Part shown: in pieces, positions 1-38,368 of the stretch
Position numbering within the stretch: position 1 is the first letter of the stretch
How the letters are laid out: every line of letters starts with the position of its first letter
Assembly: GCA_009784975.1 (NCBI GenBank)
Contig: WQXG01000029.1
Location: forward strand, 1 to 38,368
DNA from: Treponema sp.
GTDB taxonomy: Bacteria; Spirochaetota; Spirochaetia; Treponematales; Breznakiellaceae
Direction: 5' to 3'
Length of the DNA: 38,368 bases
Translations under genes and position numbers: made by a program
The notes under the pieces: generated by a model
Database searches by the model: none
What the model saw: the letters and a program-made list of their open reading frames with translations, nothing else
What the model was told of the DNA's origin: nothing

Positions 1-2140
1 CAACGACATCAGGTCTGTGAAAAAAGTCGCTGAATGAGTCCATCGCGTGAAGATCATAATTGTTAATTAAGACGTTAATAAATCTATCTGCTCTTGGAGA
101 GCCGCGGTAGAACCCGTCATGAGTAATGGTGAGCCAGTCGCCGTCAATTTGAGAAATAGCCTGTGTCGCTTCTGAGGAAAGAACTGCACCTTTAGCCGCC
201 GCCTGTTTATCTTCGCCGGAAAAATATGCGAAGCAGGCAATTTCGCTGAGATCATCGATGTTGTAGAGACGGGCAGTGCCGTCACTAAGACCGGCGAGTA
301 ATCGTTTGCCATCGGGGGTGGGGGAGAGGGAGAATGGGACGCCTAGGAGGTCTTCTTTTCCTGCAATTAGCTTAATTGAATCATCGGCAGCGATTTCCCA
401 TTTTAATATTTTTTGATTGTAGGAACTGGCTAAAATATATTTATCGTTACTAAATATAACAGACTTTATTCCATTTAAGAAAATATCTGTTCCAAGTGCT
501 GTAATCCGCCAACCTGTTTGCGCATCCCAATACCGGATTGTACCATCTCTTGACCCTGATACAATCCTCCTGCTGTCAGAGCTTATATCAATCGACAATA
601 CCACGTCATTGTGTCCGCTAAGGGTATGCTGCAAAATATATAGTCCTTCTCCTGCGGATTTCCAGACACGAACGGTTCTGTCTCGTGACCCGGAAATTAA
701 TAGGCTGCCGTCAGTATTGAATTTAAGTGTTTCAACAACATCGTTATGTCCAAAAAGCGTGTCGATTTCAAAACCTGTTTCTAAATTCCAGATTCGTATT
801 GTTTCGTCGCCGGAAGCCGACGCGAGGAATTTTCCATCCGGATGGAAAGCTAGATCAAATAACATACCCCTATGCCCTTTGAGAGTCCATTTTTCGTTTC
901 CGCTTTCAATGTCCAATATTTGTATATCTCTGTGTACTCCTCCAACGGCGATTATATTGCTGTGAGAATGGATTGCCACAGTACGTACTTGCGCTGTAAA
1001 TTCTAAACTTCGTTCAAGAATGCCTGTTTTAGCGTTCCAGATATTTATTTTTTTACCATCCGAACCTGTGACAATCCAGTTTTCATCTTTGCTTAAAACC
1101 GCTTGCCAGAGCGCATCTGTATTATCTGTAAATGTTGTTAAACATTCGCCTGTTTGGGTGTTATATACCATTGCGGTATTATCATAAGAAGCGGTTACAA
1201 TTCGGTTTCCTTCTTTGTCCCATTCAACGGAAACTACTGTTTGAGAATGATTGTCAAAACGTGATAATAAAGAACCTGTTTCAACATCCCAGATAGTTAT
1301 GCTGGGAATACCGAGAGTAAGACTTCCTCCTGTCGAAACAATTTTAGCGCCGTCAGGACTGAATTTCGCGTTATAAACCACATCCTTAAAAATTTCTTTA
1401 CCAATAACCTTTATTGTATCACCTGTTTCTGTGTCCCATATTCTTGCAGTCATATCCCATGATGCTGATACAATTTTTTTTTCAATAGGGCTCCATGCGA
1501 CAGAATATACGGGATCTGAATGCCCGGATAAAGTACGCAGTCTATCGCCTGTATCAAAGTCCCAGATAATTATTGTTCTATCTGCCGAAGCGGAAGCGAT
1601 GTACTTCCCGTTTGGACAAACAGATGCCGAGGTGACAGTATTTTCATGCCCTCTAAGAATTTTAATTTCCTTGCCGTTTGATACATCCCATATACGTACG
1701 GTATGATCGTAAGAACCAGAAACCAAAAAGTGGCTGTTTGGACAGAAGGTGACAGAATAAACCGATCTTTCATGTTTTAGGGTATATAGTTCCCGAGCGT
1801 CAGATGAAAAATCAGCATTCCATATTTTAATTGTATTATCCCATGAGCCTGAAGTGATAAACTTCCCGTCTGGGCTCCACGCAACAGAAAGTACTGCTCC
1901 TTCATGCCCATAAAAAGACCTTACAAGAATGCCTGTTTCGGCTTCCCAAATCTTCACCGCTCCGTTATTGTCACCAGTAAGCACATAACGTTCGCACGGA
2001 CTGAAAACGGCTGAATTTAAAGCTCCCGACACCTGCGGAAACACCTTCACGTCGGAAATTATATGCGCATCCCACGCCTTAGGCACAGTGCTGCAAGTAC
2101 AAATCAAAACCACAGCAAGCCACAACAAACATTTCTTCAC
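1..2140 (-). CDS. WD40-repeat secreted protein, C-terminus cut off by the window edge
   Basis: An open frame runs from a GTG at 2140 off the left edge (713 codons visible). The purine-rich stretch GAGGGGGAAG lies just upstream, and the nearby ATG is out of frame, so GTG is the likely start. The N-terminus (MKKCLLWLAVVLICTC) is a signal peptide, possibly a lipoprotein signal. I count 14 WD repeats ending in motifs such as KIWEAETG, RIWDVSNG and RIWNLETG, enough for two seven-bladed propellers. The last visible part (DGDWLTITHDGFYRGSP ... FFHRPDVV) matches the segment that follows the propellers in the WD40-caspase protein at 5430-8675 (NGEWISITPEGYYVASP ... IFRKPNVV). A caspase-like domain may therefore follow beyond the edge (inference). 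It is probably a scaffold outside the cytoplasm. It is last in a run of minus-strand genes but separated from its neighbour by a repeat. Confidence 0.88.
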   Translation of the reverse strand, partial: MKKCLLWLAVVLICTCSTVPKAWDAHIISDVKVFPQVSGALNSAVFSPCERYVLTGDNNGAVKIWEAETGILVRSFYGHEGAVLSVAWSPDGKFITSGSWDNTIKIWNADFSSDARELYTLKHERSVYSVTFCPNSHFLVSGSYDHTVRIWDVSNGKEIKILRGHENTVTSASVCPNGKYIASASADRTIIIWDFDTGDRLRTLSGHSDPVYSVAWSPIEKKIVSASWDMTARIWDTETGDTIKVIGKEIFKDVVYNAKFSPDGAKIVSTGGSLTLGIPSITIWDVETGSLLSRFDNHSQTVVSVEWDKEGNRIVTASYDNTAMVYNTQTGECLTTFTDNTDALWQAVLSKDENWIVTGSDGKKINIWNAKTGILERSLEFTAQVRTVAIHSHSNIIAVGGVHRDIQILDIESGNEKWTLKGHRGMLFDLAFHPDGKFLASASGDETIRIWNLETGFEIDTLFGHNDVVETLKFNTDGSLLISGSRDRTVRVWKSAGEGLYILQHTLSGHNDVVLSIDISSDSRRIVSGSRDGTIRYWDAQTGWRITALGTDIFLNGIKSVIFSNDKYILASSYNQKILKWEIAADDSIKLIAGKEDLLGVPFSLSPTPDGKRLLAGLSDGTARLYNIDDLSEIACFAYFSGEDKQAAAKGAVLSSEATQAISQIDGDWLTITHDGFYRGSPRADRFINVLINNYDLHAMDSFSDFFHRPDVV

Positions 2141-2174
2141 AAATCTTCCCCCTCTTCCTCTTCTCTGCGTCCTC

Positions 2175-2246
2175 TGCGCCTCCGCGTCTCTGCGTGAGTC
2201 CTGGCAAATCTGCGCCTCCGCGTCTCCGCGTGAGTCCTGGCAAATC
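2175..2246. repeat. Two tandem 36-bp GC-rich repeats
   Basis: Two adjacent 36-bp copies (2175-2210 and 2211-2246) differ by one base. Each carries TGCGCCTCCGCGTCT and ends GTGAGTCCTGGCAAATC. They fill the gap between the WD40 gene and the stop codon of the beta-helix gene. The same CTCTGCGTCTCCGCG theme recurs at 20655-20774 and 21785-21945, so this is a dispersed genomic repeat. Confidence 0.8.
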
Positions 2247-2249
2247 CGC

Positions 2250-3656
2250 CTACCAACCAGCTCCAAGCGCCCCCCGCGCTCTAAACACATTACTATTAGA
2301 CCCCTGAATCGCCTCATCCGAGACATGTGTCGTTCTGTTATCTCTGACAGTTCCTCCGGTGCGATCGTATCTGCCGTTGTATCTCATAACCAAAATGCCG
2401 CCGCCGAGTTTTGCGGTATTGGCGAAAATGTCTCCGCCGCTTTGAGTAAAAATTCCGCCTACAATCGTGTTAACCAAATCCTGTCTTACACCGGCAACAT
2501 AAACGCCGCCGCCGTAATTGTTTGCAGTGTTTGTCCAAATTCTTCCGCCGGACATAGAGAAGACATTTTCTGTTGTAAGACCAAAGCTGATGTAAACGCC
2601 GCCGCCGTCTTCTGCGGCTTTATTGTGGGCAAAATCACCGCCGGTCATTGTAAAAGATGCGTCTCTTCTAAAAGCGGCAGAAAAAACACCTCCGCCGTTT
2701 CTTGCATTGTTGCCATTGATATGTCCGTTGGCTATTAAAAGAATCCCTGCGTTAAAAATCGCGCCGCCGTCTTCTTCCGCTGTGTTACTCGATACACTTC
2801 CGTTGTTTAAGGTAAAAGTCCCGCTGTTATAAACACCGCCGCCGTTTTTGGAACTTCTGTTTAGCCTGATGCTGCCGCCGTTCATTGTAAATGTTCCCAT
2901 GTTGTACACACCGCCGCCGTTTTCGGAATTTGTATGGTGGCCGATTGTACCGCCGTTCATGATAAATGTTCCGCTGTTATGCACAATCGGATGAGGAATT
3001 CGGCTGGAAAAACCTTTAAGAAAGCCGCTGTGAAAAATAAAGGTTCCCCTGTTTACAATAGAACCGCGCCTGCAGCCGTTGTTAAAACCTACATCAGAGC
3101 CTCTGCCGGGATGAGTATTGCCGAAAAGCGAATATGTACCGCCTCGTTCTATGGATACGCCTATTCCGCCCAAATCTCCGATTTCAACTCCGGGTCCCTG
3201 TGTAAGCACAGAAAAAACTTTAATACCATCCTGATTTTCGTTACTCATTTCTCCGCCGTAAATCCAAAGATGTTCTATTCTGGTTCTGCCTCTGACAGCT
3301 AATATACTTTTTTCGGATCTGGAGCCGGTAAGAGCAGCAGCCCGCGAAGATGTTCTGTTGGCGCCCGGATCGCCTGTTATTAATATTTCTGCGTCATTGC
3401 CGGAACGAAGATCAAAAATAAATTCATTGTTACCCGCTTCTTCGCTCCAGTCGCCGATTCTTCCGATAACCATAATTCTTTTAATATTACCGGCGCTTGC
3501 TTTTTGGTATGCCAGGGAAAGAGAACGCAGCGCGGTTTCTTCGGAAAGCCCGTCATTGTTATTGTTTCCATTGGCGCTAACATAATAACTCTGCTGCGAA
3601 AACAGGCAGGCGCATATAACGCAGATTAAAACCAATGCTAAAGTTATCTTTTTCAT
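2250..3656 (-). CDS. Secreted parallel beta-helix (PMP-like) repeat protein
   Basis: The 468-residue protein has an N-terminal signal peptide (MKKITLALVLICVICACLFS). Next comes an entry motif, YYVSANGNNNNDGL, shared with the larger beta-helix protein at 8677-11370. Residues from about 200 onward are built of short repeats of the type GGGVYN-x-GTFTMNGGSI-xx-N, a right-handed beta-helix pattern resembling Chlamydia polymorphic membrane protein and adhesin families. No autotransporter barrel or sortase signal is visible at the C-terminus (ends ARGALGAGW), so how it is held at the surface is unknown. The start is 5 bp after the caspase-like gene, so the two are probably co-transcribed. Function unknown; surface exposure or adhesion is inferred from the fold. 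Confidence 0.88.
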   Translation of the reverse strand: MKKITLALVLICVICACLFSQQSYYVSANGNNNNDGLSEETALRSLSLAYQKASAGNIKRIMVIGRIGDWSEEAGNNEFIFDLRSGNDAEILITGDPGANRTSSRAAALTGSRSEKSILAVRGRTRIEHLWIYGGEMSNENQDGIKVFSVLTQGPGVEIGDLGGIGVSIERGGTYSLFGNTHPGRGSDVGFNNGCRRGSIVNRGTFIFHSGFLKGFSSRIPHPIVHNSGTFIMNGGTIGHHTNSENGGGVYNMGTFTMNGGSIRLNRSSKNGGGVYNSGTFTLNNGSVSSNTAEEDGGAIFNAGILLIANGHINGNNARNGGGVFSAAFRRDASFTMTGGDFAHNKAAEDGGGVYISFGLTTENVFSMSGGRIWTNTANNYGGGVYVAGVRQDLVNTIVGGIFTQSGGDIFANTAKLGGGILVMRYNGRYDRTGGTVRDNRTTHVSDEAIQGSNSNVFRARGALGAGW

Positions 3657-3661
3657 AACCT

Positions 3662-4492
3662 CTATTCTGCAGCGCTAATCACATAATCTCTGAAGCCGGG
3701 AGGGAAAAATATAACGGGAGTTTGCTTTGACATATTGTTATTTCTGTCAAAACTCAGCCTTATTACCTGTTCGTTTACATATTTGAATAATGACAATAAA
3801 TCAATAAAACCGTTATTTGCCGCCTTGCCGTTTAAGCCTTCTATCAGGGAATAGGCGAATATTCCGCCGTATAACGCGTTTTCATAGGACACTTCGCTTT
3901 CCAGGCTTGCCGCAAATACGACAGTATTTCTTTGATTTTTAAAAGAATTAATAGCAGCGCCGGCTCCGCAAGAATCGATGAAGAGTATTTTTCTTCCTTT
4001 AAAGTCATTCATTATTGCTGCCAGTTCATTCATATTGATTACGCTGTCGTGTTCAATTTCGATAGTGCCTGTAAAGATTGTGTCTTGCGGCAGAAAGAAA
4101 AATAATCCGTCCTCGCTTTTTCCCAATCCGCTTAAGAATAACATGATAGTGTCGTTTGGCTGTGATTGTTTAAAAAATGCCAGGCTTTCCAGTATAGCCT
4201 GCTTTGTCGGCGGTACAGAATCGTTATCTGTTAAACTCAGCGAAAAAACCGTGTTGTAATATTTACCTTCCTGGGATTTAAGCGTATTTAAAAATTCTGC
4301 GGCATCGGAGGAGGAGGAGATTAAGTTTATATAGCCTGAATCATCTGTAATATTGGAATATTCATTGACCCCGATTGCCAGTATCCACAAATTTCTTTGC
4401 AGATTTTCGCTGTAATTGTCTCTTATACCGGCTGCCGCGCAGAGGGAAATAATTACAAATAATAAAAAACCTGCTATAACAAACTTTTTCAT
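3662..4492 (-). CDS. Caspase-like (C14 family) protein, catalytic His replaced
   Basis: The 276-residue protein starts with a signal peptide (MKKFVIAGFLLFVIISLCAA), so it acts outside the cytoplasm. The ATG follows AAGGAG at good spacing. The caspase/metacaspase fold is recognisable from LWILAIGVNEY near residue 35, TIMLFLSGLGKSEDG near 115-129 and KILFIDSCGAGAA near 168-180. Cys175 sits where the nucleophile is expected. The usual (S)GHG histidine is Leu123: the codon is TTG, and the related domain at 5430-8675 reads SCHG at this point. Either the protein is a non-catalytic pseudo-caspase or another residue supplies the base. It lies between the CPBP protease gene (32 bp upstream) and the beta-helix gene (5 bp downstream) in one probable transcription unit. 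Confidence 0.87.
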   Translation of the reverse strand: MKKFVIAGFLLFVIISLCAAAGIRDNYSENLQRNLWILAIGVNEYSNITDDSGYINLISSSSDAAEFLNTLKSQEGKYYNTVFSLSLTDNDSVPPTKQAILESLAFFKQSQPNDTIMLFLSGLGKSEDGLFFFLPQDTIFTGTIEIEHDSVINMNELAAIMNDFKGRKILFIDSCGAGAAINSFKNQRNTVVFAASLESEVSYENALYGGIFAYSLIEGLNGKAANNGFIDLLSLFKYVNEQVIRLSFDRNNNMSKQTPVIFFPPGFRDYVISAAE

Positions 4493-4524
4493 TTTTTTCT
4501 CCTTGTTAAAATAATTTTATATAA

Positions 4525-5367
4525 TTATACATCATTATTGTTATCTTTACAACCGTTAATTATTGCTTTTTTGCGTAAAAAAATACCTTGCTGTTCTTTT
4601 GTGAGCATCAAAGTTATAAACAATCCAATGCCAAAAAGCATCAAACCAATCATATCCAGCCATAACGGCTGCAATTCTGTAAATGTATAAAATGCGGAAT
4701 TGTATTTTTCTACTGTCGGGGATATCCAGAAAATAGCAAGAAGATTATTCATGAAATGAAGAAAAACGCATAGCCATATTGATTTATAGCGAAGATAAAT
4801 CCAGCCAAGCAAAAAGCCCATAAACGGCGTTGTGATCATCTGCCAGGGATTAACATGCATCAATCCAAAAATAATGGAACTTAGAATCAATGCTTTAAGG
4901 GGAGAATAAACCCTGCAAAAACGCCTTAAAATAAGCCCCCTGTAAAACAGCTCCTCTGTAAAACCCGGAAAAACACAGGACGAAATAATTAAAAGTAATA
5001 AACTATTGGAAGAACTATACCACCATTTCCAAAAATCATCCGGTACCGGAATAAACAAAGGAACAATTTGACATAACTTTGAATATAGAATAATAGCCCC
5101 TGAAAACATAATTATTATTCCGGAAAATTCAGCCAATGAAATTTTCTTCCACGCAAAAATCCGCCGCAGTTCCTGTTTATCAGATTTATAAATAATAATA
5201 ATTACGGTTATACAGTACGCGAAACTGCTTAAGATGGTTGTGTAAATTTTAATCAAATCAAAAGCAAATCCAACTGCATAGACAATTCCATTTATAAAGA
5301 AACACAGCATCAAAGCCCTAAAAAAAGTGAATTTAACAGCCTGATTATTATTCGTATTCTTTTCCAT
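4525..5367 (-). CDS. CPBP-family intramembrane metalloprotease
   Basis: The 280-residue polytopic membrane protein carries the CPBP (CAAX protease / Abi) motifs in order: EE-xxx-R within FTEELFYRGLILRRF (Glu138-Glu139, Arg143), FGLMH (His171), and a final His in FLHFMNN (His204). These are the expected metal-binding and catalytic residues, so it is probably active. Family members cleave prenylated or other membrane-embedded substrates, or act in peptide maturation and self-immunity; the substrate here is unknown. It sits between the two caspase-bearing genes, which hints at a role in processing or anchoring these secreted proteins (inference). A TATAAT lies only 4 bp before the ATG, within an element shared with 11452-11492. 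Confidence 0.92.
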   Translation of the reverse strand: MEKNTNNNQAVKFTFFRALMLCFFINGIVYAVGFAFDLIKIYTTILSSFAYCITVIIIIYKSDKQELRRIFAWKKISLAEFSGIIIMFSGAIILYSKLCQIVPLFIPVPDDFWKWWYSSSNSLLLLIISSCVFPGFTEELFYRGLILRRFCRVYSPLKALILSSIIFGLMHVNPWQMITTPFMGFLLGWIYLRYKSIWLCVFLHFMNNLLAIFWISPTVEKYNSAFYTFTELQPLWLDMIGLMLFGIGLFITLMLTKEQQGIFLRKKAIINGCKDNNNDV

Positions 5368-5411
5368 ACTGATTATATGCGAAAAACTCCCTTGTTTTTT
5401 CCCGCGAAATG
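5368..5411 (-). promoter_or_regulatory. Putative promoter element shared with the one at 11452-11492
   Basis: Read on the minus strand, this stretch contains GGGAAAAAAC, AAGGGAG, GTTTTTCGCA and then TATAAT (5377-5372). The region before the beta-helix gene at 11370 has the same order of blocks, ending CATAAT. No good TTGACA box is present at 17 bp. Because the ATG is 4 bp after TATAAT, a transcript from here would be nearly leaderless unless initiation lies elsewhere. Confidence 0.45.
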
Positions 5412-5429
5412 GGAAATGGCAGCAGCTAC

Positions 5430-8400
5430 CTAATCCAAAATCGCCATTATTTGATCGCCGCTGTAGCCGACGGGGAAGCTGATCCAGGGATTTTGAGGTC
5501 CTTGTCTTACCTCGCGGGGGACATTGCGCCTTACGTAAGAAAATAATTCAAATAAATAGACTTCTTTTTCGCCCGGCATAACCGCTTTTCCGTTTTTTCC
5601 CTCAAGAAAACAATAGGTGAAAGCGCCGTGCAGTTTAAGCGGAAGTTCGTAAGACAGCTCCGAGCCTTTGCTGGCAGTTATAATGATTATACTTTCGTTG
5701 GACAGCGAAGATACAAGCTGACTGTTGTCGACCCTCATGTTTGTTCCCCCAAAACTGCCGGAATGACAAGCGTCGATAAAGACCATTTTTTTTCCTCTCG
5801 CGTGCCAAAGAGTATCCCTTATATAATCGCTTGAAACCGCAGCATCTTTAAAAGGAATTGATTCATCCGGGTTTGTAAAAAAATCGCGGGGAATAAAGTA
5901 AAAGTTACCATCATCATCGTTGAGTCCGTGACACGAAATGAACAGCATGATGATATCATTGGAACTTCTGTTTTTTAAAAAATCCAGATTATTGATGATA
6001 TTTTCTCTTGTAGGAAGAATCCCGGATCTGTCGCTTATTATCCTTGCGTTTACCGTTCTGTAAGGTTTACCCGGTCCTGCCTGCTTTTGAAAACTTTCTA
6101 CAAAAGCATGAGCATCGTCTACAGCATAATTAAGAGAGTGAAAAATCTTTTGCCTTTCATGTGGATAGTGGTTTATGCCGATAGCAAGTATCCAAAGATT
6201 CGGCGGACCTTCCTGCGGTTTTCCGAATGCTTCTGTTGTTTTTTCGCCGAATACGCCGGAAGCATTATGCGCAACTATTTTAATGCGGTTGTTTTCCTGA
6301 TTAAGCGGAATAGGTATCTGAAACACAAGTCTTTGCGTATTGCCAATTACGGAAATACCCGTGCTTTCCGGCCTAAGATTGCGGCTGTTGCCCAAAACCT
6401 TTAAAACATCATCGCCGAGCAGGCTGTCATTAAGATAAAACTCCAGTTTTCTGATATTCTCTTTTTCATCGGTTACGACGATCCAGAGCGTCACGGTATC
6501 CAGAGCGTCATTTAATGTTTGATTTAAAATTTCTATCTCAGGCTTTCCTGTTGAAATTTCACGGATATCCTCCGTAACACCCAGCAAAGATAAATCCCTG
6601 CCCATAAGCCGCGCCGCTACAACATTCGGCTTTCTGAAAATTTCGCGGTACTGGTTCATGCCGTATACTTTATCGCCTATTTTTACGTTAAGATAATTTG
6701 CTCCGTTGGGAGAAGCGACATAGTAGCCTTCCGGCGTTATGCTTATCCATTCTCCGTTTGTAAACCCAATCATTTTAAGTATTTCGCTGCCTGTCATTTC
6801 GCCGGTTGCTTCATTGACAGCTAGATCCCAGATACGGATGGTGCTGTCGCCGGAGGATGTGATCATACGTTTACCGTCTTTTGTAAAAGAAACAGAGCCT
6901 ATTGGAGTTTCAAAATCAATTATTATTCCTATAAAAGCGCCTGTTTCTGCATTCCATAGTTTTAAGGAAGTATCGGTGGAATTAAAAAGCTCAAAATTGG
7001 ATGATACAATATATTTTCCGCAAGGAGTAAATTCCAGCATATAAACCGGCAATCTCTCTCCATCTCCCATTTCATATAAAGATTCAGAAGTTGCTGTATC
7101 CCATACCGATATTGTGTTATTATATTGCGCTGCCGCAAGTTTACGTCCATCAGGACTATATATCATTCTTTGAACAGACCAATCTCTTGTTATAGTTTGT
7201 CTGGAAGATTTTTCTAAATCAAAAAGAATTATTTCATTTGCTCCTATAACACTTACTGCGGCTGCTATTTGTTTTCCATCAGATCTCCATTTTAAGTCGC
7301 TTAAATATAAGGAATTTTCCAGGGAATACTCGGTAATTTTTCTGCCGGTGTTTGTATCCCATATTTTAATTATATTAGCTGAACCGGTAGCCAGTCTTAA
7401 ACCGTCAGGACTAAAACTGGTTGAGCTAACACGGCTGGTGTGTTCATCTAGAATAAATAAAACATCAAAATTTGCTGTATTCCATATTCGTACAGTGCAA
7501 TCAGAAGAGCTTGAGGCTATTTTTTTTCCATCTGGACTTATGCTAACAGAGGTAATATCCCCTTTGTGCCCTGTCAGAGTGTGCTCCAAAGATCCGGTTT
7601 TTATATTCCAAATTCTTAAATTAGAATCCTCCCCTGTAACATTATTGCCATGTCCGGAAATTATATATTCTTCACTTATGTTGAATTTGACAGGAAAAAC
7701 ACCGGTACAATAACCGCTGAAAATATTTACTTCTTCATTATTTTGAATTAGCCATTCTCTGACTGTTGTATCAAAAGAACTGGAAAAAAATCTTTCGTTG
7801 TTTTTGTACCGTATATATGTAATTATTCTTTCATGACCGGTAAATTGATTTATTTTAGTTCCATTGGAAACAAGCCATTCAATAATAATATTATCTGTAG
7901 CGCTGGATATAAGCCGGGTAAAATCAGGGCTTATGTCAAGAGAAGTTATGGCTCCGTTATGGGCATTTAAGGTATGTGTTAGTATTTCATTGTTCCATAT
8001 TTTTATTAAACCGTCAAAACCGCCGGAAATAATAATACTTGCGTCATTATTGCATACGATAGAATGTACCGGACTATTATGGGCATTAATCGTTTTTAGT
8101 TTTTGCCCGGTTAAAGCATTTGTTTTTATTATTGTACCATCTGCGCAGGCAATAACTAGATATTGTCCGTTTCCGGAATATACCGCTTTATTTACAGGAG
8201 AGTTAAAACCGTCAATTACAAGTATTTCTTTTGCGGAAACAACATTCCATTTTTTTACGGTGCCGTCAAATGATGCGGAAATAAATTCTGTTCCATCCGG
8301 GCTTAACGCAAGAGAATTAATCGATCCCCTGTGCGCATTCCATCTTTCCAGTTCCGCGCCGGTATGATAATCAATATAAATTATTTCTCCTTTCCATGTG

Positions 8401-8675
8401 CCGCATATCAAAACAGTATTGTTTTTATTCCATATTATTGAATTAAACATTGAATTTTCTGAGACAATGGTTTTTATTTCTCTTGCATTCTCTGCATCCC
8501 AAATTTTAATAAATCTTTCTGTTATGCTGACAGTAGCAAGAATATTTAATTCTGGATTAAATGCAAAAGACATTATTTCTCCGTTATGTCCAAGATTTGG
8601 ATATATACTGACATTCTGGGCGGATAAAAAGTTTATGTTAACCAAAAAAAGAACACATATAATAAAACGTTTCAT
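5430..8675 (-). CDS. Secreted WD40 - Ig-like - caspase (C14) fusion protein
   Basis: The start chosen is the ATG at 8675 because ACGGAGG lies directly before it; an ATG eight codons upstream lacks this. The resulting 1081 residues begin with a signal peptide (MKRFIICVLFLVNINFLSAQ). Fourteen WD repeats follow (KIWDAENA, KIWNNEIL, RIWNIKTG, KIWDTNTG, RIWDLAVN and others), enough for two seven-bladed propellers. A linker (GEWISITPEGYY) follows near residue 640, then an Ig-like strand segment, then a caspase/metacaspase domain from about 825 (LWILAIGINHYPHE). The dyad is present: His916 in FISCHGLNDDDG and Cys970 in FIDACHSGSFGG. It therefore looks like an active extracytoplasmic cysteine protease with a propeller scaffold. 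The Shine-Dalgarno sits inside the last codons of the upstream beta-helix gene, 1 bp away, implying coupled translation. Confidence 0.93.
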   Translation of the reverse strand: MKRFIICVLFLVNINFLSAQNVSIYPNLGHNGEIMSFAFNPELNILATVSITERFIKIWDAENAREIKTIVSENSMFNSIIWNKNNTVLICGTWKGEIIYIDYHTGAELERWNAHRGSINSLALSPDGTEFISASFDGTVKKWNVVSAKEILVIDGFNSPVNKAVYSGNGQYLVIACADGTIIKTNALTGQKLKTINAHNSPVHSIVCNNDASIIISGGFDGLIKIWNNEILTHTLNAHNGAITSLDISPDFTRLISSATDNIIIEWLVSNGTKINQFTGHERIITYIRYKNNERFFSSSFDTTVREWLIQNNEEVNIFSGYCTGVFPVKFNISEEYIISGHGNNVTGEDSNLRIWNIKTGSLEHTLTGHKGDITSVSISPDGKKIASSSSDCTVRIWNTANFDVLFILDEHTSRVSSTSFSPDGLRLATGSANIIKIWDTNTGRKITEYSLENSLYLSDLKWRSDGKQIAAAVSVIGANEIILFDLEKSSRQTITRDWSVQRMIYSPDGRKLAAAQYNNTISVWDTATSESLYEMGDGERLPVYMLEFTPCGKYIVSSNFELFNSTDTSLKLWNAETGAFIGIIIDFETPIGSVSFTKDGKRMITSSGDSTIRIWDLAVNEATGEMTGSEILKMIGFTNGEWISITPEGYYVASPNGANYLNVKIGDKVYGMNQYREIFRKPNVVAARLMGRDLSLLGVTEDIREISTGKPEIEILNQTLNDALDTVTLWIVVTDEKENIRKLEFYLNDSLLGDDVLKVLGNSRNLRPESTGISVIGNTQRLVFQIPIPLNQENNRIKIVAHNASGVFGEKTTEAFGKPQEGPPNLWILAIGINHYPHERQKIFHSLNYAVDDAHAFVESFQKQAGPGKPYRTVNARIISDRSGILPTRENIINNLDFLKNRSSNDIIMLFISCHGLNDDDGNFYFIPRDFFTNPDESIPFKDAAVSSDYIRDTLWHARGKKMVFIDACHSGSFGGTNMRVDNSQLVSSLSNESIIIITASKGSELSYELPLKLHGAFTYCFLEGKNGKAVMPGEKEVYLFELFSYVRRNVPREVRQGPQNPWISFPVGYSGDQIMAILD

Positions 8676-8676
8676 A

Positions 8677-11370
8677 TTATTCCTCCGTATATATTTCATT
8701 TCTTAAAGCAGCTAAAGATGAAGATAATTCTACATTGCTGAATTTTCTGCGGTAAATAAAAGAGCCCAAATTGGCAGTATTGTTTTGAAAGATTCCGCTG
8801 GAAATTATTATTTTGCCGTTATCTATATGTATTCCTCCGCCGTCCTGCGATTTATTGTCAGAAATTGTTGTATCTGAAATTTGTAAATTGGTTATGCCAT
8901 TAATGGAAATGCCGCCGCCGCCTGTGAAAGCATAATTTTGGGAAATTTCGCATTTTATTAATTCCGTATTTGAATTTGAGTTTGACATTCCTCCGCCCCA
9001 AAATGCTCTGTTTCCTCTTATTATACTGTTTTGTATTTTCAATTCTTGATATGCGGCTATACCGCCTCCCCAAACTGCCTGATTATAATTAATGGATGTG
9101 TTAATTATTTCACTTTTACCCATTAAGGTGAAACCGCCTCCATATTGAGTTGATTGATTACTGTGTACTTTTGAATCTTTTATATGAAGATAGCCGGATA
9201 AGTAAACAACAATACCTCCTCCGTTCTCATTGGCATAGTTACCGGAAATAGTTGTATTTATTATTTCTGTCTTTCCGATTGTAGCTATCCCGCCGCCTGC
9301 AATCGCTTCATTTGCATGAATTCTGCTGTCTTTTATATTTAATTCCGCATTTTCTTCAACATATATGCCCCCTCCGGCTTGTTCTGTTTTATTATCACTT
9401 ATAATTGTGTTTTCTATAAATGATTTTTTTGCTGTTTTTATATAAACCCCGCCGCCCCAATTCGCTTTATTTTTTGATATGGCAGAATCTGATATTATAA
9501 TACTGCTTTTTTCGCTGGAAAAAACTCCGCCCCCGAATTCTGCCCGGTTCCCGGAGGCTTCGCTGTTTTTGATGGATAAGCTGCCTCCGTTATATGCAGC
9601 TCCACCGCTTGTTGAGGCATTGTTACCGCTTATTCTTACATTATTAATTAGGCTGCTTCCATCGTTATACAAACCTCCGCCGTATCCTGCTTCGTTATTT
9701 GTAATTTCTCCGCCATGCATAGAAAATTCTGTTTCTTCCCATACATTCACTCCGCCGCCATTGCTGTTGGTTCCGCACTTGTTGCCGCTGACAATAGTAT
9801 CTTCCATAGTGAGTTTGCCTCTTCTGACAGCAATGCCTCCTGCGCTTCGTTCTGCGCGGTTATCGGAAACAATGCTATTCTTTATGGTCATATTACCTAT
9901 ATTATATATTCCTCCGCCCCATTCTGCCTGGTTATTAATTATTTTTCCGCCGGTCATTGTGAATGCCGTGGTTTCGCCGTAAATTCCTCCTCCCCATCCT
10001 GCCTCGTTATTTGTAATTTCTCCGCCTGTCATGGTAAATTCCGCTTCTTCTCTTATTATCACTCCGCCGCCGCCGTACTCTGTACCGCATTTATTGCCGC
10101 TGATAATTCCGCCCTCCATAAGAAATTTGCCGGCATCAATCCTGGCGCCGCCGCAGCCCTTTATTGCAATATTGTTGGAAATATTTCCGTTTTTTAAAAT
10201 AAAATTTCCTTGGCTGTTTACGCCTCCTCCCCATCCGGCTTCGTTATTGATTATGCTTCCGCCGGTCATGGTAAATTCCGTATTGGAAAATAAAAACACT
10301 CCGCCGCCACTGTTGTCTACTCCGCATTTATTCCCGCTGATAACTCCGCCTTCCATAAAGAATTTGCCTTTAAAAATATAAATCCCGCCGCCAGGCAATT
10401 CTGCGCGGTTGCCGGAAACAGTTCCATTTTTTATTATAAGGATGTTATCGCTGAATATTCCTCCGCCCCATCCTGCTTCATTATTTGTAATCTCTCCGCC
10501 GGTCATGGTAAATTCCGATGTGGAATATACATATACTCCGCCGCCATTGTTTTCTCCATGACCTTTATTTCCACTGATAACTCCGCCCTCCATGAGGAAT
10601 TTTCCGTTTAATAATCCGACCCCGCCGCCTCCGCTTCTTTTTGAATTGTTTTCGCTAATGGTTCCGTTCTTTAAAATGAAGCTGCCCTGAACATGTACGC
10701 CGCCTCCGAAACCTGCTTCGTTATTTGAAATTGTTCCGCTTTTCATGATAAATTCTGCGTTGTTTATTACGCTTATTCCTCCGCCGTTGCTGGCTTCGTT
10801 GGAACTGTTTTTGCTCACAGTTCCGTCTTCCATAAAGAGCCTGCCGTTTGATATGGCAATGCCGCCGCCCCATCCGGCATAGTTACCGGTTACTTCCGTT
10901 CCTTTGCCGATGATCACGGTTGGGTTTACCCCGTCGATATTTATTCCGCCGCCGTATGCGGATACGCCGCCTGTAATGACGATGTTTTCCAGGCGGATGA
11001 CAGATGAGCCCGCTATCCGCAGAACGCTGTTTCCGCAGCCGGTTGCGTCAAGCGCGCCATCTCTGCCCGTAATTGTAATCTGTTCGTCGTTTTCCAGGTT
11101 AATGTAAAAAAGAGCATTTCCTTCGTAATCGGAACTTTCGCTTTCCATGTTCAAGGTTCCAATTACGGTGATTATCTTTATAACGCCCTCATCTGCACTG
11201 GAAAGCGCTTTGTTTAGGGTTTTAAATGCGGTTTGCACGGTAAGCCCATCGTTATTGTCATCGCCGTTTGCGTTAACATAAAAAGAGGGCAGGGGTTTTC
11301 GTGCAGAAAGTGACTGACAGGATATAAATGCCATCAATATAATGGTAAGAACTGATAAAATTCTTTTCAT
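8677..11370 (-). CDS. Large beta-helix (PMP-like) surface lipoprotein
   Basis: The start is placed at 11370, where AAAGGAG precedes the ATG; a longer frame to 11469 has no signal. The 897-residue product has a lipoprotein signal (MKRILSVLTIILMAFISC, Cys18). It shares the entry motif FYVNANGDDNNDGL with the protein at 2250-3656. The rest is about 35 short beta-helix rungs such as EFTMTGGEITNNEAGWGGGI and KFLMEGGVISGN, with many exposed Asn and Gly. The middle consists of long near-identical units (see 9986-10760). No C-terminal membrane barrel is present, so lipid anchoring is the likely attachment. It is first in the operon and is translationally coupled to the WD40-caspase gene, suggesting that the two products work together. 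Confidence 0.92.
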   Translation of the reverse strand: MKRILSVLTIILMAFISCQSLSARKPLPSFYVNANGDDNNDGLTVQTAFKTLNKALSSADEGVIKIITVIGTLNMESESSDYEGNALFYINLENDEQITITGRDGALDATGCGNSVLRIAGSSVIRLENIVITGGVSAYGGGINIDGVNPTVIIGKGTEVTGNYAGWGGGIAISNGRLFMEDGTVSKNSSNEASNGGGISVINNAEFIMKSGTISNNEAGFGGGVHVQGSFILKNGTISENNSKRSGGGGVGLLNGKFLMEGGVISGNKGHGENNGGGVYVYSTSEFTMTGGEITNNEAGWGGGIFSDNILIIKNGTVSGNRAELPGGGIYIFKGKFFMEGGVISGNKCGVDNSGGGVFLFSNTEFTMTGGSIINNEAGWGGGVNSQGNFILKNGNISNNIAIKGCGGARIDAGKFLMEGGIISGNKCGTEYGGGGVIIREEAEFTMTGGEITNNEAGWGGGIYGETTAFTMTGGKIINNQAEWGGGIYNIGNMTIKNSIVSDNRAERSAGGIAVRRGKLTMEDTIVSGNKCGTNSNGGGVNVWEETEFSMHGGEITNNEAGYGGGLYNDGSSLINNVRISGNNASTSGGAAYNGGSLSIKNSEASGNRAEFGGGVFSSEKSSIIISDSAISKNKANWGGGVYIKTAKKSFIENTIISDNKTEQAGGGIYVEENAELNIKDSRIHANEAIAGGGIATIGKTEIINTTISGNYANENGGGIVVYLSGYLHIKDSKVHSNQSTQYGGGFTLMGKSEIINTSINYNQAVWGGGIAAYQELKIQNSIIRGNRAFWGGGMSNSNSNTELIKCEISQNYAFTGGGGISINGITNLQISDTTISDNKSQDGGGIHIDNGKIIISSGIFQNNTANLGSFIYRRKFSNVELSSSLAALRNEIYTEE
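9986..10760. repeat. Intragenic 237-bp tandem units in the beta-helix gene
   Basis: Aligned unit starts at 9986, 10223, 10460 and 10700 give spacings of 237, 237 and 240 bp (79, 79 and 80 codons). Each unit has near-identical stretches, for example CCCATCCTGC, TTCGTTATTTGTAAT and GTCATGGTAAATTCC. Spacings are multiples of three, so unit gain or loss would keep the frame. Confidence 0.75.
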
Positions 11371-11451
11371 GGCTTCTCCTTTGCGGTTTCTTCCATTATT
11401 ACACGATTTAACCGGTTTTTCCAATATATTTGGAAAACTATTACCCTGCTT

Positions 11452-11492
11452 ATTATGTGTGAAAAACACCCCCTTTTTTTCCCGAAAACCGA
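11452..11492 (-). promoter_or_regulatory. Putative promoter for the beta-helix / WD40-caspase operon
   Basis: On the minus strand the stretch reads CGGGAAAAAAAGGGGGTG, then GTTTTTCACA, then CATAAT (11457-11452), about 80 bp before the start at 11370. The same block order lies upstream of the CPBP gene (5368-5411). Conservation between two otherwise unrelated upstream regions argues that it is functional. The sigma factor class is not evident. Confidence 0.4.
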
Positions 11493-11497
11493 GTACC

Positions 11498-11536
11498 TTG
11501 GGGCTGTCCCTTGGGGTCGCCCCTTTGGATCGCCCC
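11498..11536. repeat. Three degenerate 13-bp tandem repeats
   Basis: TTGGGGCTGTCCC, TTGGGGTCGCCCC and TTTGGATCGCCCC stand head to tail in the divergent region between the beta-helix operon and the CheY-like gene. They are directly followed by TTGACT, a possible -35 box for the rightward operon (the -10, TACCAA 17 bp on, is weak). A regulator-binding array or a repeat remnant are both possible. Confidence 0.5.
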
Positions 11537-11597
11537 GTTGACTATTAGATAGAAATATGTTACCAATACCCTAATAACAGGGAGTGAGGATAACTAA

Positions 11598-11975
11598 ATG
11601 GTTAGAATTTTGGTTGTTGATGACAGTATAATAATGAGGAATATTGTCAAAAATACTTTCGCAGGGATGAAGATTCCTTTTCTTTGCCTGGAAGCGGAGA
11701 ACGGGAAACAGGCATTGCGGTTGTTGGAAACCAATGAGGTCACCATAGTGTTTCTGGATTGGAATATGCCCGGGATGGACGGTATAGACTTTCTTAAAGT
11801 AGTAAGAGCTATGCCGCAGTACAAGGATTTGCCTATTGTAATGGTTACTTCAGAAAGAGGAAAATTCAGCGTTATCGAAGCTCTCCAGAGCGGAGCTACA
11901 GATTATATAGTAAAACCTGTCCAAGAAAAAGTTTTCAAGGAAAAGGTAACAGAAATCCTGGTATTAGCGAGGTAG
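11598..11975 (+). CDS. CheY-like single-domain response regulator
   Basis: The 125-residue receiver domain has no output domain. The acidic pair is Asp8-Asp9 (ILVVDDS), the phospho-acceptor is Asp54 (FLDWNMPGMDG), the switch Thr is Thr84 (VMVTSE), and the conserved Lys is Lys107 (VKP). All catalytic residues are present, so it should accept phosphoryl groups. A GAGG lies 8 bp before the ATG. It is followed 3 bp later by a CheX-type gene and then a CheA-like kinase. The kinase at 12449-14389 is the natural donor and the CheX protein the natural phosphatase (inference from operon order). The downstream target is not visible; it could be the flagellar switch or another complex. Confidence 0.95.
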   Translation: MVRILVVDDSIIMRNIVKNTFAGMKIPFLCLEAENGKQALRLLETNEVTIVFLDWNMPGMDGIDFLKVVRAMPQYKDLPIVMVTSERGKFSVIEALQSGATDYIVKPVQEKVFKEKVTEILVLAR

Positions 11976-11978
11976 AAA

Positions 11979-12452
11979 ATGGAACAGTATATTCAGCCTT
12001 TTATTGACGGCAGCACAGAAGTTTTTCGCGATTTATGCAATACGGAGGTACAGGCGGGCAGAGCCTTTTTTGTATCAAAAGACGAATTTGAAGCAATTTG
12101 GGATCTTTCGGGGGTTATAGGTCTTTCCGGCGAAGCGGACGGCGCTGTTGCCATATCGCTTAAAGATGAAACCGCTTTTGAGCTTACTAGAATCCTGACC
12201 GGTACGGAACATACAACCGTTGATAAATATGTTACCGATACGCTGGGAGAAATAATCAATATTATTGCCGGAAATGTTAAAAATGTTTTTGAAAAAAAAC
12301 ACAGAATAAAAATTACGATGCCGTCAATTATCAAGGGAAAAGCGCACTCTATTGTTTGGCCGTCAGAGAAGGCAAGAATCATTTGTATTCCTTTTGTTAT
12401 TTTTGAAAAGCAGGAATTTTGCCTTTCCGTAGCGGTGGAACAAACCAAATGA
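11979..12452 (+). CDS. CheX-family protein, probable CheY-phosphatase
   Basis: The 157-residue protein fits the CheX/CheC/FliY phosphatase fold. The diagnostic E-xx-N helix is in DTLGEIINIIAGNVKN, with Glu91 and Asn94 in the catalytic positions and the following AGN conserved. In known spirochaete and Thermotoga CheX, these residues promote loss of phosphate from CheY-P. It sits 3 bp after a single-domain receiver gene and overlaps the following kinase gene by 4 bp (ATGA), so all three are very likely translated as one set. It could instead be a CheX-like domain tuned to a dedicated, non-chemotaxis receiver. Confidence 0.87.
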   Translation: MEQYIQPFIDGSTEVFRDLCNTEVQAGRAFFVSKDEFEAIWDLSGVIGLSGEADGAVAISLKDETAFELTRILTGTEHTTVDKYVTDTLGEIINIIAGNVKNVFEKKHRIKITMPSIIKGKAHSIVWPSEKARIICIPFVIFEKQEFCLSVAVEQTK

Positions 12453-14389
12453 AAAAAAACAAATTAAAAAGCGTATTACTGTCGGTATTTCTTGGCAAGC
12501 GGTATTTTGAGCTTACTAACGTAAAAGAGCAGGTTAGATACATGACCATGAACTGGATCTTCATGGTTGCCATATTTCCCCTTGTAATTCTTGGCATCAC
12601 ATTGATAAATGTTGACATTACAAGAACGATCATGGACTTTGGCATTGCTTTTTTATGCCTTGTCGCCCTCATTATGATTCGTTCAAAAATCCCGCTTAAA
12701 TTTGTACCGGTTTTTCCTGTTACAGTTTTCGGCGCATACTGCTGTTATCTGCTATTTCTGGGCGATCTCAACTTTTGGGCGGCAATCTGGATTTTTTCTT
12801 TTCCGCCTATCGTAATCTTTCTTTGCCAGATGGCAGTGGGAGTTTTTGAATCAATTATAGTTCTTGCAGTAATTATTGTATTAATGTATACCCCGCTGGG
12901 AACGATTGTAGCTGCGGATGAGATACGGATGAGGTTTATAGGAGCTTATGTTCTTATTGCAAGTTTATCCATAATTTACGAATGGATCAGTATATTAAAA
13001 GACCGCAAGGAGAATGAACTAAAAGCAGAACTTGCAAGCGAAAGGGACATGATTCAAACCATGAAAGATAATCTTGATCAGGGAATCTTCATGATGGACA
13101 GAGACTTAAATATTCTTCCCCAGTATTCGCGTCCTTTAACAACGATCCTTTCCTATTTTGAAGAAGACCTTACGGGCAAAAATTTTCTTGATATTATAAA
13201 TGCTTCCTTTGATTCCAAGCAGCTTCAGATTATGAAAGGTTATTTTAACATGATCTTTACCAAAACAAAAGGCTCCAAGGTGCTGGATGCGGCAAACCCG
13301 ATTGCCGAATTTGAATATAAAATAGACGATAAAAGAAAATATTTAAGCACCAAATTCAATTTAATAGAACAGGCGCATTCTGAACCTGTTATCGTTGGAA
13401 TTATTCAGGATATAACAAGAGAAAAAGAGATTGAAAATGAGCTTGAAGCCCAGAAACAGGTTCAGGAACTGGAAATGAAAAACATGTTCGATATTATCAA
13501 GATCGATCCTTTGGTTTTCCAGAACTTTATAGAAGATACCGAATCTCATTTTAACAGCATTAACACTATTCTTAAAGATCGCAGTCTTTCTGAAAAACAG
13601 GTTGTAACCAAAATTTTCCAGTATGTTCATGCAATTAAATCCAATGCCATTATTCTGGGGCTGGAAAGTCTTGGAAATAAACTTCATCTTCTGGAAGATG
13701 ATATTAAAGCCGTATCAAACAAGGATATTGTTTTTGTAAATGATGTTATTGTGCTGGCAATAAAGATAGAAGCTTTTATGCAGGAAATGGATTCCTACAT
13801 TGCAATTACCAAAAAAATAAACACTTACAAAACAGCAAACCAGATGGATACGATGCTTGTTAGCTCTCTTACCAAAGCGGTAGACAGGCTGGCAGTAGAA
13901 GTACAAAAGAAAATTAAACTGGAAGCCGGGCATATCGATTTGAATGTTCTGGAATCCAAATTACGCAAACCCATAAAAGACATTTTATTCCAGTGCGTAA
14001 GAAATTCCATTTATCACGGCATAGAACCCGCCGATGTCCGTATTAAAAAGAACAAAAAGCCTCAGGGGCTTTTAACATTCAGCATAAAGCATGTAAACGA
14101 TAAAGCCGAAATTTCCTATTCCGACGACGGCTGCGGTCTTGACTGGAAAAAAATCAAAGACAAACATCTTGAAAAAAACCCCAATGCGGTTGTAGACAAA
14201 AAAGTTCTTCTGGGCTCAATTTTTACCCCCGAATTCTCCACCGCCGAAACAACATCATCTGCTGCCGGCAGGGGAGTGGGGCTTAGCCTTGTAAAAGACC
14301 TTGTAAAGGAAAACCGCGGAAACATCAGCGTCAACTCGACCGAAGCGGGGCTTTCTTTTAAATTTACATTCCCGTTTAACCAGGTGTAG
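12449..14389 (+). CDS. Membrane CheA-like histidine kinase (TM - PAS - Hpt - HATPase)
   Basis: The start is the ATG of an ATGA overlap with the CheX stop; the longer frame from 12419 runs further into that gene. The 646-residue protein has about six hydrophobic segments (residues 35-180), a coiled link, a PAS-like domain (about 205-325, ending GIIQDITREKE), and an Hpt-type helical domain with the likely phospho-His394 (YVHAIKSNA). A CheA-type ATPase domain from about 495 completes it: N-box FQCVRNSIYHGIE (Asn519), G1 SDDGCGLD and G2 GRGVGLSLVKD. The CheW-binding P5 domain of CheA is absent. It resembles CheA wiring placed on a membrane sensor, with phosphate passing His to Asp on the adjacent CheY-like protein. 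The ligand is unknown. Confidence 0.9.
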   Translation: MKKNKLKSVLLSVFLGKRYFELTNVKEQVRYMTMNWIFMVAIFPLVILGITLINVDITRTIMDFGIAFLCLVALIMIRSKIPLKFVPVFPVTVFGAYCCYLLFLGDLNFWAAIWIFSFPPIVIFLCQMAVGVFESIIVLAVIIVLMYTPLGTIVAADEIRMRFIGAYVLIASLSIIYEWISILKDRKENELKAELASERDMIQTMKDNLDQGIFMMDRDLNILPQYSRPLTTILSYFEEDLTGKNFLDIINASFDSKQLQIMKGYFNMIFTKTKGSKVLDAANPIAEFEYKIDDKRKYLSTKFNLIEQAHSEPVIVGIIQDITREKEIENELEAQKQVQELEMKNMFDIIKIDPLVFQNFIEDTESHFNSINTILKDRSLSEKQVVTKIFQYVHAIKSNAIILGLESLGNKLHLLEDDIKAVSNKDIVFVNDVIVLAIKIEAFMQEMDSYIAITKKINTYKTANQMDTMLVSSLTKAVDRLAVEVQKKIKLEAGHIDLNVLESKLRKPIKDILFQCVRNSIYHGIEPADVRIKKNKKPQGLLTFSIKHVNDKAEISYSDDGCGLDWKKIKDKHLEKNPNAVVDKKVLLGSIFTPEFSTAETTSSAAGRGVGLSLVKDLVKENRGNISVNSTEAGLSFKFTFPFNQV

Positions 14390-14404
14390 AAAAGAGCGAA
14401 TTGG

Positions 14405-14677
14405 CTAGCTTAGAGAAATTGTCAGTTTTTTACCAACTGCAAAAGCAAAACGTTCAAGAGAGTCTATCGAAGTATTGAATGTTGGATCTAAAATATTATC
14501 TACAGCAACCCTGGAAGTTTTCATTTTTTTTGCAACAGTGCTTTTTGTCAAATTTTGTTCTTCCATGGCTTGCCTTAATTGATAAGTAATAAGTTTTTTT
14601 GCAGCAAGTTCATTGACTTCTTCATGTATGCCCTGTTCTTTTAAGAAATCATCAAAATTTTGACCTATACCTTTCAT
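14405..14677 (-). CDS. Orphan XRE-type helix-turn-helix antitoxin-like protein
   Basis: The 90-residue protein has a C-terminal Cro/C1-type helix-turn-helix (LTKSTVAKKMKTSRVAVDNIL, residues about 43-63) after an N-terminal segment of the kind seen in HigA/XRE antitoxins. AAGGAG precedes the ATG. No toxin gene lies beside it: upstream is the invertible segment and downstream is the convergent kinase gene. It is therefore a solitary antitoxin or a small repressor. Its promoter overlaps a near-palindrome (14702-14715), consistent with autorepression. Transcription from the promoter now drawn inside the upstream segment would run into this gene. Confidence 0.8.
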   Translation of the reverse strand: MKGIGQNFDDFLKEQGIHEEVNELAAKKLITYQLRQAMEEQNLTKSTVAKKMKTSRVAVDNILDPTFNTSIDSLERFAFAVGKKLTISLS

Positions 14678-14701
14678 CGTTTTTCTCCTTGTCTAGTTTA
14701 T

Positions 14702-14732
14702 TTAACGTACATTAAATTGTGCACTTTGTCAA
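14702..14732 (-). promoter_or_regulatory. Promoter and probable operator of the XRE gene
   Basis: On the minus strand TTGACA (14732-14727) is followed after 17 bp by TACGTT (14709-14704). The -10 lies within TTAATGTACGTTAA, an inverted repeat with one mismatched pair. This layout suits autorepression by the encoded helix-turn-helix protein. Confidence 0.6.
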
Positions 14733-14764
14733 GGCTTTCGAACTGGAAAGGGAGAAGAATAGCT

Positions 14765-14792
14765 GGGAATTTAAACGTCCCTTTAAATTCCC
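14765..14792 (+). repeat. Left recombination-site-like palindrome
   Basis: Half-site GGGAATTTAAACG, core TC, then the inverted half-site with one change (CCTTTAAATTCCC). This is 13 + 2 + 13 bp, with a non-palindromic core that would give the site a direction. Confidence 0.8.
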
Positions 14793-14809
14793 GATTTTAG
14801 CCAGAAAAC

Positions 14810-14828
14810 AACCCGCCAGACGCGGGTT
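14810..14828. other. GC-rich hairpin near the 5' end of the segment transcript
   Basis: AACCCGC and GCGGGTT form a 7-bp stem around a 5-nt loop. With the promoter at 14842-14872, a transcript would begin near 14835 and form this hairpin within its first 26 nt. It could stabilise the 5' end or attenuate; the T-run after it (GTTTTC) is too weak for a confident terminator. Confidence 0.5.
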
Positions 14829-14841
14829 TCAATTTCATATC

Positions 14842-14872
14842 ATTATATCATAATTTAAGTAAAAATAGTCAA
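14842..14872 (-). promoter_or_regulatory. Leftward sigma-70-type promoter inside the invertible segment
   Basis: On the minus strand TTGACT (14872-14867), a 19-bp spacer and a perfect TATAAT (14847-14842). It is the best promoter match in the segment, and I found no comparable rightward one. The spacer is longer than ideal. As drawn it reads toward the XRE gene; inverted it would read into the lipoprotein gene. Confidence 0.6.
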
Positions 14873-14967
14873 GTTATCTCAATAAAATGATGAATTTTAG
14901 TGAATAAAATAGCGTTTTTCCGTTTATACCAAATATAAGCCTCACCTTAAAAAACCTTCAGATAGTT

Positions 14968-14995
14968 GGGAATTTAAAGGGACGTTTAAATTCCC
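14968..14995 (-). repeat. Right recombination-site-like palindrome, inverted copy
   Basis: This is the exact reverse complement of the 28-bp site at 14765-14792 (core GA instead of TC). It ends 25 bp before the lipoprotein start codon. Confidence 0.8.
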
Positions 14996-15020
14996 AATTT
15001 ACGATTACAAGGGGTATATT

Positions 15021-18000
15021 ATGAACAAAGCACAAAAAATCAGGAAAATTATAAAATCGGTTTTCTTTCTTTTTTTCCTTATTGCTTTTTCCATGCTTTC
15101 CTGCGAAGGCGATCCGGAGTTTATGGCAAATATTGACAAGGAGATTGCGTGGGCAAATGCGGCAAGATTATCTGTTACTGTAAGTTTCCCTCCGCAATGG
15201 GGCTCCAGTCCGCAATTAGGACCAGACAGATGTTTTGATAACAATAAAACAAATGAAAACCCGCGTCTTGGCTATGATTTTGATGTTGAGTTTTCATCAA
15301 TGCCAGGGTTTGGATTTGAAAAGTGGCTGGCGTTTCCTACAAGTGTTTACAATAAACTGGATTTTTCAAAAAGCTCGGATTTTGTTCAGATAGATACAGA
15401 AACAGAAACTGCAATTTTACCATTTAGTTATGATTTTGTTGAAATTGACGAAAGCGTAAGCAGTACAGGAGCAAGGGTTGCGACAGTTAAGATTTTAACA
15501 ACTGAGCCTGTAACACTAATTCCCTGGTGCGGAAACAGACCCGGTGTATTCCAGAGCAATCCGCCGCTTAACAATACAGGTATTTCATATAACCGTAACC
15601 AGCAGATCAAAATATGGTTTACAACAGATCTTATTTATGAAAACGGAGCGGAAATTCCTTTTGGAGAAAACCGTATTCTGATTACCGGGCAGGATGCTTT
15701 TTCCGGCGAATTATATAACAACAATGGAGATATTACAGGTTATTATGACAAACCCAGATATAACTCGAATGATAATACTTTAACGATAGTCCCTGTTAAT
15801 TATTCCTCGTTAGGAGATTTAATCATCACCGTAACAGTAGGAACCGGAATAATTGGAAAGAACGGCAATGGAATGGTTTCTGCTGTTAATTTTTCTTATC
15901 GTACAAATATTTTGGAAGTAAAAAATGTTTACAATGCAGAAAATATCTGGGCAATACATAATCCAGCAGCTGCATCTATTACCCCAGAAGATTTCTTTTT
16001 TAGGGGAGCGCCGAGGGAACGCGACAGGCGTTTGCGCACAACAGACCCGTATGAAGTTACATTGTATTTTTCTGTTTCTCCCAGCGCAGCCGATATGGAA
16101 ACATTACCCGATACAATCAGAATAGCCGAAATTGAATACGCGAATATTTTAGGCGGCGAAGTTAACGCGTTTATCCGTGAAACAGATTTTCCGTTAACCA
16201 TAATGGAAGCCGATCCCAACTCCGCAGGCGCTGTCTACAGATCGTTAAATTCTTCCGGCACAGCTTTTTTCAAGGTAAGATATATATGGAACGAAAGCAA
16301 ACCCAAATCCGGCATAACCCGTCTTGTAGTATTGCCGTTCCGCAAGGGCAGCGGAACACTCAACGAAGTTGACCCTGCGACACTTGCAAATGCAACACTG
16401 GAAGGACGTTTTGTCGCGGTTGTCTATGACGATCAGCCGCCCGGAGGAACCGCGAATCTTTATTTGTCAGGACAGAGCTCTATAACAAATAATGTTTACA
16501 ATTTCAACGCGGCTTTTGATATCCTGCGTGTTTCAGGTAATTTTATTCAGGTAATGGATAACGCGGGTGACGGCATCCGTCAAATGGCAGCAACCATGAA
16601 TAACCCCTGGACAATGGAAGAACAGGCAACGCTTAAATGGCGCCTGCGGATTGTGGATAAAAACAATCGGGATCATGTAGCACTGGATCCCTCTGACTGG
16701 TACGATTTAAATTCAACAGAAAGAACAATCGATTTAACAGAAATGGAAAGTTCGTCGAACGTAAGAGAAATACAGGTTCAGTATAAAGACAGCCTTGATA
16801 AAGAAAGCGATTGGTTTCCTTCGATGGGAGATCTGACATATAACACATCGGTTATTCAGCCTGTCAGCGCATGGAGCGCAACATATTACGAAGGCGGTAA
16901 TTCCATAAATCTTACATGGACGAAACCAGACGGAGCAGATCGCGTTGAAATTTGGGTAAACGGAATGCAGCGTGATGTTTCAGATAACGCAGCTGGATTA
17001 ACGCTTAACAACATACCTGCTATAAACAAAAGCGGCATTACATCCGGACAGCCGGTAAGCAACATTATCGAATACAATATTAGCTTTATCGCTGTTTATC
17101 CAACTGTCAGAGCGGAAGCAAAAAGAGTCAGGATTTGGAATGTACCGGGAATGAGCGCGAGTGATCTTGCCAGCAATCCGGAACTGATTGAGATTAGCAC
17201 AGCGCAGCAGTTACAGAATATTAACAGTACAGGTCTTGGGAATCTACCCGCGACTAACAATCATAATAAAAAATATGTTCTTGTAAATAATATCACGTTA
17301 ACTGAGACTGATTTTCCGCAGGGGTGGACACCGATAGGAACAGGTACAACTACTACAACCGCTTTTTACGGCAAATTTTTCGGTAATGGGAATACAATAA
17401 CCGTTAACTGTGGTTTTACAAATGCGACAACGATTGGTATTTTTGGAAATATTTCCGCGTCTGTTATACGCGATTTAACGGTACATTATACAGTTGATAT
17501 ATCAGCCTCAAGTACAAATACAACAAGTACAAATACAGGAGGTTTAGTTGGATATGCTTTAGCCGGTTCAAAAATAACAAACTGTATTGTTTCAGGTTCA
17601 GATGCTTCTTTTAAAGTTAGAAGAACAGCGACAACAGCAGTTGATACACGTCTTGGCGGTATAGCTGGCTGGATGCAAAATAATGTAGAAATTAACAATG
17701 CTTTTGTGTCTGTCAATTTGGAACTTGAAGCTGTTAAACCCTATGTTGGAGGCGCTGTCGGAGATATTTCTGGTACTCCAAATCCAACTGTAGGTACGCT
17801 TATACTTAGTGATATAAAAGTTATAAGCAATATTATCTGCAGTAAAACAAATAATTCATTAAACTCTATGTATATTGGCGGTATTGCGGGTAATTCATCT
17901 AGCGGTGGAGGTAAATTAATGAATCTTAGTTACGGCGGAACCATAAAAGCTGAAAACACTTTCGCAAGTAATCATAACCCTGTAGAACTTGGACCGCCGT

Positions 18001-20639
18001 CAGCAATATATCTTTACTGTGGAGGAATCATCGGCTATAATTCTTTTCCACGCTTGGAAAACTGCGTATTTGAAAAAGAGGCAAAGATAGATATTGGAAA
18101 TGCAAATATCGCTGATAGATCAGATTATAAACAAATAGGAGGCATTGTCGGAAATTTAACTGGTGCAACTCCAGTTAACGAACGTTCGCTTTTCAACTGT
18201 ATTGCACGCGGAGATATTAATGTATTTAGTGAGAAAGGGAATGTTAGTGTTGGCGGTGTTACTGGTTTTCTGCATGGTACTAATGTTTCAAGCTGGATCA
18301 GTTTAAATAACTGTGTGTATGAGCAGGGAAGTATCTATGTTAGATCAAACAATCATACGTATGTTGGCGGTTTTATTGGAAGAGCACATTTTTATGGATC
18401 TTTTACAAATTGTTTTTCTCAGGCAACATTGATAACAGTTGATAACTCCAGTCGTCGTGCAACCACTTCCCCGGTATTACATTTTGGCGGCTTTGCCGGT
18501 CATTCTTGGGAAGCAGCAATACTGAATAGCGGTAATTCAAGCCCTATAATTATGACAGATACACAAGATATCGGTGAGGCTGCAGTAAATATGGGCGGTT
18601 TTATAGGATATATCTATAGTACTAATAAAAGAAAGTTGGAAAACTGCTGGTCTGTAGGTTCTGTTATTTCACAAGGAAGAAATACATTAATTACAGGCGG
18701 TTTGATTGGCAGTTCACAAGGACATGAAATAATTAATTGCTGGGTAGAAGGCGATGTATTTACAGAAAAAAAAGAAACTACCATCATCAACCCAGTCTAT
18801 CTACAATATAGAACCGGAGGACTTGTAGGCTCATCGAGCAACACTAATATAAGCAGTAGTCGCTCTTCCGGCAGTGTTACCGCCTTAAGGAATTCACCAG
18901 GACCATTATCTGTTGGTGGTTTAGTAGGTCATGCGTCAGATTCTGGTTCTATAAAAAACTGTTATGCTACAGGTAATGTGCTGGTAGATAAAACATCAGC
19001 CGGTACAGGAGAAGTTTATGCTGGAGGTCTTGTTGGTTATTCCAGTATTAATATACACAATAATTTTGCATCAGGTTCTGTAGTTTCCCAAAGTGCAGGT
19101 ACCAGCAGTGTTTATGCCGGAGGTCTTGTTGGTTATAGAGAAAGCGGTAATATACAAAATAATGCGGCTTTAGGTGCAAGCGTTACAGCTAAAGATTTAA
19201 ACGCTATGCGTGTTGCTGCGCGTGTGTATGGGTTTCCTGCCTTGCCACCTGCAGACGGCAGCATCAGCGGTAATTTTGCCAAAGATTCCATGCGTATAGA
19301 AAATGCTCATTATTTTGATACCTTGCCTCCGATTACAATACTGGAACCCAGTGTTCCTGTTATGCAGGGGACTCCAATTTTGCAGGGTGGTGTAAATTTA
19401 TACCCGCTTGTTTTAACAGGTAGCTTTACTTTAGAACCAACTGACTCTGATATACCTGTACCTATAATGTCCGGAACTCCGGTTCTAACAATAACAGATA
19501 TTAATAACTGTACAATCAGCGGTTTATCAATCAGTGATGGCGGTTCAGGTATCGCAAGAACAGCAATGACTGTCACAAGAACCCCAACTACAATTACAGC
19601 TGGCAATCCAGTTTGGACGGGCAGTGCTATTACCGGAATAAGCATTAACGGTCTTAACTCTACAGATCGTAATATAATTTACGATTTTAGAATAATGGAT
19701 AACAATGAAAATTTTGTTCTTTACCGTGTTCAGATTACTCCAAATATGGCAAACCCTACATTACCCGAGCACTTTACCATTACTGGACCTGAATTAATGA
19801 TGGTTATGCCACTTCAATCAATTACCTGTTATTTGTCAGGTAATGATTTAAACAAAGATATGCCAATTAATAATATAAACGAAATTAGTACAACAATGTC
19901 TGTATGGAGAAACCCGCAAATTTCTGCAGTTAGTCCAGAAACGGCTGTATGGGATGGTAATAGAATCAGCAATATCAATTTATTCTTTCTTACAGCTACA
20001 ACCCATTCTCTTAGGTTTAGTATTTTTGCATCTAACAACAATGGCTGTAGAGTGGTTTATCAATATCAAATTACACCAAATATAGCAAACCCTACTTCCA
20101 TTGAACATTATAATTTTACAGGTCCAACCTTTCTGCGTACTGATGCATCTGATTATATGTCTATAAGTGGTTTATCAGTTAGCGATCCTGGGGGAGGCAC
20201 TGTAAGTACAACCATGACAGTAACAACAAATTACTCTTTAATTAGAGTCGGTGATAATGAATGGAATGGAAGTCAAATTACCGGAATTGATCTATACAGT
20301 CTTGAAACAGATCGTTATATTCAATACGACTTTACATTGGAAAATAATATAGGTAACAGAGCGTATTACCGTATTGAAATAAGGCGTAGATCAAGCGCAC
20401 CTAATATCCCAACTCTTTTAGAGCATCTTTACGTTACAGAACCAGAATTGGTTTATTCACAAGTGCTTAGCGGTTCTACAGAACCTCATGGTCAAGCAGT
20501 TGGCGACAGTACTTTCTTAGAAAGAGGCATTTGGACAAGGCTTCCAACCGCCGCCAATCCCGGGCTGGGTTTCAGCACTGATGAATGGAACTTCAGCACC
20601 GTTGTAGGCAGAGGGCATCCTATATTGGCGTGGGAGTAA
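15021..20639 (+). CDS. Giant surface lipoprotein with GLUG repeats
   Basis: The 1872-residue protein starts after AAGGGG at 6-bp spacing. Its lipoprotein signal ends FSMLSC (Cys28). Around residues 185-295 there is a Big_5-like Ig segment (ISYNRNQQIKIWFTTDLIY). Near 720-830 comes the usual GLUG lead-in (ISTAQQLQNINSTG ... GWTPIGTG ... FYGKFFGNGNTITV). About ten GLUG-type repeats follow (GGLVGYALAGSKITNCIVSG, GGLVGHASDSGSIKNCYATG and others) to about 1390. The C-terminus (about 1485-1800) holds repeats of about 105 residues with motifs such as ISGLSISDGG and YRVQITPNMANPT. GLUG proteins are typically adhesins or surface-matrix proteins. Position directly after an invertible segment suggests phase-variable expression. 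Confidence 0.92.
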   Translation: MNKAQKIRKIIKSVFFLFFLIAFSMLSCEGDPEFMANIDKEIAWANAARLSVTVSFPPQWGSSPQLGPDRCFDNNKTNENPRLGYDFDVEFSSMPGFGFEKWLAFPTSVYNKLDFSKSSDFVQIDTETETAILPFSYDFVEIDESVSSTGARVATVKILTTEPVTLIPWCGNRPGVFQSNPPLNNTGISYNRNQQIKIWFTTDLIYENGAEIPFGENRILITGQDAFSGELYNNNGDITGYYDKPRYNSNDNTLTIVPVNYSSLGDLIITVTVGTGIIGKNGNGMVSAVNFSYRTNILEVKNVYNAENIWAIHNPAAASITPEDFFFRGAPRERDRRLRTTDPYEVTLYFSVSPSAADMETLPDTIRIAEIEYANILGGEVNAFIRETDFPLTIMEADPNSAGAVYRSLNSSGTAFFKVRYIWNESKPKSGITRLVVLPFRKGSGTLNEVDPATLANATLEGRFVAVVYDDQPPGGTANLYLSGQSSITNNVYNFNAAFDILRVSGNFIQVMDNAGDGIRQMAATMNNPWTMEEQATLKWRLRIVDKNNRDHVALDPSDWYDLNSTERTIDLTEMESSSNVREIQVQYKDSLDKESDWFPSMGDLTYNTSVIQPVSAWSATYYEGGNSINLTWTKPDGADRVEIWVNGMQRDVSDNAAGLTLNNIPAINKSGITSGQPVSNIIEYNISFIAVYPTVRAEAKRVRIWNVPGMSASDLASNPELIEISTAQQLQNINSTGLGNLPATNNHNKKYVLVNNITLTETDFPQGWTPIGTGTTTTTAFYGKFFGNGNTITVNCGFTNATTIGIFGNISASVIRDLTVHYTVDISASSTNTTSTNTGGLVGYALAGSKITNCIVSGSDASFKVRRTATTAVDTRLGGIAGWMQNNVEINNAFVSVNLELEAVKPYVGGAVGDISGTPNPTVGTLILSDIKVISNIICSKTNNSLNSMYIGGIAGNSSSGGGKLMNLSYGGTIKAENTFASNHNPVELGPPSAIYLYCGGIIGYNSFPRLENCVFEKEAKIDIGNANIADRSDYKQIGGIVGNLTGATPVNERSLFNCIARGDINVFSEKGNVSVGGVTGFLHGTNVSSWISLNNCVYEQGSIYVRSNNHTYVGGFIGRAHFYGSFTNCFSQATLITVDNSSRRATTSPVLHFGGFAGHSWEAAILNSGNSSPIIMTDTQDIGEAAVNMGGFIGYIYSTNKRKLENCWSVGSVISQGRNTLITGGLIGSSQGHEIINCWVEGDVFTEKKETTIINPVYLQYRTGGLVGSSSNTNISSSRSSGSVTALRNSPGPLSVGGLVGHASDSGSIKNCYATGNVLVDKTSAGTGEVYAGGLVGYSSINIHNNFASGSVVSQSAGTSSVYAGGLVGYRESGNIQNNAALGASVTAKDLNAMRVAARVYGFPALPPADGSISGNFAKDSMRIENAHYFDTLPPITILEPSVPVMQGTPILQGGVNLYPLVLTGSFTLEPTDSDIPVPIMSGTPVLTITDINNCTISGLSISDGGSGIARTAMTVTRTPTTITAGNPVWTGSAITGISINGLNSTDRNIIYDFRIMDNNENFVLYRVQITPNMANPTLPEHFTITGPELMMVMPLQSITCYLSGNDLNKDMPINNINEISTTMSVWRNPQISAVSPETAVWDGNRISNINLFFLTATTHSLRFSIFASNNNGCRVVYQYQITPNIANPTSIEHYNFTGPTFLRTDASDYMSISGLSVSDPGGGTVSTTMTVTTNYSLIRVGDNEWNGSQITGIDLYSLETDRYIQYDFTLENNIGNRAYYRIEIRRRSSAPNIPTLLEHLYVTEPELVYSQVLSGSTEPHGQAVGDSTFLERGIWTRLPTAANPGLGFSTDEWNFSTVVGRGHPILAWE

Positions 20640-20654
20640 TTAATATCTGAGCTG

Positions 20655-20774
20655 AGGAAGAGGCATTAGCGTTACGCAAAACTCTCCTCCCTCTTCCTCC
20701 GCGTTCTCAGCGTCTCTGCGTCTCCGCGAGAGTCCTCCGAAAGATTTCCCTGCGTCTCCGCGAGAGTCTTCCCC
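20655..20774. repeat. Dispersed GC-rich repeat, copy downstream of the lipoprotein
   Basis: The stretch beginning GAGGAAGAGGCATTAGCG and continuing through CTCTCCTCCCTCTTCCTCCG to CTCCGCGAGAGTCC is repeated almost exactly at 21785-21945. The downstream part repeats the CTGCGTCTCCGCGAGAGTC unit. It has no coding content. Confidence 0.75.
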
Positions 20775-20799
20775 AATGATTCCCCGAAGCCGCAGAGCC

Positions 20800-21111
20800 T
20801 TATTTACCCTCATATTCCTTTAATATTTCTTCCAGTGATTTTCCACTTTTTAACAGCGTAATAACTTCCTGTTTTTCTTCCAATTTTCCTTCTTGTTTTC
20901 CTTCCTGTCTTCCTTCCTGCCGCCCCTGTCGTCTTTCATAGACCATTCTGCTTTGCATATCCAGTTCGTATTTTTCTTTACTTATCTGATGATAGTATTC
21001 TATTTCATCTTTGGTAAAGGCAGCCAGCGCTTCGCTTGCCATAGCTATTCCCTCCTGACATTCTATTATCTGGTTTATTTTCTCACGTTTTGCCTTGTCT
21101 GTCAAATACAA
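20800..21111 (-). pseudogene. C-terminal remnant of an Rpn/PD-(D/E)XK transposase-like protein
   Basis: The 103 codons resemble the C-terminal tail of Rpn-type recombination-promoting nucleases and transposase-like proteins: an EYYHQISKEKYELDMQSRMVY-like helix followed by charged repeats (GRQEGRQEGKQEGK) and a final amphipathic helix (VITLLKSGKSLEEILKEY). Family members are usually around 250-300 residues, with the nuclease domain N-terminal; that part is absent. The frame is open only from a TTG at 21111 and meets a stop inside the inverted-repeat element beginning at 21115, so the element or a related deletion removed the 5' end. Probably non-functional. Confidence 0.7.
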
Positions 21112-21114
21112 GAT

Positions 21115-21260
21115 TTTTTACCACGAACCACACGAACTTTTGATTTCTAGTTTTATCTCACTATCCTTATTATCTCAGCTTTGGGAAATGCATCAATATA
21201 GAATATCTTGTTGTTCAGGTGTGCTCTGTAAGCACGAGTTCGTATGGTTCGTGGTAAAAA
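21115..21260. mobile_element. Small inverted-repeat (MITE-like) element
   Basis: Terminal inverted repeats of 23 bp (21115-21137 and 21238-21260, one mismatch), containing TTTTTACCACGAACCA, bound 146 bp without a credible gene. The ACCACGAACCACACGAAC family is a widespread dispersed repeat in bacterial genomes. It truncates the Rpn-like remnant. No clear target-site duplication could be read. Confidence 0.6.
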
Positions 21261-21338
21261 TTCCACCTCTTCTTCCTCCGCACTCTCAGTGCCCTTTGTG
21301 CCTTTGTGTGAAATTTGTGAAAAAGCATAATACAATAT

Positions 21339-21638
21339 TCAAATAATTTTTCTTATAATTTCAGGATGGTTTTGGGCATCTTCAAGCATGCGTGCCATGG
21401 CAGCGGTATATCCATCTCCAAGAGATTTCCACCACTCTAAAGATTTTTTGGATAATCGAAGCGTACACGGAATTTTTTTTCTGTTTTCGGCATTAATTTG
21501 TTTAAATTCAGCTAGTTCTTTATTATTAAGCTGCGGAGCATCATCTGTGTAGACAACAGTTTTTTTTTCTGCAGTTCTAATTTCCCGAATTTGCGCTTTA
21601 GTTGGCTTTTGTCCAGCCTTCAATGTTTCTCTCACCAT
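21339..21638 (-). CDS. Orphan BrnA-like antitoxin
   Basis: The start is placed at 21638, where GGAGAG lies 6 bp before the ATG; a longer frame begins at 21662. The 99-residue protein ends with LRLSKKSLEWWKSLGDGYTAAMARMLEDA, resembling the ribbon-helix-helix end of BrnA antitoxins (consensus like LRLDPEVLEWFK-x-G-x-GYQTRIN). The N-terminal part includes DDAPQLNNKELAEFKQ, also BrnA-like. BrnA is normally encoded after the toxin BrnT and binds it as well as its own promoter. No BrnT gene is present upstream, so this is a solitary antitoxin or a repurposed repressor. Its promoter is strong and overlaps a palindrome. Confidence 0.75.
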   Translation of the reverse strand: MVRETLKAGQKPTKAQIREIRTAEKKTVVYTDDAPQLNNKELAEFKQINAENRKKIPCTLRLSKKSLEWWKSLGDGYTAAMARMLEDAQNHPEIIRKII

Positions 21639-21661
21639 TATATACTCTCCGTTCATTTTCA

Positions 21662-21710
21662 TCTGCCATTCTGGCAGAAATATATTACATAATGTACTGT
21701 ATTATGTCAA
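21662..21710 (-). promoter_or_regulatory. Promoter and operators of the BrnA-like gene
   Basis: On the minus strand TTGACA (21710-21705), 17 bp, TAATAT (21687-21682): near consensus. A perfect palindrome TACAT-T-ATGTA (21686-21696) overlaps the -10, and a second inverted repeat TCTGCCA-TTC-TGGCAGA (21662-21678) covers the expected transcription start. Both suit binding by a dimeric ribbon-helix-helix protein. Confidence 0.7.
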
Positions 21711-21784
21711 GCTTTTATGTGTATGAATTTAATGGAAATTAGGAGTTATCCAAGACTGGTGTGGGAATAGGTAAGAAAACAAGG

Positions 21785-21945
21785 AATGAGGAAGAGGCAT
21801 TAGCGTTACGCAAAACTCTCCTCCCTCTTCCTCCGCGCCCTCTGCGTCTCCGCGTCTCCGCGAGAGTCCTCCCAACTCTCCCTCCCTCTCTTCCTCCGCG
21901 CCCTCTGCGTCTCTGCGTCTCCGCGAGAGTCCTCCCAACTCTTCC
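21785..21945. repeat. Dispersed GC-rich repeat, second copy with internal duplication
   Basis: The first half matches 20655-20740 almost exactly (GAGGAAGAGGCATTAGCG onward). The CTTCCTCCGCGCCCTCTGCG ... CGAGAGTCCTCCCAACTC unit is then repeated within the element. Open frames here are low-complexity translations of the repeat. Together with the promoter above and the terminator below it accounts for the gene-free stretch 21663-22017. Confidence 0.75.
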
Positions 21946-21963
21946 TCCTTCCCCCCTCCGCAC

Positions 21964-21994
21964 AAAAAAAAACAGCCCCCGGTAAGAGGGCTGT
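21964..21994 (-). terminator. Rho-independent terminator of the pectate lyase gene
   Basis: On the minus strand ACAGCCC and GGGCTGT form a 7-bp stem followed immediately by nine T residues. It lies 24 bp beyond the pectate lyase stop codon. Confidence 0.9.
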
Positions 21995-22017
21995 CTGAAA
22001 TTAAAACTTAATGCAAA

Positions 22018-23793
22018 CTAGCGGACATTCTGCGGGATGCTGGTGCCAAGGTTAGGGCCTGCGCCGCTTGAGGAGCCGACTTTAGACGGAACGCTTGAGT
22101 TGGCAGTCATTGTGTAACTGTAAGCAGGAGTCCATGGCTTGGATGTGCCCTTGTCATACTGAGAGCGGGCTATAGTCTTGTTGTTGTTGCTTGACCATAC
22201 GATGGCAGGTCTTGCTGATGTATCGTAATAGTCAATCAATTTGGTGTTTGTAGCATGGAACATTGAACCAAAGTTGTTGTTTTCTACAAGGAATTCCGCG
22301 CCGACGCCGGGGCCAATGCAGTAGCCGGTATTGCCGCTAACGCCGATGTTGTTGTAGTAGTTGCTGTAAAGATGAAACTGACCCGCACGTGTTCTTGGAT
22401 TACGCTGGGTAACGCCGGAGAAATGGTTGTGATGAAGCGTAATGGTTCTGTCTGCTTTGTTGGTTTCACTATCGCTGGAGCCGAACAGCATTACTTTATC
22501 ATGGTTGGTAAAATGATTCCAGGAAATCGTAATAAATGTTCCCTTTTTAACATCCAATGAACCGTCATGGTTCAGGTTGCGGATCAGGTCGCTGCACTTG
22601 CCGTCTGTAAAGCGGCAGGAATCAATCCAAATACCTTTTGAGCCGTTGTCAATCATAAGATTGTCGGCGCTGGCTTTGGAATTTGCGTCTGAATTGGTTC
22701 CGCTGGTTCTCTTTTCGGTTGAACCGTGAGCGTCATAAAAAGTAACGTTTCTTATAATAACATTTTCCTTGTTATTGATTCTTAAGCCGCCGAACATAAT
22801 GCGCGCATTGTTAATGCCGATAATGGTGGTGTTGGAGCCAATCTGGTATACAATGTCCCCGTTCTTTCTTGTGCCGTCGGAGTTCCATTGGTCATAAAAT
22901 GATTTGTTGGAGTCTGTAATTTTGCCGTCACTAAGGTCGACATCGCCGGAAAGAATAACAAATGCATGACTGTCGGATTTAATAGCGTCTGTAAAACGTG
23001 TTCTTTTTGCCTGATTGCTTGTACCATCAACATAAACGACTGCGGAAGGATTAGCGTATGTTACACCCTTGCCGCTGTTATAACGATCTGCCCAGCCGCG
23101 GGTTGCCGCTGTTTTTCCCTTAAGATTGTTAAAAATAGTGGTTGCCGTTGAGTTAGTAGTACCTGTGGTTGTACCGCCGGTTGTTCCACCGGTTGTACCG
23201 CCGGTTGTTCCGCCGGTTGTTCCGCTCGAAGAAATCGCGGTAAGTTTTACTTCATAAAGCCTGATTCCGCCTGTGCAGCCAAGCTGAAGATCGAACTTGC
23301 CGGTATTGGTAATGTCACGAGTGGATGTTAATACTGTCAAACCGTTGGTAGCGCTGGTTTCTCCTACCTTGCTTTTGTTTACATGATATTCGATCTTGCG
23401 GCCGCTGTTGCTACTGCCGGTATCGGTAAAAACAAGAGTTACTTTCATCGGGCCCTGAATACCTCTGATTTCCAGGAAATATTTGCCGGAAGCAGTAGCG
23501 CCGCTGGTCTGAATACAGCCGTTTGATGTGCCGCTTTGTACCTGGCTTGGCATCCAGCGGAAAGACCTCTGTGAACCCAGCAAATACATATTGCTTGTAT
23601 AAGTAATATCCTTGGTATTTTCATTGCCTGTACTGTAGTTCACCAGATTAGTTGCGCTGGCCTGGAAGTTCCAGGTTGTACCCGCTGTATTTCTGACTGT
23701 ATCATCATCCGCGTCAATAAGAAGATCATTTTCGCAAGCAGCAAACAGAAAAGAAATTGCCATTATCATAGCTGTGATTTTTAATAATTTCAT
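22018..23793 (-). CDS. Secreted pectate lyase (PL1 family) lipoprotein
   Basis: The start is the ATG at 23793, preceded by GGAGG at 8-bp spacing; the frame extends to 23871 without a signal. The 591-residue product has a lipobox (LFAAC, Cys20). An N-terminal beta-rich region (about 40-195) of unknown type comes next, then a GTTG-repeat linker (about 197-217) and a PL1 beta-helix from about 220. PL1 landmarks are IWIDSCRFTDGKCSDLI (about 390), TISWNHFTNHDKVMLFG (about 430) and QRNPRTRAGQFHLYSNYYNN (about 460), the last carrying the catalytic-region Arg. It should cleave polygalacturonate by beta-elimination at the cell surface. This points to a gut or plant-fibre habitat. It is divergent from the kinase array, which may regulate it (inference). 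Confidence 0.93.
   Translation of the reverse strand: MKLLKITAMIMAISFLFAACENDLLIDADDDTVRNTAGTTWNFQASATNLVNYSTGNENTKDITYTSNMYLLGSQRSFRWMPSQVQSGTSNGCIQTSGATASGKYFLEIRGIQGPMKVTLVFTDTGSSNSGRKIEYHVNKSKVGETSATNGLTVLTSTRDITNTGKFDLQLGCTGGIRLYEVKLTAISSSGTTGGTTGGTTGGTTGGTTTGTTNSTATTIFNNLKGKTAATRGWADRYNSGKGVTYANPSAVVYVDGTSNQAKRTRFTDAIKSDSHAFVILSGDVDLSDGKITDSNKSFYDQWNSDGTRKNGDIVYQIGSNTTIIGINNARIMFGGLRINNKENVIIRNVTFYDAHGSTEKRTSGTNSDANSKASADNLMIDNGSKGIWIDSCRFTDGKCSDLIRNLNHDGSLDVKKGTFITISWNHFTNHDKVMLFGSSDSETNKADRTITLHHNHFSGVTQRNPRTRAGQFHLYSNYYNNIGVSGNTGYCIGPGVGAEFLVENNNFGSMFHATNTKLIDYYDTSARPAIVWSSNNNKTIARSQYDKGTSKPWTPAYSYTMTANSSVPSKVGSSSGAGPNLGTSIPQNVR
23167..23226. repeat. Five 12-bp tandem repeats encoding a Gly-Thr linker
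   Basis: Five head-to-tail copies of GGTTGTWCCGCC-type 12-mers lie in the pectate lyase gene and encode a GTTG-repeat spacer. Copy number could change without a frameshift. Confidence 0.85.
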
Positions 23794-23992
23794 AGCATTA
23801 TCCTCCAATATGGAAAAAAAAGATGGTTTTTGTGAAAACAACGTTTCCACCCTGCAAAACAAATCAGACAAACCTATCTATTACGAATATTTGTTTTTTT
23901 CGGTAGCAAATTAGAGCCTATTTGTTGTATTTTTACGCACTGTTAAAAAATGCGTATTTTTCTTATGTATAGCCCGATTAATACAAATCTTA

Positions 23993-24069
23993 ATATCCCC
24001 CTATCAGAGAAATATCCCCCATCTGATTCTTATTTAATATTGATAATTCTTACTATTAAATGGTATAAT
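23993..24069 (+). promoter_or_regulatory. Promoter of the kinase array with a direct-repeat operator candidate
   Basis: TTGATA (24040-24045), 18 bp, then a perfect TATAAT (24064-24069). Just upstream ATATCCCCC occurs twice (23993-24001 and 24012-24020), 19 bp apart, close to two helical turns, which suits an activator site. The ATG at 24075 is only 5 bp after TATAAT, so the transcript may be leaderless. A TACGCA/TGCGTA inverted repeat lies near 23932-23954. Confidence 0.65.
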
Positions 24070-24074
24070 TAATC

Positions 24075-27000
24075 ATGTTTAAGGAGAAACAGAATAAAGG
24101 TGACTTTTCCGGCGAATTGAAACGGCTGGTTGAAGCCGCAAAAAACGGAGATTTTGATTTTACGCTTAATTCTGATGGATTTTCCCATGAAGACAAAAAG
24201 AATATTCTGCTGATTAATGATGCTATCCGTAAATACGGAGAGGCAACTGATTATGATCTGATGAAATACAGACTCACAAGCGATGCTCTTGGCATTGCAT
24301 TATGGGATATGGATGTTGTGAGCTCAGACCCAATTAACCCGGACAATACATTTACATGGTCGCAGGAGTTCCGTCATATGCTTGGGTTTAGTGACGAGCA
24401 TGATTTTCCGAATGTGACGCATAGCTGGAGCGACCGGCTGCATCCAGAAGACAAGGAGAGGACGCTTGAAGCTTTCGCGGCGCATCTTAACGACTATACA
24501 GGAAAAACACCGTATGATATCGAATACCGTCTTATGCGAAAAGACGGAGTTTACCGTTACTATCATGCTTTTGGAACTACGCAAAGAGGCAAAAAAGGCG
24601 TTCCGCTGCGGGTAGCGGGAGCTTTAAGAGACATAGATGAAAAAAAGCAGATGCACGAGCGTCTGATGCTGATGCTGGATACATCTCCCCTGTGCGCACA
24701 GATATGGGACAGGACTTATAATACAATAGACTGCAATGAAGCGGCAATAAAGCTTTATGGTTTTTCCGGCAAGCAGGAGTATAGAAACAATTTTCTAAGG
24801 TGCTGTTCTCCTGAGTTTCAGCCGGAAGGGCAGCGTTCTGTAGAAAAAATAATCGGTTATGTTTATCAGGCATTTTCTGAAGGTTACTGCCGTTTTGACT
24901 GGATGCACAAGATGCCCTATGACGATACTCCCATCCCTGCGGAAGTCATTTTAGTGCGCGCCAAATACGAAAGTGATGATGTTGTAATCGGATACACACG
25001 TGATATGCGAGAACATCACAAACTGCTTAAAACGATTAATGAACTTACATCAGAACCGCTGAATTATGACATGGACAGTTTTGAGGATAATCTGCTAAAA
25101 GCAATCAGTACCGTTGCTGCTACTGTGTATTTTGACAGTATTTTTATCTGGAAAAATACTGAAAGTCAGGAAACGCCGCAGTATACAAAAATTCTTGAAT
25201 GGTCCAGTGAATTCAGGAAGGAGCAGGAGATAGCGTCTTGTGCCCCCGATCCTTTTTATTCTGACTGGTATTATAAACTGTCTGCCAATAAATGCGTCAG
25301 CGGCATTGTCCGGAAATTTACGATGGCAGAACGTGAAAATCTGCAGGCGCATAAAATTGTTTCTGTTATCGTTATACCTGTTTTTATTTACAATAAATTC
25401 TGGGGTTTTGTCAGTTTCGGCGATTGCCGCAGAGAACGTGTTTTTTCCCTGTCAGAAGAAGCGATTCTCAGAACGGTAAGTTTTTTGTTTGCAAACAGTG
25501 TATTGCGCAATGAAATGACACTGCGGCTTTTGAACGCAACAGAAGAAGCGCTGGCTGCTTCGCAGGCAAAATCAACATTCCTTGCCAATATGAGCCACGA
25601 GATCCGCACTCCCATGAATGCGATACTCGGCACTACCGATATTTTAATGATGCAAAGCGGACTTTCCCAGGAAAGCGAAGAAGGACTGGATCAAATTCAT
25701 AGTTCATGCGATTTGCTTTTGGGTATTATTAACGACATACTTGATTTTTCCAAAATAGAAGCCGGAAAAATGGATATTATGCCTGCTGAATATATTATCG
25801 CAAGCCTTATTAACGACTCAGTACACCTGAACATGATGAAGATAGACAGCAAACCAATTGAGTTTGAGCTGCAGGTAGACGAAAATATTCCATCCAGGTT
25901 AATCGGCGATGCGCTTCGAATAAAGCAGATTTTAAATAATTTATTAAGCAATGCCTTTAAGTATACAGAAACCGGCAAGATTACCCTGTCAGTTGCCTGT
26001 GAATCAAAAGACGCGGAAAATGTAATAATTGTTTTTATCGTCAGTGATACAGGTTATGGCATGACAGAAGAACAATTGGGTAAATTGTATGAAGAGTATT
26101 CGCGTTTTGATCTGGAAGCGCACACCATAGAAGGAACAGGGCTGGGTCTTGCAATTACGCAGTATTTGATACGCCACATGGACGGCAATATAGAGGCGGA
26201 AAGCGAACCCGGTGTCGGCTCAAGATTTATCGTACGGCTGCCGCAGAAAATTGTAGATAAAAATGTTATAGGTAAAGAATTGGCGGAAAATCTTAAACAA
26301 TTCCGCAGAAATTTTGTTCCCAATATGCAAAGGAGCCAGATAACGCGCGACCCGATGCCTTACGGGAAAATTTTAATAGTAGATGATGTAGAAACAAACC
26401 TTTATGTTGCTATGGGTCTTCTTAAACCGTATATGCTGCAGATGGAAACAGTCATGCGCGGACGTGATGCAGTCGGCAAAATTAAAAGCGGCAAAGTATA
26501 TGATATTGTGTTTATGGATCACATGATGCCGGAAATGGACGGAATGGAGGCAACAAAAAGAATTCGTGATTGGGAATCGGAGCAAAATGAAGGTTTGCCG
26601 CAGGATCAGCATAAACATACAACAATTGTCGCGCTGACGGCAAATGCTGTGGTAGGACAGGCAGAAATATTTTTGCAAAACGGATTCGATGAATTTATTT
26701 CCAAGCCGATAGACATACGTCAGTTAAATTTTATACTTAATAAATTTATCCGCGACAGGCAGCCGCCGGAAGTAATTGAAGCAGCCTATAAGCAGACGCG
26801 TCAGCAAATGAGCGAAATAGCGGCAAACGATTACAGGCAGCAGAAGGATATATTATTGCTTGAGTCATTTATCAGAGATGCGCGTAAAACCATTGTTTTT
26901 ATGGAAAGACTGGGCAGTATAGAAAACTGGCAGCAAAACGAAGAAGATTTGCGGAAATTCACCGTCTTTGTTCATGGCATGAAAAGCTCTTTAAGAAATA

Positions 27001-27383
27001 TCGGAGAAACGGTTATTTCCGAACTGGCATACAAGCTGGAAATGGGCGGGCGGGAAGGAAATACTTTCCTTATAAAAGAGTTTTTCCCCGGGTTTTTAAA
27101 TGAGCTGCGTGCACTGCTTGAAAATCTGGAAGAAGAACTTAAAACAGATTCAGATGATGAGGACCCGGGAGATTTACTGGAAAAACTGCTTGTCATTGCG
27201 CGGCAGTGCGATGAGTATAACAGAAAAGGAATTTTGGATATAATTACAGGGATAGAAAAATGCACAAAAGAGACAAAAGAAATTTTGAATATAATAAAAG
27301 AAAATGTGTTACATAGCGATTTTGATGAAGCAAAAAGCGCGGTAAATGATTTTTTAAATGTAAAGGGGGTCCCCACAAAATGA
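24075..27383 (+). CDS. Soluble hybrid histidine kinase (PAS-PAS-GAF-HisKA-HATPase-REC-Hpt)
   Basis: The 1102-residue protein has no membrane segment. PAS_3-like domains lie at about 65-190 (RLHPEDKERT, EYRLMRKDG) and 195-315, and a GAF-like domain at about 335-480. HisKA has phospho-His508 (MSHEIRTPMN). The ATPase has N-box NNLLSNAFKY and G boxes DTGYGM and GTGLGL. The receiver has Asp815 (FMDHMMPEMDG), Thr855 and Lys877. The Hpt has His967 (VHGMKSSLRNIGE), followed by a conserved helical tail (EYNRKGILDI). All phosphorelay residues are present. No ribosome binding site precedes the ATG, and the promoter is 5 bp away. It heads four paralogous kinases and overlaps or abuts the next gene. It carries no DNA-binding output. 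Confidence 0.92.
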   Translation: MFKEKQNKGDFSGELKRLVEAAKNGDFDFTLNSDGFSHEDKKNILLINDAIRKYGEATDYDLMKYRLTSDALGIALWDMDVVSSDPINPDNTFTWSQEFRHMLGFSDEHDFPNVTHSWSDRLHPEDKERTLEAFAAHLNDYTGKTPYDIEYRLMRKDGVYRYYHAFGTTQRGKKGVPLRVAGALRDIDEKKQMHERLMLMLDTSPLCAQIWDRTYNTIDCNEAAIKLYGFSGKQEYRNNFLRCCSPEFQPEGQRSVEKIIGYVYQAFSEGYCRFDWMHKMPYDDTPIPAEVILVRAKYESDDVVIGYTRDMREHHKLLKTINELTSEPLNYDMDSFEDNLLKAISTVAATVYFDSIFIWKNTESQETPQYTKILEWSSEFRKEQEIASCAPDPFYSDWYYKLSANKCVSGIVRKFTMAERENLQAHKIVSVIVIPVFIYNKFWGFVSFGDCRRERVFSLSEEAILRTVSFLFANSVLRNEMTLRLLNATEEALAASQAKSTFLANMSHEIRTPMNAILGTTDILMMQSGLSQESEEGLDQIHSSCDLLLGIINDILDFSKIEAGKMDIMPAEYIIASLINDSVHLNMMKIDSKPIEFELQVDENIPSRLIGDALRIKQILNNLLSNAFKYTETGKITLSVACESKDAENVIIVFIVSDTGYGMTEEQLGKLYEEYSRFDLEAHTIEGTGLGLAITQYLIRHMDGNIEAESEPGVGSRFIVRLPQKIVDKNVIGKELAENLKQFRRNFVPNMQRSQITRDPMPYGKILIVDDVETNLYVAMGLLKPYMLQMETVMRGRDAVGKIKSGKVYDIVFMDHMMPEMDGMEATKRIRDWESEQNEGLPQDQHKHTTIVALTANAVVGQAEIFLQNGFDEFISKPIDIRQLNFILNKFIRDRQPPEVIEAAYKQTRQQMSEIAANDYRQQKDILLLESFIRDARKTIVFMERLGSIENWQQNEEDLRKFTVFVHGMKSSLRNIGETVISELAYKLEMGGREGNTFLIKEFFPGFLNELRALLENLEEELKTDSDDEDPGDLLEKLLVIARQCDEYNRKGILDIITGIEKCTKETKEILNIIKENVLHSDFDEAKSAVNDFLNVKGVPTK

Positions 27384-27394
27384 CAGGAGTTTTT

Positions 27395-30300
27395 ATGCTT
27401 GGGAAAAAACAATTTTTTTATCTTTTTTTGGCAGTTTTGCTTTTATTTGCTGTAAGCTGTGAAAAATCCGCCGAAACGCATTTGGATTTCAGATTCACGT
27501 CTTTTAGGGATATTCCCGGCGTGACAGAAGCGGAAATATCGGCTATTGATGCGCTTAGGGAAGAAAATAGAAGTTTTAAACTTGGCGTATTGCCGTCCAC
27601 AGTGGCTTTTTATGACAGAAATGGAGATGTAAGAGGGTTCTCTGCGCTGCTGTGCGGATGGCTTACAGGGTTATTCGATATTCCTTTTACGCCCGAATAT
27701 GTACAGTGGGGCGAATTTTTGGCAAAACTAGCCAGCTATGAAATTGATTTTACAGCAGCTATGACCGCTACGGAAGAAAGATTAAAAACATATTTTATGA
27801 CAACCACTATTGCTACACAGTCGCTGCGTATTTTCAGGATCGATGGCAGCATACCTCTTGAGCAAATAGCGCTGATGCGTCCGCTGCGCTATGTCTTTAT
27901 ACAAAATACTACAACGATTCATGATGTTACTTCCACGCTGGAAAGCGGCACTTATGAAGTTATATTGGTAAGGGATACCGATGAAGCGTATGCGCTTTTA
28001 AAAAGCGGCGCAGCCGACGCTTTCTTTAATGTTGATACCGCAGAAGCTTCCTTTGATAAATACACAGATGTGACAGCAAAAGAATTCTTTCCTTTGGTTT
28101 TTAGTCCGGTTTCACTTGCGACGCAAAACCCGCAATTGGAGCCTGTTATTTCGGTTGTTCAAAAAGCATTGGATCACGGCGCGTACCGTCATCTTTCAAG
28201 GCTTTACAGCAACGGACATAAGGAATACATGAAACAAAAGCTGTTCAATCAGCTTACAGAGGAAGAACGCGAATATATATTAAATAATCCCGTTATACCT
28301 GTTGGAGCGATTTATACCAATTATCCCATTAGTTTTTATAATACGCGGGAAAAAGAATGGCAGGGAGTCTTTTTTGATTTACTGGATGAGATTGAAATAT
28401 TGACCGGCTTGTCCTTTGTGCTTATCAATGATGAACGTACGGAATGGTTTGCAATTCAGGAAATGCTCAGAAAAAGAGAAGTGTATTTTGTTTCAGATTT
28501 AATCTGGACAAGAGCGCGCGAAGAGCATTTTATTTGGCCGGAAGTTTCCATACATGAAGATAGTTATGCGCTAATATCAAAGGTATCTTATCCAAATGTA
28601 ACAACCAATGAAATTCTTCTTGCAAAGGTGGGAGTTACAAAGGATACCGCGTATACTGCCATGTTTTTGCAATGGTTTCCGGAACACAGCAGCATTGTTG
28701 AATATGACGGCATAGAAGAAACTTTTAGTGCCATGCGAAACGGAGAAGTGGACATGGTCATGTCCACAGAAAGAAGACTTATGTTCCTGACTCATTACCA
28801 GGAACTTACAGGGTATAAGGTAAACTATGTGTTTAACCAGGGTATGAGTACCAGATTCGGATTTAACAGCAGTGAAGTTGTACTGTGTTCAATTATTGAT
28901 AAAGCGCTTAAAGCAATTGATACTGCCGGGATTTCCAGTCAATGGATGCGCAGGACTTTTGATTACCGCGCTAAGGTTGCCGAAGCGCAGCGTCCGTTAA
29001 TGGGATTGCTGGCAGTTTTGTCCGCGATGCTTTTATTCGCTTTGGCTATTGTTGCCGTCTTTTTTGTTAAGAGCCGCCGTTTTGGCAAAAATCTGGCATC
29101 CATTGTAGAAGAGCAGACCCGCGATTTGGCTGAAAAATACAAATACGCGCATAAACTAAGCGATACACTGGCAGGTATTACAAAGGTGCCGGCAATTTCC
29201 GGCGGGATTATAAAAGAAGCTGCCGATGTTATTGCTCAGCGCGGAGGCGTCGCGCTTAATACCAATCGTGTAAGCGTATGGAATGTAACTGAAACTTCGC
29301 AAGTGCTCACAAATATTGCCTGTTATGACTGTGCTACAGGAAGACACAGCGTGCAGGATGATTTTCATTTGACGCCTCACAAGGAATACGCGAAAGCCTT
29401 AAAGACCGAGCGGCTGATCGTTACAAACGATGTTAAAGCGTCACGTTATGACATTACAATCGGCGGATACTATCCCAATTTATGCGCCATGCTGGATGCG
29501 CCCATTCATGTCGAAGGAAAGCTGGTTGGAGCAGTTTGCGTAGAGCAGGATCTTTGCGAACGTTATCCCAAAAGACGCGAATGGACAATAGAAGAACAAA
29601 GCTTTGTTTCTTCTCTTGCAGATTTAATGGCGCTTACTATTTCCGGTTTTGAACGCCGTAAAGCGCGCGAAGAGGCAGAGGTTGCGAATCAGACTAAATC
29701 AATTTTCCTTGCCAACATGAGCCATGAGATAAGGACGCCTATGAACAGCATTGTAGGTTTTTCTGAATTGGCGCTTGGTGATGATATACCCGATAAAACC
29801 AAAGATTATCTTTCCAATATTATGGAAAATTCAAAATGGCTTCTTCATATTATAAATGACATTTTGGATATATCAAAAATAGAGTCGGGAAAATTTGAGC
29901 TGGAAAAAGTTCCGTTTAGTCTGCCTGATATATTCACCGCCTGCCGTACAATGATTATGCCCAAGACCAAAGACAAAGGTCTTATGCTGCATTTTTACGC
30001 CGAACCGTCTGTTGGAAAAATTCCATTGGGCGATCCCACAAGGCTGCGGCAAATTATTACTAACCTTCTGTCCAATGCGGAAAAATTTACAAGCTCAGGC
30101 ATTATTAAAGTTCAGGCTGTTATAAAAGATATTACAGAAAATAGTATCAAGATGTATTTTGAAGTTAAAGATTCAGGGATCGGCATGACAAATGAGCAGA
30201 TCAACAGGGTATTTAACCCGTTTACGCAGGCGGAATCCGGCACAACGCGAAAATACGGCGGCACCGGTCTTGGGCTTGCCATTACAAATTATTTGGTAAA

Positions 30301-31378
30301 AATGATGGGCGGTCAGCTTGTTGTAGAAAGTACGCCCGGTGTCGGCAGTAAATTCAGCTTTGAACTTGTTTTTGATACGGTTGACGGGGCAGACTGGCAC
30401 AATCCGGAATCAAGAATGATTCAGGGCGAACTGAATAAACCTGCTTTTGAAGGCGAGGTTTTATTATGCGAAGACAATGCCATGAATCAGCAGGTTATGA
30501 GTGAACATCTGTCAAGGGTTGGTCTTAAAACTGTAGTTGCGGAAAATGGAAAAGTCGGCGTAGAGATGGTGCAAAACCGCATAAAAAACGGAGAAAAGCT
30601 CTTTGACCTTATTTTTATGGATATGCACATGCCTGTAATGGACGGCCTGGAGGCGACAGCGAAAATAAAGGAATTTAATACGAGTATTCCAATTGTGGCA
30701 TTGACGGCAAATGTTATGTCTCATGATCGTGAGTTGTACAGAGCAACCGGTATGGCTGATTATGTCGGCAAGCCGTTTACATCACAGGAATTATGGCATT
30801 GTTTAATGAAATTTTTCACGCCTTTAACATGGAGGGTAGAGGATAAAATTCAAAATGAACAGGCAGAAAATGAACTGCGTCAAAAGCTTATAAATAATTT
30901 TGTAAGTCACAACCGGAACAAATTTGCAGAAATTAAGGAAGCCATAAATAAAGACGATATAAGGCTGGCGCACAGGCTGGTTCATACTTTAAGAAGTAAT
31001 GCAGGGCAGCTTAAAAAGAATCTTTTACAGCAAGCGGCAGAAGATGTGGAATTCCTGCTGAAAGGCGGCAAAAACCTTGCAACTCCCGAAAAAATGGCAG
31101 TGCTGGAGAAAGAATTAAATGCGGCAATTAAAGAGCTTATGCCGTTGGTATCCAGTTCGATAGCAGAGGCATCGGTGCCGCTGGATACCAAGTCAATGAA
31201 AGAGATGCTGGAAGAACTGGAACCCATACTAAAAGACTCTGATCCGGAATGTCTTGCATTTACAGAAAAACTTCGTTCTATTCCGGGCAGTGAGGAATTA
31301 ATCCGGCAGATGGAAGATTTTAAATTTAAAATCGCATTGGAAGCTCTTGCAGAATTAAAGAAAAAAATAACAGGATGA
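27395..31378 (+). CDS. BvgS-like hybrid kinase with two solute-binding sensor domains and GAF
   Basis: The start at 27395 is preferred because AGGAG lies 5 bp before it; the frame also has an ATGA overlap at 27380 with the previous gene. The 1327-residue product has a lipoprotein-type signal (LLLFAVSC, Cys22). Two SBP_bac_3-type periplasmic domains follow (about 40-280 and 290-525; RNGDVRGFSALLCGWL and REKEWQGVFFDLLDEIE), then a TM helix (about 537-560). A GAF domain lies at about 580-755, HisKA has His777 (MSHEIRTPMNSI), and the ATPase has DSGIGM and GTGLGLA. The receiver has Asp1076 (FMDMHMPVMDG) and the Hpt His1197 (VHTLRSNAGQ). The kinase, receiver and Hpt parts are clearly more distant from those of the three other array members. 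It probably senses amino acids or small organic ligands. Confidence 0.92.
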   Translation: MLGKKQFFYLFLAVLLLFAVSCEKSAETHLDFRFTSFRDIPGVTEAEISAIDALREENRSFKLGVLPSTVAFYDRNGDVRGFSALLCGWLTGLFDIPFTPEYVQWGEFLAKLASYEIDFTAAMTATEERLKTYFMTTTIATQSLRIFRIDGSIPLEQIALMRPLRYVFIQNTTTIHDVTSTLESGTYEVILVRDTDEAYALLKSGAADAFFNVDTAEASFDKYTDVTAKEFFPLVFSPVSLATQNPQLEPVISVVQKALDHGAYRHLSRLYSNGHKEYMKQKLFNQLTEEEREYILNNPVIPVGAIYTNYPISFYNTREKEWQGVFFDLLDEIEILTGLSFVLINDERTEWFAIQEMLRKREVYFVSDLIWTRAREEHFIWPEVSIHEDSYALISKVSYPNVTTNEILLAKVGVTKDTAYTAMFLQWFPEHSSIVEYDGIEETFSAMRNGEVDMVMSTERRLMFLTHYQELTGYKVNYVFNQGMSTRFGFNSSEVVLCSIIDKALKAIDTAGISSQWMRRTFDYRAKVAEAQRPLMGLLAVLSAMLLFALAIVAVFFVKSRRFGKNLASIVEEQTRDLAEKYKYAHKLSDTLAGITKVPAISGGIIKEAADVIAQRGGVALNTNRVSVWNVTETSQVLTNIACYDCATGRHSVQDDFHLTPHKEYAKALKTERLIVTNDVKASRYDITIGGYYPNLCAMLDAPIHVEGKLVGAVCVEQDLCERYPKRREWTIEEQSFVSSLADLMALTISGFERRKAREEAEVANQTKSIFLANMSHEIRTPMNSIVGFSELALGDDIPDKTKDYLSNIMENSKWLLHIINDILDISKIESGKFELEKVPFSLPDIFTACRTMIMPKTKDKGLMLHFYAEPSVGKIPLGDPTRLRQIITNLLSNAEKFTSSGIIKVQAVIKDITENSIKMYFEVKDSGIGMTNEQINRVFNPFTQAESGTTRKYGGTGLGLAITNYLVKMMGGQLVVESTPGVGSKFSFELVFDTVDGADWHNPESRMIQGELNKPAFEGEVLLCEDNAMNQQVMSEHLSRVGLKTVVAENGKVGVEMVQNRIKNGEKLFDLIFMDMHMPVMDGLEATAKIKEFNTSIPIVALTANVMSHDRELYRATGMADYVGKPFTSQELWHCLMKFFTPLTWRVEDKIQNEQAENELRQKLINNFVSHNRNKFAEIKEAINKDDIRLAHRLVHTLRSNAGQLKKNLLQQAAEDVEFLLKGGKNLATPEKMAVLEKELNAAIKELMPLVSSSIAEASVPLDTKSMKEMLEELEPILKDSDPECLAFTEKLRSIPGSEELIRQMEDFKFKIALEALAELKKKITG

Positions 31379-31383
31379 CGAAT

Positions 31384-33591
31384 ATGGAAAAAAAGAACAG
31401 CATTTTGATTGTGGATGATGATACAGCCAACTTGATGGAATTAACTTACATATTACGGTCTGACTATAAGCTGTATGTAAAGAGCGACGGGATATCGGCG
31501 CTGGAAAAAGCGAAAGAGTCTTTGCCGGATCTTATTTTGCTGGATATAATTATGCCGGAGATGAACGGATTCGAAGTGCTTGCTGAACTTAAAAGATCAG
31601 AAAGCACTAAAGCAATTCCTGTCATCTTTATAACAGGACTCAGCGAAGAAGGCGATGAGAGCGAAGGCTTGACAATCGGCGCTGTTGATTATATTCGTAA
31701 GCCTTTTAATGCGGAAATTGTTAAGCTAAGAGTCGGGCAGCAGATTAAAATCATTAACCTGCAGCATGACTTGATAAACGCAGTATCCAAAGCAGAGGAA
31801 GCCGCCAGCGCTGCAGAAGCGGCAAGTAAATCAAAATCAACTTTTTTGGCAAATATGAGTCATGAAATACGCACTCCAATGAATGCCATAATGGGTGTTA
31901 CCGATATATTAATGCAGAATGAACAGCTGTCAAATGAAATAGAAGACGGGCTTAATATGATCTATGCTTCCAGCGAAATGCTTTTGGGTATTATAAACGA
32001 TATACTGGATTTTTCCAAAATAGAAGCGGGCAAGCTGGATATAATCCCTGCTCAATATAAAATTGCCAGCCTTATCAATGATGCCGTAAATTTAAACCTG
32101 ATGCGGATTGGAAACAGGCCTATTAAATTTGAACTTCAGGTACAGGAAACCATTCCGGCAGGTCTGATTGGCGACGAACTTCGCATTAAACAGATTTTAA
32201 ACAATCTGCTCTCCAATGCTTTTAAGTACACGGATGCCGGTAAAGTAATAATGTCTGTCGTTACAGAAAAAAGCCCTGATAATGATGGAATAACGCTCGT
32301 TTTTTGCATACAGGATACAGGTCAAGGAATGTCCCGTGAACAATTAAGCAGGGTGTTTGAGGAATACTCGCGTTTTAATGAAAACAACAGGCGCACTATC
32401 GAAGGAACCGGATTGGGGCTTTCCATCATGCAGCGGCTGGTAAAATTAATGAATGGCGATGTCTGTGTAGAAAGTGAACCCGGCAAAGGAACCACGGTTA
32501 CTGTTAAATTGCCTCAGGGAACCGCAGGTTCAGGTCAATTGGGCCCTGAAATTGTGGATAGTTTACAGCGTTTTCAGAAAAGCAATGTATCGTACAGAAA
32601 AAATATAAAGCGCGAGCCTATGCCTTACGGAAGCGTTTTAATTGTAGATGATACGGAAACAAACCTGTTTGTTGCGGCAAGGCTTTTAAAGCTATACAGG
32701 CTTCAGATAGAAACTGCCATTAATGGACGTGAAGCCGTAGATAAAATTAAAGCCGGAAAAGCGTATGATATTATTTTTATGGATCATATGATGCCGGAAA
32801 TGGACGGTATAGAAGCAACCGGGCTAATCCGGAAAATGGGGTACAAAAATCCGATAGTTGCGCTGACGGCAAATGCTGTGACAGGACAGGCAGATGTATT
32901 TTTGGAAAATGGTTTTGATGCTTTCATGTCTAAACCAATGGACGTGCATCATTTAGACTCTATATTAAATAAAATGATTCGTGATAAACAGACGCCGGAA
33001 GTAATTGAAGCTGCCCGCCTGCAAAGTATGGAGTCAAATGGCTGTAATGCGCTTATTCAAACGGATTCTCTTTTAATAGAATCGTTTGTTCGGGATGCGC
33101 AAAAAGCTGTAACATTGCTGGAGGAATTATTCCAAAAATCAGAATACAAAAATAAGGAAAGTCTGCAAAAATATATTACATGTGTGCATGGTATGGGAAG
33201 TTCGCTTGTAGCTATCAATGAACCGGAATTATCTGAAACGGCGCGAAGCCTGGAACAGGCAGGACGCGATCAGAATTTCAGGCTTATAGAAGAAGTAACT
33301 TCCGGCTTTATAAATAATTTGCAAAAGCTTCTGGATAAATTTAAACCTGTACAAAATAATAATATTGAAGATAATGCAGACGGCGAAGATATACTTGAAA
33401 AAATGCAGACTATTGCAGAAAAGTGCGCGGAATATAACAGGAAGGGCGTCCTGGATATTATTGCCGCGATAAACAAATGCTCTAAAGAAACAAGGGCTGT
33501 TTTGGAAATTGTCAAAGAACATATCATCCACAGTGAATTTGAAAAAGCCGAAAACGCCGCGGCGGTATATATTACTGATTTATCAAAGTGA
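31384..33591 (+). CDS. Soluble hybrid kinase (REC-HisKA-HATPase-REC-Hpt)
   Basis: Two starts are possible: the ATG at 31375 in an ATGA overlap, or the ATG at 31384 with AGGA 8 bp upstream; I prefer the latter (735 residues). Domains are an N-terminal receiver (Asp54, LLDIIMPEMNG), a coiled link rich in Ala and Glu, HisKA with His160 (MSHEIRTPMN), an ATPase with DTGQGM and GTGLGLS, a second receiver (Asp467, FMDHMMPEMDG) and an Hpt with His602. The Hpt motif reads VHGMGSSL where the sister kinases have VHGMKSSL, so the conserved Lys is lost. The N-terminal receiver replaces any sensor domain, so it should be driven by a partner kinase, plausibly one of the two membrane kinases beside it. Confidence 0.9.
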   Translation: MEKKNSILIVDDDTANLMELTYILRSDYKLYVKSDGISALEKAKESLPDLILLDIIMPEMNGFEVLAELKRSESTKAIPVIFITGLSEEGDESEGLTIGAVDYIRKPFNAEIVKLRVGQQIKIINLQHDLINAVSKAEEAASAAEAASKSKSTFLANMSHEIRTPMNAIMGVTDILMQNEQLSNEIEDGLNMIYASSEMLLGIINDILDFSKIEAGKLDIIPAQYKIASLINDAVNLNLMRIGNRPIKFELQVQETIPAGLIGDELRIKQILNNLLSNAFKYTDAGKVIMSVVTEKSPDNDGITLVFCIQDTGQGMSREQLSRVFEEYSRFNENNRRTIEGTGLGLSIMQRLVKLMNGDVCVESEPGKGTTVTVKLPQGTAGSGQLGPEIVDSLQRFQKSNVSYRKNIKREPMPYGSVLIVDDTETNLFVAARLLKLYRLQIETAINGREAVDKIKAGKAYDIIFMDHMMPEMDGIEATGLIRKMGYKNPIVALTANAVTGQADVFLENGFDAFMSKPMDVHHLDSILNKMIRDKQTPEVIEAARLQSMESNGCNALIQTDSLLIESFVRDAQKAVTLLEELFQKSEYKNKESLQKYITCVHGMGSSLVAINEPELSETARSLEQAGRDQNFRLIEEVTSGFINNLQKLLDKFKPVQNNNIEDNADGEDILEKMQTIAEKCAEYNRKGVLDIIAAINKCSKETRAVLEIVKEHIIHSEFEKAENAAAVYITDLSK

Positions 33592-33601
33592 GGATTTTTA
33601 A

Positions 33602-36600
33602 ATGAAAGGTATCTGTAAATCAATCTGCTTTATTATTATACTGCCTGTTATATTTGCGGGCTGCAGTAATTCCAGTAAAAAACAAACGCATGGGGCGCTC
33701 CCGGGAATACCGATGTTTTCCTCATATCAATATTTTCCGGATGTAACAGAAGATGAAATAAGGGCAATAGAAGCTCTTAAGACAGAACTCGATTCTTTTG
33801 TTTACGGAATGCCGCTTAGTATCGAGGCATTTGAAGATGAAAACGGAAATATCAGGGGATTTTCCGCTTTGTTCTGCGAATGGTTAACGGAATTTTTCGG
33901 GATTCGATTTATACCTAAACTTTACGAATGGCAGGATTTGATAACAGGATTAGAATCAGGCGAAGTTTCCTTTTCCGGCGAATTAACGTCCACAGAGGAA
34001 CGCCGTAAAATTTATCATATGACCAGCGCTATTGCCGCGCGTCCTGTAAAGCGTTTTCGCCTCGCTGATGCAAAGTCTATTTCAGAAATAATCCATGATC
34101 GTCCGCTTCGCTGCGGGTTCATTACAGGAGCCGCTACAATCAGGGCAGTTACGTCCGAAATGGAGCCAGGCACTTTTGAAATTATCCAATTGAATGATTT
34201 TAGCCTTGTTTATGACGCGCTTAAAAACGGAACAATCGATTCCTTTTATTACAGCGCGCCTGCTGAAACAAGTTTTATTAATTACGACGATATAGTAGCT
34301 TATGATTTTTATCCGTTGATTTTTATGCCGGTATCACTTACAACCCGCACTGACGGCATGGAATCTGTTATTTCTGTTGTAGAAAAAGTTTTGCGAAGCG
34401 GCGGCGCTCTCTATTTTGCGGAATTGTACAATATGGGATACAAAGAATACCGGGAATATAAATTGTCTGTGCAGTTTACCGAAGAAGAACGGCGTTATAT
34501 ACAAAATAATCCGGTTATACCTGTTGCATTTGAAGTCAGCAATTATCCTATTAGCTTTTATAATTCGCGTGAAAAACAATGGCAGGGTATCACCCTTGAC
34601 ATACTGCGTGAAGTGGAAGCGCTTACTTCCCTGCGCTTTGAACGTGTTAATGATGAGAACGCCAGTTTTTCTGATCTGCTTAAAATGCTGGAAGACGGTG
34701 AAGTATCCATGCTCACAGAATTAATGAAGACAAAAGAACGGGAGTCTGTTTTTCTCTGGACTGATGCCGCACTAATGACAACAAATTTCGTGTTAATATC
34801 CAAACAGGATTATAAAGATGTTACTTTAAATGAAATTTTATACACCAGAGTTGGTTTAATAAAAGATTATGCCCACACTGCTTCTTTTAGAAAATGGTTT
34901 CCGAATCATCTGTTTACAATTGAATATGAAAGTAATCTTGCGGCTTTTGACGCATTGGACAGGGACGAAGTGGATATGGTAATGGCAAGCAGCCACGATC
35001 TTCAAATTCTTACGCATTATCTGGAGCGTCCCGGTTATAAAATCAATTTTATGTTTGACTATTCCTTTAACTCTGCTTTTGGATTTAACAGGAATGAAGT
35101 TCTTCTTCGCTCAATTGTCAATAAAGCAATGCGCTCTATAAACTTAAAAGGGATTTCTGATCAATGGCTGCGTAAAACCTACGATTACCGCAGCAAACTT
35201 GCGGAAGAACGTCTTCCCTGGCTTATAGGCTCGTCAATTTTGCTTTTTCTGGTGCTGACTCTTCTTGCCGCTTTTTTTGCGAGAAACCGCCGTATCGGCA
35301 AACAGCTGGAACAGCTTGTAAAAGAACAAACATACGATCTTGAGCTGCAGACCGCAAGGGCAATGACAGCAAGTCAGACTAAATCAACTTTCCTTGCCAA
35401 TATGAGTCACGAAATCCGCACTCCAATGAATGCAATTTTGGGCGTAACGGAAATAATGATGCAGGATAAAAGCCTCTCTGCGGGGACCACAGAAGGACTG
35501 GAAAAAATATTCAGCTCATGCAATTTGCTTTTAGGTATCATAAACGATATTTTGGATTTTTCCAAAATAGAAGCCGGAAAACTTGATATTATACCGGCTT
35601 ATTATAAATTGGCAAGTTTAATAAATGACGCAATTCACCTGAATATGATGAGGATAGAAAGCAAACCCATAGATTTTATACTTGAAATGGATGACAAGCT
35701 CCCTGCAAATTTAATTGGAGATGAGCTGCGCATCAAACAGATTTTAAACAATTTGCTTTCCAATGCCTGTAAATATACGGATACCGGCAAGATTACCCTG
35801 ACTGTTGATTTTGAATCTCAAGCCAATAAAAAAGGCGTTGTGCTTGTATTAAGTATAATGGATACCGGGCATGGCATGACCAAAACTCAGCTGGACGAAT
35901 TGTTTGACGAGTATTCCCGTTTTGAGCAAAAAAACGGCAAAACCGTCGAAGGTACCGGGCTGGGACTCGCAATTGTGCAAAGTTTAACAGGTCTTATGAA
36001 CGGCGAAATTTATGTAGAAAGTGAGCCGGGTAAAGGTTCATTGTTTACCGTGCGGCTGCCGCAGCAAACGGCGGACGCAGAAGAGCTGGGTAAAGATGTT
36101 GTAGCAAACCTGAAGCAATTCCGAAAAAATTTCCTGCCAAACAGAAAAAGAGATCAGATTCTGCGCAGTCCAATGCCGTACGGAAACATTCTGATTGTCG
36201 ACGATGTGGAAAACAATCTGTATGTTGCCTCGGGTCTTATGAGTTTTTATAAACTAAAAATTGAAACCGCAATGAGCGGATTTGAGGCAATAGATAAAAT
36301 AAAAAGCGGCAAAGTATATGACATTGTATTTATGGATCACATGATGCCGGAAATGGACGGAATGGAAGCGACCAAACGTCTGCGGGATTTAGGTTATACA
36401 AGTCCAATTGTCGCGCTTACGGCAAATGCGGTAGTAGGGCAGGCTGACGTATTTTTACAGAACGGATTCGATGATTTTATTTCCAAACCGATTGATATAC
36501 GCCAGTTAAATTCCATTTTAAACAAATATGTCCGTGATAAACAGCCGCCGGAAGTAATTGAAGCAGCAGCCAAACAAATGGGCGAAATGGAAGAAAATGA

Positions 36601-37159
36601 CGATGATAATGCTTGTCCCAGGAAAGATACAATGCTCATTGAGTCATTTGTAAGAGATGCGCGCAAAGCCGCTGCTTTTCTGGAAAAAATCGAACAAGAA
36701 AACTTCGGCTGGCTGGAAAAAGAAGATGTTTTGCAGAAGTTTACTGTTATCGTGCACGGGATGAAAAGCTCTCTTGGGAATATCGGTGAAACTACACTTT
36801 CCAGCCTGGCGCACAAGCTGGAAGATGCATGCCGCGAACGAAATTTTGATTTTTTAAAATCATCCGTGTTTGTATTTTCATTGGGATTAAACTCTTTAAT
36901 AAAGAATCTTGAGCAGGAATGTGAAACAGAAAAAGATGCTCCCGGCACAGAAGATACAGATGTTATACGTGAAAAAATGCAGGCTATCGCGGAATTATGC
37001 GCTGAATATAACAGAAAAGGCGTTTTGGATATACTTAAAGAAATTAAAAATTGTTCAAAAGAGACAAAAGAAGTTTTAGACAGCATAAAGGAATATGTTA
37101 TCCAGAGTGAATATGAAAAAGCCGAAAAAATAGCAATACAAATGATCAAAGAACAATGA
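33602..37159 (+). CDS. BvgS-like hybrid kinase with two solute-binding sensor domains
   Basis: GAGGA precedes the ATG by 7 bp, 10 bp after the previous stop. The 1185-residue protein has a lipoprotein-type signal (VIFAGC, Cys21). Two SBP_bac_3-type domains (about 45-285 and 290-525) follow, with motifs matching the kinase at 27395 (NGNIRGFSALFCEWL, REKQWQGITLDILREVE). After a TM helix (about 540-560) come HisKA with His603, the ATPase (DTGHGM, GTGLGLA), a receiver with Asp912 and an Hpt with His1052 (VHGMKSSLGNIGE). The conserved tail EYNRKGVLDIL ends it. It lacks the GAF domain of its sister, and its kinase half is closer to the soluble kinases at 24075 and 31384. This suggests domain swapping among array members. 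Confidence 0.93.
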   Translation: MKGICKSICFIIILPVIFAGCSNSSKKQTHGALPGIPMFSSYQYFPDVTEDEIRAIEALKTELDSFVYGMPLSIEAFEDENGNIRGFSALFCEWLTEFFGIRFIPKLYEWQDLITGLESGEVSFSGELTSTEERRKIYHMTSAIAARPVKRFRLADAKSISEIIHDRPLRCGFITGAATIRAVTSEMEPGTFEIIQLNDFSLVYDALKNGTIDSFYYSAPAETSFINYDDIVAYDFYPLIFMPVSLTTRTDGMESVISVVEKVLRSGGALYFAELYNMGYKEYREYKLSVQFTEEERRYIQNNPVIPVAFEVSNYPISFYNSREKQWQGITLDILREVEALTSLRFERVNDENASFSDLLKMLEDGEVSMLTELMKTKERESVFLWTDAALMTTNFVLISKQDYKDVTLNEILYTRVGLIKDYAHTASFRKWFPNHLFTIEYESNLAAFDALDRDEVDMVMASSHDLQILTHYLERPGYKINFMFDYSFNSAFGFNRNEVLLRSIVNKAMRSINLKGISDQWLRKTYDYRSKLAEERLPWLIGSSILLFLVLTLLAAFFARNRRIGKQLEQLVKEQTYDLELQTARAMTASQTKSTFLANMSHEIRTPMNAILGVTEIMMQDKSLSAGTTEGLEKIFSSCNLLLGIINDILDFSKIEAGKLDIIPAYYKLASLINDAIHLNMMRIESKPIDFILEMDDKLPANLIGDELRIKQILNNLLSNACKYTDTGKITLTVDFESQANKKGVVLVLSIMDTGHGMTKTQLDELFDEYSRFEQKNGKTVEGTGLGLAIVQSLTGLMNGEIYVESEPGKGSLFTVRLPQQTADAEELGKDVVANLKQFRKNFLPNRKRDQILRSPMPYGNILIVDDVENNLYVASGLMSFYKLKIETAMSGFEAIDKIKSGKVYDIVFMDHMMPEMDGMEATKRLRDLGYTSPIVALTANAVVGQADVFLQNGFDDFISKPIDIRQLNSILNKYVRDKQPPEVIEAAAKQMGEMEENDDDNACPRKDTMLIESFVRDARKAAAFLEKIEQENFGWLEKEDVLQKFTVIVHGMKSSLGNIGETTLSSLAHKLEDACRERNFDFLKSSVFVFSLGLNSLIKNLEQECETEKDAPGTEDTDVIREKMQAIAELCAEYNRKGVLDILKEIKNCSKETKEVLDSIKEYVIQSEYEKAEKIAIQMIKEQ

Positions 37160-37253
37160 GCAAAGAGCAAAGAGCAAAATCTTGGCTTGAAGTCTTAACA
37201 TGTAGCTTCAAGGTAAGATTTCGAATAAAAACTTTGTTCTTTGTTCTCTGCTC
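37158..37253. terminator. Long nested hairpin at the end of the kinase array
   Basis: An inner stem (37177-37192 with 37206-37221, 14 of 16 positions complementary) is enclosed by an outer stem (37158-37178 with 37233-37253, 18 of 21, rest mostly G-U). A T-rich run (TTTTCTCTTTTGTTATTTTG) follows. It overlaps the last kinase stop codon. It may terminate the operon or be a palindromic dispersed repeat. Confidence 0.55.
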
Positions 37254-37337
37254 TTTTCTCTTTTGTTATTTTGTCTTACAATCCTTAAAAATCTCAAAGA
37301 AACAAAAACACCGTTACTTTACATTTATAAAAAAAGC

Positions 37338-37363
37338 GGGAATTAAACGACCGTTTAATTCCC
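37338..37363 (+). repeat. Left 26-bp recombination-site-like palindrome
   Basis: Half-site GGGAATTAAACG, core AC, then the same half-site perfectly inverted. The non-palindromic core gives it an orientation. Confidence 0.85.
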
Positions 37364-37367
37364 ACTT

Positions 37368-37410
37368 TTAACATATTCCTAGTTTATCAAATAATATGTT
37401 AAATAGGCAA
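37368..37410 (-). promoter_or_regulatory. Possible leftward promoter inside an inverted repeat
   Basis: On the minus strand TTGCCT (37410-37405), 18 bp, TAAACT (37386-37381), four of six matches in each box. An inverted repeat, TTAACATATT at 37368-37377 and AATATGTTAA at 37393-37402, brackets the -10. As drawn it points out of the segment toward the kinase array; inversion would aim it at the gene at 38152. Weak by sequence alone. Confidence 0.35.
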
Positions 37411-37425
37411 GTGGTTTGCCGGATT

Positions 37426-38025
37426 TTAATTATTTAAACTTGTTTTAATAAACGAAATAACAGTTTTCCTGTCAACTTTAAACATGTTTGCAATAGCGTT
37501 TTTTGAGACGTTTTTATCCAATAGAGCCTGAATTTCAGTTTTACGTCTTATTAGTTTTAGCATTGCGGACTTCCTGCCTTGCGGTCTGCCAAGAATTACA
37601 CCTTCAGCCCTTTTTCTTGCAAGTGCTTCCTTTGTCCTTTCTGAGATTAGTTCACGCTCAATTTCGGCTGCCAGACTAAGACCAAAAGCGATTATTTTTG
37701 CCTGAATTGTGCCGTCTAAGCGGTAATTTCCCTTAGTTGTCCATATGTTTACGCCATTTTGTGTAAGATAGTTCAATATTGTCATTACCATAAACAAATC
37801 TCTGCCTAAACGTGACAGTTCGGAACAGATGATTAAATCGTCTGTTTTTACCTTTGCAAGCAGCGATCCTAGCAGGCGTTTTTCAGGCGATTGCCTTCCA
37901 CTGATTGTTTCCTCAATCCATTGTTCAATAACGATGTTGTTCATTGAACAAAACCTCTCGATTTCAAACCGTTGGTTTTCAACTGTTTGTTTGTCTTTGC
38001 TTACTCTGATGTAACCATAAATCAT
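37426..38025 (-). CDS. mpi: Mpi-family serine recombinase (DNA invertase)
   Basis: The 199-residue protein belongs to the small serine recombinases. The catalytic Ser9 is in YIRVSKDKQ, followed by TVENQRFEIE, WIEETISGRQ, DDLIICSELSRLGRD and EIERELISERTKEALARKRAEG. The C-terminal helix-turn-helix is ASN-rich (VSKNAIANMFKVDRKTVISF). The wording of these motifs matches my memory of Mpi, the Bacteroides fragilis invertase that flips many capsule promoters, more closely than Hin or Tn3 resolvases. CGGAGG lies before the ATG. The gene sits between inverted 26-bp sites, as expected for an invertase acting on its own locus. The half-sites recur before the giant lipoprotein, so it may act at both loci. 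The symbol denotes family, not proven orthology. Confidence 0.9.
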   Translation of the reverse strand: MIYGYIRVSKDKQTVENQRFEIERFCSMNNIVIEQWIEETISGRQSPEKRLLGSLLAKVKTDDLIICSELSRLGRDLFMVMTILNYLTQNGVNIWTTKGNYRLDGTIQAKIIAFGLSLAAEIERELISERTKEALARKRAEGVILGRPQGRKSAMLKLIRRKTEIQALLDKNVSKNAIANMFKVDRKTVISFIKTSLNN

Positions 38026-38091
38026 AATTTCCTCCGATAATATTTGTTAGAAAATTCTTGTCTTTATCTTCAAAAAAAACAGCAAAAAGTT

Positions 38092-38117
38092 GGGAATTAA
38101 ACGGTCGTTTAATTCCC
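38092..38117 (-). repeat. Right 26-bp recombination-site-like palindrome, inverted copy
   Basis: Exact reverse complement of 37338-37363 (core GT). It lies between the recombinase promoter region and the ribosome binding site of the gene at 38152. Confidence 0.85.
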
Positions 38118-38151
38118 AATAAAACCACTTTTTTCAATATTAGGAGGAAAA

Positions 38152-38368
38152 ATGAAACACCTTACAATTATGAGTAAAATGGGTATAAAACCCTGCCTTT
38201 TATTCGTAACCTTCATCATCATGGCAATAAGCGCTTATGCACAAACAGATGAACCGCAAACAGACGAAATATGGCGACATAATTTCGCCATCGGATTAGG
38301 ACCCGAAATTAATAAACATTCCCCGCAAGGGTATGCAGGGGGACTATCGCTGAATTTTGACTACAACC
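38152..38368 (+). CDS. Outer-membrane-type exported protein, cut by the window edge
   Basis: TAGGAGG lies just before the ATG, and 72 codons are visible before the edge. A signal peptide (PCLLFVTFIIMAISAYAQ) is followed by a polar stretch (TDEPQTDEIW) and then alternating strand-like sequence (HNFAIGLGPEI, YAGGLSLNFDY). This is typical of an outer-membrane beta-barrel protein at its first strands. The function cannot be told from this fragment. With only 34 bp between the recombination-site-like palindrome and the start codon, expression probably depends on a promoter inside the invertible segment, making it a candidate phase-variable surface protein. Confidence 0.75.
   Translation, partial: MKHLTIMSKMGIKPCLLFVTFIIMAISAYAQTDEPQTDEIWRHNFAIGLGPEINKHSPQGYAGGLSLNFDYN

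Follow-up and report, generated by a model that had tools for sequence, protein, structure and literature searches.

The region immediately upstream of a giant GLUG lipoprotein gene in this Treponema contig is very probably a phase-variation switch that is run by a serine recombinase of the Mpi family and sets expression of the lipoprotein ON or OFF. The DNA analyzed, referred to here as the window, is the whole 38,368-nucleotide stretch corresponding to contig C29 of a metagenome-assembled genome (MAG) of 2.6 Mb (73 contigs, 95% complete) that probably originates from a termite gut. An invertible promoter of the Bacteroides type had originally been proposed from the window alone. This reading is now supported by the occurrence of both interior orientations among paralogous cassettes with constant flanks, by a recombinase that matches the Mpi model, and by a related recombinase lying beside an exact copy of the 28-bp site in another species. 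Several elements were not part of the original prediction: the OFF state of the window cassette, the terminator-like hairpin that follows its promoter, the set of ∼20 cassettes to which it belongs, the presence of both orientations in this set, the family of lipoproteins encoded next to the cassettes, and the association of the site with Mpi-type recombinases.

The window cassette is bounded by identical, near-palindromic 28-bp sites in inverted orientation (14765–14792 and 14968–14995) that enclose 175 bp, as had been described, and with one extra base the exact inverted repeat reaches a maximum of 29 nt (14764–14792 / 14968–14996). Within distances below 500 bp, the longest exact inverted repeat was thus 29 nt in the window, compared with 11–14 nt in 20 simulated first-order Markov versions of it. 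The predicted TTGACT-N19-TATAAT promoter was found in the segment and occurs only once in the window, on the minus strand, a direction that the earlier description had not stated. Its -35/-10 spacing of 19 is above the ideal, which is offset by an extended -10 element (TGATATAAT). When 17 cassette interiors from this genome were aligned (62–75% identity between the window interior and the others), TTGAC was conserved in 16 (C9 has ATGAC) and TATAAT in all 14 that reach through the promoter. Because the minus-strand promoter faces away from the lipoprotein gene, the assembled state of the window cassette corresponds to OFF. In this state the promoter reads toward a minus-strand gene (14405–14677) for a small helix-turn-helix (HTH) protein with a sub-threshold match to HTH_37. 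On the other side, the distance of 25 nt between the right site and the ATG (15021) was borne out, and so was the 1872-residue GLUG lipoprotein encoded downstream; the sole candidate for a ribosome-binding site in these 25 nt is AAGGGG. The coordinates of these and other features are collected in the table.

Features of the window discussed in the text (plus and minus denote strands; a dot marks a feature without strand).
Feature	Position	Strand	Remarks
Left (far-side) recombination site	14765..14792	+	outer half GGGAATTTAAACG, central TC, inner half CCTTTAAATTCCC
Putative invertible segment, 175 bp	14793..14967	.	assembled OFF; alignment of 17 interiors
Terminator-like / leader hairpin (predicted)	14810..14828	-	just downstream of cassette promoter
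Predicted promoter TTGACT-N19-TATAAT, extended -10	14842..14872	-	points away from lipoprotein
Right (gene-side) recombination site	14968..14995	-	same as left site, inverted
Candidate ribosome-binding site AAGGGG	15009..15014	+	by eye; sole candidate
Giant GLUG lipoprotein gene, 1872 aa	15021..20639	+	behind switch
26-bp site, central AC	37338..37363	+	3' side of recombinase
Weak candidate promoter TTGCCT-N18-TAAACT	37381..37410	-	in recombinase segment; by eye; conserved on C36
Mpi-family serine recombinase, 199 aa	37426..38025	-	one of four in genome
26-bp site, central AC, inverted	38092..38117	-	34 bp before start codon of next gene
Exported protein gene, start	38152..38368	+	behind recombinase segment; runs off window

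A hairpin with a stem of 5–7 bp is predicted ∼15 nt past TATAAT, and it scores as terminator-like. With stems assigned by hand in 13 interiors, the promoter strand allows standard pairing at 64 of the 65 stem positions, and the changes observed on that strand consist of seven T.G pairs and one double change from C-G to T-A. In the ON state, too, a weak terminator-like hairpin would lie between the promoter and the lipoprotein gene. The leader hairpin may function in message protection or attenuation. A search of the window against Rfam returned zero matches.

Similar cassettes of ∼230 bases are present in ∼20 copies in this genome, and these distant copies have their sites in common; both sites are readable in 11 of them. 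The 17 exact TTAANCGNCCNTTTAA cores in the 2.6 Mb all map either to a cassette or to one of the recombinase segments (C29, C36). In most cassettes, purine-rich repeats (GCGCGGAGGACGCGGAG..., ACCACGAACCGCACGAACGG...) recur in the far flank, for example at L009 2170–2281; they are absent from the window.

Seventeen interiors could be oriented, a comparison made between paralogues of one genome in which C51 was assigned by eye after the script had left it undecided and the gene side of contig-edge cassettes was taken from half-site and flank type. The interior points away from the gene in 11 of them (OFF: C29, C2, C8, C9, C16, C50, C12, C63, C44, C25, C54) and toward it in six (ON: C13, C32, C40, C41, C51, C65). 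The cassette has the organization of an inverton, with a promoter between inverted repeats adjoining a gene and with both orientations existing, here between paralogous cassettes and not at one locus. The clearest pair is formed by C2 (OFF) and C13 (ON), whose interiors are 93% identical and opposite in orientation and which share their outer half-sites and flanks. A second pair, C25 (OFF) and C32 (ON), is 99% identical over the 107 readable bp of C25 and likewise opposite, the gene of C32 being off its contig and its gene side assigned indirectly. At least four changes of orientation are needed on a tree of the interiors.

The half-sites follow a consistent pattern. In nine of the 11 complete cassettes, the outer half next to the gene is of the AAACG type (GGGAATTTAAACG) and its far-side counterpart has another sequence, whichever way the interior is oriented. 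Two cassettes deviate: C29 carries AAACG at both ends, and in C12 AAAGG is found toward the gene and AAACG away from it. All sites of the TC class have identical inner halves. The central dinucleotide is matched between the two sites of all 11 complete cassettes, being TC in nine and AC in two. Outer halves that stay with the flanks while the interior is flipped are the expected outcome if strands are exchanged at the central 2 bp.

Cassettes also coincide with contig ends far more often than chance would have it: 13 of 20 are within 150 bp of one, compared with an expectation of 0.8%. Three contigs (C27, C26, and C20) end 0, 2, and 4 bp past the inner edge of a site, although beyond 38 bp their combined flank and site sequence matches no other cassette. 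Such ends would be expected if both orientations were present in the reads. Repeats or low coverage may contribute in part to the contig ends at cassettes.

All eight readable genes beside cassettes, some of them readable only in part, belong to one family of giant lipoproteins (C29, C16, C40, C50, C44, C63, C9, C12). They have in common a signal peptide and a conserved cysteine followed by the motif C[DE]..D..F...ID.E.AW.NA. Full-length reading frames range from 1126 to 1872 aa, and the distance from site to gene is 25–35 bp. Contig C7 starts within a gene-side site and encodes a further member of the family. Divergent homologues on C28 and C73 of the same genome have no such site upstream. 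Among homologues in relatives, no consequential inverted repeats were found upstream where the N terminus could be placed, a comparison covering about half of the loci. The lipoprotein genes begin with 7-bp repeats of the AAAGAAC type, and C44 (L113) is one unit short relative to L109, L111, and L115, which puts its ATG next to the ribosome-binding site out of frame. Slippage of the 7-bp repeats could be a second on/off layer for these genes.

A candidate for the enzyme is encoded near the end of the window. With a score of 275.9, the product of this gene passes the NCBIfam model NF009949 for the master DNA invertase Mpi family (cut-off, 272), as do those of the other three resolvase-family genes in the genome (290.8, 315.3, and 273.9). 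It is recognized by the Pfam Resolvase model, its sequence matches chains of gamma-delta resolvase and DNA invertases, and alignment by eye revealed an IRVS motif and an HTH-like C-terminal region. Match to the curated family model is thus accompanied by the resolvase/invertase fold with its serine nucleophile and C-terminal HTH that are expected of the Mpi family. The closest named relatives of the enzyme are from Treponema MAGs.

The recombinase gene itself is enclosed by a pair of inverted sites, and the inner 16 bp of the cassette sites are identical to theirs at 14 positions (TTAAACGTCCCTTTAA versus TTAAACGACCGTTTAA), slightly more than had been claimed. The same arrangement is found on C36: on both contigs, inverted sites sharing the core CG-AC-CG delimit a segment that contains the recombinase and directly precedes one of two near-identical genes for an exported protein. 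This gene is placed relative to the recombinase segment just as the lipoprotein gene is relative to the switch, and the weak candidate promoter in the segment would face it after inversion. The in-window part of the exported protein has no match in Pfam. The C29 and C36 contigs end at the same base of this gene.

The sites of the window recombinase are one base shorter per half than those of the cassette and have a central AC in place of TC. Because its own sites are thus 26 bp with AC and those of the cassette 28 bp with TC, the window recombinase may not be the enzyme that acts on this cassette. By eye, RKTVxSFI-like recognition helices are common to the C37 enzyme and the four recombinases that have sites of this kind close by, and RMTV is read in that of C33 and most relatives without flanking sites; a link between helix pattern and site presence is suggestive only at the level of these alignments. 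When DNA-binding regions were compared by similarity with that of a recombinase from another species of the genus (G010), no enzyme stood out clearly as the one acting on the cassettes. The C37 recombinase (L038, around 1440–2200) is preceded by an apparent decayed half-site (AAATAAATTCCCAATTTG) and followed directly by a lipoprotein-family fragment.

When 200 genomes of the family were searched, only this one had the site pattern, apart from one site in G010. This single site is a perfect 28-bp TC site 57 bp past the stop codon of a related Mpi-type gene, a position equivalent to that of the left site of the window recombinase. In G008, a recombinase is flanked by sites that share the CGACCG core but differ in their arms, and the only copy of the G008 site found in that genome is the one at the recombinase. 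The palindrome GTTGTTCGGAAACTTCAGTTTCTGAACAAC occurs twice in the same direction around a G038 recombinase (L092 463–492 and 1701–1730), and a similar palindrome is present in L036. No exact copy of the 28-bp site was found in viral contigs.

In the mechanism we propose, an Mpi-family serine recombinase would cut both inverted 28-bp sites at the central TC, and the 175-bp segment between them would flip. In the ON state, the outward promoter of the segment would face the giant GLUG lipoprotein gene; in the OFF state, as assembled here, it would face away and its transcript would run into the terminator-like hairpin. With ∼20 cassettes, each cell could show a random subset of its surface lipoprotein repertoire, since every readable gene beside a cassette encodes a paralogous giant lipoprotein. 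Inversion of the segment in living cells, activity of the cassette promoter, and surface display of the lipoproteins are all presumed here on the basis of sequence. A more elaborate scheme of layered antigen switching, in which invertible Mpi-type genes and separately addressed TC and AC sub-regulons over the ∼20 cassettes are combined with leader-hairpin and 7-bp-repeat layers, is a tentative extension that we regard as possible and somewhat doubtful.

Other explanations were weighed against this mechanism. The ∼20 similar copies in one genome, with nearly none in the 199 other genomes of the family, and the resemblance of the cassette ends to those around the recombinase gene would suit a MITE- or REPIN-like mobile element that is non-autonomous, has palindromic ends, and was dispersed by the recombinase, coming to rest before genes in either orientation. 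However, both the gene-side leader and the purine-rich far flank recur between copies, all readable neighboring genes belong to one family and lie at 25–35 bp, and the outer half-sites stay with the flank when the interior flips, whereas insertion would carry the outer halves along. We therefore consider a mobile element very unlikely. Membership among MITEs or REPINs, in which the ends are inseparable from the interior and insertion places are unrelated, was itself considered and rejected, the outer half-sites and flanks being fixed.

Still less credence is given to a fixed regulatory region in which the palindromes are terminators or operators and the promoter serves the leftward HTH gene. 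In the window the promoter does point left, and palindrome and hairpin score as terminator-like, but a separate TTGACA is present upstream of the HTH gene (identified by eye) and the interior is reversed in six paralogous cassettes. Moreover, fixed palindromes leave the matched central dinucleotides and the sites around recombinases unexplained. Least credible of all, and in our estimation close to negligible, is that the opposite orientations are assembly errors caused by the inverted repeats. The genome is a metagenome assembly with many breaks at cassettes, yet repeats of 28–29 bp are shorter than the usual read length, and seven cassettes more than 500 bp from contig ends include both states (C40 ON; C29, C16, C50, C12, C63, and C9 OFF). 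Site-specific inversion of a promoter segment remains the explanation that we favor.

Regulons of invertible promoters controlled by a master serine invertase are known chiefly from Bacteroidales of the human gut. If our reading is true, ∼20 switches before giant surface lipoproteins would represent the same logic in a gut-symbiotic spirochaete and would generate a large combinatorial surface repertoire, with possible uses in phage escape, attachment, and competition. A non-exhaustive search of the literature for invertible promoters, invertons, and DNA inversion in Treponema and spirochaetes found no such system, and putative inversions have been reported in one of eight spirochaete species (PMC5903667). 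In Bacteroides fragilis, the serine recombinase Mpi inverts 13 regions, seven of which are capsule promoters (PMC4747536, PMC5903667). The system described here resembles that regulon in its Mpi-family serine recombinase, its many distant promoter segments bounded by inverted repeats, and its surface targets. It differs in its spirochaete host, in targeting one giant lipoprotein family and not capsule operons, and in its promoter, which is of a sigma-70-like extended -10 type in contrast to the Bacteroides -7 element TAnnTTTG. Further differences are the two Mpi genes that lie inside their own inverted-repeat segments and the existence of two central-dinucleotide classes.

The hix sites recognized by Hin of Salmonella are 26 bp long, with a 2-bp core between halves of 12 bp each. 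The segment at 37338–38117, with 26-bp sites and the recombinase inside what is probably an invertible segment, is reminiscent of this flagellar switch (PMC5903667). In contrast to Hin/hix, sites of this kind also flank many segments elsewhere in the genome that contain no recombinase. A surface lipoprotein family that is varied by site-specific recombination is likewise known in Mycoplasma agalactiae, where the recombinase, Xer1, is a tyrosine recombinase of the Xer type. The likeness to this Vpma system (PMC5634654, PMC2268961) is in the outcome, and the arrangement is different: there, a Xer-type recombinase acts within the gene family, whereas here a separate promoter segment would serve each gene, and the recombinases belong to the serine type. 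Within the genus itself, phase variation by simple sequence repeats (SSRs) has been described in Treponema pallidum (PMC11868660), and a comparable role might be played by the 7-bp repeats with which the lipoprotein genes begin; that system operates by repeat slippage, while the switch proposed here would operate by DNA inversion.
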